Below are positions 1-64,000 of a DNA stretch of 64,000 nucleotides, piece after piece. Each line of letters starts with the position of its first letter. The stretch's first letter is position 1. The translations under genes and the position numbers were made by a program. Source of the DNA: Pedobacter sp. KBW06 (GTDB lineage Bacteria > Bacteroidota > Bacteroidia > Sphingobacteriales > Sphingobacteriaceae); assembly GCF_003852525.1 (NCBI RefSeq), contig NZ_QAJL01000001.1, positions 2,406,536 to 2,470,535 on the forward strand, in the 5' to 3' direction. Under the pieces are notes generated by a model, which was given only the letters and a program-made list of their open reading frames with translations, did not search any database and had not been told where the DNA came from.

Positions 1-1
1 T

Positions 2-1897
2 TTGCTTCGCAAGCTTTTTAATACAATGGCAACTAACAGGATAAATGAATTATTGGCACAAGATAAAGTGCCTTTTCTAGCTGCCAATGTAAATATTGGA
101 AAGTTTGTCGCCAATCTGGATGCCTTTGTAAGTCGGATGAATTGCGATGGAGAAAGGCTGGAAAATGCTTTAAAAGCATATTGGATTGAGCTCATGAAAA
201 TAAAAAAATACGGCTTTACCAGATATGAATTACAAAAAGCTAAAACCGCCCTTCTGAGCGGAATTGAACTAAATTATAAAGAACGAGACAAAAGACCTTC
301 TGAAAACTATGCAAAAGAGTGCCTAGCGCACTTCTTAGAGGGAATAGCCACTCCTGGTCAAGGTTATGAGATGCAGATGTATAAAACAATGATCCCTGAA
401 ATTACAGCAGAAGAGATACAGCTAGAAATTGTTAATAAATACCTTACGCAACAGAATAGGGATATCATTATTGTTTGCAATACCTCTCAAAAACACACTC
501 TACCCAACGAACAGCAGTTCTTAAATTGGCTCAAACAGATTGAGCAAAAGCCACTTGACAAATATTTGGGAACAAAACCTGTTCGTTTAGTATTGATGAA
601 TAATCTTCCCCCACCCGGAAGAATAATTGCAGAGCAGTCACTTGAAGATATTGGAATAAGGGAACTAATATTAGCTAACGGGATAAAGATTCTACTGAAG
701 CCAACAAACTTTAAAGAGGATCAAATTGTTTTTAGGGGATTCAGTCTTGGCGGGCTATCCATAGTAAATGATCTCGATTTTTATGAAGGCAGACTTGCTG
801 CAGATCTGGTTAATATGAGCGGAGTTGCGAACCACTCCCCATTGGAATTAGAAAATATACTTGTTGGAAAAAACTTGAATGTGACACCCTATATCGAGGA
901 CATATCCCAAGGTATCGAGGGAACCTCAACAAAAAAAGACCTGGAAACAGCACTTCAATTAGTCTATCTTTATTTAACTAGTCCCAGAAAAGATTCAACT
1001 ACATTCACTCATTTAAAAAATCAGATTAAGTTGACAAATCATTTTTCCAAGACTATTCCTACCCAAATTTTCCAGGATACGATTCAGGCGGTCATGGGAA
1101 ATTATCACTTTCGAAAAATGAAAATGCCAGAATCCAGAATTGACGCACTAAACCTCGATAAGATTCTTAAAATTTATAAGGATCGTTTTGCTGATGTCTC
1201 TGGCATGAACTTTATCCTTACAGGAAGCTTTAACGTAGATTCTGTAAAACCGTTACTGATCAAATACCTAGGAGCTATCCCGGCTTTACACCGTCATGAA
1301 ACCATTAGGAATCTTAGACACAAGTATCCTTCTGGCAGAATCTCAAAAAAAATAGCAAAGGGAAATGAACCAAAAGCTATAGTATTTCTATCATATAGCG
1401 GGTCATTTGACTACCATATTAAGAACATCCTGCAAATGAGGGCATTGTCAAACATTTTAAAAACACGTTTGATAACAAAGTTGAGAGAAGATCAAGGTGG
1501 AATATACACTGCAGACGTCTCACTCATTGCAAACAAACTTCCAAGTGGTCAATATAACTACGCTATAAATTTCGTCTGTGCCCCTAAAAACACTGAAGCA
1601 CTAATTCTCCTTGTTAATGCTGAAATTATAAACCTCAAAGAGCATGGTCCTAGCATTGACGAAATCAATAAATATATTTCAACTGAGAAGGGCATATGGT
1701 CAAGTCTCCTTATAAGCAACGACTTCTGGAGAGATTACATCACAGGAAAATTGATGTACGGAGAAAAATTAAAGTTCCCAGAAGTGGGTCGAATTGAGAA
1801 AGAACTTTCTATTGAGAGTCAAAAAGACACTGCTATCCGATTCTTTTCCAATCAAAACTATGTCAAATTGGTTCTTGTACCTGAGTCAGGAAAGTAA
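2..1897 (+). CDS. M16 family zinc peptidase, C-terminal part (5' end outside window)
   Basis: The reading frame is open from the window edge and the first in-frame codon is TTG in the middle of folded sequence, so the true start lies upstream. What remains (about 631 residues) looks like the later domains of a PqqL/pitrilysin-type M16 peptidase. A domain boundary is near residue 215, and the C-terminal LREDQGGIY stretch carries the conserved Arg and Tyr of the M16 C-domain. The HxxEH zinc site belongs to the N-terminal domain and cannot be seen, so activity cannot be judged. The family degrades peptides in the periplasm or cytoplasm. The gene is AT-rich and has no operon partner within the window. 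The family call is fairly safe; the substrate is unknown. Confidence 0.8.
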   Translation: MLRKLFNTMATNRINELLAQDKVPFLAANVNIGKFVANLDAFVSRMNCDGERLENALKAYWIELMKIKKYGFTRYELQKAKTALLSGIELNYKERDKRPSENYAKECLAHFLEGIATPGQGYEMQMYKTMIPEITAEEIQLEIVNKYLTQQNRDIIIVCNTSQKHTLPNEQQFLNWLKQIEQKPLDKYLGTKPVRLVLMNNLPPPGRIIAEQSLEDIGIRELILANGIKILLKPTNFKEDQIVFRGFSLGGLSIVNDLDFYEGRLAADLVNMSGVANHSPLELENILVGKNLNVTPYIEDISQGIEGTSTKKDLETALQLVYLYLTSPRKDSTTFTHLKNQIKLTNHFSKTIPTQIFQDTIQAVMGNYHFRKMKMPESRIDALNLDKILKIYKDRFADVSGMNFILTGSFNVDSVKPLLIKYLGAIPALHRHETIRNLRHKYPSGRISKKIAKGNEPKAIVFLSYSGSFDYHIKNILQMRALSNILKTRLITKLREDQGGIYTADVSLIANKLPSGQYNYAINFVCAPKNTEALILLVNAEIINLKEHGPSIDEINKYISTEKGIWSSLLISNDFWRDYITGKLMYGEKLKFPEVGRIEKELSIESQKDTAIRFFSNQNYVKLVLVPESGK

Positions 1898-2125
1898 ACA
1901 GAATAATGTAAACTAGACCTAATGGAACAATCAATTTAGCTTCAAGAACTGACTAAGTTGATTTTCTTTTTTCATTCAGTATAAATGGAAAATCAGTTCA
2001 AGAAAGGGAAATATCGGTTCGCGTATTATTTTGGAAACTTGAGTCAGTTTACAACAAAAAGTGCACACACAGACATCTACATTTGACTCATTACTAATTA
2101 TTTAAAATAAAAAACATCAACATTT

Positions 2126-2626
2126 ATGTTAACAAAGAGATTAACCCAATTAAAAGGAATTTCCTTAAAAAGGTCGGTGCTTCTGCTAAGTACGGCTTTC
2201 TGTATGTTTGTAATATTCAGCTCGTGTAAGAAAAAGAGTAATCCACCCATCCCTGTAAAAGTACCGACAGAATATACTTTTACCGGCCCAATCAATGCTA
2301 TTCTAGCTCAAACAGGTTCTTCAGCTATTGGCATATTTTCAGCGACATACATTACTGCAACCAAAACATTAAATTACAATATCTTCTTTAACGGACTGGA
2401 TCCAGAAAATATTAACCTACATCAAGGTAATTCCTCAATTCCAGGTAGTTTAATTGCTAATTTAAAAAAGACTGGTACTGCATATGTAAGTCCTCTGCTG
2501 GGATCTGTAGTACTAAATGATCAGTCAGAGAAAGAATTGCTAAACGGAAACCTATATGTTAACATGACATCAGTGAAGTTTCCTGCCGGAGAAATTAGAG
2601 GAAAAATATTTTTGATCAAAAATTAA
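2126..2626 (+). CDS. CHRD domain lipoprotein
   Basis: A 166-residue protein with a long N-terminal signal segment and a lipobox-like end at Cys34, followed by three lysines as in many Bacteroidota lipoproteins. The remainder fits a CHRD domain: alternating beta strands ending in the typical YVNMTSVKFPAGEIRGKI block near the C-terminus. CHRD domains are beta-rich extracytoplasmic modules of unclear biochemical role (named from chordin). The protein is probably anchored in the outer membrane. The upstream 228 bp hold no gene. It is followed by a 339-bp gap, so it is likely monocistronic. The family call rests on the C-terminal signature; no function is proposed. Confidence 0.75.
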   Translation: MLTKRLTQLKGISLKRSVLLLSTAFCMFVIFSSCKKKSNPPIPVKVPTEYTFTGPINAILAQTGSSAIGIFSATYITATKTLNYNIFFNGLDPENINLHQGNSSIPGSLIANLKKTGTAYVSPLLGSVVLNDQSEKELLNGNLYVNMTSVKFPAGEIRGKIFLIKN

Positions 2627-2965
2627 AAAAATCGGCTATTAAAAATAGAACATCTGATGAATGAATTCGACAAAAGGATAAATATCGTGGCCGGAATCAG
2701 AAGAGCTCCTAAACGGTTTTCCTAGTTGGAATTCTACTGTGATTTGCGTGCCGAACAATTATAAATTGTATAACCATTTAGACTAGCGGGTCTGATTTAT
2801 TTATTAGCCATTGTAACTACTATTTGCCTTCAAACTTTTAACACAGTAGAAGCGAAGCCTTTTTGAAGCATTTAAATGTGAATAACTAAAGATATAAAAC
2901 CGAATTCAGTAATTCGCAGATCTATTTACAAAACAATCCAATAAACAACTATAAATTAAACAATT
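2627..2965. other. Intergenic stretch, no gene seen
   Basis: This 339-bp AT-rich gap separates two plus-strand genes. I see no ORF of convincing composition, no strong hairpin with a U-tract and no perfect TAnnTTTG promoter in it. It presumably carries the promoter of the small secreted protein that follows. Confidence 0.5.
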
Positions 2966-3193
2966 ATGAAAAACATGTTAAACTTCAGTTTCATTTCAAG
3001 AGGATCAATTTTATCCCTCGCCATCTGTGCTTTAATGTCATTTGGAACGGGTGCAATGGCACAAACTCATCCTAAACATCCTAAAAAGGATACTGTTAAA
3101 CAAACAAAACCGCTAAAAAAAGACGAGAAAGATCAAAAACCTGCTAGTCCGACTCCTACAAAACCTATAAAAAAAACAAGAAAGAGCTTATAA
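2966..3193 (+). CDS. small secreted Lys/Pro-rich protein
   Basis: A 75-residue protein. Residues 1-32 form a clear signal peptide ending in GAMA, with signal peptidase I cleavage expected before QTHPK. The mature part of about 43 residues is almost entirely Lys, Pro, Thr and Asp/Glu, low complexity and very basic, so it is likely disordered. I recognise no family. Short proteins of this kind are common in Pedobacter-like genomes. It is followed at 3224-3257 by a hairpin that can act as its terminator. The signal peptide makes it a likely real gene despite its size. Confidence 0.6.
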   Translation: MKNMLNFSFISRGSILSLAICALMSFGTGAMAQTHPKHPKKDTVKQTKPLKKDEKDQKPASPTPTKPIKKTRKSL

Positions 3194-3223
3194 GCAAGCA
3201 AATCCTAACTTACCCCTAATTTA

Positions 3224-3257
3224 AAGGCCTGATGGTATAAACTCACCCTCAGGCCTT
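3224..3257. terminator. hairpin terminator, probably the former tRNA-Arg terminator
   Basis: A perfect 9-bp inverted repeat, AAGGCCTGA and TCAGGCCTT, encloses a 16-nt loop. On the minus strand it is followed by TTTAAATTA, a weak U-tract. It lies 31 bp after the small secreted gene. Its right arm overlaps the 8-bp sequence also present beside tRNA-Arg at 9405-9412. I infer that before the mobile element inserted, this hairpin stood directly behind the tRNA. Confidence 0.55.
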
Positions 3258-3259
3258 GT
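3252..3259. repeat. candidate left attachment core (GGCCTTGT)
   Basis: Eight bases identical to 9405-9412. On the minus strand both ends read ACAAGGCC followed, one base later, by GA. An 8-bp match could occur by chance. Its position at both edges of the mob-recombinase block is the main support. Confidence 0.4.
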
Positions 3260-3358
3260 CAATGCCCATAGCGGACAATATCACAAGGCAGTTCGACTAA
3301 TCTTGAAGGCCAATCTGCCCAAATTTAAAGTTGCCAATCCTAATACTTTTTTTAGCCT

Positions 3359-5428
3359 TTACAAAGACATTGCTTTTTTTCCACCATCATTTTTTTTATT
3401 CTTTTGGGTAGGTGTCAAAGATTTACGGATTGTCTGCTTTTTATCCGTCGTTCGAGTCGGTTTATGTTTGCCTTTATATTGTTCGTTTTCTTTCAGCTTC
3501 AACAATTCTGCATGGACCAAATTAGAAACTTCCCATTTGATCTTCTGATAATTATCTTCAACATCTTCGGCAGTTACATCTGATATCTCTGGAAGATCCT
3601 GATATTCTCTTTCTTCTTTTGCAATTGCCTGATGATCGTTTTGTATTTCACCATGAAACATCTTTAGGCTTATCTTGCAATCCGGACTGTCGGCAACAAT
3701 TCCTACAAATTCACCCGAGGAAAGCGCAGCAATTTTAGAAGCTGGAATGGCGTAATCCATCTGTGTAGATTTAGAAATAGAGGTGTCAGCACTATTGATA
3801 CTTAAACTTTGTCTATCCTGCATGATCTTACCAAAATTTTCAGATAATTTTTTGGCGCTCTCTCCAGACACCTGACCACTGATGACGTTGGCACATATTC
3901 CGGCAATAATTTCCGCCTGTTCAGTACCATACTCCTTTTTGACCTGTTCGATTGATTGAATCCCCAGCGTGCATGAAATTAAATTCGATCGGCCTGTGCT
4001 GATGGTAGTGATTAAATTAGCCACCAAAGTTGGGTATTCGTCGAAGATCAAACTGGATTTCAGTTTTCCTTTTTTATTAATCAGCTTCAGCATTCTATTG
4101 ACATACAAAGAAAGCACCGCACCATAGGTCTCGATTTTTTGCGGATTGTTTCCCATACATACAATTTTCGGTGCCTGTGGATTGTTGATGTCTAACGTAA
4201 AGTCATTACCAGAGAGCACATAGTACAACTCTTTAGAGGCCAACCGGGCCAGTCCAATCTTAGCAGAGGCAATTTGTCCTTCTAGCTGTGCCTGTGCATT
4301 GTTTCTCAGGGCAGAAATAAATGGATTGATCAGTACCTTAATTTCTTCCTGAGTCTGCAACACTACAAAAAGCGGATCATAATCTGTTTGCATCAACTCA
4401 ATCACATGAGGTAAGGTACAATACTTACCGTTTTCATACCTGCGTAAGTACCAGATTACAGCGGTCAAAAAATTGATGGGTGATTCTACAAAGAAATCTC
4501 CCTGTTTCTTCAACCAATCCCGGTTTAACCCCATCATGATGGTACGACTGGCTTCGATTGCGTCTGTAATGTCCACCATTGTATTAGGATCAAGAGGATT
4601 ACATCGATGCGTACGGCTGAGATCTTCGAAGTTGATCACATAAAACAATGGCTTTACTGCATAATTTTTATAATACTTTAATAGCTTATTGTAAGCCATC
4701 TTTGTCAAATCATCGAATTTGAAGTCATAAAGAAACAAGCAAAAACCTTTTTTGATCTGCTGATCCAGGATGTGCCGGATCACAAAATATGTTTTACCTG
4801 CTCCACCAGATCCCGCTACAAGAACACTTCTGAATGGGTTCACACAGTTAATCCAACCATTACGGATCTTTCCTTTCAACCTGTATTTTGTGGGTAGATT
4901 AAATGAGAACTCATTTTCTAGCAGCCGTTCTTGTTGAGGAAAGGTTTCATTCTCAGAATTGAAAATGTCAGTGGATAGTTTGCCTTTAATTAAACGGCTC
5001 AGCCAGGTTCCTCCAGAGAGTATCAGTAAATATCCTACTGCAGAAAACGAGATATACAGACCAGCGATCAGACTTAGCTGACCATGCAAATAGAAAACCA
5101 GCGGACTAATCAGGTAGGCCAATAAACCACTCAATATAAAAGCGACAATGCTGTTTTTTTGAATCTTCTCCTGTTTTTTTCCCTTGACACCTATTAACGA
5201 TACCGCTAAAAAAAGCAAAGCGGCTAATTTGGGTTTGAATATACCGGTAAACCAGCCCGTCTTTGCGATAAGACCAATGATTCGATCTGTAATCATAGCC
5301 GACCAGCCCCAAGACTCAAAAGCCTTGTAGCAACTGATGTAAAAATGAACACAAAGTATAAACAGGCTAATCAGTCTGCTGAAGTCAATAATCTTACGTA
5401 ATCCTTTCGAATCCTCTCCTGTATCCAT
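3359..5428 (-). CDS. mobC: MobC/TraG-type coupling ATPase
   Basis: A 689-residue VirD4/TraG-like DNA transfer ATPase that would bring the relaxase-DNA complex to a type IV channel. The first 145 residues contain about four membrane segments (about 17-35, 68-82, 93-115, 118-140). Walker A is GSGGAGKT at 206-213 and Walker B ends in Asp-Glu at 463-464, within SSLIFDEYP. The C-terminal 80 residues are very basic and low complexity. It starts 9 bp after mobB and shares its operon. In Bacteroidota this family is usually labelled MobC or TraG and travels with MobA and MobB. No other secretion gene is nearby, which fits a mobilizable rather than self-transmissible element. Confidence 0.85.
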   Translation of the reverse strand: MDTGEDSKGLRKIIDFSRLISLFILCVHFYISCYKAFESWGWSAMITDRIIGLIAKTGWFTGIFKPKLAALLFLAVSLIGVKGKKQEKIQKNSIVAFILSGLLAYLISPLVFYLHGQLSLIAGLYISFSAVGYLLILSGGTWLSRLIKGKLSTDIFNSENETFPQQERLLENEFSFNLPTKYRLKGKIRNGWINCVNPFRSVLVAGSGGAGKTYFVIRHILDQQIKKGFCLFLYDFKFDDLTKMAYNKLLKYYKNYAVKPLFYVINFEDLSRTHRCNPLDPNTMVDITDAIEASRTIMMGLNRDWLKKQGDFFVESPINFLTAVIWYLRRYENGKYCTLPHVIELMQTDYDPLFVVLQTQEEIKVLINPFISALRNNAQAQLEGQIASAKIGLARLASKELYYVLSGNDFTLDINNPQAPKIVCMGNNPQKIETYGAVLSLYVNRMLKLINKKGKLKSSLIFDEYPTLVANLITTISTGRSNLISCTLGIQSIEQVKKEYGTEQAEIIAGICANVISGQVSGESAKKLSENFGKIMQDRQSLSINSADTSISKSTQMDYAIPASKIAALSSGEFVGIVADSPDCKISLKMFHGEIQNDHQAIAKEEREYQDLPEISDVTAEDVEDNYQKIKWEVSNLVHAELLKLKENEQYKGKHKPTRTTDKKQTIRKSLTPTQKNKKNDGGKKAMSL

Positions 5429-5437
5429 AATTGTAGC

Positions 5438-6715
5438 TTACAATGTTAATTCCTGATCAGCACTCTGACCTCTTTTTTTACGTCTCTTACGTTTTTTAGC
5501 CACACCTATTTCAAGATCCTGTCTTGTGCTAGTCAATAATGGCGTTAAAAAATTGAGCGGTTCTGGTGCCTTTAGATAGCTTGCGACCACCGGTTCACTT
5601 TGTAGCTGCTTTGATTTTGGCGTTTGTAAAACCAGGTCTTTCTCTTGAGGCAACTTGTTCGGGGTGTTAAAACTTTCTGTCAAAACTTTTGCACTGTACC
5701 CTTTACCCAGATCGCTGCCATTAAAAACCACTTTGTTGATGTGATCTATAAAAGTGGTCCCGAAAATAAAGCCCTGCTGGTTTTGCCTGATTAGAACATC
5801 GATTCCTTGCTTCTTCATTTCAGATTCAAACCTTAATCTGGTCATACCTTTTTTTATTGAAAGCAGCAGATCAATGCGTTTTTTTATGTCTGCTTTAAAG
5901 GGCAAGCGCTTTTTTCTGTCAGATTCAAATTTCTTTTCCAGGTTTTTAAGCGTGGGTTTAGTATAGAAGCTGCTTGCTTTTATTGGAACTCCTACTGGCA
6001 AGCCTTTCTCGTCCAGCAAGGAGTACATTAAGCCCTTATTCTGAAACATAGGGGTATTTTCCGCTCCTGTAAGCGCCGTTACATTAAAACACCGTAATAT
6101 GGCATTCATTTCAGTCAGGGACTGAAAATTATAATTCCTTACAACTGGTATAATCACGTTATTGATAGCAGCTTTAGTTGGAAGTCTGCCGTACTTGGCT
6201 TTTTCAGCATCAGCCCTTTTAATACCTGCTTCTTGTTTAAATAATTTAGATTCTGCCTTAATCAAGTTAAAATCCCCTTCGATTATCTTTCTAGCGGGTT
6301 CAGAAAGCTTTTGACCGATATTATGCAGATCAATCCGCCGCCCTTCACGCGTAATATTAGTGGTTACAATGTGCATATGCATGTGTGCAGCGTCATCATG
6401 ACGGTAAACCAGAAAAGGCTGATCTCCAAAACCAATTTTCTCCATATAACTGTTTGCAATTTGTTGTAAGATCTCATCAGACAGTTGCTCAGTGGAATGA
6501 AAATTTAAGGAGATATGGAGTGCATTGGTTTTAACACCGGGCCTTAAAGAAATCAGATGGTCAAACCGTTTTAGTTTGTTATTAAAATTCATTCCTTCGA
6601 TATCTCCAGCAAAACCACTGGACATAATTAGCGTAGCTTCCCCGCTATCCACTTTGTTTTCATTATAGTGAAGCATTCCCCGAATGCTTTTCCCGATACT
6701 TATTTTTGCAACCAT
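5438..6715 (-). CDS. mobB: relaxase/mobilization nuclease (MobB, MOBP-like)
   Basis: A 425-residue relaxase that would nick at oriT and stay covalently bound to the 5' end. The N-terminal 200 residues carry the expected sites: Tyr17 in MLHYNENK as probable catalytic tyrosine, and the metal-binding HUH histidines in HDDAAHMHMH (His106, His111, His113, His115). The C-terminal half is basic and probably contacts DNA or partner proteins, ending in a run of Lys and Arg. The start overlaps the end of mobA by 16 bp, indicating coupled translation. Family assignment is secure; the subfamily is from memory. Confidence 0.88.
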   Translation of the reverse strand: MVAKISIGKSIRGMLHYNENKVDSGEATLIMSSGFAGDIEGMNFNNKLKRFDHLISLRPGVKTNALHISLNFHSTEQLSDEILQQIANSYMEKIGFGDQPFLVYRHDDAAHMHMHIVTTNITREGRRIDLHNIGQKLSEPARKIIEGDFNLIKAESKLFKQEAGIKRADAEKAKYGRLPTKAAINNVIIPVVRNYNFQSLTEMNAILRCFNVTALTGAENTPMFQNKGLMYSLLDEKGLPVGVPIKASSFYTKPTLKNLEKKFESDRKKRLPFKADIKKRIDLLLSIKKGMTRLRFESEMKKQGIDVLIRQNQQGFIFGTTFIDHINKVVFNGSDLGKGYSAKVLTESFNTPNKLPQEKDLVLQTPKSKQLQSEPVVASYLKAPEPLNFLTPLLTSTRQDLEIGVAKKRKRRKKRGQSADQELTL

Positions 6716-7107
6716 TTCCCGGCGAGGTTAGAGATTATAGTTAAGAGCGTTTCTACTTTTTGATCCACCTTTTTGTACAAACTGGCAACTTTCAGCACAT
6801 AAAATGCCCGATGTGTTGCTACTTTATCCTGATTGAAAGTCCGGGTAATCTGATTGATATTGATCCCAATAGATCTTAGCTCCTTTCGGATCAATGCCAG
6901 TTCTTCCATAGTCGCATTAAGGGTGATGTCTTTGTGAAACAGGGTGATCTTTTCTTTGCTCAATATTTTTCTGGCAACCGTTCCGATTGAATGGCAATCA
7001 CTTTTCTGGCGGATGTTCTCCAGTCTATTGAAAACAGTCTGAGTAACCCTGGTTCTAATAAAATGGGATAACAACTGCTCAGGCCTGGACGTTTTTTTTC
7101 TGGGCAT
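6700..7107 (-). CDS. mobA: mobilization accessory protein MobA
   Basis: A 135-residue basic protein from the MPRKKTSRPEQ start; ATG at 7119 is an alternative, and an upstream in-frame extension to 7152 is less likely. The body matches small relaxosome accessory proteins of Bacteroidota mobilization loci. It has an N-terminal DNA-binding part and a central IRKELRSIGININQITRTFN motif that resembles the MobC/Pfam-type accessory signature. It would bind oriT and help the relaxase. It overlaps mobB by 16 bp and opens the mob operon. The sequence just upstream (7108-7296) holds an inverted repeat that may be oriT. Confidence 0.75.
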   Translation of the reverse strand: MPRKKTSRPEQLLSHFIRTRVTQTVFNRLENIRQKSDCHSIGTVARKILSKEKITLFHKDITLNATMEELALIRKELRSIGININQITRTFNQDKVATHRAFYVLKVASLYKKVDQKVETLLTIISNLAGKWLQK

Positions 7108-7172
7108 AGTGATGTGCATATAGAAGTCAAAGAAGGCAAGTTCCGCAGCCAATAACAGGCCAACCGAAAAGG

Positions 7173-7188
7173 TTTTCGTGGACGAAAA
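7173..7188. other. inverted repeat, candidate oriT region
   Basis: TTTTCGTGGACGAAAA is a perfect 7-bp inverted repeat with a 2-bp centre, lying 66 bp upstream of mobA. A second, overlapping pairing (CGAAAAGGTTTTCG, 7165-7178) adds to the structure. Relaxases of this group nick next to inverted repeats located upstream of the accessory gene, so the place is right. No nic site can be identified by eye. Confidence 0.35.
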
Positions 7189-7296
7189 TACATCTTTGCT
7201 TAGACCACGCGGGCTACAACAAGGCGCCTTCCAAAACTGCTTTTGAACTCAGGTTAATTTGTTAAATAGAAAATAGCGATGCAACTGCAGCTACAA

Positions 7297-7458
7297 TCAG
7301 CTAGTTTTTTGTTGTTGCTTAAATCGTTCCAGTGGAATAAAATCTCTCAAGGCCCGTCTGATTTTTTGACGCGGAAATTGTTTCACCTTTTTAAGCTTTA
7401 GATGAGGACTACCATTAAATTTTCGTCCTCTGACATTTGGATTCTGGTTATAACGCAT
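7297..7458 (-). CDS. small basic hypothetical protein
   Basis: A 53-residue reading frame from ATG at 7458 (MRYNQNPNVRG...). A longer in-frame form from 7539 would add an unlikely hydrophobic leader. The product is strongly basic, with repeated Lys/Arg, consistent with DNA or RNA binding. It lies between mobA and the recombinase, where such elements often carry small regulatory or excision genes. I do not recognise a family. Short length and biased composition leave real doubt that it is expressed. Confidence 0.35.
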   Translation of the reverse strand: MRYNQNPNVRGRKFNGSPHLKLKKVKQFPRQKIRRALRDFIPLERFKQQQKTS

Positions 7459-7615
7459 GGCTTTTATTTTATTAGCCAAAAATGTAAAGCACCAAAACCA
7501 ATTTATCACTAGTAAGGAAATTTTGTCTTGAGTGGACATTCTCAGAAAATTTATTTCACTCTAGTAGTGTAATATGTACCGATCATCTTTTCATCCTTGT
7601 AAATCAATTCAAATC

Positions 7616-7831
7616 ATGAAAGGTTTCAAACTAAAAGAGGATAGAACAATAGTACCCGAGCAGGTGATTGAAATACTAAGCAAGCACAGAACAAATGTCA
7701 ATATAACTGAAGCTCAACTTATTTTGGACTTCATGTACAAATTTGCTAAATTATCAGTCAAACAAGCACTTACAAAGGATTCCAGCGAAGCATTACCAGA
7801 TGCAGGGAATCAGAGTAAGTCTTATAGATAA
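7616..7831 (+). CDS. small hypothetical protein upstream of recombinase
   Basis: A 71-residue frame from ATG at 7616 (MKGFKLKEDRTIVPEQ...). An upstream in-frame extension to 7574 is possible but lacks a good start. The sequence predicts two or three helices (EQVIEILSKHRTNVNITEAQLILDFMYKFAKLSVKQAL). It sits 46 bp before the recombinase on the same strand. From memory, a short protein of this type often precedes large serine recombinases in Bacteroidota elements, but its role is not known to me. It could be a small regulator or directionality factor, which is speculation. Confidence 0.55.
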   Translation: MKGFKLKEDRTIVPEQVIEILSKHRTNVNITEAQLILDFMYKFAKLSVKQALTKDSSEALPDAGNQSKSYR

Positions 7832-7877
7832 AATAATTTAAACAACAAATTAGCATGAAAAAGAAAGGAGAAATTAG

Positions 7878-9422
7878 ATGAAAAGAGCATGTTTATACAT
7901 CAGGGTAAGTACTGATGAACAGGCAGACAAAGGCTTTTCTCAACGAGATCAGGCAGAAAGGCTACAGGTCTATTGTGAAAAGAATGACATTGAGGTTGGT
8001 AAGGTAATTTTCGAGGATCACTCCGCAAAAACGTTCTTCCGGCCCGAATGGATTAAGTTATTAGCAGAACTAAAAAAAACCAAGGGTAAAAATTTCAATT
8101 ACGTGATGTTTACCAAGTGGGATCGCTTTAGCCGAAATACCGCTGATGCCTATCAAATGATTCGCATATTAACAGATTACGCAATTGACCCGGTCGCGAT
8201 TGAACAGCCCCTGGATCTGTCCGTTCCGGAAAGTAAAACCATTTTGGCAGTTTATCTGTCCATGCCTGAGGTTGAAAATGATCGCAGAGCATTGAATGTT
8301 ACTTATGGGATGAGAAGAGCAAAAAAAGAAGGTCGATGGATGGGAGTCGCTCCACCTGGCTATAAGAATAAGATTACCGAGGACGGTAAAAAGTATATTG
8401 GAATCCAGAATCCCGAGGCTACTCATATGAAATGGGCATTTGAAAAACTAGCCGAGGGAATCTACGCGACCGAACATGTTTGGATGCTGGCAAAGGAAAG
8501 AGGGTTAAAATGCAGTAACAGCAGCTTTTGGATCCACATTAAAAATCCTGTTTACTGTGGTAAAATTACCATACATAAGTTCAAGGACGAAGAAATGTAC
8601 CTTGTCGATGGTACCCACGAACCATTAATTACCGAAAGTTTGTTTTATAAGGTTCAGGACGTAATAAATAGCAGAAAGAGAAAAATCGGAGTTAATGGCG
8701 CTAAAGTTGTTTCTCCCCGTTCCCTCCCTCTGAGAGGCTTTTTATCTTGTCCCCATTGTAGTCGAACCATTTGCGGCAGCGCTTCAAAAGGGCGCAAGCA
8801 TTATTACTACTACTATCACTGTATCACAGCATGTAAGGTTCGTTACAGAGCTGACATGGTTAATACCTTATTTGAGCGTTTACTGAAGCGATTTATTCCA
8901 AGGCCTGGCATGGACGAACTCTTTAAAATGGTGGTACGGGATTCCTATAATGATGACTCAAAATTCTACATTTCTGAGCGCAGAAGAATAGCGGAACTAA
9001 TAAGTCAGCAGAATGTTCGTATCAACAAATCAAGGGAACTTTTGTTAACTGAGGACATTAACAGTACCGAGTACCATTCGCTAAAAAAAGAAAGTATGGA
9101 TAAGATTGTGCGGTATGAAGCTGAGCTAAAAGACCTTACAGAGAGGGTATCTCATGGTTTAGATATAGAAGATATGTTGGAAGAAGCCGTTTCAAACCTA
9201 AAAAACCTACTTAAACTATATCTAGAGGCAGAAATTGAAGACAAAAGGTATATTATTGGTTCGATCTTTACAGAAAAATGGGTCTTTGATGGCGAAAAAC
9301 ATCGAACCGGAAACATCAACGAAGCGGCGCTGCTTATCTATCACATTAACAATAAGTTACGTCATAAAAAAACCGGAGTTAAACTTCTTGAAAGTTTTTA
9401 CTCCGGCCTTGTGCACTTGTAG
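7878..9422 (+). CDS. large serine recombinase (integrase of the element)
   Basis: A 514-residue site-specific recombinase. The N-terminal resolvase domain has catalytic Ser11 in YIRVSTDEQ and the expected TKWDRFSRN motif near residue 85. A recombinase domain follows (about 165-270). Next is a zinc-ribbon with CPHC and a later CITAC pair (about 290-330), then a long coiled-coil region (about 360-440). It is expected to integrate and excise the element. The last codons run through the terminator of tRNA-Arg and 11 bp into the tRNA gene. The final residues are therefore partly dictated by the attachment site, and the native C-terminus in the circular form may differ. Confidence 0.92.
   Translation: MKRACLYIRVSTDEQADKGFSQRDQAERLQVYCEKNDIEVGKVIFEDHSAKTFFRPEWIKLLAELKKTKGKNFNYVMFTKWDRFSRNTADAYQMIRILTDYAIDPVAIEQPLDLSVPESKTILAVYLSMPEVENDRRALNVTYGMRRAKKEGRWMGVAPPGYKNKITEDGKKYIGIQNPEATHMKWAFEKLAEGIYATEHVWMLAKERGLKCSNSSFWIHIKNPVYCGKITIHKFKDEEMYLVDGTHEPLITESLFYKVQDVINSRKRKIGVNGAKVVSPRSLPLRGFLSCPHCSRTICGSASKGRKHYYYYYHCITACKVRYRADMVNTLFERLLKRFIPRPGMDELFKMVVRDSYNDDSKFYISERRRIAELISQQNVRINKSRELLLTEDINSTEYHSLKKESMDKIVRYEAELKDLTERVSHGLDIEDMLEEAVSNLKNLLKLYLEAEIEDKRYIIGSIFTEKWVFDGEKHRTGNINEAALLIYHINNKLRHKKTGVKLLESFYSGLVHL
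9366..9406 (-). terminator. terminator of tRNA-Arg inside the recombinase gene
   Basis: On the minus strand, CCGGAGT, a 20-nt loop with an inner AACTTT-type pairing, ACTCCGG and then seven T residues. It begins 5 bp past the tRNA 3' end. On the plus strand these bases encode recombinase residues near the C-terminus (KKTGVKLLESFYSG), so one sequence serves both purposes. Confidence 0.7.
9405..9412. repeat. candidate right attachment core (GGCCTTGT)
   Basis: Identical to 3252-3259. It ends exactly at the discriminator base of the tRNA-Arg gene. Insertion here leaves the tRNA intact but replaces what follows it. Confidence 0.4.
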
Positions 9423-9485
9423 GGATTCGAACCCCAAACCTTCTCATCCGTAGTGAGATGCTCTATCCAATTGAGCTACAAATGC
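9412..9485 (-). tRNA. tRNA-Arg (anticodon ACG)
   Basis: A 74-nt cloverleaf reads cleanly on the minus strand. The acceptor stem GCATTTG pairs with CAAGTGC (one T-G pair). The D arm is GCTC/GAGC. The anticodon stem TCTCA/TGAGA holds loop CTACGGA, giving anticodon ACG (inosine-modified, reading CGN arginine codons). The T arm contains TTCGAAT. The discriminator is A and CCA is not encoded. It has its own consensus promoter at 9518-9548 and a terminator at 9366-9406. Its 3' end is the apparent insertion point of the mobile element. Confidence 0.96.
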
Positions 9486-9517
9486 ATTTCCGTTTTCGTT
9501 GTTTCGTTAACGGACTG

Positions 9518-9548
9518 CAAAAGTAGTGTTTGAAATTGATTTTACAAA
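9518..9548 (-). promoter_or_regulatory. Bacteroidota-type promoter of tRNA-Arg
   Basis: On the minus strand TTTG (9548-9545), 19 bp, then TACTTTTG (9525-9518), an exact match to the TTTG-N19-TAnnTTTG consensus of the primary sigma factor in this phylum. The start of transcription would be near 9511, about 25 nt before the tRNA. Confidence 0.75.
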
Positions 9549-9593
9549 TTTTATTTAAAAAAAATCAACATTTTCAATCGGACAAACCCGCGC

Positions 9594-10058
9594 TTATGCT
9601 TCTATTGAGCGTTTAATCGCATCAAAATCAGGCATATTACCTGCATCTTCCAATACTTCTGAATGAATAATTTTTCCTTCTTCATCAATCACAAAAGCCG
9701 ATCTTTTAGAGATTCCTTTCATATTGAAAGCAAATTCTTCGTACAAAGCACCAAATGCTTTAGAGGTTTCTTTGTTAAAATCAGACAATAAAGGGAACTG
9801 GTAACTTTGTTCTTCTTTAAATTTAGCCAAAGTGAAGGGAGAATCTACGGAGATACCCACTACATCGGCATTCATTCCTTCATAATAGCCAAAGCTATCT
9901 CTCATTGTACACAACTGTGCAGTACATACGCCTGTAAAAGCCAGTGGGAAGAAATGAACAACCAGTTTTCTACCTTTATAATCAGATAGCGCTACTTCTT
10001 TCAGGTCTGAGCTGAATAATTTAAAATCCGGGGCTTGATCGCCAACTTGTAATGCCAT
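9594..10058 (-). CDS. thiol peroxidase, peroxiredoxin family
   Basis: A 154-residue peroxiredoxin that reduces hydrogen peroxide and organic peroxides in the cytoplasm. The active site PLAFTGVC places the peroxidatic cysteine at Cys45, with conserved Pro38 and Thr42. A second cysteine, Cys50, gives the CxxxxC spacing seen in BCP-like atypical 2-Cys enzymes, although the rest also resembles AhpE. Length is normal and no signal peptide is present. It follows the RmlD-like gene by 11 bp, so the two are probably cotranscribed. The exact subfamily is not settled. Confidence 0.9.
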   Translation of the reverse strand: MALQVGDQAPDFKLFSSDLKEVALSDYKGRKLVVHFFPLAFTGVCTAQLCTMRDSFGYYEGMNADVVGISVDSPFTLAKFKEEQSYQFPLLSDFNKETSKAFGALYEEFAFNMKGISKRSAFVIDEEGKIIHSEVLEDAGNMPDFDAIKRSIEA

Positions 10059-10069
10059 AATATTTATAT

Positions 10070-10975
10070 TTATTTATCCTTTAACTGCTCATCTAATATC
10101 GCTAATCCTTCCTGGAAACTCCTTGGCTGATAATCAAGATCACGAATTGTTTTATCCAGGATGAATCCTGTTCTCACCGGACGCTTAGCGGTTTGGTTTA
10201 AAGTTTCTGCGCTGATCTCTTTGATCAGGCTTTTATCCAGGTTCCAGAAATCGGCTACCTTTCCAACCAGCTCAGAGATGCTCATCATGTCTTTTCCGGA
10301 AGCATTATAAACGCCCTGTGCATTTTTAACTACTGCAAGTAAGCAGCAGTCTGCAAGATCTTCTGCCAGGGTTGGCATGCGCCACTGGTCATTTACCACA
10401 TTAATGGGCTCTCCTTTTTCCAAAGCACCTTTTGCCCATAGTACAATATTGCTACGGCTCATGTCACTGACAATACCATATACAATGATGGTTCTAAGGA
10501 TTGCCCATTTTCCAGCTGCAGCGATGATCGCTTCTTCGGCTTCTAATTTCGTTTGTCCGTAATAACTTAAAGGGCATGCCGGAGCAAGCTCATCATAAGG
10601 TCCGTTGGCCCCATCAAAAATAAAGTCTGTAGACAAATGAACCAGCTGTATATCGAACTCCTTACAAACCTGAATTAAGGTTTCCACAGCGCCGACATTT
10701 AGTTCACGTGCCAGCTCTTTTTGCGACTCACAGGTATCCACATTCGTCATTGCTGCAGTGTGAATGATCGCATCCGGTTTGTATTTCGCTACGACTTCTG
10801 CCACATTTGCCGGATTCAGGATGTCCATTTCCGCGTAAATATATCCTTCTTTAACAGGGAAACGATTCTCCCCTTTCGACGTTGCAATGAGGTTAAAATC
10901 TTTTGTCGCCAGTACCCGTTCTGTGATCTTCTGCCCTGTAAGGCCGTTACTTCCTGTTACTAATATAGTTTTCAT
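10070..10975 (-). CDS. NAD(P)-dependent sugar reductase, RmlD-like
   Basis: A 301-residue extended short-chain reductase from ATG at 10975 (MKTILVTGSNGLTGQ); an in-frame extension to 11014 starts at TTG and is unlikely. The Rossmann motif TGSNGLTG is at residues 6-13. The active site has STDFIF with Ser near 117 and YYGQTKLEAE with the Tyr-x-x-x-Lys pair. These features are typical of dTDP-4-dehydrorhamnose reductase (RmlD). No other rhamnose gene is nearby, so the substrate may be different. Annotate as RmlD-like. Confidence 0.8.
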   Translation of the reverse strand: MKTILVTGSNGLTGQKITERVLATKDFNLIATSKGENRFPVKEGYIYAEMDILNPANVAEVVAKYKPDAIIHTAAMTNVDTCESQKELARELNVGAVETLIQVCKEFDIQLVHLSTDFIFDGANGPYDELAPACPLSYYGQTKLEAEEAIIAAAGKWAILRTIIVYGIVSDMSRSNIVLWAKGALEKGEPINVVNDQWRMPTLAEDLADCCLLAVVKNAQGVYNASGKDMMSISELVGKVADFWNLDKSLIKEISAETLNQTAKRPVRTGFILDKTIRDLDYQPRSFQEGLAILDEQLKDK

Positions 10976-11136
10976 CAATATTTTTTTCTTTTTAACAACG
11001 AATGTATCCTTCAAAAAAACCGCTTTTTACCCTCAAAAAGCCGCTGTCTGAACCCCGTTTTATACCTGCTAAATTATTCATTTAAAAACTGTGGAAAAAC
11101 TTTTTATTTATATATGTAATTTATGTTGGAAAATCT

Positions 11137-11144
11137 TAACTTTG
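11137..11144 (+). promoter_or_regulatory. candidate promoter of atpD-atpC
   Basis: TAACTTTG matches TAnnTTTG exactly and lies 70 bp before atpD. The upstream element is only partly conserved (TATG 20 bp earlier), so the call is tentative. Confidence 0.45.
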
Positions 11145-11196
11145 CAAACCGAATTGTGGGCTTATAAAACAGCCTTTAACAAATTGATATTTATAA

Positions 11197-12720
<1,524 letters not shown>

Positions 12721-12742
12721 TTAAAGCGCTTATACTTTGAAT

Positions 12743-12985
12743 ATGACACTAGAAATATTAACACCAGATAAAAAAGTCTTTGAAGGCGAAGTAACCGCGG
12801 TTACGGTACCGGGTACTATGGGTTCTTTTCAAATTTTGAAAGACCATGCGCCTATTATCTCCACCCTAGAAGATGGACCAGTAATTATTAAAAGCAAAAC
12901 CGGTGAAGAGACCTTTGTAATTAAAGGTGGTGTGGTTGAGGTTTTGAAAAATAAGATTATTGTCCTGGCCGAAGGGGTAGCTTAA
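12743..12985 (+). CDS. atpC: F1 ATP synthase epsilon subunit
   Basis: An 80-residue protein from ATG at 12743 (MTLEILTPDKKVFEG); a TTG two codons earlier is not needed. It comprises only the N-terminal beta-sandwich domain of the epsilon subunit, which joins the central stalk to the membrane ring. The C-terminal helical hairpin present in the E. coli protein (about 139 residues) is missing. Short forms are normal in Bacteroidota and would lack the inhibitory arm. It starts 22 bp after atpD and is followed by a strong terminator. Confidence 0.95.
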   Translation: MTLEILTPDKKVFEGEVTAVTVPGTMGSFQILKDHAPIISTLEDGPVIIKSKTGEETFVIKGGVVEVLKNKIIVLAEGVA

Positions 12986-13004
12986 TATTTAAAGCATAAT
13001 ATAT

Positions 13005-13037
13005 AAAAAGGATGTCTGCAGAGACATCCTTTTTTTT
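13005..13037. terminator. strong terminator after atpC, usable from both sides
   Basis: A perfect hairpin of AAAAAGGATGTCT and AGACATCCTTTTT around GCAG, followed by further T residues. The A-run on the left provides a U-tract for the opposite strand, which suits the convergent beta-barrel gene ending at 13049. Confidence 0.88.
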
Positions 13038-13048
13038 GTCTTGTAAAA

Positions 13049-13663
13049 TCACTTCTTCATTAAAGACCGCTGAATCCCGAACTCCCAGCGGTTGATCTTG
13101 CCATTCTTCCCATCAGCGATATTCTCGAAACGTTCAATTCCTTTATTCATCCGAATGTACAATCGGGTAGAGCCACTTACTTTGACTTCCGCATCGAGCG
13201 CCAATGACATGAAATTCTTAAATGCCTGCTGATTTTCATCTATCCTGTATTTATACCGGTTGGTATGGAAATTCCATTGCGGTCCTGCACCTATACGCAG
13301 AAAAGGTAAAGGGTTAACCTGGAACAGAACAGGTACAGACCAATAGCCCATTCCTTTCATACCAGTCTTCAGCCCATCGAAAGCCACTATATTTTGTACC
13401 CGGGTCCGGTTATACAAGACCTCAGTTTGCAGACTCAGGAAGGGTAATGGATCAAGATTCAGGTACAGACCGAGCTGATAGCTAATGCGGTTCTTATCTG
13501 AAAAATTAGGATTGCCCCTGACATTTGTAGAAACGCCACCAAGTTTATAGCCGATATCTACCTGGGCGATAGCAGAAGAATTACAAATGATTACAATTGC
13601 CAATATTGCCGGCTTCTTTTTCAACAGGTCTAAGACCTTCTTTAGTTTAATGTTTACTTTCAA
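13049..13663 (-). CDS. outer membrane beta-barrel protein (porin family)
   Basis: A 204-residue protein with a hydrophobic signal segment (about 15-33, ending SSAIAQ). The mature part is made of alternating amphipathic strands and fits the small PorT/OmpA-like beta-barrels common in this phylum (opening VDIGYKLGG, internal SLQTEVLYN). The substrate is unknown. It lies 68 bp downstream of the LytTR regulator on the same strand and may be part of its operon. The fold call is by pattern only. Confidence 0.7.
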   Translation of the reverse strand: MKVNIKLKKVLDLLKKKPAILAIVIICNSSAIAQVDIGYKLGGVSTNVRGNPNFSDKNRISYQLGLYLNLDPLPFLSLQTEVLYNRTRVQNIVAFDGLKTGMKGMGYWSVPVLFQVNPLPFLRIGAGPQWNFHTNRYKYRIDENQQAFKNFMSLALDAEVKVSGSTRLYIRMNKGIERFENIADGKNGKINRWEFGIQRSLMKK

Positions 13664-13731
13664 TGTATATAATTATGGTTACACCTATATCTTATATACA
13701 ATTGAAAACGAAGCAGGGACTAGTGGTCCGG

Positions 13732-14436
13732 CTATTTTATTCTATCCATGAAAGCATTTTTGTAAGTAATGCCAATTGGAATCGCACCATTTACATTCTT
13801 CAGACGGACCACATTTCCTTCTATCATCTGGATTCTGGAAATACGGATGATATAAGAATTATGTACGCGGACAAACTGAGCCATAGGTAGCAGCGATTCC
13901 AGGTCCTTCATATTCATTAAGGCCTGTACCAGTTCCCCGTTTTTATAGATTCCCACATAATTACGCATGCCCTCTACATAGTCTATCTCATCAAAGTTGA
14001 TTTTGATCAGTTTTCCTTTTTGTTCGGTCTTCACGAAGAAATAATCCTTCCGCTCCTCCTCCCCTTTCGGCTTGTCTAACCCAGACATCAATGTCATGGC
14101 CTTTTGAGCACTTTTTAGGAATCGGGGAAAGATGATGGGTTTGAGCAGAAAATCAAGTACATCATGTTCAAAACCTTCCATTGCAAATTTACTATATGCG
14201 GTGGTAAAGACGACATGATGCTTTCCACGCAGCGCCTTTGTGAATTCCAGGCCAGATAACTCAGGCATTTCAATATCAGAAAAGATCAGGTCTACATCGG
14301 CGGTATTCAAAAATGCCAGCGCCTCCAGGGGATCTGTTGAACTGTAAGCCAGTTCCAAAAATGGAACGCGTTTAATGTAAGACACAAGGAGGTCTACAGC
14401 ATGCTGTTCATCGTCTAACACTAAACATCTAATCAT
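13732..14436 (-). CDS. LytTR-family response regulator
   Basis: A 234-residue regulator from ATG at 14436 (MIRCLVLDDEQHAV); TTG at 14442 is rejected. The receiver domain (1-120) has the acidic pocket DDE at 8-10, phospho-acceptor Asp54 in FSDIEMPELSG and a conserved Lys in FLLKPI. The C-terminal LytTR domain (about 135-232) contains the typical VEGMRNYVGIY and FVRVHNSYIIR blocks and binds DNA through direct repeats. No LytS-type kinase is adjacent, so the partner is elsewhere. A matching pair of direct repeats 21 bp apart lies upstream at 14568-14600. It may act there on itself and on the neighbouring candidate RNA. Confidence 0.9.
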   Translation of the reverse strand: MIRCLVLDDEQHAVDLLVSYIKRVPFLELAYSSTDPLEALAFLNTADVDLIFSDIEMPELSGLEFTKALRGKHHVVFTTAYSKFAMEGFEHDVLDFLLKPIIFPRFLKSAQKAMTLMSGLDKPKGEEERKDYFFVKTEQKGKLIKINFDEIDYVEGMRNYVGIYKNGELVQALMNMKDLESLLPMAQFVRVHNSYIIRISRIQMIEGNVVRLKNVNGAIPIGITYKNAFMDRIK

Positions 14437-14567
14437 ACACAAGAAGGTTACTTATTTCCCAGGCAAGCTCCATCCCCTATTGAATGTACTTAATCCGGCT
14501 CCACTATAAACATTAGTCGTATTATTTTTCGTTTTGTTACGCCAAAAGGGCAATAATTCTTAAATAA

Positions 14568-14600
14568 CATCAAATCGATACCGGGAATCATCAAATCGAT
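14568..14600. promoter_or_regulatory. two 12-bp direct repeats, probable LytTR binding site
   Basis: CATCAAATCGAT occurs at 14568-14579 and again at 14589-14600, exactly 21 bp apart. That is two helical turns, the spacing used by LytTR-domain regulators. The pair lies 132 bp upstream of the LytTR gene and immediately before a promoter-like AATATTTG at 14607-14614 on the plus strand. Confidence 0.6.
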
Positions 14601-14620
14601 GTAGAAAATATTTGCACGAT

Positions 14621-14752
14621 AACCGATTCCCATAAATTTACTTTAAGACTAACCATCAGTAATAAAGTTAATTCAGAAAAAAGATCCCCCTTAATAATTT
14701 CCCAATAGCCCTGCTTCAGCGAATACCCCCAGCTGATAACAGGGCTTTTTTT
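14621..14752 (+). ncRNA. candidate small RNA, about 130 nt
   Basis: The plus strand has a near-consensus promoter element (AATATTTG, 14607-14614) directly after the direct repeats, and a strong terminator at 14707-14752, but no gene between them. The interval has no usable start codon. Two CCCCC tracts (14686-14690 and 14726-14730) would be exposed, the second in the terminator loop. An RNA start near 14621 is inferred from the promoter element. Evidence is positional; no homology is known to me. Confidence 0.4.
14707..14752 (+). terminator. Rho-independent terminator with C-rich loop
   Basis: AGCCCTG pairs with CAGGGCT, with an inner TCAGC/GCTGA helix and an 11-nt loop containing CCCCC, followed by seven T residues. 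It belongs to no annotated gene and gives the main reason to propose an RNA upstream of it. Confidence 0.8.
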
Positions 14753-14983
14753 ATGTCCCGAATTCTTACAAAATTTACCAAATTTTTCGGGGTTTTCCAC
14801 ATTTCAGGAAGAAAATCGACAAAATTACAATGCTTGCATAAGACCCATACCGAATACCGATTTCATATTTGGTATAGTAGCGACCAATTAAAGATATTAA
14901 AAACACAATAAATCAAGAATAATATTTGTATATTACAAAAAATATAAGAATAATATTTTTTTTCAATTATTTTTAACTGGCTA

Positions 14984-15014
14984 TTGGAAGTGTAGAAGCC
15001 AAAGCCTAAATTGG
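14984..15014 (+). promoter_or_regulatory. possible promoter of the ilv-leu operon
   Basis: TTG at 14984-14986 and TAAATTGG at 15007-15014 are 20 bp apart, one mismatch from TAnnTTTG. Transcription would begin near 15021, 25 nt before the leader peptide. Weak but well placed. Confidence 0.3.
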
Positions 15015-15045
15015 ATTTATAAAGCAACAACAAATAAAGAACAAA

Positions 15046-15129
15046 ATGAACCTTATTAGCACCGCCTTAATTATTGTCATTATTAATGTGATTCTTCTGC
15101 TGATTATTCAGAGGGATAAGGCGCTGTAA
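15046..15129 (+). CDS. ilvL: branched-chain amino acid leader peptide
   Basis: A 27-residue peptide of which 16 residues are Ile, Leu or Val (8 Ile, 6 Leu, 2 Val), with dense runs such as LIIVII and ILLLII. It is not a usual protein-coding product. It precedes the complete Ile-Val-Leu operon by 97 bp. Its last codons (AAG GCG CTG) form one strand of an antiterminator, and its stop codon sits where a ribosome would block that pairing. This is the arrangement of E. coli ilvL. A membrane microprotein would look similarly hydrophobic, but the paired hairpins favour an attenuation leader. Confidence 0.8.
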   Translation: MNLISTALIIVIINVILLLIIQRDKAL

Positions 15130-15184
15130 ATGAATATTTAATAAAAAAATATACGCAAGCGCCCCCCACAAGTGGCGCTTTTTT
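15118..15184 (+). promoter_or_regulatory. transcription attenuator (antiterminator and terminator)
   Basis: AAGCGCC (15157-15163) pairs with GGCGCTT (15174-15180), followed by a run of six T residues (15179-15184), making a terminator 42 bp before ilvE. The same AGCGCC can instead pair with GGCGCT at 15120-15125, at the end of the leader peptide gene. A ribosome stalled on Ile/Leu/Val codons leaves 15120-15125 free and permits read-through. A ribosome that reaches the stop codon at 15127 covers it and lets the terminator form. The two competing pairings are seen directly in the sequence. Confidence 0.82.
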
Positions 15185-15226
15185 AATGAACCAATAAAAA
15201 GAACAAAACATCAATCTACAACCAAA

Positions 15227-16117
15227 ATGAAATACCACAATTCAAATACAGTGTTATACTTAGACGGCAAGTTCCAGAAAGCCGCCAACACAACCGCCGA
15301 TATCTACGGGCAATCGCTCCATTATGGCTACGCTGTATTTGAAGGGATCAGGGCTTACCATACCCATAACGGAACCCGTGTATTTAAGATCAGAGAGCAT
15401 TTTGAAAGGTTAAAAAAATCTGCTGAACTCGTAAATATGCCTTTTCCATGGGACATCAACAACCTGATCAAACAAACCTATAAACTACTGGAATTAAACA
15501 ACTTAAAAGACGCATACATCCGCCCGTTGGTATATGCCGCACCAAATATGCAATTGGTTGCTGCTACAGATGTTTCGATCATGATCTGTGCCTGGGAATG
15601 GGGAGCTTACCTTGGAAATCAGCAATTAAAAGTTTGCATTTCCAGCTATGAGCGTCCAAATCCAAAATCTACACCTATAGAAGCTAAAGTGAGTGGTAAC
15701 TATGTGAATTCCATCCTGGCTACCACCGAAGCAAAACGCAAAGGATTTGATGAGGCCTTGTTGTTAGATATGAACGGCAACATCGCGGAAGCTCCCGGAG
15801 CAAATATTTTTATTGAAAAAAACGGAAGGCTATACACCCCTCCTCTTGGCAATATTCTGGCCGGAATCACCCGTGCTACCGTCATAGAATTATGCCGTAT
15901 ACTGGACATCGAACTGGTAGAAAAACACCTGACGGTAAAAGACCTGAAACATGCAGACAGCGCTTTCTTCTGTGGAACAGCTACAGAAATTGCAGGTATT
16001 GCTTCGGTTGACGAATATCAGTTCCCAATCCGTTGGAACGACAGTGTTGGTGCCACGATACAACGCACTTATAAATGTTTGGTTTTAGAAAAGCAAAATT
16101 ACGAAGTAATCATATAA
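15227..16117 (+). CDS. ilvE: branched-chain amino acid aminotransferase
   Basis: A 296-residue fold-type IV PLP enzyme that makes the last step to Ile, Val and Leu, using glutamate as amino donor. The PLP lysine is Lys154 in [12 protein letters not shown]. The conserved [15 protein letters not shown] block is at 30-44 and the GTATEIAGI phosphate-binding loop is near 255-263. It is the first structural gene after the attenuator, and ilvD follows after a single base. Length matches the family. Some members also act on aromatic amino acids, but the operon makes the branched-chain role clear. Confidence 0.96.
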
Positions 16118-16118
16118 T

Positions 16119-17816
16119 ATGTCACAATCACCAGAAATAAACCGCTACAGTAAAGTATTCACGCAGGACCCAACCCAGCCTGCAGCGCAAGCCATGCTAT
16201 ATGGAATTGGTCTGACCAAGGAAGATATGGACAAGGCACAGGTCGGTGTTGCCAGTATGGGATACGATGGAAATACCTGCAACATGCACCTCAATGATTT
16301 AGCAAAAATTGTTAAAGACGGGGTCTGGGATAACGGAATGGTCGGTTTAACCTTCAGCACCATCGGCGTAAGCGATGGCATGTCAAACGGAACAGATGGA
16401 ATGCGTTATTCGCTGGTTTCCAGAGATGTAATTGCAGATTCTATTGAGACAATTTGCGGTGGACAATATTACGATGGCGTAATTGCTTTACCCGGTTGTG
16501 ATAAAAATATGCCGGGTTCGATCATGGCAATGGGCCGCTTAAACCGCCCATCGATCATGGTATATGGTGGAAGTATCCACTCCGGAAAATATAAAGGAAA
16601 ATCATTAAATATCGTATCTGCATTTGAAGCCCTTGGCGAGAAACTGGCAGGTACTTTAGATGAAGAAGATTATCAGGGCATTATTCGCAACACCTGTCCT
16701 GGAGCCGGTGCCTGTGGTGGAATGTATACCGCAAATACCATGGCTTCAGCAATCGAAGCATTGGGCATGAGTTTGCCATACAGTTCTTCTTATCCTGCAT
16801 TGAGCGAGGAAAAGAGAAAAGAATGTTTAGATGCAGGTAAAGCCATCCGTGTTTTATTGGAAAGAAACATCCTGCCTTCAGACATCATGACCGAAAAAGC
16901 ATTCCACAATGCGATTGTAACGGTAATGGTTTTAGGTGGTTCTACCAATGCGGTATTGCACTTAATTGCCATGGCAAAATCAGTAGGACTAAGCTTAAAA
17001 TTAGCAGATTTCCAAGCCGTTAGTGATAACACTCCGGTATTGGCAGATTTGAAACCAAGCGGACAATACCTGATGGAAGATGTTCATGAAATCGGTGGTG
17101 TTCCTGCAGTATTAAAATACCTGTTGAAAGTAGGTTTAATTCATGGCGACTGCTTAACAGTAACCGGAAAAACGCTGGCTGAAAATGTAGCGGATGCTGC
17201 TGATCTGGATTTCGATCAACAAAAAGTAATCCTTCCGGTAACCAACCCGGTAAAAGCAACGGGTCACTTACAAATGTTATATGGCAATATCGCCGAAAAA
17301 GGCTCAGTAGCCAAAATCAGTGGTAAAGAAGGAGAAAGATTTGAAGGTCCGGCAAGGGTGTTCGAAGGAGAAAAATCATTGATCGCCGGAATCCAGAGCG
17401 GAAAGGTGAAAAAAGGTGACGTAGTGGTGATCAGACAGGTAGGTCCTAAAGGAGCACCGGGAATGCCGGAAATGCTAAAACCAACTTCGGCCATTATTGG
17501 TGCAGGATTGGGAAAATCGGTAGCCTTGATTACGGACGGACGTTTCTCCGGAGGTACACATGGTTTCGTAGTAGGACACATCACTCCGGAAGCATGGGAC
17601 GGTGGAAATATTGCTTTTGTACATGACAACGATACGATCATCATTGATGCGGTAAACAACACTTTACACCTGGACATTACCGAAGAGGAAATGGAAAAAC
17701 GTAAAGCCGTTTGGAAACAGTTGCCACCACCCGTCAAAGGCGGCGTCCTTTACAAGTACCTGAAACAGGTAAGCGATGCCAGTGAGGGCTGCGTTACCGA
17801 TGCCTACACTCACTAA
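16119..17816 (+). CDS. ilvD: dihydroxy-acid dehydratase
   Basis: A 565-residue iron-sulfur enzyme that dehydrates 2,3-dihydroxy-isovalerate and 2,3-dihydroxy-3-methylvalerate to the corresponding 2-keto acids. Cluster cysteines are visible at Cys54 (GNTCNMHL), Cys127 ([10 protein letters not shown]) and Cys199 ([12 protein letters not shown]). The C-terminal [15 protein letters not shown] motif is present. It begins one base after ilvE, so translation is probably coupled. Full length, cytoplasmic, no anomalies. Confidence 0.97.
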
Positions 17817-17849
17817 TTAACCGAAACCCCTATACCTAAAAATAAAACA

Positions 17850-19589
17850 ATGAACACTGCACAAGAGGAAGCAACAACCTTAACGGAACCCAGGAAAACA
17901 GTAAATGTTTCCGGTTCTGTAGCTTTATTGGAAGGATTAATAGCTGAAGGCACGGATACCATTTTTGGTTATCCTGGAGGTGCCATCATGCCTATTTACG
18001 ACGCGATATACGATTATAAAGACCAGTTAAAACATATTTTAGTACGCCATGAACAAGGCGGCACACATGCCGGACAAGGCTATGCACGTACTTCCGGAAA
18101 AGTCGGCGTCGTATTCGCTACGAGTGGTCCGGGAGCCACCAACCTGGTAACAGGTTTGGCCGATGCACAGATCGACAGTACGCCTATGGTTTGCATCACC
18201 GGACAGGTATATGCACACCTTTTAGGAACAGATGCTTTCCAGGAAACGGATGTAATTAACATTACGACTCCGGTAACGAAATGGAATTACCAGATCACTG
18301 ATGCCACGGAAATCCCAAGTGTATTGGCGAAAGCTTTTTACATCGCCCGCAGCGGCAGACCAGGCCCGGTATTGATCGACATCACCAAAAATGCACAGTT
18401 GCAGATGTTTGATTATGAAGGTTACACACCTTGTGATCATGTTCGTAGCTACCGCCCGAGACCAAATATCCGTAAAGAATATATCGAACAGGCTGCTGCG
18501 CTGATCAATTCTGCAAAGAAACCTTTCATCCTTTTCGGACAAGGTGTTTCTTTAGGAAATGCAGAGCAGGAATTTAAAGCTTTTGTAGAAAAAACAGGAA
18601 TTCCGGCAGCATGGACGATTATGGGTGCAGGTGCAATTCCTACAGATCATCCTTTAAATGTAGGGATGTTAGGGATGCATGGTAACTATGGTCCAAACGT
18701 GCAAACAAATGCATGTGATGTACTCATTGCAATAGGAATGCGCTTCGACGACCGTGTAACGGGACGTTTAGATAAATATGCCAAACAAGCCAAAGTAATC
18801 CACCTGGACATCGATCCTGCAGAGATCGATAAAAACGTAAAGGCGGAAGTTCCGGTATGGGGCGACTGTAAACAAACCCTTCCTCTTTTGACTGCTTTAG
18901 TGGATCAGAAAGAACATAAAGAATGGTTGGCAGAGTTCAGGGCTTATGATAAAACAGAGTTGGAAACCGTCATCCATAAGGAGTTGAACCCGGAAAGTGG
19001 CGAATTGACCATGGGTGAAGTGATCAACCAGCTAAATGTACTAACCAAAGGTGAAGCGATCATCGTAACCGATGTGGGTCAGCACCAAATGGTGGCTTGT
19101 CGTTATGCGAAGTTTAACCACACCAGAAGTAACATCACGAGTGGCGGCTTAGGCACAATGGGCTTCGGCTTACCTGCAGCGATCGGTGCTAAATTTGGCG
19201 CGCCGGACCGGACCGTAGTTGCCGTAATTGGTGATGGTGGTTTCCAGATGACGCTTCAGGAATTGGGTACGATCATGCAAAGTGGAATTGATGTGAAGAT
19301 CATGATCCTGAACAACAGGTTCCTGGGTATGGTTCGCCAATGGCAGCAATTGTTCCATGAGAAACGCTACTCTTTCGTAGACATTACAAGTCCTGATTTC
19401 GTGAAACTTGCCGATTCGTATTATATCGCGGGTAAAAAGGTTTCTGAACGTGAAGATCTGGTGAGCTCTTTAGAAGAAATGTTAAACCACAAAGGTTCCT
19501 TCCTTTTAGAAGTAATGGTAGCCAAAGAACACAATGTATTCCCAATGGTTCCGCAAGGAAGCAGTGTAAGTGAAATCAGACTTAAATAA
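17850..19589 (+). CDS. ilvB: acetolactate synthase, large catalytic subunit
   Basis: A 579-residue thiamine-diphosphate enzyme that condenses two pyruvates, or pyruvate with 2-ketobutyrate, in the first shared step of Val/Leu and Ile synthesis. The catalytic glutamate is Glu68 in LVRHEQGG. The cofactor motif starts at GDGGFQM (about 455) and ends with the Asn-Asn pair about 28 residues later. The N-terminal GYPGGAIMP and the FAD-binding middle domain are intact. The regulatory subunit gene follows 10 bp later. The biosynthetic rather than catabolic (AlsS) role is clear from context. Confidence 0.96.
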   Translation: MNTAQEEATTLTEPRKTVNVSGSVALLEGLIAEGTDTIFGYPGGAIMPIYDAIYDYKDQLKHILVRHEQGGTHAGQGYARTSGKVGVVFATSGPGATNLVTGLADAQIDSTPMVCITGQVYAHLLGTDAFQETDVINITTPVTKWNYQITDATEIPSVLAKAFYIARSGRPGPVLIDITKNAQLQMFDYEGYTPCDHVRSYRPRPNIRKEYIEQAAALINSAKKPFILFGQGVSLGNAEQEFKAFVEKTGIPAAWTIMGAGAIPTDHPLNVGMLGMHGNYGPNVQTNACDVLIAIGMRFDDRVTGRLDKYAKQAKVIHLDIDPAEIDKNVKAEVPVWGDCKQTLPLLTALVDQKEHKEWLAEFRAYDKTELETVIHKELNPESGELTMGEVINQLNVLTKGEAIIVTDVGQHQMVACRYAKFNHTRSNITSGGLGTMGFGLPAAIGAKFGAPDRTVVAVIGDGGFQMTLQELGTIMQSGIDVKIMILNNRFLGMVRQWQQLFHEKRYSFVDITSPDFVKLADSYYIAGKKVSEREDLVSSLEEMLNHKGSFLLEVMVAKEHNVFPMVPQGSSVSEIRLK

Positions 19590-19599
19590 TTAGCAGATC

Positions 19600-20211
19600 A
19601 TGAGCAGTTCTCAAGAAATAAACGAAAAACAGGAATTTACGATCACGGTATACACGGAAAATCAAATCGGATTACTGAACCGTATTGCCATTATTTTTTC
19701 AAGAAGAAAAATCAATATAGATACTTTAAATACTTCTCCTTCGGAGATTGAGCACATTCACCGTTTCAATATCGTGATTCACGAAACTGAAGAAGTGGTG
19801 CGTAAACTGGCCCGTCAGATTGAAAAGCAGGTAGAGGTATTGAAAGTATATTTCAATACCAATGAAGACATCATCTGGCAGGAAATGGCCCTTTACAAAG
19901 TGCCTACCGACACCATCGCTGAGCTGGTATCTGTAGAACGTTTGTTGCGCGAAAATGGCGCAAGGGCGGTAGTGATCCGTAAAGATTACACCGTATTTGA
20001 AACGACCGGTCACCGCGAAGAAACCGACAAACTGATCGAAGTGCTGCAACCTTACGGACTGATCGAATTTGTCAGAAGTGCAAGGGTAGCGATCATCAAA
20101 GACAGTGAAGGCTTTAACCGCAAACTAAGAGAGTTTGAGCGCAGGGAACCAGGACAGGAAGTGATTGAAAACGAATTCCTTGATAAAGAGAAAAACGTAT
20201 TCAGCATGTAA
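19600..20211 (+). CDS. ilvN: acetolactate synthase, small regulatory subunit
   Basis: A 203-residue regulatory partner of IlvB. The N-terminal ACT domain (about 12-88) begins FTITVYTENQIGLLNRIAII and is where valine would bind for feedback inhibition. A second C-terminal domain (about 95-180) follows, as in the long IlvH/IlvN type. It follows ilvB by 10 bp. The 80-bp gap after it to ilvC holds no obvious hairpin. The symbol ilvH would be equally valid. Confidence 0.93.
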   Translation: MSSSQEINEKQEFTITVYTENQIGLLNRIAIIFSRRKINIDTLNTSPSEIEHIHRFNIVIHETEEVVRKLARQIEKQVEVLKVYFNTNEDIIWQEMALYKVPTDTIAELVSVERLLRENGARAVVIRKDYTVFETTGHREETDKLIEVLQPYGLIEFVRSARVAIIKDSEGFNRKLREFERREPGQEVIENEFLDKEKNVFSM

Positions 20212-20291
20212 TTTTCAAGGGCCGGATGTGCTCAGCAGAACAAATAAATATTAAACAAAAAATTAGAACCTATAAATAACCATTAAAAACG

Positions 20292-21773
20292 ATGTCAAAC
20301 TATTTTAACACACTACCTCTTAGAGAAAAATTAAACCAATTGGGTGTATGCGATTTCATGGACAGCTCTGAATTTCTAGACGGCGTAAATGCCCTGAAAG
20401 GAAAAAAGCTGGTGATCATCGGTTGCGGTGCACAAGGATTGAACCAGGGTTTAAATTTAAGAGATAGCGGTTTAGATGTTTCTTATACTTTACGTAAAGA
20501 AGCGATTGAAGGCAAAAGAGATTCCTGGAAAAATGCGACAGAGAATAACTTTACCGTAGGTACTTATGAAGAGTTGGTCCCTACAGCTGATGTATTGATT
20601 AACCTTACTCCTGATAAACAACACACTTCGGTAGTTAATGCAGTAATGCCTTTAATGAAACAAGGTGCTACCTTATCTTACTCACATGGTTTCAACATTG
20701 TGGAAGAAGGCATGCAGGTGCGTAAAGACATTACCGTAATTATGGTGGCACCAAAATGCCCTGGTAGTGAAGTAAGAGCAGAATATGTACGCGGTTTTGG
20801 TGTACCTACCCTAATTGCTGTTCACCCGGAGAATGATCCGGAAGGAAAAGGTTTAGATCAGGCTAAAGCCTATTGCGTAGGAACCGGCGGTCATAAAGCA
20901 GGTGTTTTAAAATCATCTTTTGTGGCAGAAGTAAAATCAGATTTGATGGGTGAGCAAACGATCCTTTGCGGATTATTGCAAACAGGCTCTATCCTTTCAT
21001 TTGATAAAATGATTGAAAAAGGAATTGATGCAGGTTACGCTTCCAAATTGGTTCAGTATGGTGTAGAGGTGATCACTGAAGCCTTAAAACAAGGTGGTAT
21101 CACTGCGATGATGGACAGATTGAGCAATGTAGCTAAGATCAAAGCATTTGAGGTTTCTGAAGAATTGAAAACGATCATGCGTCCATTATTCCAAAAGCAT
21201 CAGGACGACATCATGAGCGGCGAGTTTAGCCGTGTAATGATGGAAGACTGGGCTGCCGGTGATAAAAACTTATTGGCATGGCGCGCCGCAACCGGCGAAA
21301 CTGCTTTCGAAAAAACTCCTGCCGGAAATGTTAAAATTGGCGAACAGGAATATTTTGACAATGCATTGCTAATGGTTGCTTTTGTAAGAGCAGGTGTGGA
21401 ACTGGCTTTCGAAACAATGGTAGAAGCTGGAATTAAACCAGAATCTGCTTACTACGAGTCATTACACGAAACTCCACTAATTGCAAACACCATTGCCCGT
21501 AAAAAATTATTCGAAATGAACAGGGTGATTTCAGATACTGCAGAATATGGTTGTTACTTATTTGACCATGCTTGTAAACCACTTCTGGCAGATTTCATGA
21601 CTAAAGTTGATACTGACCTGATCGGTAAAAACTTCAACGAAGGTAAAGATGGCGCTGTGGACAACAGAGCATTGATCTCCGTAAATGAAGTGATCCGTTC
21701 ACATCAGGTGGAAGTTGTAGGTGCTGAATTAAGAAAGGCAATGACTGCAATGAAATCTATTAAAACTGCCTAA
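20292..21773 (+). CDS. ilvC: ketol-acid reductoisomerase, class II (long form)
   Basis: A 493-residue enzyme that isomerises and reduces acetolactate or acetohydroxybutyrate with NADPH and magnesium. The nucleotide-binding motif [11 protein letters not shown] is at about 43-53. Length near 490 and two C-terminal knotted domains are characteristic of the class II form found in enterobacteria and plants; class I enzymes have about 330 residues. It follows ilvN in the operon. A hairpin lies between it and leuC. Confidence 0.96.
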
Positions 21774-21785
21774 TCATAAAATTAG

Positions 21786-21816
21786 AAGGACCCAGGTATT
21801 AAAGGCCTGAGTCCTT
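21786..21816 (+). terminator. intra-operon hairpin between ilvC and leuC
   Basis: AAGGAC with CCAGG pairs with CCTG and GTCCTT. The following T-run is short (TTTA), so it is at most a partial terminator or an RNA-processing or stability element that could set leu expression lower than ilv. Confidence 0.4.
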
Positions 21817-21832
21817 TACAAAGCAATAAAAA

Positions 21833-23248
21833 ATGTCAAAAACATTAGTAGAAAAAATTTGGGATGCCCATGTGGTAAAGAGTGAAGTCGGATTTCCGGA
21901 TATTTTATATATCGATACACACTTGATACACGAGGTGACTTCCCCTCAGGCTTTCGATGGTCTACGCAAAAGAGGCTTGCCTGTTTTCCGTCCGCAGCAA
22001 ACTGTGGCTACGGCAGATCATAATGTGCCTACCTTAAACCAGCTGCAACCCATTAAAGAAGAACTTTCCCGTTATCAGGTAGACATGTTAACCAAAAACT
22101 GTGCAGAATTTGGCATTGAGCTTTATGGTTTAGGTCATCCTTTCCAGGGAATTGTACACGTAATTGGTCCGGAACTGGGCATTACCCTACCAGGAAAAAC
22201 CATGGTTTGCGGAGATAGCCATACTTCTACACACGGTGCCTTTGGTGCCATTGCCTTCGGGATCGGTACTTCTCAGGTGGAACAGGTTTTTGCCACACAA
22301 TGTTTGTTGCAGCAGAAACCGAAAACCATGAAAATTGAGGTGAACGGTGCCTTAGGACAAGGTGTTACGGCTAAAGACATTATTCTATACATCATCTCTA
22401 AAATATCTGCTGCCGGTGGTACAGGTTATTTTATCGAATATGCAGGTTCTACCATTGAGGCTTTAAGTATGGAAGCGAGAATGACGATCTGTAATATGAG
22501 CATTGAAATGGGTGCCAGAGGCGGTTTGATTGCTCCTGACCAAATCACTTTCGATTACATTAAAGGAAGAGAATTTGCACCTGCAGGCGAAGAGTGGGAC
22601 AAATCACTGGCCTACTGGAAAACATTATACAGCGATGCGGATGCTCAGTTTGACAGCGTTTTAACCTTTGATGCCGCAGACATCAGCCCAATGATCACTT
22701 ACGGAACAAATCCGGGAATGGGAATGGGAATCTCAGAACACATTCCTTCTACTGCGAGTCAGGTTTCTTCGGAGCAGGCATCTTTCCAGAAAGCTTTGGA
22801 TTATATGGGCATTGAACAGGATACAGAATTGGTAGGTAAACCTATTGACTATGTATTTATCGGCAGTTGCACCAATTCCAGAATGGAAGATTTACGCGAA
22901 GTGGCGGAATTTGTAAAGGGTCGTCAGAAAGCAGAAAACGTGACCGTTTGGATCGTACCGGGTTCTAAACAAATCGAGCAGCAAGCAATTGCTGAAGGAT
23001 TGGATAAAATCTTTGAAGCGGCAGGATTCCAGTTGCGCGAGCCTGGATGTAGTGCTTGTTTAGGCATGAATGAGGATAAAATCCCTGCAGGAAAATACTG
23101 TGTATCTACTTCCAACAGAAATTTTGAAGGAAGACAAGGACCAGATTCCCGCACATTTTTAGCCAGTCCGCTTACCGCAGCTGCTGCTGCCATTACCGGA
23201 AGGGTTACGGATGTAAGAACTTTATTGAACGAACCTGCACACGCTTAA
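21833..23248 (+). CDS. leuC: 3-isopropylmalate dehydratase, large subunit
   Basis: A 471-residue aconitase-family subunit that, with LeuD, converts 2- to 3-isopropylmalate. The 4Fe-4S ligands are visible as the Cys in [12 protein letters not shown] (about 346) and the pair in GCSACLGMN (about 407-410). The N-terminal [12 protein letters not shown] block is present. Full length and followed 12 bp later by leuD. The operon context distinguishes it from homoaconitase and from citraconate-type relatives. Confidence 0.96.
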
Positions 23249-23260
23249 ATAAGAATCATT

Positions 23261-23845
23261 ATGAAAAAATTTGAAAAGCTTACTTCGGCGATTGTGCCTT
23301 TAAATATAGAGAATATAGATACCGACCAGATCATTCCGGCCAGGTTTCTAAAGGCGACTACGCGTGAAGGTTTCGGTGAGAACTTATTCCGTGATTGGCG
23401 TTATAACGGTGACAATACCTTAAAAACGGATTTCGTGTTGAACAACCCGGCTTTTAAAGGCAGGATTTTGGTGGCAGGAAAGAACTTTGGTTGCGGTAGT
23501 AGTCGCGAGCATGCAGCCTGGGCCATTCAGGATGCAGGTTTTGATGTAGTGATCAGCAGTTTCTTTGCCGACATCTTTAAAGGAAATGCATTAAACAATG
23601 GTTTATTACCAATCCAGGTAAGCGATGAGTTCTTAGCAGAGATCTTCAGCACAGTAGGTCAGGATAGTACTGCCCAGCTTGATGTTGATTTGGAAGCACA
23701 AACGGTAACCAATGTAGTAACCGGATCTAAAACTGATTTCGAAATCAATCCCTATAAAAAATCCTGCTTAATCAATGGTTATGATGACATCGATTTCATC
23801 TTAAACCAAAAGCAATTGGTCGTAGAATTTGAACAAAACAGATAA
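23261..23845 (+). CDS. leuD: 3-isopropylmalate dehydratase, small subunit
   Basis: A 194-residue swivel-domain partner of LeuC. Diagnostic blocks are [14 protein letters not shown] near residue 20 and [16 protein letters not shown] near 70-85. Length is normal. Its stop codon shares one base (TAATG) with the start of the downstream ABC gene, so translation of that ABC protein is coupled to leuD. Confidence 0.96.
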
Positions 23846-25314
23846 TGTCACAACCCGTCGTCCATATCGCCCACTTTAATCTAAAGTACCATCAAAAACC
23901 GGTGTTACAGGATTTGAGCTGGGTAATAAACCGCAATGACAACTGGTTGTTGTGTGGTTCTAGTGGAACCGGAAAAACATCATTGGCCAAAGCTATCGCC
24001 GGCTTAATTCCCGTTCATGAGGGAGAGGTTAACATCAACTTCCACCCGGAAAGTACCTTACCGGCAATGGTCCATTATGTGGCCAACTGGTATCAGTTTA
24101 AAGACCTTGAAGGCGCTTCAAACTTCTATTACCAGCAACGTTATAACAGTTCGGTTACCGTAACCACAGCTACTGTAATCGCTGAACTGGAAGTTTATGG
24201 TAAAGAATACGGACTTCCATCTGAAGAAATTGAGCACATTCTGGAAGCCTTAGGCTTTACTGCTTTAAAAAACTCTCCGCTGATCCAGTTATCCAGCGGA
24301 GAACATAAAAAATTGCAATTGGTAAAGGCCTTATGGTTAAAACCGCAATTGTTAATTCTGGACCAACCCTACAATGGATTGGATAGCCTTTCCCGTAAAA
24401 ACTTAAATATTTTGCTGGAAGAAATCGCGGCAGCCGGAACACAGTTGATCTTAATCAGCAATGAAACGGAACTTCCTGCCGTAATCAATCGCTTTGCCGA
24501 GATCCGGAAAGGCGCATTGAAGGAGGTTTCCTTTGAAGAACGCGCCTTAGATCTTGTAGAAGAAATCACTAAACCTGTTCCTTCGTTTTTAAATAATGTC
24601 TCTGTTTCCTCCACTGCTGATCATGTCATCAAAATGATCGATGTGAACATCAGCTACAGCGGGAAACAGGTATTAAAGAACATCAACTGGGAAGTAAATT
24701 CAGGAGAAAAATGGCTTCTGCAAGGTTACAACGGCTCCGGAAAATCAACTTTATTGAGTTTAATTGCAGGTGACCATCCACAGGCTTATTCCAATAACTT
24801 TTACCTGTTCGGCAATAAAAGAGGAACAGGCGAGAGCATCTGGGAGATCAAAGAGCGCATTGGTTTGATATCTCCTGAATTGCATTGGTATTTTGACGCT
24901 TCTGCTACGGTATGGCAAAGCATCGCTTCCGGATTCTACGACAGCTCAGGCTTGTTCTGCAATCCAGGTGCAACCAAACATAAACAGGTAGACGAACTGA
25001 TCAGTTATTTCGGATTAACGGAATATAAAAACAGGTTGATGAATGAGCTTCCCTTAGGCAAGCAAAGGTTAACCTTACTGGCCCGGACCATTATCAAAAA
25101 TCCGGAGATCTTAATACTTGATGAGCCTTGTCAGGGTTTAGATCAACAACAAACACAACATTTTAACAAGCTGGTGGATGAGCTATGCAAAAATGGAACA
25201 ACATTAATCTACGTTGGCCATTTTGAATCCCAGTTACCGAGCTGTTTAGAGAAAAGAATTTTATTAGAAAACGGAGAAGTAAAATCCGTAGAACCGATGT
25301 TACAAACTATCTAG
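23845..25314 (+). CDS. tandem ABC ATPase (ModF-like), embedded in the leu operon
   Basis: A 489-residue protein with two ATP-binding cassettes and no membrane segment. Cassette 1 (about 5-235): Walker A GSSGTGKT (38-45), signature LSSGE (149-153), Walker B LLILDQ with Gln174 where the catalytic Glu is expected, and Asn206 in place of the switch His. Cassette 2 (about 262-485): Walker A GYNGSGKS (294-301), signature PLGKQ (403-407), catalytic Glu427 and His459 present. So one site looks inactive and one competent. Architecture resembles ModF (PhrA). It overlaps leuD by one base and precedes leuB by 4 bp. No permease is nearby, so a transport role is doubtful; the function is unknown. Confidence 0.85.
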   Translation: MSQPVVHIAHFNLKYHQKPVLQDLSWVINRNDNWLLCGSSGTGKTSLAKAIAGLIPVHEGEVNINFHPESTLPAMVHYVANWYQFKDLEGASNFYYQQRYNSSVTVTTATVIAELEVYGKEYGLPSEEIEHILEALGFTALKNSPLIQLSSGEHKKLQLVKALWLKPQLLILDQPYNGLDSLSRKNLNILLEEIAAAGTQLILISNETELPAVINRFAEIRKGALKEVSFEERALDLVEEITKPVPSFLNNVSVSSTADHVIKMIDVNISYSGKQVLKNINWEVNSGEKWLLQGYNGSGKSTLLSLIAGDHPQAYSNNFYLFGNKRGTGESIWEIKERIGLISPELHWYFDASATVWQSIASGFYDSSGLFCNPGATKHKQVDELISYFGLTEYKNRLMNELPLGKQRLTLLARTIIKNPEILILDEPCQGLDQQQTQHFNKLVDELCKNGTTLIYVGHFESQLPSCLEKRILLENGEVKSVEPMLQTI

Positions 25315-25318
25315 AACG

Positions 25319-26407
25319 ATGAAGAAAAATATATTAGTTATTCCCGGCGACGGAATCGGACCTGAAGTGACCACTTGGGGTAAAGCAGTATTGGAAGAAA
25401 TTGCCAAAGGTTTCGGACATGATTTCAGTTATGACGAAGCACTGATGGGCCATGCAGCAATTGAAGCAACAGGCAATCCACTACCCGATGAAACGCTGGA
25501 AAAAGCTAAAAAAAGCGATGCCATTCTTTTTGGTGCGGTAGGTCATGCTAAGTATGACAATGATCCTTCTTTAAAAGTACGCCCTGAGCAGGGATTACTT
25601 AAAATCCGCAAGGAATTAGGTTTGTATGCCAACCTGCGCCCTATTTTACTGTTTGACGAATTGTTAAATGCTTCGAGCATTAAACCCAATATATTAAAGG
25701 GTACAGACATCCTGTTTTTCAGAGAGCTGACAGGTGATGTTTATTTCGGCGAGAAAACCCGCTCTGAAGATAACAATACCGCTTCTGATCTGATGATCTA
25801 CCACCGTTATGAGGTAGAAAGAATTGCCCGTAAAGCATTCGAAGCAGCCATGCAACGTAGAAAAAGATTGTGTTCTGTAGATAAAGCAAACGTATTGGAA
25901 AGCTCCAGATTATGGAGAGAAACCGTACAGCAGATTGCAAAGGAATATCCGGAAGTACAAACCGATCATATGTTCATTGACAACGCAGCAATGCAGTTGA
26001 TCAAAGATCCGAAACAGTTTGACGTGGTACTAACGGCCAATCTTTTTGGAGATATCCTTACGGATGAAGCTTCACAAATTGCAGGATCGATGGGGATGCT
26101 GGCTTCCGCTTCTGTAGGCGAAAGCACTGGTTTCTTTGAACCAATCCATGGCTCGGCACATGACATCACCGGAAAGAACCTGGCTAACCCACTGGCTTCT
26201 ATCCTATCGGTATCCCTGATGCTGGAAATTGGCTTCGGACTGAAAGATGAAGCAAAAGTGATCATCGATGCCGTAGATCAGGTGCTGAAAGAAGGTTTCA
26301 GAACAAACGACATTGCTGACGATACGACCAACCCATATAAAGTTCTTGGAACCAAAGAAATGGGACAATTGGTCTTGAAATATATTACACAGAAAACTAA
26401 TCCCTAA
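25319..26407 (+). CDS. leuB: 3-isopropylmalate dehydrogenase
   Basis: A 362-residue NAD-dependent oxidative decarboxylase that makes 2-ketoisocaproate. The opening ILVIPGDGIGPEV, the substrate-binding ELTGDVYFGEK block near 140 and the NLFGDILTDEASQIAGSMGML metal/substrate segment near 240 are all present, as is the NAD-binding EPIHGSAHDITGK. Length is usual. It starts 4 bp after the ABC gene and precedes leuA by 12 bp. Confidence 0.97.
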   Translation: MKKNILVIPGDGIGPEVTTWGKAVLEEIAKGFGHDFSYDEALMGHAAIEATGNPLPDETLEKAKKSDAILFGAVGHAKYDNDPSLKVRPEQGLLKIRKELGLYANLRPILLFDELLNASSIKPNILKGTDILFFRELTGDVYFGEKTRSEDNNTASDLMIYHRYEVERIARKAFEAAMQRRKRLCSVDKANVLESSRLWRETVQQIAKEYPEVQTDHMFIDNAAMQLIKDPKQFDVVLTANLFGDILTDEASQIAGSMGMLASASVGESTGFFEPIHGSAHDITGKNLANPLASILSVSLMLEIGFGLKDEAKVIIDAVDQVLKEGFRTNDIADDTTNPYKVLGTKEMGQLVLKYITQKTNP

Positions 26408-26419
26408 ACTCCAAGAATT

Positions 26420-27928
26420 ATGTTACACGATCCTAATAGAGTCTATGTGTTTGACACCACCTTACGTGATGGTGAGCAAGTACCGGGTTGCCAGTTGGCC
26501 ACTCCTGAAAAAATTGAAATTGCAAAAGCACTGGAAGCACTTGGAGTGGATGTAATTGAAGCTGGCTTTCCTATTTCCAGCCCTGGTGATTTTCAAAGTG
26601 TAGTAGAACTGTCTAAAGCAGTACGCGAACCGATTATCTGTGCCTTAACCCGCGCCAACAGAAAAGATATCGATTCGGCTGTTGCCGCTTTACAATATGC
26701 AAAAAGACCAAGAATCCATACCGGAATTGGTTCTTCAGACATGCACATCAAATATAAATTCAACAGCACCCGGGAAGACATTCTTCAAAGAGCAGTTGAA
26801 GCGGTAAAATATGCGAAACAGTTTGTAGAGGACATTGAGTTTTTCGCAGAAGATGCAGGGCGCGCAGACAATGTATTCTTAGCGCAAATGATCGAAGCAG
26901 TAATTGCTGCCGGAGCAACGGTAGTAAACATCCCGGATACGAATGGTTATTGCCTTCCGGATCAGTATGGCTCGAAGATCCTTTATTTGAAAGAAAACGT
27001 TAAAAATATAGATCAGGCGATTATCTCTGTACACTGCCATAATGATTTAGGCCTGGCGACGGCAAATAGCCTTGCAGGATTGATCAACGGTGCCCGTCAG
27101 GTAGAATGTACCATCAATGGAATCGGAGAGCGTGCAGGGAACACAGCGCTGGAAGAAGTGACCATGGTTTTAAAGACACACCATGCACTGAACTTAAAAA
27201 CGAACATCAACAGCAAGCATTTCACAGAGATCAGTTCTATGGTGAGCCGCATGATGCACATGCCGGTACAACCGAACAAAGCGATTATCGGTCAGAATGC
27301 TTTTGCACATAGTTCCGGGATCCATCAGGACGGGTTTTTGAAACATAGAGAAAACTATGAGATCATCAATCCGGAAGATGTAGGTTTAAATTCAGCAGAC
27401 ATCATTTTGACAGCACGTAGTGGCCGTCATGCCTTAAAGCATCATTTAGAGCGCTTAGGTTATGAGATCGACCGTCTAAACCTGGATCAGGTATATGAGC
27501 GCTTCCTGATCATGGCTGATGAGAAGAAAACGATCGGTGACGATGATATTCTTTATCTAATGAGCGACACGGAAGAAGGCGCCGTAAAAAACGGATACAA
27601 ACTGAACTTGTTACAAGTGCTTTGTGGTGATCCGCTGAGCCCTACGGCGAGCATCAGACTGGAATATGATGGTGTGGAGCAAGAAGCAATGGCTACCGGA
27701 AACGGACCTGTAAATGCAACGATCAAAGCGATTCAGACGATTGTCGGAAAAGACATCACACTGAAGGAATTTACCATTCAGGCCATGCATGGCGGAAGTG
27801 ATGATGTAAGTAAAGTAAACATGAAGGTTGCCTACGAAGGAAAATCTTATGTAGGCTATGGTTTTAGTACAGATATCGTAAAGGCCTCGGCCAATGCCTA
27901 TCTGGATGCAATGAATAAATTTATATAA
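26420..27928 (+). CDS. leuA: 2-isopropylmalate synthase
   Basis: A 502-residue enzyme that condenses acetyl-CoA with 2-ketoisovalerate, the first committed step to leucine. The TIM-barrel signature [11 protein letters not shown] is at about 13-23, and the metal-binding [12 protein letters not shown] at about 201-212. The C-terminal part (about 380-502) is the LeuA regulatory domain that binds leucine for feedback inhibition. The EQVPG sequence and operon place favour isopropylmalate synthase over citramalate synthase. It is followed by ilvA after one base. Confidence 0.95.
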
Positions 27929-27929
27929 G

Positions 27930-29180
27930 ATGAGTGTAGAAAAAGAAGTTGTACTGGATTTTCTGGCGGCAGCAGAACGATTGAAAGGTACGGTAAAACG
28001 TACCCCTTTGGAATATAATGCAGGACTTTCTAAAACATACCAGGCGAATATTTATCTGAAAAGAGAAGATTTGCAATTGGTACGCTCCTATAAATTAAGA
28101 GGTGCTTACAACATGATCAGCACGCTGGAGCCAGAACAAATGGCACAGGGTGTGGTCTGTGCAAGTGCAGGAAATCATGCACAGGGTGTCGCACACTCCT
28201 GTAAAAAACTGAACATCAAAGGGGTTATTTTTATGCCGGAAATTACCCCGAGGCAAAAGGTGAAACAAACAGAAATGTTTGGTGGTGAACATATTGAAAT
28301 CATCCTTGTAGGTGATACTTTTGACGATTGCTTAAAAGAAGCATTGGAATATACCGCAGCCAATGGAATGACTTTCATCCCTCCTTTCGATAATACGAAG
28401 GTGATCGAAGGTCAGGGAACCGTTGGTGTGGAAATCTTTGAAGACCTTCCGGAACTGGACATCGTGATCATGCCTATCGGTGGTGGCGGACTTGCTTCAG
28501 GTGTAGGTAGTTATCTGAGAAATCTAAAACCTGGGATTCAACTGATCGGTGTGGAACCTGAAGGCGCACCTTCTATGAAACATGCCTTAAATACCGGTGC
28601 TCCGGTTTTACTGGGCGACATTGATCGTTTTGTAGATGGTGCCGCAGTGAAAAGAGTAGGAAACCTGACTTTTGAATATTGCAGGGAACTCCTGAATCAA
28701 ATGTTACTGATCCCTGAAGGAAAAATCTGCACAACGATCCTTAAATTATACAATGAGGATGCTATTGTGGTAGAGCCAGCAGGTGCATTGGCCGTAGCTT
28801 CCTTAGATCAGATCAAAACTCAGATCATAGGTAAAACAGTCGTATGTATCGTAAGTGGGGGTAACAATGACATTGAAAGGATGCAGGAGATCAAAGAGAA
28901 ATCCTTACTCTTTGAAGGATTAAAGCATTATTTCATCGTTCGCTTTCCGCAGAGACCAGGAGCATTGAAACTATTTGTAAATAATGTGCTGGGCCCTCAT
29001 GATGACATCACCCGTTTTGAATTTATCAAAAAAACCAATCGGGAAAATGGTCCTGCACTGGTAGGTATCGAGCTTGCAAAACCAACGGATTACGATGCAT
29101 TGCTGCAAAGAATGAAGGAATTTAAATTTGAGATCATTGAATTGAACAATGATCAGACACTTTTCGAATATCTGGTATAA
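27930..29180 (+). CDS. ilvA: threonine ammonia-lyase
   Basis: A 416-residue fold-type II PLP enzyme that deaminates threonine to 2-ketobutyrate, the start of isoleucine synthesis. The PLP lysine is Lys55 in RSYKLRGAYN, and the phosphate-binding loop GGGGLASG is near 186. Residues about 325-416 form a single ACT-like regulatory domain, so it is the short biosynthetic type rather than the 514-residue E. coli form. It is the last gene of the operon, 1 bp after leuA, with a strong terminator after it. A decayed second copy of its 3' end lies at 30138-30283. Confidence 0.95.
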   Translation: MSVEKEVVLDFLAAAERLKGTVKRTPLEYNAGLSKTYQANIYLKREDLQLVRSYKLRGAYNMISTLEPEQMAQGVVCASAGNHAQGVAHSCKKLNIKGVIFMPEITPRQKVKQTEMFGGEHIEIILVGDTFDDCLKEALEYTAANGMTFIPPFDNTKVIEGQGTVGVEIFEDLPELDIVIMPIGGGGLASGVGSYLRNLKPGIQLIGVEPEGAPSMKHALNTGAPVLLGDIDRFVDGAAVKRVGNLTFEYCRELLNQMLLIPEGKICTTILKLYNEDAIVVEPAGALAVASLDQIKTQIIGKTVVCIVSGGNNDIERMQEIKEKSLLFEGLKHYFIVRFPQRPGALKLFVNNVLGPHDDITRFEFIKKTNRENGPALVGIELAKPTDYDALLQRMKEFKFEIIELNNDQTLFEYLV

Positions 29181-29202
29181 CAACAATAGATATAATCACC
29201 CG

Positions 29203-29240
29203 AAGGCTGTATCATAGATCTATGATACAGCCTTTTTTTT
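29203..29240 (+). terminator. terminator of the ilv-leu operon
   Basis: A near-perfect 32-bp palindrome (16-bp arms, AAGGCTGTATCATAGA and its complement) followed by eight T residues in total. It would stop transcription of the 14-kb operon. The convergent beta-barrel gene ends at 29258. Confidence 0.9.
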
Positions 29241-29257
29241 ATAATCCTTAACTCTGA

Positions 29258-29920
29258 TTAGAAAGAATAACCTAATCCAACAGAAAGCACTCTGTTTTTA
29301 GCTTTTCCTTCACCACCAGCGTTGATCACATTGCTTAATCCAAGGCCATATCCTGCGTGGATATTAAAGCCATTATTTAACTGATAACCGGTTAATAGAT
29401 TAATACCAAAATCGCCGCGTTTGAATGCTTTGTCATCGCCATATTCAATATCTTCCTTCACTTCTACTGAATTAGAACCAGACATTGCTTTAACTTTAAC
29501 CTTTCCGGCTATACCAATTGCATAATAAGGACCAGCTCCAACAAAGAACTTACCACTACCTGATTGAAAGTTAGCTACGATATTTACCGGAATTTCCAAA
29601 TAATGCGGGTTTAGTGTTGCTTCTGCCTTACCTGAACCTCCTTCACCGAACTCAGAAAAATCACCTGTATCTTTCGTGCCTTTTCCAATGTACAAAAGAC
29701 CTGGCTGCACAGAGAACATTTCACTTACCGGGATATCGACAGTACCGCCAAAATAAAATGAAGTATTTAATTTGCCTGTCTCGTTAACTCCGGAACCGGA
29801 GAATGACATATTCGAGAATGATGCGCCAGCTTTAACCCCAAATTTAATAGGACTTGTTTGTGCCGAAGCAGTTAAACCCAAACCGGTTAAGATTGTTAAT
29901 GATAGTAATAATTTTTTCAC
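29258..29920 (-). CDS. outer membrane beta-barrel protein (porin family)
   Basis: A 220-residue protein with a clean signal peptide (1-20, ending TASAQ). The mature domain opens with FGVKAGASFSNM and ends in a typical barrel strand with terminal Phe (VLSVGLGYSF). It matches the PorT-like outer-membrane beta-barrel family abundant in this phylum. The role is unknown and the transcription unit is single. An inverted repeat CGTTAAT-N9-ATTAACG lies 20-42 bp upstream of the start and may be an operator. Confidence 0.8.
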   Translation of the reverse strand: MKKLLLSLTILTGLGLTASAQTSPIKFGVKAGASFSNMSFSGSGVNETGKLNTSFYFGGTVDIPVSEMFSVQPGLLYIGKGTKDTGDFSEFGEGGSGKAEATLNPHYLEIPVNIVANFQSGSGKFFVGAGPYYAIGIAGKVKVKAMSGSNSVEVKEDIEYGDDKAFKRGDFGINLLTGYQLNNGFNIHAGYGLGLSNVINAGGEGKAKNRVLSVGLGYSF

Positions 29921-29939
29921 GCTTTTTTAAAAATTTATT

Positions 29940-29962
29940 CGTTAATATTCTATTGATTAACG
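29940..29962. promoter_or_regulatory. inverted repeat upstream of the beta-barrel gene, possible operator
   Basis: CGTTAAT (29940-29946) and ATTAACG (29956-29962) form a 7-bp dyad with a 9-bp spacer, so the half-sites are 16 bp apart. It lies 20 bp upstream of the start codon at 29920 on the minus strand, a suitable place for a dimeric repressor or activator. Confidence 0.35.
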
Positions 29963-30137
29963 ATAAGACGTCAAAAAAAAACGATAGTTACAATCAATTT
30001 GCATTTATAAGCGAAATCAGGATATTATTTCTGGCACTAATCTGCTGGTTAACTACTTTCATCTCAAAAACATGTAATATTCTATCCCTAATTGCGCGTT
30101 AAGAAGAGAAATTCAGGAACAACACGTTTAATTAACC

Positions 30138-30283
30138 CTGAGAGATCTGAGCACGAGAATTCAACTGTCAGGTGTAAAATCTGGATCTGCACCTTCTATG
30201 AAACATGCCTTGTAAAGAATGAAGGAGTTTAAATTTGAGATTATTGAATTGAATATCTGGTATAAAACAATAGATAGGATCAT
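30138..30283 (+). pseudogene. decayed remnant of a second ilvA 3' end
   Basis: Three blocks match ilvA in order. 30138-30211 corresponds to 28515-28588, ending in 23 identical bases starting GCACCTTCTATGAAACATG. 30212-30253 corresponds to 29105-29146 with three mismatches in 42. 30254 onward corresponds to the last codons, stop codon and the first 20 bases after ilvA. About 516 and 20 bases are missing between the blocks, and small indels are present. The copy also keeps the position of a hairpin after the stop. It cannot encode a protein. It is evidence for an old duplication of the ilvA region. Confidence 0.85.
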
Positions 30284-30321
30284 CCGGCCCGACTCAATAG
30301 AATTGAATCGGGTCGGGTGAT
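30279..30321. terminator. long hairpin after the ilvA remnant
   Basis: A 14-bp helix with two G-T pairs (ATCATCCGGCCCGA / TCGGGTCGGGTGAT) continues into TCAAT/ATTGA around a 3-nt loop. It occupies the place of the ilvA terminator relative to the remnant and ends 9 bp before the stop of the minus-strand lipoprotein gene, for which it may serve. No good U-tract is present on either side. Confidence 0.4.
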
Positions 30322-30330
30322 CTGAAAAAT

Positions 30331-31494
30331 TTATTGATTTTGCACTAAAGACCTTCCATCTATACTAAAGACATCAAAAATTACCGCTGGATTTCCAACG
30401 ATTGGGAGACCAACTTGTATCATTATACCAAACTGTAGACGCCCCATATAGACACTCTTCCAATACACATCCGATGCTCCAAAATATCCTGCATCAACAG
30501 CGTAATTCAAAATCTGAGTACCAGAAGCACCAACAGCGGCGAGAGCAGCTCCAGGATTTCCTTCCAGCCCTTTTGTAATGCAGATAACCCTATCGAAATG
30601 CTCAACATTTGCGAGACCATCAGAGAAATTCGGGTTTATATCAATTGAATTAGTGTACATGACTCCATCTCTGTTACCAGGGATTATAGTATTTGATAAA
30701 TTTTGATAATCTATCGACACTCCTGTACGTCCAGCTGGTCTTTCAAATACATTAACTGCCATTCCAACACCTCTCCATGTACCAAAAATATTCTTATGCT
30801 CTGCTCTTCCTTCCAATGCAGCAAAACTTTGGTAATTTAGTGCGTCAGAATGCAAATTGTAGGCCTTGCTACGAAAAAGAACCCGTCCTCGTTCTTTATT
30901 AATAATATGCCAGTTTCCTAGTGCTGAAGTAAAACTATTTCTTTGTGGCACCGTAAGCTCCAGACTTTCTGTAGAGACCAGATTTGATTCACTTAGCTGC
31001 TGTGCTTTTTGAAACGAAACCTTTCTATATGTTGTTACTCCTTTTTCTTTAAAATGTAAATAGTCCTCTCCGACTTTAACAAAACCATTTTTATTTGTCA
31101 ATATAGCTTCACTAATACCAGAATTGTTTATCCTATAGCTATCCTCGGTAAATAAAAGACTCTCCTTATATTTCATCTTAAGGTTCGAAAACCCTCTGAA
31201 ATAATTTTCTTTCGATCCCTTTTCAAACTCGTTAAGTTCTTCATTAAAGCGCTCATATACAGTTTGCATAGAGGTAAAATTCAGAGACTTTTCCCACTGT
31301 TGTCTCTGACTTTTATTCATACTACTAACAACTTTGTAATAATCAACAAAGGCTGAGTAGTCTTTGAAAGCTAAGTGATCGCCTTCTAGCTCAACATCTC
31401 GTTTAATTTCATCTTTGATTGAGGAATCTTTCTTTTTACAAGAAGAGACCACTATTGCAAATACAATAAGGAACAGTTTAAAATTGTTTTTCAT
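30331..31494 (-). CDS. lipoprotein of unknown function
   Basis: A 387-residue protein from ATG at 31494; the upstream in-frame extension to 31524 begins at a weaker start. Signal peptide and lipobox are clear (VVSSCKKK, Cys19). Residues 30-150 are helical and charged; the C-terminal half contains many Gly and aromatic residues and may be beta-rich (NWHIINKERGRVLFRSK, GTWRGVGMAVNVF). I recognise no domain. It is AT-rich, stands alone between the ilvA remnant and a 334-bp gap, and may have been acquired. Confidence 0.65.
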   Translation of the reverse strand: MKNNFKLFLIVFAIVVSSCKKKDSSIKDEIKRDVELEGDHLAFKDYSAFVDYYKVVSSMNKSQRQQWEKSLNFTSMQTVYERFNEELNEFEKGSKENYFRGFSNLKMKYKESLLFTEDSYRINNSGISEAILTNKNGFVKVGEDYLHFKEKGVTTYRKVSFQKAQQLSESNLVSTESLELTVPQRNSFTSALGNWHIINKERGRVLFRSKAYNLHSDALNYQSFAALEGRAEHKNIFGTWRGVGMAVNVFERPAGRTGVSIDYQNLSNTIIPGNRDGVMYTNSIDINPNFSDGLANVEHFDRVICITKGLEGNPGAALAAVGASGTQILNYAVDAGYFGASDVYWKSVYMGRLQFGIMIQVGLPIVGNPAVIFDVFSIDGRSLVQNQ

Positions 31495-31828
31495 ATTAAT
31501 TTTTCTTAAAAGGCATAATAACAATATTATTTTTATTTTATAAATTATAAAATTTAATAAAATTGATCAAAAATACATTTTATATTTAAAAACCACGATT
31601 AAAGAAATAAAATTCTTTTAATTATTTTAAATTCACAAAAAAAACACCAAAAAAGCACTTAAATCCATAATTAAGACTTATTTTTTTTTGATATGAAACA
31701 AACACATACAGTTACTTCAACAGAATTAAATTCATAAAGTATTTCTAAATCATAGATATCACAACAAAAAAAGTTTTTCTAATTTTATCCTTCATTGGCG
31801 CTTTAACAAGAAAAGCATTAAAAATCAC
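31495..31828. other. Intergenic stretch between divergent genes
   Basis: A very AT-rich 334-bp gap. It must hold promoters for the minus-strand lipoprotein and the plus-strand YdeI-like gene. A TAATTTTA about 55 bp before the latter is one mismatch from consensus. No ORF or structured RNA was recognised. Confidence 0.4.
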
Positions 31829-32320
31829 ATGGAGCAGCAGCAACTAATAAATGAGAACATACTTCTGGAGAAATTTCCTGGTAAGGGAGGCTGGACTTTT
31901 GCACGCCTTCCAGGCATATCAAAAGATAAGCACAGGCCTTTCGGGACTAGAAAAGTAAGGGGTTTTATTGACAGCTATGAAGTAAAAGATACTGCGCTGA
32001 TGCCAATGAAAGAAATGTTGTTTATTACCGTAAGGGCAGAAATACGCAAACAGATCGGCAAGCAGGCGGGCGATTATGTAAGAATTGTATTATACGATGA
32101 TAGCGAACCGGTTTCCGAAATTATTCCTGAAGACTTTATTGAGTGTTTGAAGGATGAACCAGCAGCCTGGGCTTCGTTTCAGAAGTTAAGCAAAGCAAAA
32201 CAAGAAGAATGTTTTCAATGGCTGATGGAATCCGAAATCGTTCAAACCAGGATTCAGCGTATGGCTGATGCCATTACCAATTTAGCATCCGGGTTTCCCT
32301 TTCATGCTACAAAAAGATAA
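31829..32320 (+). CDS. YdeI/OmpD-associated family protein with DUF1905
   Basis: A 163-residue cytoplasmic protein. The N-terminal part (about 8-100) fits DUF1905, a small beta-barrel beginning LEKFPGKGGWTFARLPG with the GTRKVRGFIDSYEV segment. The C-terminal part (about 105-155) fits the YdeI/OmpD-associated helical tail (DEPAAWASFQKLSKAKQEE). Proteins of this type are widespread in Bacteroidota. In enterobacteria YdeI is linked to peptide resistance, but no role is established for this form. Monocistronic. Confidence 0.75.
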   Translation: MEQQQLINENILLEKFPGKGGWTFARLPGISKDKHRPFGTRKVRGFIDSYEVKDTALMPMKEMLFITVRAEIRKQIGKQAGDYVRIVLYDDSEPVSEIIPEDFIECLKDEPAAWASFQKLSKAKQEECFQWLMESEIVQTRIQRMADAITNLASGFPFHATKR

Positions 32321-32549
32321 GCATAGATTCTTTAAAAAAGATCAGATTCTTATAGATATCTACTGATTAGAACCTACTACAATCAAAATTATCCTCTGGA
32401 AACAATCACACTCTCAATCAATAAATCCCCATTAAACAGATTATTCGCAATATTATTCCATATAACATTTTAATTACAGTATAAGTAAAAGCAAAATTGT
32501 AATTTTATGGCAACAGATTTGCTATACGAAGATCAAACACACAAATCAT

Positions 32550-32966
32550 ATGAAAAGAATTTTATTACTATTAATCTGCACGGCTACACTAGGTCTGGTT
32601 TCGTGCAAGAAGGAGACAATCGTTCAGGAGACTTCCAATAAAACAATCATCTTTGACATTAACCCAAGCCAATGGAAACTATCCAATGATGGATTAAGCT
32701 ATGATGTTAGTTTTAATGATATTCCTGAATTAGATGATTACGGTATAAAGTATGAGGGCACAATCTTATCGGTATCTTTTCCAAATTACACTATTTATAA
32801 GCCTCTACCTTATGTTTTTGATGTAAGTTCATATCATTACAGCGTTTATCAAGGTGGAATTACAATTAGTATTGAAAGTTCGGACCTACAGGCTACACGC
32901 CCAGTTCAACCTACCCAATCTATGAAATTTAAATTAGTCATTGTAGCCTCTAATAACGTAAGTTAA
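32550..32966 (+). CDS. small lipoprotein of unknown function
   Basis: A 138-residue protein with a signal peptide and lipobox (LGLVSCKKE, Cys19). The mature part is rich in Tyr, Ser and beta-forming residues (WKLSNDGLSYDVSFNDIPEL), suggesting a small beta-sandwich. No domain recognised. Followed directly by a strong hairpin at 32993-33034, which ends its transcript and overlaps the end of the convergent ABC gene. Confidence 0.6.
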   Translation: MKRILLLLICTATLGLVSCKKETIVQETSNKTIIFDINPSQWKLSNDGLSYDVSFNDIPELDDYGIKYEGTILSVSFPNYTIYKPLPYVFDVSSYHYSVYQGGITISIESSDLQATRPVQPTQSMKFKLVIVASNNVS

Positions 32967-32982
32967 TTGGCAATTTAAAGTA

Positions 32983-33975
32983 TTATAACTGTAAAAAACG
33001 ACCAATGTTCGCTTGAACATGGTCGTTTTTTTTATGCTCTCCTCTATTCAACTGAATTGCTCTTATCGTTACCCCATTTCTTTCCAGTAACAGTTCTTCG
33101 TAAAAACCTTTATAATAAACATCTTTCACCTCAAAACGCCTGCTGTTCCAGGAATTGGTCAGTTCTACCCATTCCGGATAAAATACCGCATTGCCTTCCG
33201 TAATTTCAAGACCAAGCTTTTTCGCTTCATCTGTATTAAGTACCACTGCATTTCCCAGCATCCGGGCAGTATAAATATGATTTGGGTGGTTATAAATCTC
33301 CGCTGGCTTTCCCCGCTGCATCAGATGCCCATCTTTCAGGATCAACAGTTCATCAGCCAGGAATAATCCATCGGCAGGATCATGAGAAACCATAATCACT
33401 GTTACCCCCGTCTCCGCAGCAATTCGTTTAATATCTGCCCTCAATTGATTTTTCAATAAAGCATCTACCTGACTAAAAGGTTCATCAAGTAACAGTACCG
33501 AAGTATTGGTTACCAATGCTTTTGCGATGGCCACCCTTTGTTGTTCCCCTCCACTCAACTGCGTAATCTTTTTATCTTTCAGGTGATCAATGTGCAGGTG
33601 AAGCATCATTTCCATCGTCTTCTCATGCTTATAATGCACATCTGTATTGGCCATCATGGAAGCGATGTTATCATATACTTTCGCATAGATGTTCAGGGAA
33701 AAATCCTGAGTCACCATTTTCATCTCCTTATGACCGGGGATCAATTGCTCATGCGGGCCAAAGATCCGTTCTCCTTTAAAAGTTACTTCTCCTTCATCAA
33801 CACTCAGCAATCCATAAATACATTTCAGCAGGGTCGATTTCCCACTTCCACTTTCACCAATAATGGCGATGATCTCCCCCTTATTAATATCAAAGCTGAT
33901 ATTCTGTACTCCTGAAGCCTGTTCCTGCTGGTATTGTTTGCTGATGTTTTTAACGCTGATGATTTGTTCCTTCAC
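32983..33975 (-). CDS. ABC transporter ATP-binding protein (PotA/FbpC-like)
   Basis: A 330-residue single ATP-binding cassette. Walker A GESGSGKST at about 39-47, signature LSGGEQQR near 140, Walker B VLLLDEPF near 162 and the switch His in SHDPADG near 197. The C-terminal extension (about 240-330) resembles the TOBE-like regulatory domain of polyamine or iron importers. No permease is adjacent, so the partner is unknown. It starts 43 bp after the TlpA gene and may be the last gene of that transcript. Its final codons lie in a bidirectional terminator, which is unusual. Confidence 0.82.
   Translation of the reverse strand: MKEQIISVKNISKQYQQEQASGVQNISFDINKGEIIAIIGESGSGKSTLLKCIYGLLSVDEGEVTFKGERIFGPHEQLIPGHKEMKMVTQDFSLNIYAKVYDNIASMMANTDVHYKHEKTMEMMLHLHIDHLKDKKITQLSGGEQQRVAIAKALVTNTSVLLLDEPFSQVDALLKNQLRADIKRIAAETGVTVIMVSHDPADGLFLADELLILKDGHLMQRGKPAEIYNHPNHIYTARMLGNAVVLNTDEAKKLGLEITEGNAVFYPEWVELTNSWNSRRFEVKDVYYKGFYEELLLERNGVTIRAIQLNRGEHKKNDHVQANIGRFLQL
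32993..33034. terminator. bidirectional terminator overlapping the end of the ABC gene
   Basis: AACGACC-AATGTTC pairs with GAACAT-GGTCGTT around GCTT, with an A-run before and a run of eight T residues after. It serves the plus-strand lipoprotein gene. On the minus strand the U-tract comes before the ABC stop codon at 32983-32985. Confidence 0.8.
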
Positions 33976-34018
33976 CCTGTAAAGATAAAATATTTAATAC
34001 AGTGGAATGTCACACGAA

Positions 34019-35191
34019 TTAAAAATGTCCGGTTTTACTATACCTTTCCAACGCCAGGTCCAGATCATTGGTCGCATTGGCAGTCACACGTAAAACTACT
34101 TTCCCGTCTTTATCCAATAGGATTTTGGTAGGAAATCCCGTGATTTGATATGCCTTTACCACATCAATATCTGTATCATCCTTATTCAACAGATTGATCC
34201 AGTCTATACCATCTTTGAGCATTGCTGTTGCTGATGCAGCCCTCCGCTCTTCTATAGTTTTAGGGTGTTCCGTGCTGATTCCGATTATTTCGAAACCCAT
34301 TTCTTTATACTTAGCATTAAGCAGCTTTAAATGAGGGTTTCCAGCCCTGCAGGGAATACACCAGCTGCCCCAAAAATCGAGCAGAATCACTTTACCTCTT
34401 TTAGCAGATAAATCAAATGGCAAACCGTTCTGATCGCTGCCTTTAAAGTTCAACGCCACTGTTCCCGCAGCTGTTGACTTAAGTGACTCCACTTTCTGGC
34501 GTACTTTAGCTGCAATCCCGGTCTGCTTATAGGTATCCGACAATTTAGAATATGCCGAAATATATTGATCTGCGGTATAAAAATTAGGCATTCTTCCCAA
34601 CAGGTAACAGCTGAGCAATGCGTCCGGATAATCAGAAATGTATGCCTTCTGCTTAGCGATAATTTTCATGGAAACAGCCTGTCCTTTCCGAATCAATTCT
34701 CTTAGCAACAAGCTATCGGCTTTAGAAACCGACATCATCTGTCCCCTCAGCATCAGGTCTTCCGCAAGCAGGTTCTGAGCAGATTTCTTATAAGCCATAA
34801 ACCCTTCATTCTCCACATCACCCTCTATAACAATCCGGTCAAAATCCTTCAAAGTACCCGAAACCTGCAGATCCGATCTGAACACAAAAAGATCTGTTCC
34901 TGACGCAATTGTTTCATTTGATCTTTTATCGACCCGTTTTTCGTCTTTAATGGGTGTCAATTGCAACCAGGCAAGAACCGGTTCCTTCTGCCGCTTCAGC
35001 TTAAAGCTGAATTTCCCGGCAAGGAGTTCCTGCGTATGAGTTTCCTTTTTACCTTCTCCGGATTGGAAAGAGAGGGTCAGCCTATGACTGCCCTCTCCTT
35101 TCAATTTACCTTTTATCACGATACTGTCCTGTTGTGCCAACGACTGCAACGCAAATAACAGCAAGATAAAACCAAGATTAATGCGCTTCAT
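34019..35191 (-). CDS. TlpA-like thioredoxin-fold lipid/cell-surface reductase
   Basis: A 390-residue periplasmic protein from ATG at 35191, one base after the PKD-like gene; the frame continues upstream inside that gene but this start brings the signal peptide (1-20, ending SLAQ) to the front. Residues 22-120 fit DUF4369. The C-terminal domain (about 245-390) is a TlpA/AhpC-type thioredoxin fold with active site WCIPC (Cys278, Cys281). Such proteins end many SusCD loci in Bacteroidota and may keep cysteines reduced or handle a redox-active substrate. The specific partner is unknown. Confidence 0.85.
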   Translation of the reverse strand: MKRINLGFILLLFALQSLAQQDSIVIKGKLKGEGSHRLTLSFQSGEGKKETHTQELLAGKFSFKLKRQKEPVLAWLQLTPIKDEKRVDKRSNETIASGTDLFVFRSDLQVSGTLKDFDRIVIEGDVENEGFMAYKKSAQNLLAEDLMLRGQMMSVSKADSLLLRELIRKGQAVSMKIIAKQKAYISDYPDALLSCYLLGRMPNFYTADQYISAYSKLSDTYKQTGIAAKVRQKVESLKSTAAGTVALNFKGSDQNGLPFDLSAKRGKVILLDFWGSWCIPCRAGNPHLKLLNAKYKEMGFEIIGISTEHPKTIEERRAASATAMLKDGIDWINLLNKDDTDIDVVKAYQITGFPTKILLDKDGKVVLRVTANATNDLDLALERYSKTGHF

Positions 35192-35192
35192 A

Positions 35193-36599
35193 TTATTGCG
35201 GTTTGTAAACCAGATCGATGATCTTTCCCAATCCTGAAATTTTCTTAGTGTTGGAGGCGATGTTACCAGTTGGGGCAAGCTCAAAATAATACAATTTCCC
35301 TTCCTCCCCTTCATTAACACCGGCTACCAATGCGCCGTTAAGCATTCTTAATGCCATAATATTGGCAGATGCAAACGGAATCTCAAAGACTTTGCGCGCA
35401 GCATTCATTTCTACATCATACACATAGATCTTTTGACCCACTGCGTAATAGATCAGCGGTAAGGTAGAAGAGATCGCAAAAGTACTTGCCCTGCCGATAT
35501 CAGGGACATTTGCCATTTGCTGATATTTTACTGCAGGATTTGTCCCATTTGAGTTAATCGCATAAAAATGAAAACTCTGGCTACGCGGATCTTTAAACAG
35601 CGCATAAAAGTGATCCAGTACCGGCGCTGGCTGCATAAAAACCATCGTTTTATTGATCTTGTTCATATCAAATGCAGCGCCCTCTACAACGGGTAGACCG
35701 ACTAATTCCGACTTATTCGCAGGAAGCACCAGAAAACCGCCGTTTTTCTCATCGTAAATAATTCCCGGGTATTTTGAACCTACAGCCATAAAGCCTGCGG
35801 CCTTATAATCACCTGGAATCTTTGCTCCAAAGCGTGTGGGAGGAGGTACACTCGTAGCCATTACATACAATGATCCATCATTAATGATGAACTCCCTGTC
35901 CCCACTCTTCTTTAAAAAATACAATTCAGGCCTGGCGGGAGCAGGTTGCTCATAGAACAAAGAATTATAGTTCTGAATCTGTATAAAATCATTTCCCTTC
36001 AATTGAAGAATATCTGAAGCAGTCTGTACAAATACCTTCTGTTCCTGTTGTCCGTAATAGGTATAAATCCTGCTCGCTCCACCCGGAATTGCCTTTCCAT
36101 TACTGAGTTTAAAAATATCAGAGAATATTTTCCCTGCTGGATTTACCATATCTATATCCACATCATTCCCCTTACGGTTCAACACCATCCATCCTTCGGA
36201 AAAAGGTGTTACCACTTTTACGCTGAAACTCCTGAATTCACTGATTCCGGTTGACGGATCCGTCGCCTTAAACACCAGTTCATAGGCATCCGTGATTGGC
36301 TCTTCGGCAATGATCACCGCAAGGTTCTTTTCTTTAGACAGCACTTTTGTTTTCCCTGTCTTCGGAGAATAAATTTTCCATTCATAGCTCAATACCTGGC
36401 TGCTTTCAGATTGCCTGATTCCTGCTGAAATCTTCAAAGAATCAAATTTCATCAAACTGAAATTCGGAATGGAATCTATTTTTACTTCATTTAGCTTTTT
36501 ATACTCATAATTACCACGGTCCTTGGCACAACCGCTCAGGATCAGCAACACCGCAAAACAGGAATAGATATAGCCAGTATATTTTTTTATCGTCTTCAT
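35193..36599 (-). CDS. PKD-like family lipoprotein
   Basis: A 468-residue lipoprotein with lipobox LILSGCAKD (Cys24). Residues about 40-135 look like a PKD/Ig-type beta-sandwich (SYEWKIYSPKTGKTK, FKATDPSTG); the rest has repeated short beta motifs and may be a propeller-like domain. It fits the PKD-like family (Pfam PF16407, from memory) found next to SusCD and DUF4843 genes. Probably a surface lipoprotein of the same complex, binding or presenting the substrate. 14 bp after the DUF4843 gene. Confidence 0.75.
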   Translation of the reverse strand: MKTIKKYTGYIYSCFAVLLILSGCAKDRGNYEYKKLNEVKIDSIPNFSLMKFDSLKISAGIRQSESSQVLSYEWKIYSPKTGKTKVLSKEKNLAVIIAEEPITDAYELVFKATDPSTGISEFRSFSVKVVTPFSEGWMVLNRKGNDVDIDMVNPAGKIFSDIFKLSNGKAIPGGASRIYTYYGQQEQKVFVQTASDILQLKGNDFIQIQNYNSLFYEQPAPARPELYFLKKSGDREFIINDGSLYVMATSVPPPTRFGAKIPGDYKAAGFMAVGSKYPGIIYDEKNGGFLVLPANKSELVGLPVVEGAAFDMNKINKTMVFMQPAPVLDHFYALFKDPRSQSFHFYAINSNGTNPAVKYQQMANVPDIGRASTFAISSTLPLIYYAVGQKIYVYDVEMNAARKVFEIPFASANIMALRMLNGALVAGVNEGEEGKLYYFELAPTGNIASNTKKISGLGKIIDLVYKPQ

Positions 36600-36613
36600 A
36601 ATTTTAAACCATT

Positions 36614-37321
36614 TTAATTGGGAAAGGTTACCCTGTTCCCGAATTCATCCATCATCAGGCCATTGATTTTCTCCTCTTCGGCAAGCGCATTTTTCAACTT
36701 TATCTTCAGATAAGTCATCTGGCTATAGGGAACCTGCTCGGGATAAGCAAAGGTCGACATGCCCAGGGTTTTAAAAATAAAGGCAAATTTCACTTCACTA
36801 AAAACTCCGAAAAATACCGCAAGCCGCTGATCCCAGTTATCGGGCTTGGAAAAGAAATCATTGATCTTAATCTTGTAGCTTAGTTGTTTGCTGATGCCAG
36901 GCATAAAATCTTTCGACTGCAGTACATTTAGTTCCAGAAACACTTCTTTTTTCAGTAAATCCGGACTCCGCATTACAATAACCGGCAAACTCATTTTAAA
37001 AGAATCAGCAGGCATTGTATATGGAAGTAGTCTGTAGTGCTTTCCGGCAATAGCCGTACTGTTTTCGGAGGGCCCAAGGAGGATTTCACGGGGAGATTTT
37101 GCTGCTTTTCCCATGATGCGGACCTTTACATAAACCGTATCCTGCAGAACCTCCGCTTTTCTCACCGCAAAAGAATAGGAGGTACTATCCTTACTCACAT
37201 CAGCAGCTATTTTTTCAATATACAGATGCGCCTCATCATTATACATAATGAGTTTATCTTTAACACAGGAACTGAGCATCAGCGCTCCTATAACCAGACA
37301 CATGGTGCCTGCGATCTTCAT
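36614..37321 (-). CDS. DUF4843 lipoprotein
   Basis: A 235-residue lipoprotein from ATG at 37321, 4 bp after susD; an upstream in-frame ATG at 37345 would overlap susD. The lipobox is LMLSSCVKD (Cys20). The body is beta-rich with the family-type opening MYNDEAHLYIEK and late WDQRLAVFFG. DUF4843 proteins are known only as companions of SusCD pairs, usually together with a PKD-like lipoprotein. Likely on the cell surface as an extra lid or substrate-binding part. Function not established. Confidence 0.75.
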   Translation of the reverse strand: MKIAGTMCLVIGALMLSSCVKDKLIMYNDEAHLYIEKIAADVSKDSTSYSFAVRKAEVLQDTVYVKVRIMGKAAKSPREILLGPSENSTAIAGKHYRLLPYTMPADSFKMSLPVIVMRSPDLLKKEVFLELNVLQSKDFMPGISKQLSYKIKINDFFSKPDNWDQRLAVFFGVFSEVKFAFIFKTLGMSTFAYPEQVPYSQMTYLKIKLKNALAEEEKINGLMMDEFGNRVTFPN

Positions 37322-37325
37322 CGCT

Positions 37326-38759
37326 TTATTTATTTCTAAACTCATATTCATTATCAGGAACAGGTAAAACATATACTTTATCATTGGCTATAACTGTAGA
37401 GCCGGGAACCTTGGGATAACTAAATCTTTTATAGTAATAAAAGAGTTGTCCTTCGCTGAAAAACTCCTTTTTATACTCTTTCAGAATTTCTTCTTTTACA
37501 CCATCCAGATTGAAAGTTGTTGACAATGCTGAAATTCCCCGGTTCAGGCGGATTTCGTTCAGATAGCCGATAGCAGTAACCGGATTGGTCTCACATTCTG
37601 CCAGGATATAAAACATCTCTGAAATTCTGATCAGCGGCATCAGTTTAACATACATGCCTCCATTGACAGTCGCCTCTGAATATTCCTGCCAGAATTTTGA
37701 ATGGTATTTTACAGATTGATCGATCTCCCACAAATAGGCGTAACGAAAATCTGTAGAACCACCGGAAGCCACTTCAAACACCGTTTTAATATTACTTTCC
37801 GAATGGTTAAGTTCCGTAGCGTCAATCCCTGCAACCCGGAATTTGAAATATTCTGAAGCCGGCTCGTTCAATTTAGAGATGTATAAGGAAAAGATATGCT
37901 CTGTGGAAAAGGTCCGGTCCTTTCTTGTTCCGGTAAGGTTTGCACTGGTAATGAACGTATATTTTTTAGCATCAACTACCTGTTTTGCACATAAAGCCGC
38001 ATTGATTTTGTCACCTTTGTACAAATAAACACGCGCCAGAATTGCCTTGACGGCAAAATAGTTCATCCGGTTTGTTCTGAACTTAGAAAGGTCATCCCCA
38101 TTTAAAGGCGCTCCGTTAAGCGGATCTGTTTTTTCTAATAGGGCTTCTGCTTCTTTAAGGTCGGCAATGATGTAAGCAAGTGTCTCATCAATCGTGGAAA
38201 GCGGACTTGTAGTGGTGCTCAACCGGTTCACATAAGGAATCCCGGCAACATTACCGCCTTTGCTATAGGCCGGGGCAAAAAGACGCAGCAGGTCGAAATG
38301 CATAAAAGCACGGAGTGCGAGGGTCTCTCCTTTAATCAGGTTGAAGTTACTTCCGGTGAAAACACCTTTCTTCTCTTCGATATGCCCGAGAATGTTATTG
38401 GCATTTGCGATGGTGTTGTACATCTCATTCCAGATCGCATCAATCCTTGGTCTGATTTTGATGTTCAGGTAATCATATCGCTGTGCATAATATAACTTAT
38501 GCCCTGTATTGTTAACTGCATAACGTTGTGCCAATACGTCAAGGAAGCCCATGGTCAGGTTATCTGCATACAAGTCCGGGCTGGACATTTTGGAATATAC
38601 ACCCAATAGCGCATCCTTAAATCCAAGTTCATTTTCAAACAATTCTGCCTCTTTGATCTGAGAAGAAGGGCGAACATCCAGCCATTTTTTACAGCTCCCC
38701 AGACTTCCGGCAAAGAAAATAAGGAGTATCCCTGTGATCAGTATTTTAAAATCTTTCAT
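37326..38759 (-). CDS. SusD/RagB nutrient-binding outer membrane lipoprotein
   Basis: A 477-residue surface lipoprotein that acts as lid of the SusC channel. The signal ends at GSLGSCKKW (Cys23). The SusD fold is recognised from the N-terminal LDVRPSSQI, the helical TPR-like segment LIKGETLALRAFMHFDLLRLFAPAYS near 140-165 and the C-terminal ILKEYKKEFFSEGQLFYYYKRF. It follows susC by 12 bp. The substrate cannot be read from sequence. The companions (DUF4843, PKD-like, TlpA) and absence of glycoside hydrolases argue against a carbohydrate locus. Confidence 0.92.
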   Translation of the reverse strand: MKDFKILITGILLIFFAGSLGSCKKWLDVRPSSQIKEAELFENELGFKDALLGVYSKMSSPDLYADNLTMGFLDVLAQRYAVNNTGHKLYYAQRYDYLNIKIRPRIDAIWNEMYNTIANANNILGHIEEKKGVFTGSNFNLIKGETLALRAFMHFDLLRLFAPAYSKGGNVAGIPYVNRLSTTTSPLSTIDETLAYIIADLKEAEALLEKTDPLNGAPLNGDDLSKFRTNRMNYFAVKAILARVYLYKGDKINAALCAKQVVDAKKYTFITSANLTGTRKDRTFSTEHIFSLYISKLNEPASEYFKFRVAGIDATELNHSESNIKTVFEVASGGSTDFRYAYLWEIDQSVKYHSKFWQEYSEATVNGGMYVKLMPLIRISEMFYILAECETNPVTAIGYLNEIRLNRGISALSTTFNLDGVKEEILKEYKKEFFSEGQLFYYYKRFSYPKVPGSTVIANDKVYVLPVPDNEYEFRNK

Positions 38760-38771
38760 ATTTTTTGAAGT

Positions 38772-41700
38772 TTATAGCGTGGTTCTAAGGGAGAAAGAAA
38801 CAGAACGGGCAAAAGGATAATTCAATCCTCTTTCCTGTTTTACAGTTGATATTCTGAAAATATCATTCATATAAAATGATAAGCGAAGGTTCTGAAGCCT
38901 GATTTTTTGGAGAAATTTCTGTTCAAAATCATAAGATAAAGAAGCAGATTGCAAGGCAAAGACACTTTCATTCTGAATGAACCTCGATGAGGTTTTTGTG
39001 ATCGTTTTATCCTTTACATCTTTATAAAAAGTAAGGTCACCCGGAGATTTCCACCTTTGTTCATATACCCTTCTATCGGTATTAAATGCAGGATCAACAT
39101 TTTCGACACGTTGAATCAAGGTAGAATTGTAGACCTGATTGCCAAATTTATAGGAAAAAATCACATTGAGATTAAACCCTTTATATCCCGCAAACGTACC
39201 AAAACGACCTTCCAGATCCGGTTCTAGATTACCCATGGCCTGTTTATCTGCAGGGTCCCAGATATTGGTCAGACTCCCATCTTTCTTTACAAAAACTTCC
39301 TTACCATTACTCGGATCAATCCCTTTCGAAGGAACCGCCCAAATGGTATTCACAGAATAGCCTTCTTCCAAACGCACTTTTGGTGCGGTCTGATCACCTT
39401 TATCCTGATCAGCATTCAGCTTCTTGAAAATGGCCCCCACATTCTGGATCTTATTTCTGTTCTGAACCCCTGATGCACTGATGCCGAGGTAGAAGTCTCT
39501 CGCTGTATTTTGTTTCAGGATCACAAATCTGGAAGTGATTTCAAAACCATTGTTTACCAGTTCTCCAAAGTTCGCCTTGTAACTACCGAACCCCACTGAT
39601 GGTGGCGTAGTAATATCTGCGAGGGCATTCTGAGTCAAGTCATGATAATAATTTACAGAAATATCCAGCCGTTCATTGAACAGGAGAAAATCAGCACCTG
39701 CATTGGTGGATAGTTTATTCTGCCATTTTAAATTCTCATCTCCGAGGGCCAGCAAAAAGGCACCTACGCCAACGCGGTAATTTAAATTGGTAAAATAGCT
39801 ATAGGTGGTCATGGCCTGATACGCCGGTACATTTAACCCTCCCTGTGAACCATAGCTGGCGCGAATTTTCAGTTTGTTCACAAACTTTAGCCCGCTCATA
39901 AAAGCTTCTTTGTGCATATTCCAGCCAGTTCCGACCGACCAGAATTTACCGAAACGGTTCTTTGCACCAAACTGAGAAGAGCCATCCATCCTGAAGGAAG
40001 CATCAAGAAGGTATTTCTCCATATAAGCATAGTTTGCATTGGAGAAAAAGCCAATCCGCCTGCTTACTTCCTCCAAACCCGATGGCTTGCCATTGAGTTC
40101 ATATTGCTTGGCAAAAGTAATATCAGCGAGTCTGTCGTTGGGAAAACCTTCGGCCGTAAACTGATTGAAATCCGTTGAATTATCTGCGATATTGACACCA
40201 CCAGCAGCGTAAAGCGTGTGCTTGCCAAAGGATTTTCCGAAATTAAAGGCCAGATTACCTTCATAATTGAGCATCTTTCCATTTCTAATCGTATAAGAGC
40301 CTCTTCTGAAGAAATCTGATTCCGGATACTTTGCAAATTTGCTGTGTTGCGCAGAATAAAACTCATCTGAATTCGTACTCTGCTTGGTTAAACTCAAATT
40401 GGCCACAAAACGTAAGGCTCTGCTCACAAACCACTCCGCAGAAAAATTATTGACAAATTCCTGATAAGATGTAAAATCTTTAGACCTTAAAGTGGTATTA
40501 TAAATCGGGTTAGCGAACATCGAAGGCCTGCGGTACTTGTCAAAATACCCCTCATCGAGATTTGTCTTTATCCGGCCTTCATCATCATAAATACTCCAGT
40601 AAGGATTTAACAAGGTATACTGCGCAAAATTACCATAAGGGGAATTGTTTGCCTTATTGGTATTTACTGTCAGGGAATTTCTAAATTTAAATTGCTCAAA
40701 CTGGTAGGAAATGGAGAACTCCCCGGAGTAATTGGTCCGGTCTGAGCCCTTCATCACACCCCGCTCAGTACCTTTTGTGAATTGCAATCCATAACGTACA
40801 AAATCATCTCCGCCTTCAGCATACAGCGTGTTTCTATCTGAATATCCGGTCCGGACAGGTTGCGCGAGCCAATCGGTATTTACCCCTCTCGTTACCGCTT
40901 TCAGGCGGATATTGTATTGCTCATCGTATACCTGAGTATAATCATCTCCTTCTGCACCAAACAATCCGGCGCTTTTTTCCAATGCCAGTTTATCTTTCGC
41001 ATTTAAGAGGTTATAGTCAGATAAATCAGGCATAGACAACTTAAAATCATTGTTATAAGTAATGCTTAATTTCCCGCGTTTCGGTTTAATCGTTTCAATG
41101 ACCATGACGCCATTTGCTCCTCTCGAGCCATAAATCGCAGTTGCCGCAGCATCCTTTAAAAGAGATACCGAAGCAATCCTGTTCATATCCAGATCGAAAA
41201 CCCTTTGCAAAGGCACTTCAAATCCGTCCATAATAAACAATGGCTGATTTGGCTTTCCGGTATAACTTCCTTTGATGTCCGGAAAGCCGGAACCTCCCCT
41301 GATCTGTATATCCGGTAGCGCATTTATATTCGAACCAATGGTATTATTTTCAATAATGCGAAAGGAAGGATCCATTGCAGATACTGCCGACAATACATTT
41401 TGAGCGCTAACCTTTTTAAGGTCTGCCGCAGAAAGCGTAGTAATCGCGCCGGTATAAATTTCCTTTGGACGCTCAGAAATCCCGTTGATCACCACTTCTG
41501 TCAGTGATTTCTTTTCCGGCTCCAGGCGTACCACAAAATCTTTTTTGCCCCCAATTTCCACTTCTTTGTTCTGGTAACCTACATAACGAAAAACCAATAC
41601 CCTCGCATCTTCAGGAACGTTAAAGCTAAACTCGCCTTTCTCATTGCTTTTAAAAACCTCCGTTTTCCCCTTGATCAGGATACTGGCATTTGGCAATGGG

Positions 41701-42158
41701 ATTCCCATTTCATCCAGCACCTTCCCTTTTACAGGCGGATCTGCTGAAACGCGGCTTCTTTGGGAAAGATTTTCATCCCTTCGGATGATGACCGTTTTAT
41801 CTTTAATGATATAAACCAGGCCATGCCCGGCAAGAACCGACTTCAGTGCAGTTTCTAATGGCTGATTATGAAGGTCTATATCAACTGTTTTTAAGGCATT
41901 CAGCTGATCTGGCTGCCATAGAAAATCATACCCTGTTTGTTTCCGAAATTCGATAAATACCTCTTCCAGTGCCATATTCTTTTTATGGAGCAGCACACGC
42001 TGAGCAAAGCCGGCGGCCCCCACATGTGCCATTCCGGCAATCAGTAGTGCGGTAACTAAATTTATTCGCATCAGTATTTTCTTTTTATCTGTCCTCAGCA
42101 GAAATTTCATCGCGCAGGCGGGAAGCCTGCACCCCTTGTGTGTAGAATTTTTATACAT
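38772..42158 (-). CDS. SusC/RagA-type TonB-dependent transporter with STN domain
   Basis: A 1128-residue outer-membrane importer. A signal segment lies near residues 28-53. An STN domain (about 60-125) would signal to the FecR anti-sigma factor. A CarboxypepD_reg-like domain (about 143-215) is followed by the plug (about 225-350, with IRGGSGFPD and ASVSLLKDAAATAIYGSRGANGV) and the beta-barrel, ending in SFSLRTTL. Together with SusD it forms a pedal-bin type importer driven by TonB. The STN domain plus upstream fecR and sigma genes indicates substrate-induced expression. First gene of the susCD operon. Confidence 0.93.
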   Translation of the reverse strand: MYKNSTHKGCRLPACAMKFLLRTDKKKILMRINLVTALLIAGMAHVGAAGFAQRVLLHKKNMALEEVFIEFRKQTGYDFLWQPDQLNALKTVDIDLHNQPLETALKSVLAGHGLVYIIKDKTVIIRRDENLSQRSRVSADPPVKGKVLDEMGIPLPNASILIKGKTEVFKSNEKGEFSFNVPEDARVLVFRYVGYQNKEVEIGGKKDFVVRLEPEKKSLTEVVINGISERPKEIYTGAITTLSAADLKKVSAQNVLSAVSAMDPSFRIIENNTIGSNINALPDIQIRGGSGFPDIKGSYTGKPNQPLFIMDGFEVPLQRVFDLDMNRIASVSLLKDAAATAIYGSRGANGVMVIETIKPKRGKLSITYNNDFKLSMPDLSDYNLLNAKDKLALEKSAGLFGAEGDDYTQVYDEQYNIRLKAVTRGVNTDWLAQPVRTGYSDRNTLYAEGGDDFVRYGLQFTKGTERGVMKGSDRTNYSGEFSISYQFEQFKFRNSLTVNTNKANNSPYGNFAQYTLLNPYWSIYDDEGRIKTNLDEGYFDKYRRPSMFANPIYNTTLRSKDFTSYQEFVNNFSAEWFVSRALRFVANLSLTKQSTNSDEFYSAQHSKFAKYPESDFFRRGSYTIRNGKMLNYEGNLAFNFGKSFGKHTLYAAGGVNIADNSTDFNQFTAEGFPNDRLADITFAKQYELNGKPSGLEEVSRRIGFFSNANYAYMEKYLLDASFRMDGSSQFGAKNRFGKFWSVGTGWNMHKEAFMSGLKFVNKLKIRASYGSQGGLNVPAYQAMTTYSYFTNLNYRVGVGAFLLALGDENLKWQNKLSTNAGADFLLFNERLDISVNYYHDLTQNALADITTPPSVGFGSYKANFGELVNNGFEITSRFVILKQNTARDFYLGISASGVQNRNKIQNVGAIFKKLNADQDKGDQTAPKVRLEEGYSVNTIWAVPSKGIDPSNGKEVFVKKDGSLTNIWDPADKQAMGNLEPDLEGRFGTFAGYKGFNLNVIFSYKFGNQVYNSTLIQRVENVDPAFNTDRRVYEQRWKSPGDLTFYKDVKDKTITKTSSRFIQNESVFALQSASLSYDFEQKFLQKIRLQNLRLSFYMNDIFRISTVKQERGLNYPFARSVSFSLRTTL

Positions 42159-42161
42159 TTG
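42154..42161 (+). promoter_or_regulatory. consensus promoter element reading away from susC
   Basis: TACATTTG is an exact TAnnTTTG match on the plus strand, overlapping the susC start codon. A TTG lies 15 bp earlier, shorter than the ideal spacing. It would drive an RNA divergent to susC. Confidence 0.3.
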
Positions 42162-42167
42162 ATCTGT

Positions 42168-42266
42168 TTAGGTTTCTATTTGTAATAGAATGGGTTAGTA
42201 ACGCTATTTTTTGCAATGAACCTGAATGTGTATCCAATGTCCGATGGCCGTCGGGCATTGGTTTTT
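42168..42266 (+). ncRNA. candidate divergent RNA in the susC leader region
   Basis: Between fecR and susC the plus strand has a promoter element (42154-42161) and, about 75 bp later, a terminator, yet both neighbouring genes are on the minus strand. The interval is opposite the susC 5' untranslated region. Small RNAs divergent or antisense to susC are known from Bacteroides polysaccharide loci (DonS type), so a similar role is possible. Inferred from signals only. Confidence 0.3.
42234..42266 (+). terminator. plus-strand terminator between fecR and susC
   Basis: CCAATGTCCGA pairs with TCGGGCATTGG (one T-G pair) around TGGCCG, followed by five T residues. No plus-strand gene precedes it. As a minus-strand structure it would sit in the susC leader. 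Confidence 0.65.
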
Positions 42267-42344
42267 CCAGATTTTAATCGTTACCTAAGGACATCGGGAA
42301 GGTGTTTTTTTCATTTGTTGGTTGGTTTAGTTGATTTATAAAAT

Positions 42345-43511
42345 TTAATGTAATTCGACTTTGACTTGCTTACCCTTTATGGTAAACTTTACCGGACCGG
42401 TTAATTCCAGTTTTTCCAGCAACTCGGAGATGTTCTTAAAGCGGGAAACAGTACCGCTAAAAACCTGTTGTCTGGCAGCCTCATTTTCATAACTGACATC
42501 TACATCATACCAGCGACTGATCTTGCGCATAATGCTTTCCAGGCTTTCCTTGTTAAACACGAAATACCCATTGATCCAGTCGACCGTATTCCCGGCATTT
42601 ACTTTCTCTACTTTGATCTCTTTTCCTGCAATTAAAGACTGCTCTCCCGGTTTCAGAATGACACTTTCCTTCGCCTGTTGTGACGCATCTTTTTCCATAA
42701 GGCTAACCTGTACACGCCCCTCAAGCAAAGTAGTACGGATATAAGGTTCTTCGATATAACTGTTGATGTTAAAGTGCGTTCCCAAGACTTTTAACTCCTG
42801 CACTCTGGTCTGGACAATAAAAGGGCGTTGGTCATTTCTGGCGACTTCAAAATAGGCTTCTCCGGTTAACTGTACTTTACGTTCCTGCTGCGTATTCAAT
42901 AAGATGGAATACACCAGCTTCGAGGAAGAATTGAGCCAAACCCTCGTTCCATCAGGTAAATGTACCTGATACTGACCTCCTCTTGGCGTTTCAATGGTAT
43001 TGACGGCTGTACTTTCGACATCCTTAGCGCAGGAAGTACAGGCGGTATAGACCAGTTGCCCATCTGCAGTCTTACTGATTTTTATCCCTGCCTGATTTGT
43101 CAATGCACCATTATCCGCATCCGTCAGACTGATCTTTTCGCCATTGGCCAGGGTCAGAAAGGCTTTATTACCCCCAGGCTGAATCGCTGTGATATCAGGT
43201 ACTGCCAGCGGCTTATTCCTAAGATTAAAGAAATAGGTCCCCACACTCAACAGGAGCAGCAATACGGCAGCAATCCTGACCAGTTTCTGATACCTGAAGC
43301 CAGCCTTTACATTTGCTTTGTTACTTTGAATATTGGCAAACAGCCGGCCCCGCAGCTCGCTTTCAGTGCTGTCCGGACCATCCCATAAAACGGGTTCCTC
43401 ACCGTTCAGGTCATACCAGCTGTCCAGCAGTTCGCGTTCTTCAGACGTAATGGTTCCCTTTAACCATTTATCAGCCAGTTCTTTTAACCGGGCCTTATCA
43501 GGTTCTCTCAT
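42345..43511 (-). CDS. FecR-family anti-sigma factor
   Basis: A 388-residue inner-membrane regulator. Residues 1-75 form the cytoplasmic sigma-binding part (DKWLKGTITSEERELLDSWY), a membrane segment is at about 78-95, the FecR domain at about 165-265 (TPRGGQYQVHLPDGTRVWLNSSS) and a DUF4974-type secretin/TonB-like domain at about 316-386. It would receive the signal from the STN domain of the SusC protein and release the sigma factor encoded 76 bp upstream. Confidence 0.93.
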   Translation of the reverse strand: MREPDKARLKELADKWLKGTITSEERELLDSWYDLNGEEPVLWDGPDSTESELRGRLFANIQSNKANVKAGFRYQKLVRIAAVLLLLLSVGTYFFNLRNKPLAVPDITAIQPGGNKAFLTLANGEKISLTDADNGALTNQAGIKISKTADGQLVYTACTSCAKDVESTAVNTIETPRGGQYQVHLPDGTRVWLNSSSKLVYSILLNTQQERKVQLTGEAYFEVARNDQRPFIVQTRVQELKVLGTHFNINSYIEEPYIRTTLLEGRVQVSLMEKDASQQAKESVILKPGEQSLIAGKEIKVEKVNAGNTVDWINGYFVFNKESLESIMRKISRWYDVDVSYENEAARQQVFSGTVSRFKNISELLEKLELTGPVKFTIKGKQVKVELH

Positions 43512-43587
43512 TCAGGTTGCTTTTCTTATATAGTGTATAAGATTTAGGCCCTACCCTTAGTTGGGTATCAAAAAAATAAACAATTGG

Positions 43588-44184
43588 CTATGAACGACTG
43601 AAAACCAGTCGGTTAAAATCAGGAAGCAAAGCAAAAAACCGACGAATAGATTTCCGGAGAGACCTGAGGGCTTTACTGATGTGGGCTTCTACCGTTTTCT
43701 TTGACAAGTCCAGCGACTCGGCTATTTGCTGATCACTGAGGCCATCTTCCCGGCTCATACGAAATACCAGCTGACATTTTTCAGGCAAAGCCTGAACTGC
43801 TGCTTCAATCTCCAGCTGCAGGTCGGAGAAATTCAGCCATTCCTGTGTGGAGTTATCTGCCACCATCATTTGATCGATGTCATGCACCCCCTGGTGGCCA
43901 AGCTTTTTATTACTGGCCATTCTGGCCATCACCTTGTATTTGACAACAGCCGCAATATAAGTAGGAAAACTATGTTGGATTTGGATTCTGTGCCTGCTGT
44001 TCCAGAGGTCTATAAAAGCATCCTGAACCACTTCTTCGGCATCGGTATGGGATTCCAGTTTCAGCATGCTTTTATAGATAAGCCGCTTCCAATACCGTTG
44101 ATACAATAAAGTAAATGCGTCTTCATTGTCATGAGCTAACAGGCCGTACAATTCCCTATCACTTAGCTTATTATATTCATACAT
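43588..44184 (-). CDS. ECF sigma factor (FecI-like)
   Basis: A 198-residue extracytoplasmic-function sigma factor. Region 2 spans about 20-90 (DAFTLLYQRYWKRL, DAEEVVQDAFIDLWNSR) and region 4 about 130-180 (ALPEKCQLVFRMSREDGLSDQQIAESLDLSKKTVEAHISKA). It is the usual Bacteroidota type paired with FecR and SusC genes. It heads the locus; the stop lies 76 bp before fecR. It should activate susC transcription and perhaps its own. Confidence 0.94.
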   Translation of the reverse strand: MYEYNKLSDRELYGLLAHDNEDAFTLLYQRYWKRLIYKSMLKLESHTDAEEVVQDAFIDLWNSRHRIQIQHSFPTYIAAVVKYKVMARMASNKKLGHQGVHDIDQMMVADNSTQEWLNFSDLQLEIEAAVQALPEKCQLVFRMSREDGLSDQQIAESLDLSKKTVEAHISKALRSLRKSIRRFFALLPDFNRLVFSRS

Positions 44185-44229
44185 AATTATTGATCCCCGG
44201 ACGAATGTAGCAAATTAACGGGATTCCAT

Positions 44230-44259
44230 AAAAAAATCCTGTAACCAAAGGCTACAGGA
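44230..44259 (-). terminator. terminator of the downstream beta-barrel operon
   Basis: On the minus strand TCCTGTA, a 9-nt loop, TACAGGA, then seven T residues. It separates the sigma/anti-sigma/beta-barrel operon (44288-46394) from the SusCD regulatory locus. Confidence 0.82.
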
Positions 44260-44287
44260 CCGATTATATTTGTGTGCGTGTGTTCTT

Positions 44288-45094
44288 TTACAATCCTAAG
44301 GTGATACCGAAGGACATATTTCTCAGCCCTTTTTGAGCAGTAGTGGTAAACATATCATTGAAATAGTATTTAGTAAAGAGACCAATTGCCCCATAACCAA
44401 TACGAACGGTTCCACCATAACGGAAAGGTTCAAAATTATAGTCGTCTTTAAACTTCTCTTTTCCTCTTTCTTTACTGATCTGTTTTACTTTAGCATTTAA
44501 CAGGAAAGCCACTTCAGGACCTAAGACAAAGTAAAAACGTTTTCCACTGGCATTCTCTTTTGTACGAAATTCAAAGTTCAGCGGAATGTGTACATAGCTG
44601 CTGGACAACCTGTTTTTTGAGAAGTTAATATCTTCTTCAGTATAAGCCATTGTCGGGCTGTTTTTGAGTAGCGTGATGTTCTTTTTCAAACGGATCATGG
44701 TCCAGTCAAAACCTCCTGCCACATAAACCTTAAAATTTGGATTGAAGCGATAGCCAAACTGCAATACATCAAAGGAGAAAGTACTTGATTTGCCGCCGGT
44801 ATAATCCAGGAATTCGTTGTCTTTGGATAAAGAAAAGCTACCGTTATCTACCAGCCTGGTGAAACCCCAGTCTAAGCGGGTAAAAGTAATTCCTCCGATA
44901 AAACGACCTTCCGAAGCTTTTGCCTTTTTTACGCTGTCACTCTCCACCTTGCGCATAGAGATCCCGGTTTCACTACCTACAGAGATGGTTAATCTACGTT
45001 TTGTACGGGTACTATCCTGTTGTGCGAATACGCTTTGAGTCATAACACCGGCAAGTCCGCTTACCAAAAGTGTTGTCAGTAATAATCGTTTCAT
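44288..45094 (-). CDS. outer membrane beta-barrel protein
   Basis: A 268-residue protein with a signal peptide (1-24, ending VFAQ). The mature part shows alternating strands with terminal FGITLGL and a central HIPLNFEFRTK strand, in line with the PorT/OMP_b-brl group. It follows the anti-sigma gene by 24 bp and is likely the target or envelope effector of that sigma system. Function unknown. Confidence 0.72.
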   Translation of the reverse strand: MKRLLLTTLLVSGLAGVMTQSVFAQQDSTRTKRRLTISVGSETGISMRKVESDSVKKAKASEGRFIGGITFTRLDWGFTRLVDNGSFSLSKDNEFLDYTGGKSSTFSFDVLQFGYRFNPNFKVYVAGGFDWTMIRLKKNITLLKNSPTMAYTEEDINFSKNRLSSSYVHIPLNFEFRTKENASGKRFYFVLGPEVAFLLNAKVKQISKERGKEKFKDDYNFEPFRYGGTVRIGYGAIGLFTKYYFNDMFTTTAQKGLRNMSFGITLGL

Positions 45095-45118
45095 ATGGTT
45101 GGTTTGTTCTTTCTTATC

Positions 45119-45838
45119 TTATTTGTTCTTTCTCGAATTGAATTTCAAAATGCCAATGTTGACCGCTATTAAAGAAGAGTTGTCGTCATCATCTGTCTTG
45201 AATTGTATAATTTTATTTTCTCTTTTATCTAATTTATCCACCACAAAGTTGATCACGTCTCCTACATTCCGGATGCCTTTTCTTTCCCTGACTTCTGTCT
45301 CTGCGATTTGATTGTTCTGCTCATGTACCACCGGCGGGTCTATCTTTGCAATCATGATCTCTTTTTCCATCGTAAGCACAGGTTTGATTTCTTCTTTCGG
45401 CTCAGGAACAACATCCGCAACTTTAACCTGTTGACGCTTAACCTCCTCGTTTGGTTGCAAGGCCATCTGGCTATTTTTGCGGACCAGGTTCTCCAGCTTC
45501 ACTTTCGGAGCCAATACCAATGGTGTACTCTCAGGACGCAGATCAGCAGGTTCCTCAACTGAAGCGTTTTGCTTAGGTACTGCTACAGGCACATTTTCTA
45601 CCTGTGCGGTAGTTTCAGCAGTATTTCCCTGCAATTTTAAAGGCTCAGTTCTCTGAGAAAGCAAACCAATTGTCGTCGCAATGACCACTACTGCCGCTGC
45701 CGCCCAATATACCGGGAATGCCTTTTTTTTCTTTGGTGCCAGTTCCTGTTCAATATTGCCCCATAAGTTGGAAGAAGGCTGAATTTCGGCCTCCTCAAAC
45801 CTGTCTTTAAACAACTGATCAAAATCTTTATCCTGCAT
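45119..45838 (-). CDS. putative membrane anti-sigma factor
   Basis: A 239-residue protein from ATG at 45838 (MQDKDFDQLFKDRFEE); ATG at 45847 is also possible. The first 50 residues look like the cytoplasmic segment of Bacteroidota anti-sigma proteins (NLWGNIEQEL). One membrane helix follows (about 44-62, YWAAAAVVVIATTIGLL). The rest is a Pro/Glu/Lys-rich, probably flexible periplasmic region. The start overlaps the end of the sigma gene, supporting a sigma/anti-sigma pair. It lacks FecR or zinc-finger signatures, so the function rests on context. Confidence 0.65.
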   Translation of the reverse strand: MQDKDFDQLFKDRFEEAEIQPSSNLWGNIEQELAPKKKKAFPVYWAAAAVVVIATTIGLLSQRTEPLKLQGNTAETTAQVENVPVAVPKQNASVEEPADLRPESTPLVLAPKVKLENLVRKNSQMALQPNEEVKRQQVKVADVVPEPKEEIKPVLTMEKEIMIAKIDPPVVHEQNNQIAETEVRERKGIRNVGDVINFVVDKLDKRENKIIQFKTDDDDNSSLIAVNIGILKFNSRKNK

Positions 45839-46394
45839 AGCTTGCATAATCTATACCCTCCATTTTTATAATCTCCTCTTTTAAGATCGCCCTTGCTCTG
45901 GACAATTGCGATTTACTTGCCCCTTCAGAAATGCCAAGTGTTGCAGCAATCTCTTTATGGGAATATCCTTCGATGGCATACATATTAAATACCATCCTGT
46001 ATCCGTCTGAAAGCTTTTGTATCACTTTCAATAAATCCTGCATTCCCAGGCGGCTAAAATCAAAGCCTGCCGAAGGTTGCTCATAAGCATCTTCAATCGG
46101 CACCACATTTAAGGTCCTCAGATTTTTGCGGTAACTTTCAATCGCAGTGTTGACCATTACCCTTCTCATCCAGCCTTCAAAAGAACCATCCCCTCTATAT
46201 TCTGCAACCTTCTGAAAGATCTTGATATAACCCAGCTGCAATACATCTTCGGCTTCCATTCTGTCTTTTGCATAGCGCATACAAACCGCCAGCATTTTCG
46301 ACGCAGTTTGCTGATAAAGCGCTTCCTGCATCTTTCGCTTACCGGCTTTACAGCCTTCCATGAGTTCCTCTATCTTATACTGCGTCAAAATCAT
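45828..46394 (-). CDS. ECF sigma factor
   Basis: A 188-residue sigma factor from ATG at 46394 (MILTQYKIEELMEGC); the in-frame extension to 46442 is unlikely. Region 2 (about 25-90) has DRMEAEDVLQLGYIKIFQ and GSFEGWMRRVMVNTAIESYRK. Region 4 (about 125-175) has YRMVFNMYAIEGYSHKEIAATLGISEGASKSQLSRAR. It overlaps the putative anti-sigma gene by 11 bp. A different type from the FecI-like factor at 43588: this group usually controls envelope proteins encoded next to it. Confidence 0.92.
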   Translation of the reverse strand: MILTQYKIEELMEGCKAGKRKMQEALYQQTASKMLAVCMRYAKDRMEAEDVLQLGYIKIFQKVAEYRGDGSFEGWMRRVMVNTAIESYRKNLRTLNVVPIEDAYEQPSAGFDFSRLGMQDLLKVIQKLSDGYRMVFNMYAIEGYSHKEIAATLGISEGASKSQLSRARAILKEEIIKMEGIDYASYAG

Positions 46395-46478
46395 TGTCTG
46401 TTTGGTATATAGAAGATGTGCATAACAACAGAAAGGTTGCATGCAAAGGAAAATAAAATGAAAAGAATAAGAAAGGAG

Positions 46479-47024
46479 TTAGCAGTCGTGCTTTTTCCTG
46501 TAGTGTTTGTACCATTTTACAGCAAGCATAATGACCACAGCAAATATAACCAGACCTATAAGTCCGTAAACCCAATTTACGGCGCTTTTAAGGACCACTG
46601 TAAAGACAATAGCTACCAGGAGGATAGTAGCGACTTCATTCCATAAACGAAGCTTAAATGAGCTTGTTTTGCATTTGCCCAGCTTGAGCTGATACATGAT
46701 GTTCTGACAAATGAAATGATAGATAAGCAACAATGCGACAAAGACCAGTTTTACATGAAACCATGGAGTTTGCAGCAACACAGGGCTCAGACAAACCATG
46801 CTGACTCCGGCAACAACCGTGAGCACCATCGCAGGGGTAGTAATGATATGCCAGAGTTTAGCTTCTATGCGTTCATATTCCCTTTGCAGGATATTCCGCT
46901 CTATTTCAGGCTTATCCTCTGCTTCGACATGATAGATGAACAGGCGAACACTATAAAACAATCCCGCCATCCAGCTTACCATAAAGATGATGTGAACAGA
47001 GAGTATGTAGCGATAGTATTCCAT
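46479..47024 (-). CDS. hemJ: HemJ-type protoporphyrinogen oxidase (CopD-like membrane protein)
   Basis: A 181-residue membrane protein from ATG at 47024 (MEYYRYILSVHIIF). Four or five membrane helices are evident (about 4-25, 57-78, 83-105, 122-140, 145-168). The conserved histidine in helix 1 (His11), the KLWHIITTPAMV stretch and the charged loop match HemJ, which oxidises protoporphyrinogen IX to protoporphyrin IX. Many bacteria without HemG or HemY use this enzyme. It lies directly downstream of the heme operon, but a terminator separates it from hemE. Confidence 0.85.
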   Translation of the reverse strand: MEYYRYILSVHIIFMVSWMAGLFYSVRLFIYHVEAEDKPEIERNILQREYERIEAKLWHIITTPAMVLTVVAGVSMVCLSPVLLQTPWFHVKLVFVALLLIYHFICQNIMYQLKLGKCKTSSFKLRLWNEVATILLVAIVFTVVLKSAVNWVYGLIGLVIFAVVIMLAVKWYKHYRKKHDC

Positions 47025-47048
47025 TTTTTGTTTTGTTTGTTTTAACTT

Positions 47049-47083
47049 AAAAAGAGGCCATTTGATGTTCAAATAGCCTCTTT
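47049..47083 (-). terminator. terminator after hemE
   Basis: On the minus strand AAAGAGGC-T-ATTTGA, loop ACA, TCAAAT-G-GCCTCTTT, continuing into a five-T run. It ends the long heme transcript, 25 bp before hemJ. Confidence 0.78.
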
Positions 47084-47091
47084 ATTATATT

Positions 47092-48114
47092 TTAGTATCT
47101 GAATTCTTTAACCACTTCAATCGCATATTTCACGTTATCAAACGGAATATCCGGCATGATACCATGGCCAAGGTTAAAGATAAATCCATTCTCCCCGCGC
47201 ATACGCTCAAACAATTGAAGGATGTGTTTTTTGATCACCGGTTTATCCGCATATAAAATATGTGGATCCAGGTTACCCTGAACTGCAATACCTGCAGGAA
47301 GTGCTTGTTTAATATTTAAAAGATCCGCATTCCAGTCTACCGAGATCACATCCGGTTTAGCCTCAGCCATGATCGGAGCAAATACGGAACTTCCTTTACA
47401 GAAGGAAATGACAGGAATATCTTTTCTGTTTAAGTTGGCAATGATTTCCTGAATATAACGGTGAGAAAACTCCTGATAATCGTTCCATGATAAAGCCAGT
47501 GCCCAACTATCAAAAATCTGGATGGCATTTACCCCTGCAGCAATCTGAAGGTTCAGGTAATCTGCAGTAACTTTCGCAATTTTCGCCAGTAAGCGATGTG
47601 CCAGTTCCGGATGATTGTGCATCAACAGTTTCGTCAGTTTGAAATCTTTTGAAGAACCACCTTCTACCAGGTAGCTCATTACGGTGAATGGTGCACCGGC
47701 AAAACCAATCAAAGGAATACTGCCGTTTAAACGTTGCTGAATCACTTTAATCGCATCAGCTACATATTCCAGTTTGTCCAGTACATCCACATTCAGGTTA
47801 TCGATATCCTGTGCATTACGTACCGGATTGGCGAATTTAGGACCAACACCCTGAGTAAAGCTCAAATCTCCACCCATTGCTTCTCCGGTGACTAATATAT
47901 CACAGAAAAGAATAGCGGCATCGATTCCCAACAAATCAACAGGTAACATCGTTACATCGGCAGCAATTTCAGGCGTTTTGCACATCTCCAGGAAAGAGTA
48001 TTTGTTTTTGATTTCCCAGTACTCAGGCATAAAACGACCTGCCTGGCGCATCATCCATACCGGTGGACGTTCTGTTTGCTTTGAAAGTGCGGCATCTAAA
48101 AATAACGTATTCAT
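47092..48114 (-). CDS. hemE: uroporphyrinogen decarboxylase
   Basis: A 340-residue TIM-barrel enzyme that removes the four acetate carboxyls of uroporphyrinogen III to give coproporphyrinogen III. The N-terminal signature PPVWMMRQAGRFMPEY (17-32) with the substrate-binding arginines is intact, as is GFAGAPFTVMSYLVEGG near 140 and the C-terminal GHGIMPDIPFDN. Full length. It follows the TPR gene by 15 bp and is the last gene before the terminator at 47049-47083. Confidence 0.97.
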   Translation of the reverse strand: MNTLFLDAALSKQTERPPVWMMRQAGRFMPEYWEIKNKYSFLEMCKTPEIAADVTMLPVDLLGIDAAILFCDILVTGEAMGGDLSFTQGVGPKFANPVRNAQDIDNLNVDVLDKLEYVADAIKVIQQRLNGSIPLIGFAGAPFTVMSYLVEGGSSKDFKLTKLLMHNHPELAHRLLAKIAKVTADYLNLQIAAGVNAIQIFDSWALALSWNDYQEFSHRYIQEIIANLNRKDIPVISFCKGSSVFAPIMAEAKPDVISVDWNADLLNIKQALPAGIAVQGNLDPHILYADKPVIKKHILQLFERMRGENGFIFNLGHGIMPDIPFDNVKYAIEVVKEFRY

Positions 48115-48129
48115 GTGTAATTTGTTTGT

Positions 48130-48645
48130 TTATAAGCGGTTTGCTTCTTGCTCTATTTTATTAATTATCTCTTGTGCCTTTGGGGTCACTGCCAGCTCTT
48201 TAGCCTTTTCGATATATGCTTTTGTCCGTACTGCATCCTTTTTTCTAAGGGCCAGATTGGCCAGGTGGATCAATACAAAGGCCTTATCGTTCTTTCCTCC
48301 CAGGGGAAAGCGGCTGGCAATTTGAAAATGATGTTCTGCCACATCATATTCTTCTCTTTTCAGCGCGATATTGGCACGCATAAATTCATAATACCCTCTC
48401 CTGTTCCGGGCTAACCGGTCGGGATTAGGTACTTCTGCCAATATCTTTTCTGTTTTTTCGTAATCTCCGTTCTTAAAATGTTTGGAGGCCAGTAAAATGG
48501 AGCTGTGTTTGAAATGGCTCCAGATCACAAAGGCAAAGAAAAAACCGGCCAAAACAGCCAGTTGAATCTGATCGTAAAAAAGGCATACTCCTGCCGCAAT
48601 CACGAAGAGTGCCATCAGGGCATACCTGCCTTTTGCGTTATACAT
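48130..48645 (-). CDS. membrane-anchored TPR-like protein, unknown function
   Basis: A 171-residue protein. Two membrane helices (about 8-24 and 27-43) are followed by a soluble helical domain of about 120 residues that looks like two or three TPR repeats (HFKNGDYEKTEKILAEVP, YYEFMRANIALKREEYDVAEHHF, AFVLIHLANLALRKKDAVRTKAYI). Such domains hold protein partners together. Its start codon overlaps the stop of the response regulator (TAATG), so the two are translationally coupled, and hemE follows 15 bp later. A link to the kinase or to the heme enzymes is likely from position but unproven. Confidence 0.7.
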   Translation of the reverse strand: MYNAKGRYALMALFVIAAGVCLFYDQIQLAVLAGFFFAFVIWSHFKHSSILLASKHFKNGDYEKTEKILAEVPNPDRLARNRRGYYEFMRANIALKREEYDVAEHHFQIASRFPLGGKNDKAFVLIHLANLALRKKDAVRTKAYIEKAKELAVTPKAQEIINKIEQEANRL

Positions 48646-49349
48646 TAATGAATATCCGTGAATTTATAACCTACACCTCTGATGGAATGGAAATACACCG
48701 GGTTTTTCTGATCTGGTTCGAAATACTTACGGAAAGTAAGGATAAAATTATCGATCGTACGGGTAGATGGATATACATCATAGTTCCATACCGTTTCCAG
48801 GATCTGCTCACGTGACACTGCCTCGTTCTTACGTTCGATCAGCAATTTCAGCAACATCGTCTCTTTCTTCGTCAGGGGAACAATTACACCATCGTCCTGT
48901 TTCAATTCAAAAGAGTTGAAATAGATCGTTTTATCTCCGATTTTGTAAGAATTGATTTCTTTAAGGTCATCCGCTTTCATGCTGCGTTTTACCAGAATTC
49001 CAACCCTTAAGATCAGTTCTTCCAGGTTAAACGGTTTTACCAGATAATCATCAGCTCCTTTTTTCAATCCCATTACACGGTCTTCACTTGTGTTTTTGGC
49101 CGTTAAGAAAAGAATTGGAACTTCTGTGTTCTCCAGTCTGATGGTTTCACACACCTGGAATCCATCCATTTCAGGAAGCATAACATCCAGAATGATCAGG
49201 TTAAAACGTTCTTCTTTAAAAACTTTTAAAGCAGTTTTTCCGTCTTTTACTGCATGAACTTTGTATCCTTCAAGTTCAAGGTTTAATTTTATAGCATCTA
49301 ATAAGTGGTCTTCATCTTCAACCAGTAGTATTCTTAATTTCTGTTGCAT
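48645..49349 (-). CDS. OmpR-family response regulator
   Basis: A 234-residue regulator from ATG at 49349 (MQQKLRILLVEDEDHLL). The receiver domain (1-120) has the acidic pocket at 11-12, phospho-acceptor Asp55 in LIILDVMLPEMDG and Lys in YLVKPFN. The C-terminal winged helix (about 135-232) shows EAVSREQILETVWNYDVYPSTRTIDNFILTFRKYFE. It starts 5 bp after the kinase gene and its stop overlaps the TPR gene. The target is unknown; the heme operon itself is the obvious candidate. Confidence 0.94.
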   Translation of the reverse strand: MQQKLRILLVEDEDHLLDAIKLNLELEGYKVHAVKDGKTALKVFKEERFNLIILDVMLPEMDGFQVCETIRLENTEVPILFLTAKNTSEDRVMGLKKGADDYLVKPFNLEELILRVGILVKRSMKADDLKEINSYKIGDKTIYFNSFELKQDDGVIVPLTKKETMLLKLLIERKNEAVSREQILETVWNYDVYPSTRTIDNFILTFRKYFEPDQKNPVYFHSIRGVGYKFTDIH

Positions 49350-49354
49350 AATTA

Positions 49355-50221
49355 TCAACTAAATGTGATTTCAAAAATAGCACCTTGCGGTACGTTATCT
49401 CTAACGCTAATATCAGCGTCGTGCATTTGTAATACTTCCTTAACAATAAACAGGCCCAATCCTGTGCCTTTTGATTTTCTTACATTCTCATTACCTACGC
49501 GATAGAATTTATCAAAAATCAACATTTTTTCTGCATCAGGAATACCCGGGCCCTTATCTGAAACCCTTAAAAACGCATGACCATCTTTTTCCGCCAATTC
49601 GACATCTATATGCATACAGGGACCTGAATATTTGACAGCATTTTCGACCAGGTTCGTCACCACTGAAGACAAAGAAAGCTGATCTCCAACTACCTTTATG
49701 CCAGGCTTTACCGATAAGGTAATCACCTGCTCGCATCCACAGGAGTGGATTTGTAAACGGTCCGTAATTTTAGTCACCATCTCAGAAAAGTCAAACTCTT
49801 CTTTAAAGAAAGAATAAGAACCATTTTCCATTTTTGTGGCCAGCAACATATTTTCCACCAAATCATCCAGACGTTCAATGTCCTTTAAGGAATTGTTAAG
49901 CAGAGATGTTTGTCTGGCTTTATCCAGATCGCGCTTGATAATCGTTTGTATAGATAATTTTATAGCAGCCAGGGGCGATTTAAGCTCATGCGTTACAGAA
50001 AGTAAAAAATTCTGCTGCTGTTCTCTTAAACGGTCCTCTTTTTTGATCGACTGATGCAAAAAGTAGGCACCCACACATAACAGGAATAAGAATACAGATC
50101 CCTCTCCCATTACCATCGCCATCCTTGCAGGCTCCAGTTTTACGACAAGCGTTCCCCAGGAGATCAACTGTACCAAAGAGTACAGTAACATGAAATAAAA
50201 TATAACGATTGATTTCTTCAA
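49355..50221 (-). CDS. sensor histidine kinase with a Cys/His cluster
   Basis: A 288-residue kinase with a minimal sensor: two membrane helices (about 5-26 and 40-57) joined by about 14 residues. The phospho-acceptor is His78 in SVTHELKSPLAAIK. The ATP-binding domain has NLVENAVKYS (N box), DKGPGIP (G1) and GTGLGLFIV (G2). Between HisKA and the ATPase core it carries IHSCGCEQ (His159, Cys161, Cys163), and a second PCMH (Cys202, His204), residues not expected in this family. They could bind heme, iron or another metal. Located inside the heme operon, 38 bp after hemL. Confidence 0.9.
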   Translation of the reverse strand: MKKSIVIFYFMLLYSLVQLISWGTLVVKLEPARMAMVMGEGSVFLFLLCVGAYFLHQSIKKEDRLREQQQNFLLSVTHELKSPLAAIKLSIQTIIKRDLDKARQTSLLNNSLKDIERLDDLVENMLLATKMENGSYSFFKEEFDFSEMVTKITDRLQIHSCGCEQVITLSVKPGIKVVGDQLSLSSVVTNLVENAVKYSGPCMHIDVELAEKDGHAFLRVSDKGPGIPDAEKMLIFDKFYRVGNENVRKSKGTGLGLFIVKEVLQMHDADISVRDNVPQGAIFEITFS

Positions 50222-50259
50222 GGTGCCCCGCTTTATATACTATAAATATACTTTTTAAT

Positions 50260-51633
50260 TTACTTATTTCTGAAAACCACGTCAAGACTCTCCAGGATCG
50301 CTCTTTTCGCTTTCTCCAGTTCGATCTTTGTATGTGCTGCAGAAACAAAACCTACTTCATATCCCGACGGGCCGATATAGATTCCCCTGTTCAGCAATTC
50401 CCTGTGCAGTACTTTAAATTTCTCCATGCTTGCCGGATCAATATCATCCGCCGACTGGATCTTGTCTTTGTCTGTAAATGCCATCCAGAAAATAGAACCT
50501 ACATGGAATACTTTCAGTTTGTAATTCCTTGCCGTAGCAAAACGCTGAATGCTTTCCGCAAACTCAGACGCTTTGTTGTTCAATTCTTTATAGAATCCAG
50601 AACGCAGCAATTCAGTTAACTGAGCGATACCTGCAGCCATTGCTACCGGGTTGCCCGACAATGTTCCTGCCTGGTAAACGCCTCCATCAGGAGAAATATG
50701 TCCCATGATTTCGGCCGAAGCGCCATACATTCCTACAGGCAATCCACCACCGATGATTTTACCATAAGTTACGATATCAGGTTTAACGCCATAATGTGCC
50801 GCAGCACCTTCAAAGCCTAATCTGAACCCGGTGATTACTTCATCAAAAATCAATAAAGCTTTATTTTCTTTACAGATGTTCTCTAAGTATTTGATGTATT
50901 CCACATCCTGCATCAACAATCCGTTGTTTGCCGGAATACCTTCAATGATCACTGCTGCGACTTCATCTTTAAATTGCTCAAAAGCTGCTTTTATGGCATC
51001 TTTATCATTCAAAGGAATCACAATTGTTTCCTGAGCGAAAGATTTAGGAACACCCGCCGAAGAAGTTTCTCCGAAAGTAACCAGGCCTGAACCTGCTTTT
51101 ACCAATAAAGAATCGGTATGTCCATGGTAACAACCTTCAAACTTGATGATCTTATCTTTACCTGTATATCCACGTGCCAGTCTGATTGCCGACATTACGG
51201 CCTCTGTACCTGAACTCGTGAAACGGATTTTTTCTACAAATTTGTTGTTTTTGATGATCAGTTCTGCCAGCTCATTTTCTAAAGCTGTAGGTGCGCCAAA
51301 GCTCATCCCGTTCTGCATTACTTCTGTCACCTTATCCCTAACCTTTGGATGGTTATGGCCCAGGATTAACGGACCCCAGCTACCGCAAAAATCTATAAAT
51401 TGATTTCCATCGGCATCCCATACAAAACAGCCATCTCCCTTTTGAATAAACAAAGGAGTGCCATATACTGATTTAAAAGCCCTTACCGGAGAGTTTACTC
51501 CTCCCGGAAAATAGTTTTTAGCTTTTTCATACAGTTCTGCCGACTTTTCCCTTGAAATATCAGGTTTACTGCCCGTACTTACCGGCATGTCGCCTTCATT
51601 TCCTGAAAACATTTTTTTTAAAGATTCTAACAT
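50260..51633 (-). CDS. hemL: glutamate-1-semialdehyde 2,1-aminomutase
   Basis: A 457-residue PLP enzyme that turns glutamate-1-semialdehyde into 5-aminolevulinate, the heme precursor. The PLP lysine is Lys292 in TYGKIIGGGLPVG. The N-terminal GGVNSPVRAF and the LLIFDEVITGFR block near 260-271 are diagnostic. It carries about 25 extra residues at the N-terminus (SGNEGDMPVSTGSK...) compared with the usual length of about 430. It follows hemB by 12 bp in the heme operon. Confidence 0.96.
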   Translation of the reverse strand: MLESLKKMFSGNEGDMPVSTGSKPDISREKSAELYEKAKNYFPGGVNSPVRAFKSVYGTPLFIQKGDGCFVWDADGNQFIDFCGSWGPLILGHNHPKVRDKVTEVMQNGMSFGAPTALENELAELIIKNNKFVEKIRFTSSGTEAVMSAIRLARGYTGKDKIIKFEGCYHGHTDSLLVKAGSGLVTFGETSSAGVPKSFAQETIVIPLNDKDAIKAAFEQFKDEVAAVIIEGIPANNGLLMQDVEYIKYLENICKENKALLIFDEVITGFRLGFEGAAAHYGVKPDIVTYGKIIGGGLPVGMYGASAEIMGHISPDGGVYQAGTLSGNPVAMAAGIAQLTELLRSGFYKELNNKASEFAESIQRFATARNYKLKVFHVGSIFWMAFTDKDKIQSADDIDPASMEKFKVLHRELLNRGIYIGPSGYEVGFVSAAHTKIELEKAKRAILESLDVVFRNK

Positions 51634-51645
51634 ATTTTTATTTCC

Positions 51646-52614
51646 TTACAACCAATTCTTTTCAACCATATCCCTGATGTGATAAGTCGTAATGATACTT
51701 GCTCCTGCACGCGCAAAGGCATGCATCGTTTCCATTACTACTTTCTGCTCATCAATCCATCCTCTTTGCGCAGCCGCTTTAACCATAGAATATTCGCCGG
51801 AAACATTGTAACATGCGATCGGCAAATCTGTATGTTGTTTCAGGTTATGCATCACATCGAGGTAAGCCAAAGCAGGTTTCACCATCAATACATCTGCACC
51901 TTCACTTTCATCCAGCAAAGCTTCTCTCAAAGCTTCATTTCCATTTCTGAAATCCATCTGGTAAGCTTTCCTATCGCCCTTACTGGGTGCACAATCTGCT
52001 GCCTCACGGAAAGGACCGTAATAAGCAGAAGCAAATTTCGTAGCATGCGACATGATCGCTGTGTTTACAAAACCCTGTCCATCCAGTAAATGTCTCATTG
52101 CAGCAATTCTTCCATCCATCATATCCGATGGGGCAAGCATATCGGCACCTGCCTGCGCATGTGTCAGTCCCATTTTAGCAATTACCTCTACCGTGGGGTC
52201 ATTCTGAACGTAATCGTCTTTTAAAATTCCGCAATGTCCATGAGTTGTGTAAGAACAAACGCAAACATCGGTCACAATGTATAAGTCGTCCCCAAAATTT
52301 TTCTTTAACAGACGAACTGCCGAAGGAACCAGGGAATGATCATGATAAGCAGAAGCCGCATCCTCGGACTTCTCATCACCTACACCAAAAAGCATGATCT
52401 TGTTTACACCAAGCTTCAAACCTTTCTCCACATCGCTCAATAAAGTATCCTCAGAAAAATGGCTGATTCCCGGCATCGCTTCTAAAGGATGAATTACATT
52501 CTTACCCGGTACGATGAAGTACGGATAAATAAACATGTCTTTAGATAACCTCGTTTCAGCTACCATTTCCCTCACTACAGGATTTTTTCTCAATCTACGC
52601 GGACGGTGCACCAT
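51646..52614 (-). CDS. hemB: porphobilinogen synthase (delta-aminolevulinate dehydratase)
   Basis: A 322-residue enzyme that joins two 5-aminolevulinate molecules into porphobilinogen. Zinc ligands are visible in DVCVCSYTTHGHCG (Cys118, Cys120, Cys128), so this is the zinc-dependent form. The active-site lysines are Lys193 (HATKFASAYYGPFR) and the Schiff-base Lys246 (LMVKPALAYLDV). Full length. It lies 12 bp after hemCD and 12 bp before hemL. Confidence 0.97.
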   Translation of the reverse strand: MVHRPRRLRKNPVVREMVAETRLSKDMFIYPYFIVPGKNVIHPLEAMPGISHFSEDTLLSDVEKGLKLGVNKIMLFGVGDEKSEDAASAYHDHSLVPSAVRLLKKNFGDDLYIVTDVCVCSYTTHGHCGILKDDYVQNDPTVEVIAKMGLTHAQAGADMLAPSDMMDGRIAAMRHLLDGQGFVNTAIMSHATKFASAYYGPFREAADCAPSKGDRKAYQMDFRNGNEALREALLDESEGADVLMVKPALAYLDVMHNLKQHTDLPIACYNVSGEYSMVKAAAQRGWIDEQKVVMETMHAFARAGASIITTYHIRDMVEKNWL

Positions 52615-52626
52615 ATCAATTATTTA

Positions 52627-54207
52627 TTATTTTATATCTATTCCGTAAACAGCTTCCGCCAATCCGATCTCATCAGGAGAATAAGGCTGAATGTATTTTA
52701 CACCCATCTCATCAAATTTCTTTCCTGTAGAGTTTCCGATCGCAATCACCTGTTGTCCGGGTTCTAATAAGTTTTCTACAAAATAAGCGTCAACATTGGA
52801 AGGGCTGGTAAAGATCAGTACTTCCGCATAAGTCTGGTCTACATCCTCTTCAATCACAGTCTCATAAATAGGCAGGTCCACTACCTTCGTATCTGGCTTT
52901 AATGCCTTCTGGATGCTCAGTAAAGAGTCCTGTGCCCTTGGGAACAACACTGTTTTTCCAGCTACCAGCTCTGCAAAAAGATCAGCTACCTCATCAATAT
53001 CACCACCTTCGCCAACGTAATCAGCAAGGTGTCCTGCTTTTCTCAAAGAATCTTCAGACCCTCTTCCTGCTACCCCAAACTTTACATGTTTAGGCAACAA
53101 TGGCTTCAGGTTGAAGAAATACTCCACACTGTTGCGGCTGCTGAAGAAGATCCAGTCTATATGTTTCAGGTAGAAAGGGTCCAATACATTCACAATCGGG
53201 AACGTACGGATCAGCGATCTGCCTTCAATTTCTATCTTATGCTTTTCTAATGCTTTTCTAAAATAGCTATGTTCACCAATTTCTCTGGAGATAAATACTT
53301 TGGAAGGTAATTTTCTATCCGGGTTAAATTTGGCTACAATCTGTTCTGCAACACCTTCTAAGCTATCTACACGGCAAAAATAACGGTCAGGGAAGTGTTC
53401 ATCAGTTTCTGCTTTGGAAGTCCAGATTTCATATTTTCCGTCTTCTTTCTTGCAATAACAACCCAATGGCATGTGACACCCGCCTTCAAACAGGTTTAAT
53501 ACCTTTCGTTCCACACCAATGGCCTCAATCGTTTCCTGATGGTTTAACTGCTGCAACAGGTCAGACAATTCCTGATCATTTTCTCTGATCTGAATCGCCA
53601 GGGCACCTTGTGCAGGAGCCGGAACCAGCTCTGTGGTATCTACCACCTCTACATGAAACTCTGAAAGATCGATGTTCAGACGGTTTACACCAGCTTTAGC
53701 CAATAAAATCGCATCATAATCTTCATCTCTCAGTTTCTGGATTCTGGTAGGCACATTGCCCCTTAAATCTTCGATGTTCAGGTCTGAACGCAAAGAAAGC
53801 ATTTGTGCTTTACGTCTGTTGGAAGAAGTCCCCACCATTGCTCCCGTTTTCAGGGAAAGCTTTTGTTTGATGTCTACACAGTCTTTCAGGATCAGTAACA
53901 ACTCGGAAGGATCTTCACGCTCTGTTACCGCTGCAATGGTTAAGCCTGCCGGATGTGTAGTAGGTAAATCTTTATGAGAGTGTACGGCTATATCGATCGT
54001 CCCACCTAATAGTTCTTCTTCAAGCTCTTTGGTAAAGAATCCTTTGCCTTCCAGCTTGTCCAGCCGAAGGTTTAAAATCTTATCTCCCTGAGTCTTGATG
54101 ATCTTCAATTCGGCTTCAGCACCAATCTCTGCAAGTTTGTCCTTAATGAAGTTGGCTTGCCATAAAGCCAGGTCGCTGCCTCTTGTACCGATAATAAGTC
54201 TTTTCAC
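52627..54207 (-). CDS. hemCD: hydroxymethylbilane synthase / uroporphyrinogen-III synthase fusion
   Basis: A 526-residue fusion. Residues 1-300 are HemC: IGTRGSDLALWQA at the start, HSHKDLPT near 76-83, and Cys244 in FEGGCHMPLG, which carries the dipyrromethane cofactor. Residues about 308-526 are HemD: VFISREIG, IFFSSRNSVEYFF and the late VLIFTSPSNVDAYF strand. One protein thus makes linear hydroxymethylbilane and closes it to uroporphyrinogen III, which could limit spontaneous cyclisation to isomer I. No separate hemD is seen in the operon. It follows hemA by 24 bp. Confidence 0.94.
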   Translation of the reverse strand: MKRLIIGTRGSDLALWQANFIKDKLAEIGAEAELKIIKTQGDKILNLRLDKLEGKGFFTKELEEELLGGTIDIAVHSHKDLPTTHPAGLTIAAVTEREDPSELLLILKDCVDIKQKLSLKTGAMVGTSSNRRKAQMLSLRSDLNIEDLRGNVPTRIQKLRDEDYDAILLAKAGVNRLNIDLSEFHVEVVDTTELVPAPAQGALAIQIRENDQELSDLLQQLNHQETIEAIGVERKVLNLFEGGCHMPLGCYCKKEDGKYEIWTSKAETDEHFPDRYFCRVDSLEGVAEQIVAKFNPDRKLPSKVFISREIGEHSYFRKALEKHKIEIEGRSLIRTFPIVNVLDPFYLKHIDWIFFSSRNSVEYFFNLKPLLPKHVKFGVAGRGSEDSLRKAGHLADYVGEGGDIDEVADLFAELVAGKTVLFPRAQDSLLSIQKALKPDTKVVDLPIYETVIEEDVDQTYAEVLIFTSPSNVDAYFVENLLEPGQQVIAIGNSTGKKFDEMGVKYIQPYSPDEIGLAEAVYGIDIK

Positions 54208-54231
54208 GTTAATGCTAATTTTTCCGCAAAT

Positions 54232-55458
54232 TTAGCTATTCTTTACCAATATCTCCTTTGCCATAACCATTGGAACACTGATGCATTTTTTTTCCATGTA
54301 ATTCATCACTTTTTCCAATACCAATCTTGAGTTTTCATCAAGACTGTTGATCTCGTCGGCAAAGACGCCATTGATAGCAGTATGCTTAATTTCCTTGATT
54401 TTCTGAGGAACAGAACTCATTGCAATCTCTATTTTGCGCTGACGTAATACCAATTCAAAGTCCTTGATATTTTCTTCTATAATGTGCTCGGCATTCACCA
54501 GCTCATCATAACGTTCCTGAATATTTTTGCGGGCAATCTCTTTAAGAGATTCAACTTCTATAAAATGAATGGGGAATTCTGCAACCACTTCAGCAGCGGT
54601 ATCGTTAGGAATCGCTAAATCGACGATGGTCTTTTTACCGGTATCTCCATTCAGAAGTTTTGTGTAGATTTCTTTAGTAATGATGGGTTCAGTAGCACCT
54701 GTACAGGTAATAATGACATCAAATCCCTGGTTGTAATTTTCCAGTTCGGTAAGCGGATAAGCGGTACCGTTTAATTCTTTGGCCAACACCTCTGCATTTT
54801 CTAATGTTCTGTTGAAAATGGAGAAGTTGGAGTATTTATGTTTTTTAAGATACTGAGCAATGTTTTTGTTGGTCTCACCGGCACCGATGATCAGGAGCCT
54901 GGAGGTGGCGGACATTTTTAGGTCGCGCAGCTTGCGATAAGCTAAAGAAACGATAGAAACCGGATTCTTTGAGATGTTGGTGTGGGTATATACTTCTTTT
55001 GCGGTCTTTACCACTCTACCCATGATCATCCGCATATAGTCTCCTGTGAACCCGGCAACGCGGCAGGTTTCATAAGCTTTTCTGACTTGTGCAAGAATCT
55101 CTTTCTCCCCTACTACCAGACTCTCTAATGAGCAGGAAGTTCTTAACAAATGATTGAAGGCAGCACCCTGTTCATATACAGAAACGTTCTCTACGAACTT
55201 ATCCATGTACTCTTCGGGTAATCCCATATTTAATACCGTAAGAAAACGGGTGATGAATTGCTTGTCCAGCGTGTGGGCGGAAGTGAATACAAACTCAACC
55301 CTGTTGCAGGTTCCCATGTAGAATATTTCTTTAACACCTAACTCCGATTGAATGTTTCTCAATCTGTCGTCTAATGTCTGCTCACATATCACCAATTTAC
55401 CCAATGCTTTTAGGTCAATATGTTTATGCGTAAAAGCAATGATCTTTAAATATTCCAA
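54232..55458 (-). CDS. hemA: glutamyl-tRNA reductase
   Basis: A 408-residue enzyme that reduces glutamyl-tRNA to glutamate-1-semialdehyde, the entry to the C5 heme route. The nucleophile is Cys51 in MGTCNRVEFVF. The catalytic domain block SCSLESLVVGEKEILAQVRKAYE, the NADPH-binding domain (LLIIGAGETNKN near 188) and the helical dimerisation domain at the C-terminus are all present. First gene of the heme operon, with a TAnnTTTG promoter 32 bp upstream. It is the usual point of control in this pathway. Confidence 0.97.
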   Translation of the reverse strand: MEYLKIIAFTHKHIDLKALGKLVICEQTLDDRLRNIQSELGVKEIFYMGTCNRVEFVFTSAHTLDKQFITRFLTVLNMGLPEEYMDKFVENVSVYEQGAAFNHLLRTSCSLESLVVGEKEILAQVRKAYETCRVAGFTGDYMRMIMGRVVKTAKEVYTHTNISKNPVSIVSLAYRKLRDLKMSATSRLLIIGAGETNKNIAQYLKKHKYSNFSIFNRTLENAEVLAKELNGTAYPLTELENYNQGFDVIITCTGATEPIITKEIYTKLLNGDTGKKTIVDLAIPNDTAAEVVAEFPIHFIEVESLKEIARKNIQERYDELVNAEHIIEENIKDFELVLRQRKIEIAMSSVPQKIKEIKHTAINGVFADEINSLDENSRLVLEKVMNYMEKKCISVPMVMAKEILVKNS

Positions 55459-55489
55459 AATGTCGTATCCCTGTTTATTTTTAGCGTAA

Positions 55490-55497
55490 CAAAAGTA
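55490..55497 (-). promoter_or_regulatory. promoter element of the heme operon
   Basis: TACTTTTG on the minus strand matches TAnnTTTG exactly. A start near 55483 would leave a 25-nt leader before hemA. The upstream TTTG is not conserved (TGACA-like instead), which may mean a regulated promoter. Confidence 0.55.
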
Positions 55498-55571
55498 ACA
55501 ACCGAACGTTATTTCACTGTCATTATGGAGTAATTAAGAGCTATTTAGAACGATTTCAAATAATAGAATGA

Positions 55572-55599
55572 TTGTCTAAACATCTTTTCTTTAAGTTTG
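55572..55599 (+). promoter_or_regulatory. promoter of the alpha/beta hydrolase
   Basis: TTG (55572-55574), 17 bp, then TAAGTTTG (55592-55599), an exact -7 element with slightly short spacing. Transcription would begin about 28 bp before the start codon at 55634. Confidence 0.5.
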
Positions 55600-55633
55600 T
55601 TATATAAGGTGAATACATTATTATTTTTCATAT

Positions 55634-56455
55634 ATGATTATAAACGAGCAGTTTACATTAAGCGGATCATCAGGGAAACCCATTATTGGCGACTGTACTT
55701 ACGACGATAAATCCATAAATCCGGCAATTATAATTTTTGTTCACGGCTTTAAAGGCTTCAAAGATTGGGGTGCACATCATCTCGTTGCCCGCTATTTTGC
55801 ACAAAAAGGATACAGATATCTTAAATTTAACCTGTCACACAGCGGGGTTACGTCAGAAAATTTAAAAGATGTAACGGATTTGGAGGCTTTTTCTTCAAAT
55901 ACGGTGAGCAAAGAACTGACCGATTTAAATGAAGTGATTGGCTATGTAAGTTTGCATTATCCAAGTGTACCTGTTTATTTGATTGGGCATAGTCGCGGGG
56001 GTGGCTTAGCAGTTATTCAGGCAGCAAATGATTCCAGGATCAGTAAGCTGGTTACTTGGGCAGCTATTGCCGATTTTTCGAGTTTATGGAAAGCGGAGCA
56101 GGAAGAAGAATGGGTAAAGACAGGTCGGATATTTGTAGAGAACGCACGTACGAAGGAGAAAATGCCATTGAATAGTACGCTTTTAGAGGATTTTAACACA
56201 CATAAGGACGAGTTTGACATTGTACAGGCTGCAGGAAGGATTGTTATTCCCTGGTTGATTATACATGGTGATGAGGATGTGAATGTAAAGTTCAGTGTAG
56301 CGCAGGAATTGGCTCAAAAACAATTGAAGGCAGAGATTCATAAGATTCAAGGTGCAAACCATGTTTTTGGCGCCTCACATCCGTACACGTTATCTGAGTT
56401 GCCGGTGCATTTGCAGCAGGTATGTGAGAAGACATTGGCATTTTTGGGCAATTAG
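55634..56455 (+). CDS. alpha/beta hydrolase
   Basis: A 273-residue cytoplasmic hydrolase. The oxyanion region is FVHGFKGFKDW near 35-45, the nucleophile Ser120 in IGHSRGG, the acid Asp215 in IIHGDEDV, and the base His243 in GANHVFG, so the catalytic triad is complete. Probably an esterase, or a dienelactone-hydrolase-like or acyl-peptide enzyme; the substrate cannot be stated. It is divergent from hemA and monocistronic. Confidence 0.85.
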   Translation: MIINEQFTLSGSSGKPIIGDCTYDDKSINPAIIIFVHGFKGFKDWGAHHLVARYFAQKGYRYLKFNLSHSGVTSENLKDVTDLEAFSSNTVSKELTDLNEVIGYVSLHYPSVPVYLIGHSRGGGLAVIQAANDSRISKLVTWAAIADFSSLWKAEQEEEWVKTGRIFVENARTKEKMPLNSTLLEDFNTHKDEFDIVQAAGRIVIPWLIIHGDEDVNVKFSVAQELAQKQLKAEIHKIQGANHVFGASHPYTLSELPVHLQQVCEKTLAFLGN

Positions 56456-56521
56456 AAGCGTCTTTTGGAGCGGTTATCTGATGAAATCATTAGAAGTAGC
56501 TTTTAAAGGAGAATTCATTAC

Positions 56522-56671
56522 ATGAAAAAAGAGATAAATTATTCGAAGGCTGGAACCTTTGCCCTGAAGGGGGCAAAATTCCTAGGCCTTTTCATAACAT
56601 ATCTCTTTTTTCTTTTAATCTTGCTCAGTGAGAGGGCGATTAATTTGGAGCAGAACTTAGCTGAATTCTGA
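56522..56671 (+). CDS. possible 49-residue membrane protein
   Basis: An ATG at 56522 preceded at good distance by AAAGGAG opens a 49-codon frame. The product has a basic N-terminus (MKKEINYSKAG), one strong membrane helix (about 18-36, FLGLFITYLFFLLILL) and a short polar tail (SERAINLEQNLAEF). The tail lies in the first copy of the 50-bp tandem repeat. The coding region coincides with an 87-nt inverted-repeat structure, so the frame might also be chance. The presence of a ribosome-binding site is uncommon in this phylum and speaks for a real gene. Confidence 0.4.
   Translation: MKKEINYSKAGTFALKGAKFLGLFITYLFFLLILLSERAINLEQNLAEF
56525..56611. repeat. 87-nt nested inverted repeat
   Basis: The outer arms AAAAAAGAGATA and TATCTCTTTTTT are a perfect 12 bp. 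Inside are AAGGC with GCCTT and a top hairpin TTTGCCC-TGAA-GGGGGCAAA. The element is followed by TCTTTT, so it could end the hydrolase transcript. Terminal arms and compact size also resemble a miniature mobile repeat, though no target duplication is visible. Confidence 0.55.
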
Positions 56672-56819
56672 CTTTAATCAAGAGCATCTTTAATTTAGAG
56701 CAGAACTTAGCTGGATTCTGACCTTAATCAAGAGCATGTTTAATTTGGAGCAAAACTTAGCTGATCCGGACCTTAATCAAGAGCATGTTTAATTTGGAGC
56801 AAAACTTAGCTTAATTGGG
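56639..56819. repeat. tandem repeat, 50-bp unit, about 3.6 copies
   Basis: Copies begin at 56639, 56689, 56739 and 56788; the third has 49 bp and the fourth is partial (about 32 bp). Each opens TTTAATTTGGAGCA-AACTTAGCT (with small changes) and ends TTAATCAAGAGCAT. Differences between copies are few, so the array is recent or still exchanging. Copies are contiguous, with no spacers. Confidence 0.9.
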
Positions 56820-56829
56820 AACTCAGATT

Positions 56830-57339
56830 TTATTTTACAGTAAAGGCAACAACAGTGGTACCCCACAGCAGGCTTACTTTTCCTGATTTCTCAATTTTGA
56901 AGGTCATTTGCTCTGTCGGCGTTGATGCTTTGCCTGGTTTTACCATAACACGTAAAGCATCATCAGCCTCGGTGTAATTGGTTCCCCATTGCTTCCAGGT
57001 TTTGTTGAAGATGATGGTCCATTCTTTTTCACCAGGAATCGTGTACAAGCCATACTTGCCTGCGGCAAGGTCTTTTCCCTGAACTTTTACAGCTTTGCTT
57101 ACTTCAAATACGGTGGCTTCATTAGCTCCTGTACGCCATACTTTTCCAAATGGAGCAATTTCAACGCCTATGGTTCTTCCTTTTACGGAAGGCTGGCTAT
57201 AGTCGATGCTAACTGTGGTTCCGGAGCTGATGGTTTCTTTTACGCTGGCAGGAGGGCTTGCTTTCTTCTTCTCTTGCGCTGAAGCTGTTACCAGTGTAAA
57301 CAGGCTTACAAATAAGGTTAATACAAATATCTTTTTCAT
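56830..57339 (-). CDS. DUF2911 secreted protein
   Basis: A 169-residue protein from ATG at 57339 with a signal peptide (1-20, ending TASAQ). The mature domain fits DUF2911, a small beta-sandwich with typical VSIDYSQPSVKGRTI, GKVWRTGANEATVFEVSKAV and GKYGLYTIPGEKEWTIIFN blocks. The family is widespread in Bacteroidota and exported; its function is not established. Only 10 bp separate its stop from the end of the tandem repeat. Confidence 0.88.
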   Translation of the reverse strand: MKKIFVLTLFVSLFTLVTASAQEKKKASPPASVKETISSGTTVSIDYSQPSVKGRTIGVEIAPFGKVWRTGANEATVFEVSKAVKVQGKDLAAGKYGLYTIPGEKEWTIIFNKTWKQWGTNYTEADDALRVMVKPGKASTPTEQMTFKIEKSGKVSLLWGTTVVAFTVK

Positions 57340-57454
57340 AATCAATAAGGTTTTTTTAGAACTCTAAGATGCTGAAAAAAAATAGAAGAAAACAGTCTGA
57401 AATCACAATAACTCACTTATAGCCACAGAATTGTGACAATACCATCGGGATAAC

Positions 57455-59422
57455 CTACTTCACTTCAACCCAGTTTCCGTCTTCCCTGATCAGGTCGATC
57501 AGATCATCCAGGGCACGTGCTGCATTTACATTTTTCTTGACCACTTCTTTACCACGGTACAAAGTGATTTTTCCAGGCCCGGTACCTACATAGCCGTAAT
57601 CGGCATCTGCCATTTCACCAGGACCATTCACGATGCAACCCATGATGCCAATCTTGATCCCTTTCAAATGATCGGTTCTGGAACGGATCAGCTGGGTGGT
57701 TTCCTGAAGGTCAAATAAAGTACGGCCACAACTTGGGCAAGAGATATATTCCGTTTTGGAAATACGGGTTCGGGTAGCCTGCAGGATTCCAAAACTGGTC
57801 GCATTTACTAAAGGAAGACCAACTGTTTCGGCTGCATTAATCCATACACCATCCCCCAGTCCGTCGGTAAAGAGTGCCCCAAGATCCGTTGCAGCGTACA
57901 ACATTAAGTCGTCTGCATTCAGTTCGGGATAGGTTCTTTTAATGATAACAGGAATCTGGAGCTGATCCTTTAAAAGTTTTATAAAGAGCTCCCTTTGAGC
58001 TGCCATTCCATGCAAGGCATTGGCCTCTACCACCAGTACCACATTTTCCCGAAGAATTTCCAGGTTGGCATTTAATGCTTCAACTGCATCTATGCTCACC
58101 AGATTTAAGTGTTCGTCCTTTAGCGCTGCTTTTTCATAATCTGAAAAAGGAAGTAAAGGGTGACAATTATTTTTATCCGCCAGTCCCAGCCAGGTCTGAT
58201 AGTTATAAATCTGCTTCAGGTTTCCCGGAAAGGAGAATGAAGGAAGCCCGTCGCCCAGATAAACCAGATCACAGGCCTGATCGGCCATATTATATTTATC
58301 CAGTCCGGCGCTATATTTATAACCTACAGCTCCCAGGAAATAAGGGTCTTTTAAGTTTTCTTTTGATACATCCAGCATCACTACAGGATGGTGATGTCCG
58401 CCGATATGCTGTACAGGCTTTGTTTGCCTGCGGTTGTATTCATACGGCTGATATGGAAGGTCCTGTATCCTGATTTTTTCTCTTTCCGTGGAAAGGTCAG
58501 TTAACAGTGCTCTGCGCTCGTATCTTAAGGCAAGGGCCTTTGCTACCGGTGCTTCGAACTCAGGATCCTCTGTCAGGGACACACGGATGGTATCTCCAAG
58601 ACCATCTTCCAGCAAAGCGCCAATGCCGACAGCAGATTTGATTCTGCCATCTTCTCCATCGCCAGCCTCAGTTACACCAAGGTGTAAAGGATAGTTCATC
58701 CCCTCTTTCACCATCGTTGCAACGAGCAAACGGTAAGCCTGCACCATCACCTGTGTGTTGCTGGCCTTCATGGAGATGACCAGGTTATAGTAATTCTGAT
58801 CCTCGCACATGCGGATAAATTCCATTGCCGATTCGACCATTCCCCTCGGCGTATCGCCGTAATGGCTCATGATGCGATCTGATAAGGAACCATGGTTGGT
58901 ACCAATTCTCATGGCAGTACCATATTCTTTACAGATTTTTACCAAAGGAGTGAATTTCTTATAAATACGCTCCAGTTCCGCCTGATAGGCCTGCTGGGTG
59001 TATTCTATATTTTCAAAACGTTTCTTATCAGCGTAATTGCCCGGGTTGACCCTTACTTTTTCTACGATTCTTGCCGCAGACTCCGCAGCGTTGGGCGTAA
59101 AATGGATATCCGCAACCAGAGGGACTTTATATCCGCGGAAAAGCAATTCTTTCTTGATATTGGCCAGATTTTCAGCCTCTTTGATACTTGGAGCCGTGAT
59201 CCGTACATATTCACAGCCCGAATTCACCATACGGATGGTTTGTTCAACTGTACCGATGGTATCCATCGTATCTGTTGTAGTCATAGACTGAATCCGAATC
59301 GGATTCAAGCCCCCCATAGGGATGTCACCTATGTTTACCTCGCGGGTAAGGAACCTGGAATATTGTGTTAAACTATTACAATATCCACCATTTAACTCTT
59401 TTTGAACAAATACGTCTTCCAT
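57455..59422 (-). CDS. ispG: 4-hydroxy-3-methylbut-2-enyl diphosphate synthase, large form
   Basis: A 655-residue iron-sulfur enzyme of the MEP isoprenoid route, acting on 2-C-methyl-D-erythritol 2,4-cyclodiphosphate. The start is ATG at 59422; an upstream TTG is rejected. The TIM-barrel begins GDIPMGGLNPIRIQSMTTTDT. The C-terminal domain binds 4Fe-4S through CPSCGRT and GCIVNGPGEMADADYG, with the catalytic-site Glu. Length is about 280 residues above the E. coli enzyme because of a middle domain (about 270-520), as in plants, Chlamydia and other Bacteroidota. Cytoplasmic, essential. Confidence 0.95.
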   Translation of the reverse strand: MEDVFVQKELNGGYCNSLTQYSRFLTREVNIGDIPMGGLNPIRIQSMTTTDTMDTIGTVEQTIRMVNSGCEYVRITAPSIKEAENLANIKKELLFRGYKVPLVADIHFTPNAAESAARIVEKVRVNPGNYADKKRFENIEYTQQAYQAELERIYKKFTPLVKICKEYGTAMRIGTNHGSLSDRIMSHYGDTPRGMVESAMEFIRMCEDQNYYNLVISMKASNTQVMVQAYRLLVATMVKEGMNYPLHLGVTEAGDGEDGRIKSAVGIGALLEDGLGDTIRVSLTEDPEFEAPVAKALALRYERRALLTDLSTEREKIRIQDLPYQPYEYNRRQTKPVQHIGGHHHPVVMLDVSKENLKDPYFLGAVGYKYSAGLDKYNMADQACDLVYLGDGLPSFSFPGNLKQIYNYQTWLGLADKNNCHPLLPFSDYEKAALKDEHLNLVSIDAVEALNANLEILRENVVLVVEANALHGMAAQRELFIKLLKDQLQIPVIIKRTYPELNADDLMLYAATDLGALFTDGLGDGVWINAAETVGLPLVNATSFGILQATRTRISKTEYISCPSCGRTLFDLQETTQLIRSRTDHLKGIKIGIMGCIVNGPGEMADADYGYVGTGPGKITLYRGKEVVKKNVNAARALDDLIDLIREDGNWVEVK

Positions 59423-59466
59423 CAATTTACGATACAAATATGAAGCAAAGATAAAGATTATGTTTA

Positions 59467-60087
59467 TTATATCAGTCTTTCCTTGGTCACCAGTGTGTCC
59501 GCAATGAGGTCATGAAAACATTGCTGCTTCCGGTTTAGAAAACTATACAGGTAGCCAAAGAATACCGGAAGGACAGATAAGATCTTTGCTGCATTCCTGC
59601 CATAAGAATTGCTCAGGCTGATTCGGTTTCCATCTACATTGGTCACCTTGATGCCCAGCAATGCTTTGCCCACCGTCGCTTGTTTCACAGAGGCCTCGGC
59701 AATACTGCTATAAAAGAATTTCACCACCGGAATGATGGGAAGTCCGATCACGATCGCAGCAATCCTCTCGTTTTTCTCTCCTAAAAAGAGAAAGCTCAGC
59801 AAGACCAGCAACGCATATCCTATGGTAATAAAGAAGTAATCTAAAACCGAGGCGAGTAAACGCTGGTCAAAAGATGCAAAATACTGAGGGGCAGTTTTGC
59901 TGTATTTAAAACCAAGAAGCTCACGCAGTTCAGGGAACTCGTGAGCTTCTTTATAATCATCCATTCCAGGCTTCCTGACAAAGGTTCCCGGAAGGATTTC
60001 TAAGTTTTGTAATGATGCTAATGGATAAGGTCCTGTAGGCTTTCCGTTAATGACAACTGTGTATTCTCCTGTAACAGGACTTTCCAT
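59467..60087 (-). CDS. RDD family membrane protein with GYF-like N-terminus
   Basis: A 206-residue protein. Residues about 8-55 resemble a GYF_2/DUF4339 module (YTVVINGKPTGPYPLASLQN). The RDD domain follows (about 70-200) with the eponymous Arg-Asp-Asp pattern (FDQRLLASVLDYFFI) and three or four membrane helices, and QATVGKALLGIKV in the middle. RDD proteins are membrane proteins of mixed or unknown transport function. It lies 34 bp downstream of the LiaF-like gene and 44 bp before ispG, so it may belong to the envelope cluster. Confidence 0.82.
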   Translation of the reverse strand: MESPVTGEYTVVINGKPTGPYPLASLQNLEILPGTFVRKPGMDDYKEAHEFPELRELLGFKYSKTAPQYFASFDQRLLASVLDYFFITIGYALLVLLSFLFLGEKNERIAAIVIGLPIIPVVKFFYSSIAEASVKQATVGKALLGIKVTNVDGNRISLSNSYGRNAAKILSVLPVFFGYLYSFLNRKQQCFHDLIADTLVTKERLI

Positions 60088-60121
60088 TATTAAATATTTA
60101 TATACTGATGAACTTTAGCGT

Positions 60122-61054
60122 TTAGTAACGTTTCACTTCAAAGTTACTCAATCCTCCATCCAAATTGATAAATATCTTTTTGGTGGAAGCGTTATAATTC
60201 GGCGTTTCATAAGTACCATCTTTCAGCTTGGTAAAACCGTTAAAATCTTTAGCAGAAAGACCTGTTTTGGTTTTAATTCTACATCCTGACTCCGTAGGGA
60301 TATTGATCTTAACATCCGCCACACCCGTTTTCACATTGATGTCTGTAATCGGAAGTAAGGAACCGAATTTAATGTCCAGTGCTGCTGCACCACCATCAAA
60401 GTTAAAGGCACGCAGTTTATACTCTGTGAAATCAAAATTCACTTCTCCTGCACCCATGCTCATGTGCACTTCCCATTCCGGTTTTTTGTTCAGGCGCAGG
60501 TCTACATCATTGCCTCCGTCACTCATTGACCAGCCGGATTTCCCTTTCATTTTGAAAGTCAGGTTACTCACACTGTCGGACACCACGTTTTGTAAAGAAA
60601 ATACACCTGCTCTTTTTTGTACCTCTGCACTAATCAGGCTGTCTGTTTCTCCTTTTAAATCAAAGGAAGTACCACCACCAGAGATGTTCAGAATGGCTTT
60701 TTTTGCCAGAGAATCAGCATAGGGCTCCGAAAAACTCAGTTCTTCATAATTTTCTTCAGAATTGATATCGTCCTTAATACGGTCTCCAAGCCAGCGGTCT
60801 CTGTTTTCCGGTACCTGTTGTCCTTTCACAAACAATATCGCCAGGGTAATAACGAGTACTCCGATGGAAACGATTCCGCCAACCTGGGATTTGTTCCTGC
60901 TGAACAAAATATTTACACCAGCAATGATCAGAAATATAGGCCAGAAGCGGAATACACTGCGCCAGTAGAAATCAATGATATTAAAGTTTTCGAGAAGGAG
61001 TACGCCGCCGATAAACAACAGCACAATACCCCATATTATTCTATCCGTTTTCAT
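60122..61054 (-). CDS. LiaF-like membrane protein
   Basis: A 310-residue protein. Three or four membrane helices (about 7-24, 33-50, 58-76) match the LiaI-LiaF-like/DUF5668 region (IIWGIVLLFIGGVLLLENF). The rest is an extracytoplasmic or cytoplasmic beta-helix-like domain with repeated short strands (LNISGGGTSFDLKG, DVDLRLNKKPEWEVHMSMGAGEVNFDF), as in LiaF/toastrack proteins. LiaF proteins sense cell-envelope stress in other phyla. It follows the PspC-domain gene by 18 bp, forming an envelope-stress type pair. Confidence 0.8.
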   Translation of the reverse strand: MKTDRIIWGIVLLFIGGVLLLENFNIIDFYWRSVFRFWPIFLIIAGVNILFSRNKSQVGGIVSIGVLVITLAILFVKGQQVPENRDRWLGDRIKDDINSEENYEELSFSEPYADSLAKKAILNISGGGTSFDLKGETDSLISAEVQKRAGVFSLQNVVSDSVSNLTFKMKGKSGWSMSDGGNDVDLRLNKKPEWEVHMSMGAGEVNFDFTEYKLRAFNFDGGAAALDIKFGSLLPITDINVKTGVADVKINIPTESGCRIKTKTGLSAKDFNGFTKLKDGTYETPNYNASTKKIFINLDGGLSNFEVKRY

Positions 61055-61072
61055 CTGTATAGATTTAGATTT

Positions 61073-61822
61073 TTAATGGTCATGTTTAGTAAACCTGTCT
61101 TCAGCAGGTGCATCAGTACCCGGCTCCGGGTTTACTGTTGGCTGAACGCCTTCAGGATTTACCGGGCTTACCGGATCTACGGGTGCAGAAGGGCCGTTAG
61201 GCGCAGTTCCTGCATTACCTTGTTCCTGCTGACTTTTCCAGGTTTCCCAGGCATTTTTATTTTTACCCTTCATGATAAAGCTTACCCCGATGGCGACAAA
61301 CACCAATGGCCATAATTTACCCAGACTAAACCAGAATGGAATGATGTTAAATTCGTTCATCAGAAAGTAAAGTCCGATCACTAACAGAAATAACCCACCT
61401 ACTGTCCTTCCAGTCTCGTTGTTGCTCTTTTGAAAGGGCTTACCAAAATCAGTCATTTTAGGGCTTGCTTTAAAAGGATCTTCATTGATACCTGAGGAAG
61501 TCCAGCCTGTAGAAGAACTGCTTCCGGTAGGTTCAGCCGCATTTTGCGGTTGCGTAAACGCATTTGGCGAGTTAAACGGATTGTTTTTCTGCCCTTTATA
61601 ATAATCGTTAAATCTTGAGAATTTTGCTGCAGGGTCATTGTTCACCGGAACAACGATCCACATTACAATATATACCAATACGCCCGTACCCACCAAAAAT
61701 ATAGTAGAGAGTACAAACAACAGCCTGATTATGGTTACATCAACCTCCATATACTCTGCAATTCCGGATGAAACACCTGCTACAACTTTGTCGTGCTCAT
61801 TTCTAAATAATCGCTTGTCCAT
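61073..61822 (-). CDS. PspC domain protein
   Basis: A 249-residue membrane protein. Residues 1-60 are a PspC domain (RLFRNEHDKVVAGVSSGIAEYMEVD, then a membrane helix at about 33-58). A Ser/Thr/Gly-rich linker leads to two more helices (about 140-180) of DUF5668 type, and a Pro-rich C-terminal tail ends in charged residues. PspC proteins take part in the phage-shock response to membrane damage. With the LiaF-like and RDD genes it forms a probable envelope-integrity operon. Confidence 0.85.
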   Translation of the reverse strand: MDKRLFRNEHDKVVAGVSSGIAEYMEVDVTIIRLLFVLSTIFLVGTGVLVYIVMWIVVPVNNDPAAKFSRFNDYYKGQKNNPFNSPNAFTQPQNAAEPTGSSSSTGWTSSGINEDPFKASPKMTDFGKPFQKSNNETGRTVGGLFLLVIGLYFLMNEFNIIPFWFSLGKLWPLVFVAIGVSFIMKGKNKNAWETWKSQQEQGNAGTAPNGPSAPVDPVSPVNPEGVQPTVNPEPGTDAPAEDRFTKHDH

Positions 61823-61856
61823 AATACTTTCCTCCTTTTCTTTATTTATTTTTTCT

Positions 61857-62546
61857 TTAAAATTGTATTGGCTTCAGGGTCACTTCATCAACGTTTACAC
61901 CATCGCTTAAATTTAAAATCGTGTATAAGGTATTGGCAATATCTTCAGGTTGTACAAAACGCTCAGCAGGAATTTCTGTTCCTTCCCATGATGAGGTCAA
62001 TGTTGATCCCGGCAAAATGGCCGTTACTTTAACGTTGTATTCAGCTAACTCCCCTCTGCATACATCATTAAGACTAAGCAAGGCCGATTTAGTTACACTG
62101 TAACCTCCTGCATTTGTTACAATTTCTTTACTCGCCACAGAGCAAATGTTGAAAATATGCCCGGAACGCTGCGTACGCATCATTTTACCGAAAAACTTAG
62201 AAAGATAATAAGGGGCCAAAAGGTTCAGATTCAATTGATTCTCTAATGAATCATCCGCCTCATCCAGGAGGATTCCCGGCATAAATATCCCCGCATTGTT
62301 CACCAAAACATTCAGTTCCGTCATTTCCTCCCTTACCGCTTCACAGAAAGCATAAAGCTCAGCTTTATCGCCCAGGTCGGCAACATAAGTAAAGACAGAA
62401 ACGCCCGTATACTTCAATTCTTCGACCAGGGCAGACAGCTCTGCTTCATTCCTGGAACAAACAGCAAGGTTATATCCGCCTTCTGCCAGCTTAATGGCGA
62501 TGGCTTTTCCGATTCCTCTGGTAGCACCCGTGATTACCGCATTCAT
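61857..62546 (-). CDS. short-chain dehydrogenase/reductase
   Basis: A 229-residue classical SDR. The cofactor motif TGATRGIG is at 6-13, NNAG at about 86-89, and the active site has Ser near 137 with Tyr-x-x-x-Lys in GGYSVTKSA near 149-153. The Arg after the Gly-rich loop favours NADPH. The substrate is unknown. It starts 184 bp upstream of and divergent from mlaE, and is followed by the PspC gene 34 bp later. Confidence 0.9.
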   Translation of the reverse strand: MNAVITGATRGIGKAIAIKLAEGGYNLAVCSRNEAELSALVEELKYTGVSVFTYVADLGDKAELYAFCEAVREEMTELNVLVNNAGIFMPGILLDEADDSLENQLNLNLLAPYYLSKFFGKMMRTQRSGHIFNICSVASKEIVTNAGGYSVTKSALLSLNDVCRGELAEYNVKVTAILPGSTLTSSWEGTEIPAERFVQPEDIANTLYTILNLSDGVNVDEVTLKPIQF

Positions 62547-62730
62547 TTTATCTCAATTTGGCAGCAATATTACATAAAATGCCATAGACTCTGTAGCCAT
62601 TTTACCACTTAAAACCAGACAAAACACCCGGTAATTGAAATAATTATTTAATAAATAAAGAATGTCCCAACAATTTTTGTTGTTTCTTTGTAGTATTATT
62701 GCATTATTACCATAGCTAATTTTTCATTAA

Positions 62731-63465
62731 ATGAATTTCACCAATTTTGGCAGGTACATCCTTTTGTTAAAGGCCGTATTCAGAAAGCCGGAAAAGTTAA
62801 GTATATATATGAAGGCCATTTTTAAACAGATGGACTTTATCGGCGTCGGCTCTATAGGACTAATAGCCATCATTTCGACCTTTATCGGGGCGGTAATGAC
62901 CTTGCAGATTGCCTTTCAGCTCGTGAGTGACTTTATTCCCAAAACCATTATTGGTTCTGTAAACCGCGACTCCAGTATTCTGGAGCTTAGCCCAACCATT
63001 ACGGCAATTGTACTGGCTGGTAAAATCGGATCTGCCATCTCCTCAGAGATCGGAACGATGCGCGTAAGTGAACAGATTGATGCACTGGAAATCATGGGCA
63101 TCAACTCTCCGGGATACCTGATCCTGCCAAAAGTCCTTGCCGGAATTACCATGGTCCCGCTTTTGGTGATCTTATCAATGGTATTGAGCATTGGTGGCGG
63201 ATACATCGGAGGAACTTTATCAGGTGCAGTTTCTGCAGCTGAATATGTTCAGGGGATTACCACTGATTTTAATCCTTATACCATTGTTGTAGCCCTGGTA
63301 AAAGCATTTGTTTTTGGTTTCATCATTACGTCTGTTCCTGCATATGAAGGTTTTTATGTGAAAGGCGGAGCGCTGGAAGTAGCACAGGCAAGTACAAGAG
63401 CCGTTGTAGTAAGTTGTATTACTATTCTGGCATGTGATTACATCGTAACCCAGTTATTACTATGA
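62731..63465 (+). CDS. mlaE: MlaE-type ABC permease
   Basis: A 244-residue inner-membrane permease of the Mla/YrbE family, moving phospholipids between the inner and outer membranes. Five membrane segments are visible. The conserved blocks are IGLIAIISTFIGAVMTLQIA, the SAISSEIGTMRVSEQIDALEIMG loop (coupling helix) near 110-135, and VVSCITILACDYIVT at the end. Its stop overlaps the start of the ATPase gene (ATGA), typical of this transporter. An MlaD-like MCE protein would be expected next but lies beyond the window. Confidence 0.92.
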   Translation: MNFTNFGRYILLLKAVFRKPEKLSIYMKAIFKQMDFIGVGSIGLIAIISTFIGAVMTLQIAFQLVSDFIPKTIIGSVNRDSSILELSPTITAIVLAGKIGSAISSEIGTMRVSEQIDALEIMGINSPGYLILPKVLAGITMVPLLVILSMVLSIGGGYIGGTLSGAVSAAEYVQGITTDFNPYTIVVALVKAFVFGFIITSVPAYEGFYVKGGALEVAQASTRAVVVSCITILACDYIVTQLLL

Positions 63466-64000
63466 TCGAAATCAAGGACATTTACAAATCATTCGGCGAT
63501 AATGAAGTTTTAAAAGGAATTTCAGGACAGTTTAAACCAGGGGTAACCAATCTGATTATTGGCGGCTCCGGTTCCGGAAAAACCACTTTATTAAAGTGTA
63601 TGATTGGCCTGCACCATCCTGAGAAAGGAAGTGTAGAATATGATGGGCGTGAATTTACGACCATGAACTTTGAAGAGAAAATCGAGATCAGGAAAGAGAT
63701 CGGAATGCTTTTTCAGGGATCTGCACTCTTTGATTCAATGACGGTAGAAGAAAACATCATGTTTCCTTTAAATATGTTTACCGATCAGAAACGTAAAGAA
63801 AAACTGGATCGTGTAAACTTCTGTCTGGAACGGGTAAACCTGTCTGGAAAAAATGCACTTTTTCCTGCTGAACTTTCCGGAGGAATGAAAAAACGTGTGG
63901 GAATTGCGCGTGCGATTGCCATGAACCCTAAATACCTCTTTGTTGATGAGCCCAATTCTGGTTTGGACCCTAAGACTTCCATCGTTATTGATGAGCTGAT
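63462..64000 (+). CDS. mlaF: MlaF-type ABC ATPase (3' end outside window)
   Basis: The frame starts at ATG 63462, overlapping mlaE by 4 bp, and runs off the window; 179 codons are visible. Walker A GGSGSGKTT is at about 34-42, the Q-loop in MLFQGSALFDSMTV near 86, signature LSGGMKKR near 139-146 and Walker B YLFVDEPNSGLDP near 160-172. The SGGMKKR signature is typical of MlaF. With MlaE it forms the membrane core of the lipid transporter. Incomplete only because of the window edge. Confidence 0.92.
   Translation, partial: MIEIKDIYKSFGDNEVLKGISGQFKPGVTNLIIGGSGSGKTTLLKCMIGLHHPEKGSVEYDGREFTTMNFEEKIEIRKEIGMLFQGSALFDSMTVEENIMFPLNMFTDQKRKEKLDRVNFCLERVNLSGKNALFPAELSGGMKKRVGIARAIAMNPKYLFVDEPNSGLDPKTSIVIDEL

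Follow-up and report, generated by a model that had tools for sequence, protein, structure and literature searches.

A predicted ribosome-mediated attenuator upstream of the ilv-leu operon of Pedobacter, and related leaders in Bacteroidota

The DNA just upstream of ilvE in the window (the whole 64-kb stretch of Pedobacter DNA analysed here) very probably specifies a ribosome-mediated transcription attenuator of the trp/ilv kind, which would let the availability of charged Leu, Ile and Val tRNAs decide how much transcription continues into the ilv-leu operon. The leader ORF, its exclusive RNA pairings, their conservation and co-variation, the placement of the codons and the promoter are direct observations from the sequence and from comparison between genomes.

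Leader gene, exclusive pairings and predicted switching

The leader peptide gene, read from the sequence and kept in the genus, is a 27-codon ORF at 15046-15129 (window positions; features are on the + strand unless stated otherwise). Its product, MNLISTALIIVIINVILLLIIQRDKAL, has 16 Ile, Leu or Val (I/L/V) residues among its 27, confirming the gene that an earlier note, made from the letters alone, had described. The same note had proposed that AGCGCC pairs in two mutually exclusive ways, and this is also what we find. AGCGCC lies inside strand 3, AAGCGCC at 15157-15163, which on the basis of folding and co-variation is common to an antiterminator and a terminator. Its alternative partners are strand 2, the antiterminator 5' arm GGCGCT, which lies within the last codons of the leader exactly where the note had put it (15120-15125), and strand 4, GGCGCTT (15174-15180), which together with a T-run to 15184 forms the terminator 3' arm (15174-15184). 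The predicted terminator (15157-15184) consists of strand 3, a 10-nt loop, strand 4 and the T-run; because a simple terminator scan allows loops of at most 8 nt, it missed this structure. The bare stems are nearly equal in energy (3:4, -9.9 kcal/mol; 2:3, -9.3 kcal/mol). The 2:3 form gains from an AU hairpin predicted by folding within the antiterminator loop (15133-15153) and from an outer GGG:CCC extension, which bring it to -14.6 kcal/mol; the isolated terminator has -10.6 kcal/mol. The 155-nt leader folds better than its dinucleotide shuffles (z = -2.46; 2/200 shuffles as good). Across the 64-kb window, a pipeline for leaders followed by terminators made two calls on the opposite strand and two on the + strand, namely the studied site and a spurious one at the C-terminus of ATP synthase epsilon.

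We propose that transcription would begin near 15019 and that a ribosome would start the leader at 15046. With charged Leu, Ile and Val tRNAs in ample supply, the ribosome would translate to the end of the leader and cover strand 2 (15120-15125), upon which strand 3 would pair with strand 4 and RNA polymerase would stop at about 15184. When these charged tRNAs are scarce, the ribosome would stall on Ile, Leu or Val codons, most effectively on Leu codons 17-19, and the free strand 2 would pair with strand 3 ahead of the synthesis of strand 4; the terminator would not form and the ilv-leu operon would be transcribed. Translation of the leader ORF, stalling, the efficiency of termination and the control of all downstream genes are what we infer from the arrangement.

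To model the ribosome, we folded only the RNA downstream of its edge, set 12 nt past the first base of the A-site codon. In the window, the A-site on the stop codon gives a P(3:4) of 0.95 and a P(2:3) of 0, and the A-site on Leu codons 17-19 (CTT CTG CTG, 15094-15102) gives a P(2:3) of 0.79-0.83 and a P(3:4) of 0.03-0.08; the outcome is mixed for a stall on codons 8-13 or 20-21 (P(3:4) 0.35-0.59). Leu enrichment in the leaders of the genus is position-specific, and codons 17-19 are the best-placed control codons of the window leader. Before strand 4 is made, an A-site nine codons ahead of the stop gives P(2:3) > 0.5 in 94/95 Pedobacter genomes, and an A-site at the stop gives P(2:3) < 0.2 in 94/94 evaluated (locus L032 is unscored at the stop codon). 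Once strand 4 is included at equilibrium, some I/L/V stall gives P(3:4) < 0.5 in only 20/95 genomes (19/95 for the A-site nine codons ahead of the stop); therefore, the switch in most genomes must rely on the order of synthesis, i.e. on kinetics.

The folding without a ribosome bears on another reading, namely that the leader senses translation in general (whether it is on or off, or ribosome release at the stop) and not the supply of Leu, Ile and Val. A ribosome at the leader end abolishes 2:3, so any translation would matter, and at equilibrium the complete leader without a ribosome prefers the terminator (P(3:4) of 0.94 for the window, > 0.5 in 94/95 genomes, median 0.95), though before strand 4 is made 2:3 is favoured (P(2:3) 0.77 in the window, > 0.5 in 87/95), so that the classic state in which an untranslated leader is off would hold only at equilibrium. 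General sensing leaves unexplained, however, a stalling zone in which I/L/V account for 73-88% of codons -8 to -5 counted from strand 2 and which shifts from Leu-rich to Ile/Val-rich largely with operon content (see below), and we consider it highly improbable. Sensing of charged Leu, Ile and Val tRNAs is the reading that we retain.

Two further structures may contribute to the switch. Strand 1, GCACCGCCTTA at 15059-15069, is a possible protector partner of strand 2: the pairing 15059-15069 : 15116-15126 is present in the minimum-energy fold of the window leader, where only 1% of shuffles equal it. It outdoes 95% of shuffles in just 21/95 Pedobacter genomes; the protector pairing is visible in the window leader, yet it is not general across Pedobacter. 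A local hairpin spanning the Leu codons (15090-15117) outdoes 95% of shuffles in 45/95 genomes and, as a candidate pause hairpin, may pause RNA polymerase.

Promoter, operon and conservation in Pedobacter

Upstream of the leader lies a promoter of the Bacteroidota type, with a -33 element TTG (14984-14986) and, at a spacing of 20 nt, a TAnnTT[TG]G box that forms the -7 element (TAAATTGG, 15007-15014), predicting a transcription start at about 15019. The box corresponds to the TAnnTTTG promoter consensus of Bacteroidota (PMC9723704), is present in 89/95 Pedobacter ilvE upstream regions and is preceded by TTG at exactly the 20-nt spacing in 89/89; a sigma-70 promoter scan gave no useful + strand call close to the leader. 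Separately, we observed an inverted repeat, CCAA-N8-TTGG (14999-15014), that overlaps the -7 box and is a possible operator; it occurs in 61/95 Pedobacter upstream regions and, among the spacings of 6-10 tried, with a spacing of 8 alone.

Because T-boxes and riboswitches likewise combine a terminator with an alternative pairing, we considered that a tRNA-binding or small-molecule riboswitch (e.g. a T-box) governs the terminator and that the ORF is incidental. A search of the window with Rfam 15 at gathering score returned tRNA alone, with no T-box, leader or other cis-regulatory family, and the ORF fills most of the interval from promoter to strand 2; we consider a riboswitch extremely unlikely. 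In a permissive search of 14900-15300, the matches to Phe_leader (22.4 bits, cut-off 55), RsaJ and STnc100 were far below cut-off and were taken as chance or a resemblance in layout.

Downstream of the attenuator that we propose instead, ilvE starts at 15227, 42 bases beyond the T-run, and opens a series of eleven co-directional genes, ilvE, ilvD, ilvB, ilvN, ilvC, leuC, leuD, an ABC ATPase gene, leuB, leuA and ilvA (15227-29180), in which ilvE to leuB were named via NCBIfam and leuA and ilvA were assigned by eye from ORFs. The series is followed by a terminator with a 15 bp stem and a T-run (29202-29235), which is the sole terminator-like call on the + strand within 15100-30000 by a scan blind to the 10-nt loop of the leader. 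The earlier suggestion that the whole operon is controlled from the leader fits this map, there being no + strand terminator-like call before 29202. The ABC ATPase gene (23845-25311, between leuD and leuB) has ModF, below cut-off, as its best NCBIfam match, and a homologue sits likewise in the operon of 4/4 other Pedobacter genomes inspected. The window genome is 8.14 Mb in size, and among named loci its IlvE is best matched by that of Pedobacter steynii (100% identity; the window's own or very near records were possibly excluded).

Lack of conservation of the peptide and the stems in relatives had been set beforehand as the first half of a refuting condition for the attenuator. IlvE was found in 95/99 sampled Pedobacter genomes, the window's own counted (the other four are genomes of 80-84% completeness). 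We called a leader when an ATG ORF of 10-65 codons with at least six and at least 30% I/L/V residues was followed by a stem (score 9.5) and a T-run. Leader ORF and terminator were called in 93/95 ilvE upstream regions, compared with 0/950 dinucleotide shuffles and 3/95 reverse strands; in the remaining two, L032 and L037, both elements are present by eye and were missed solely on the composition threshold. With both elements present in 95/95 Pedobacter genomes, two of them by eye, this half of the condition did not refute the attenuator. The gap from stop codon to stem is 17-29 nt in the 93 called leaders. The peptides fall into several unlike subfamilies of 24-49 aa that have mainly their I/L/V runs in common, among them one of 27 aa (..VIINVILLLIIQ..KAL) and others of about 40 aa (..VILIIIILLLSKQPGSL), about 33 aa (..LLLNVLLYKQCKGSL) and about 45 aa (..VVLLPVIILNLLLLNILLGKKTGSF). 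At the DNA level, the string GTCATT occurs in 78/95 Pedobacter leaders and GTCATTATT in 43/95.

The I/L/V codons keep a fixed distance from strand 2. In the 95 Pedobacter leaders, the I/L/V fraction is 0.88, 0.81, 0.88, 0.73 and 0.46 at codons -8 to -4 from strand 2 and 0.01, 0.01 and 0.00 at codons -3 to -1 (L032 alone, 1/95, sits two codons off in this profile); across codons 5-10 upstream of strand 2 it is 73-89%. This edge falls where a ribosome would be expected to start covering strand 2 once the codon occupies its A-site. Part of the edge may be a composition effect, strand 2 being G+C-rich and Ile and Val codons A+T-rich, but such an effect does not readily explain the three codons preceding strand 2.

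Strands 2, 3 and 4 also vary together. Among the 44 Pedobacter leaders in which strand 3 is GCGCC, GGCGC is present in strand 2 of 42 and in strand 4 of all 44. Among the 51 in which it is GCGTC, strand 4 contains GACGC 48 times and GGCGC three times; strand 2 contains GACGC 16 times, GGCGC (with a G-U pair) three times and neither in 32 leaders, these last using other pairing registers, often with an internal mismatch. Two leaders (L066 and L070) have GGCGC/GCGCC/GGCGC in all three strands, although 39/43 of their peptide group have GCGTC. As an alignment-free test, we ranked the pairing of each leader end with its own strand 3 against that with foreign ones, where chance gives 0.5; the mean rank was 0.32 for the 95 Pedobacter leaders, 0.19 for 67 flavobacterial modules and 0.15 for 44 modules of the named loci L193-L227. 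The genomes compared are related, and the trials behind both the co-variation counts and the ranks are not independent, which overstates significance. Two other approaches were dropped: group-average cross-pairing between peptide classes separated them poorly because the strand 3 cores are alike, and per-column pair counting was set aside because a MAFFT alignment of the 95 leaders leaves strand 2 out of register between classes by eye. The co-variation of the three strands and the fit of strand 2 to its own strand 3 support the earlier proposal of ilvL-like attenuation logic in a Bacteroidota genome.

The same data weigh on the idea that the product of the ORF functions as a small membrane peptide and that the terminator independently and constitutively restrains the operon. 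The ORF is conserved, and its product is strongly hydrophobic and could cross a membrane once. The peptides before this same gene nevertheless differ in length and sequence across subfamilies, the end of their I/L/V runs keeps a constant distance to an RNA strand, their residue preference largely tracks operon content, and strand 2 within the gene co-varies with strand 3. We therefore regard a membrane peptide as quite unlikely and continue with ribosome-mediated attenuation.

Leaders beyond the genus and serial modules

Elsewhere in the family, conservation is patchy. IlvE was matched at cut-off in 23/61 genomes of the family sample, four of them Pedobacter, and among the 19 non-Pedobacter loci (L101-L119) a convincing call just before ilvE was obtained in L102, L111 and L113 only; calls in L101, L103, L105 and L114 look spurious. 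In L117, L118 and L119, 3/4 loci of another genus in the family, an Ile-rich leader (e.g. MKNLSTIITVIIIIVVIIHT) with a strong terminator is found at about -1490 to -1330, some 1.4 kb ahead of the gene for a divergent type of IlvE. Across the phylum, IlvD was found in 108/148 genomes, and the best 29 loci besides the window's gave 15 calls at looser thresholds, of which two are Pedobacter and one (L126) is doubtful; the loci L148 and L149 come from another class. Looser thresholds gave a call in 66/80 named loci, many of which are Pedobacter.

For a flavobacterial sample, we used IlvD as the query because IlvE matched only 6/120 genomes at the cut-off used; family f4 was taken as Flavobacteriaceae on the basis that the IlvE of one member is 85% identical to that of Aequorivita. 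The sample comprises 104 of the 109 IlvD-matching genomes, with G306 (contig ends) and G314 and G362 (contig start) left out, together with G242 and G286, which were counted as L143 and L144 in the phylum set. At thresholds of 35% I/L/V and a stem score of 10, at least one module was called upstream of ilvD in 53/104 loci, two in 14 of these 53 and none in 51, compared with 1/312 shuffles and 5/104 reverse strands. The I/L/V fraction at codons -5 to -1 is 0.82, 0.52, 0.16, 0.08 and 0.07 in 67 flavobacterial modules, fewer residues being counted nearest strand 2, and 0.80, 0.73, 0.26, 0.10 and 0.18 in 44 modules of the named loci.

The residues used differ between the groups. Leu makes up 50% of the I/L/V residues in the 95 Pedobacter leaders versus 12% in the 67 flavobacterial ones, which are Ile/Val-rich. 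Leu genes are in the operon of the window and of 4/4 other Pedobacter genomes inspected, and a co-directional leu gene is absent from 14/14 flavobacterial operons within the stretch read. Two further relatives, L359 and L360, were inspected, and in L359 a leuC lies some 8 kb downstream. We conclude that the regulatory residue largely, but not strictly, tracks the operon product. An exception is L360 (genome G278, with its leader in L136), where the leader MQLRGLNNVLLLTIILVVLVIIIPVTN has seven Leu and the stretch read has no leu gene. We looked for a Leu-rich leader before leuA in L343 and did not find one, and calls for His, Trp, Phe, Tyr and Thr leaders before hisG and two chorismate-binding genes of the window genome gave none. 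At the hisG locus of that genome (L230), a short ORF 285 to 223 bases upstream, MNQILNHHLHLHHRLSAMYM, has five His and by eye a hairpin inside it, with no terminator called; it is a possible His attenuator.

In Flavobacteriales, modules of leader and terminator also occur in series, which is the most novel part of the overall pattern. Three modules in a row are present, for example, in L204 (Aequorivita), L207 (Flavobacterium limnosediminis), L214 (Brumimicrobium) and L216 (Xanthomarina). The serial modules are Ile-rich (e.g. ..NIIIISIIIRSFE), and later copies are near-repeats of each other. Automatic calling in the 35 named loci L193-L227 gave two modules in ten, three in four, one in 12 and none in nine, which is an undercount, since L197, L199 and L208 have three modules versus two by automatic call; the module of L126 and a second, distant module of L200 are spurious automatic calls. 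In L197, L199, L204, L207, L208, L213, L214 and L216, two to three modules lie at about -480 to -95 upstream of ilvE. The next leader starts at most 32 nt after the previous terminator in 27/32 adjacent pairs, a gap that leaves hardly room for a promoter. No promoter motif was found between adjacent modules in any pair, by a test that is insensitive, as a TAnnTTTG box lies within 90 nt before the first leader in just 21/79 loci. An RNA polymerase passing such a series would need to escape every terminator successively.

Relation to known systems and implications

In E. coli and Salmonella, ilvL (of ilvGMEDA) and leuL are leaders rich in the end products of their operons, with exclusive pairings and a terminator before the first gene. 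The window leader resembles them in its end-product codons, in its overlapping, exclusive pairings and in a terminator before the first gene; it differs in that the gene order is another, the leu genes are joined to the operon, there is one antiterminator and the peptide is unrelated by eye. The Salmonella leu leader has CUA codons (PMC1183508), and likewise CTA and CTC are commoner in the 95 Pedobacter leaders than in ten genes of the window operon (CTA 0.21 vs 0.07, CTC 0.11 vs 0.02), as are GTC (0.39 vs 0.06) and ATT (0.87 vs 0.39), a comparison of the leaders of 95 genomes with the genes of one, into which genome differences enter. Unlike in E. coli and Salmonella, the window leader belongs to a phylum, the Bacteroidota, described as being without Shine-Dalgarno sequences (PMC9723704).

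Eight ilv loci with leaders of this type were compared with Rfam, and none reached the gathering threshold of any family, so annotation of the phylum probably misses many such leaders. We found no description of this Pedobacter leader in the literature searched; a survey by Lopatovskaya et al. (2010), said to be broad, may cover the phylum. Among the seven papers returned by a search on transcription-translation coupling in Bacteroidota, none has it as its subject by title. For Flavobacterium psychrophilum, of the same phylum, leader-peptide attenuation of amino-acid biosynthesis operons was proposed from transcriptomes (PMC9723704); the main text of that study names no ilv, and its section on leaders is without co-variation or codon-placement analysis. 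The Bacteroid-trp motif of Bacteroidetes (RF01692), for which a table in PMC2864571 gives both RNA status and cis-regulation as likely, is a trp element by name, unlike the window leader, and is not matched in the window. For Bacteroides, PMC7366714 mentions short ORFs that resemble leader peptides, and in 2010 PMC2965389 had just Proteobacteria and Actinobacteria to name as phyla with leader-peptide systems, to which it added Firmicutes. The Corynebacterium ilvBNC leader, as described in PMC11857589 and PMC10272879, has the same layout of a branched-chain leader ORF and an attenuator, in Actinobacteria and before another gene order. For the serial modules, the only comparable leader-peptide attenuators in the literature searched are those of Salmonella mgtCBR, where two leader ORFs with attenuators in series are reported to sense ATP and proline (PMC3641672); these two sense different signals, whereas the later flavobacterial copies are near-repeats with the same residues, and the window has a single module. 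Other kinds of tandem arrangement are double T-boxes (PMC9413887) and a second terminator before rimP (PMC2965389).

The predicted Pedobacter attenuator is well supported by the sequence comparisons; it would be ordinary in principle and lies in an under-described phylum. It would put textbook attenuation into a phylum reported to be without Shine-Dalgarno sequences, and the spacing of its codons, acting as a ruler, would show the footprint of a ribosome from sequence alone. Attenuation of this type needs the coupling of transcription and translation, and the leaders are natural variants for testing such coupling in Bacteroidota. We are evenly divided on a wider proposal, that leader-peptide attenuation is a main, phylum-wide control of branched-chain operons in Bacteroidota, with codons tuned to operon content, and that in Flavobacteriales two to three serial attenuators per transcript, each with its own ribosome, multiply their read-through probabilities into a sharper response to Ile/Val shortage. 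If true, phylum-wide attenuation would imply tight transcription-translation coupling in a phylum without Shine-Dalgarno initiation, and the flavobacterial series, in which a single sensor is repeated, would act as a natural amplifier. In Pedobacter, the leader would be an E. coli-like switch in a distant phylum in which such switches are little catalogued, predicted to be turned on when branched-chain amino acids are scarce.
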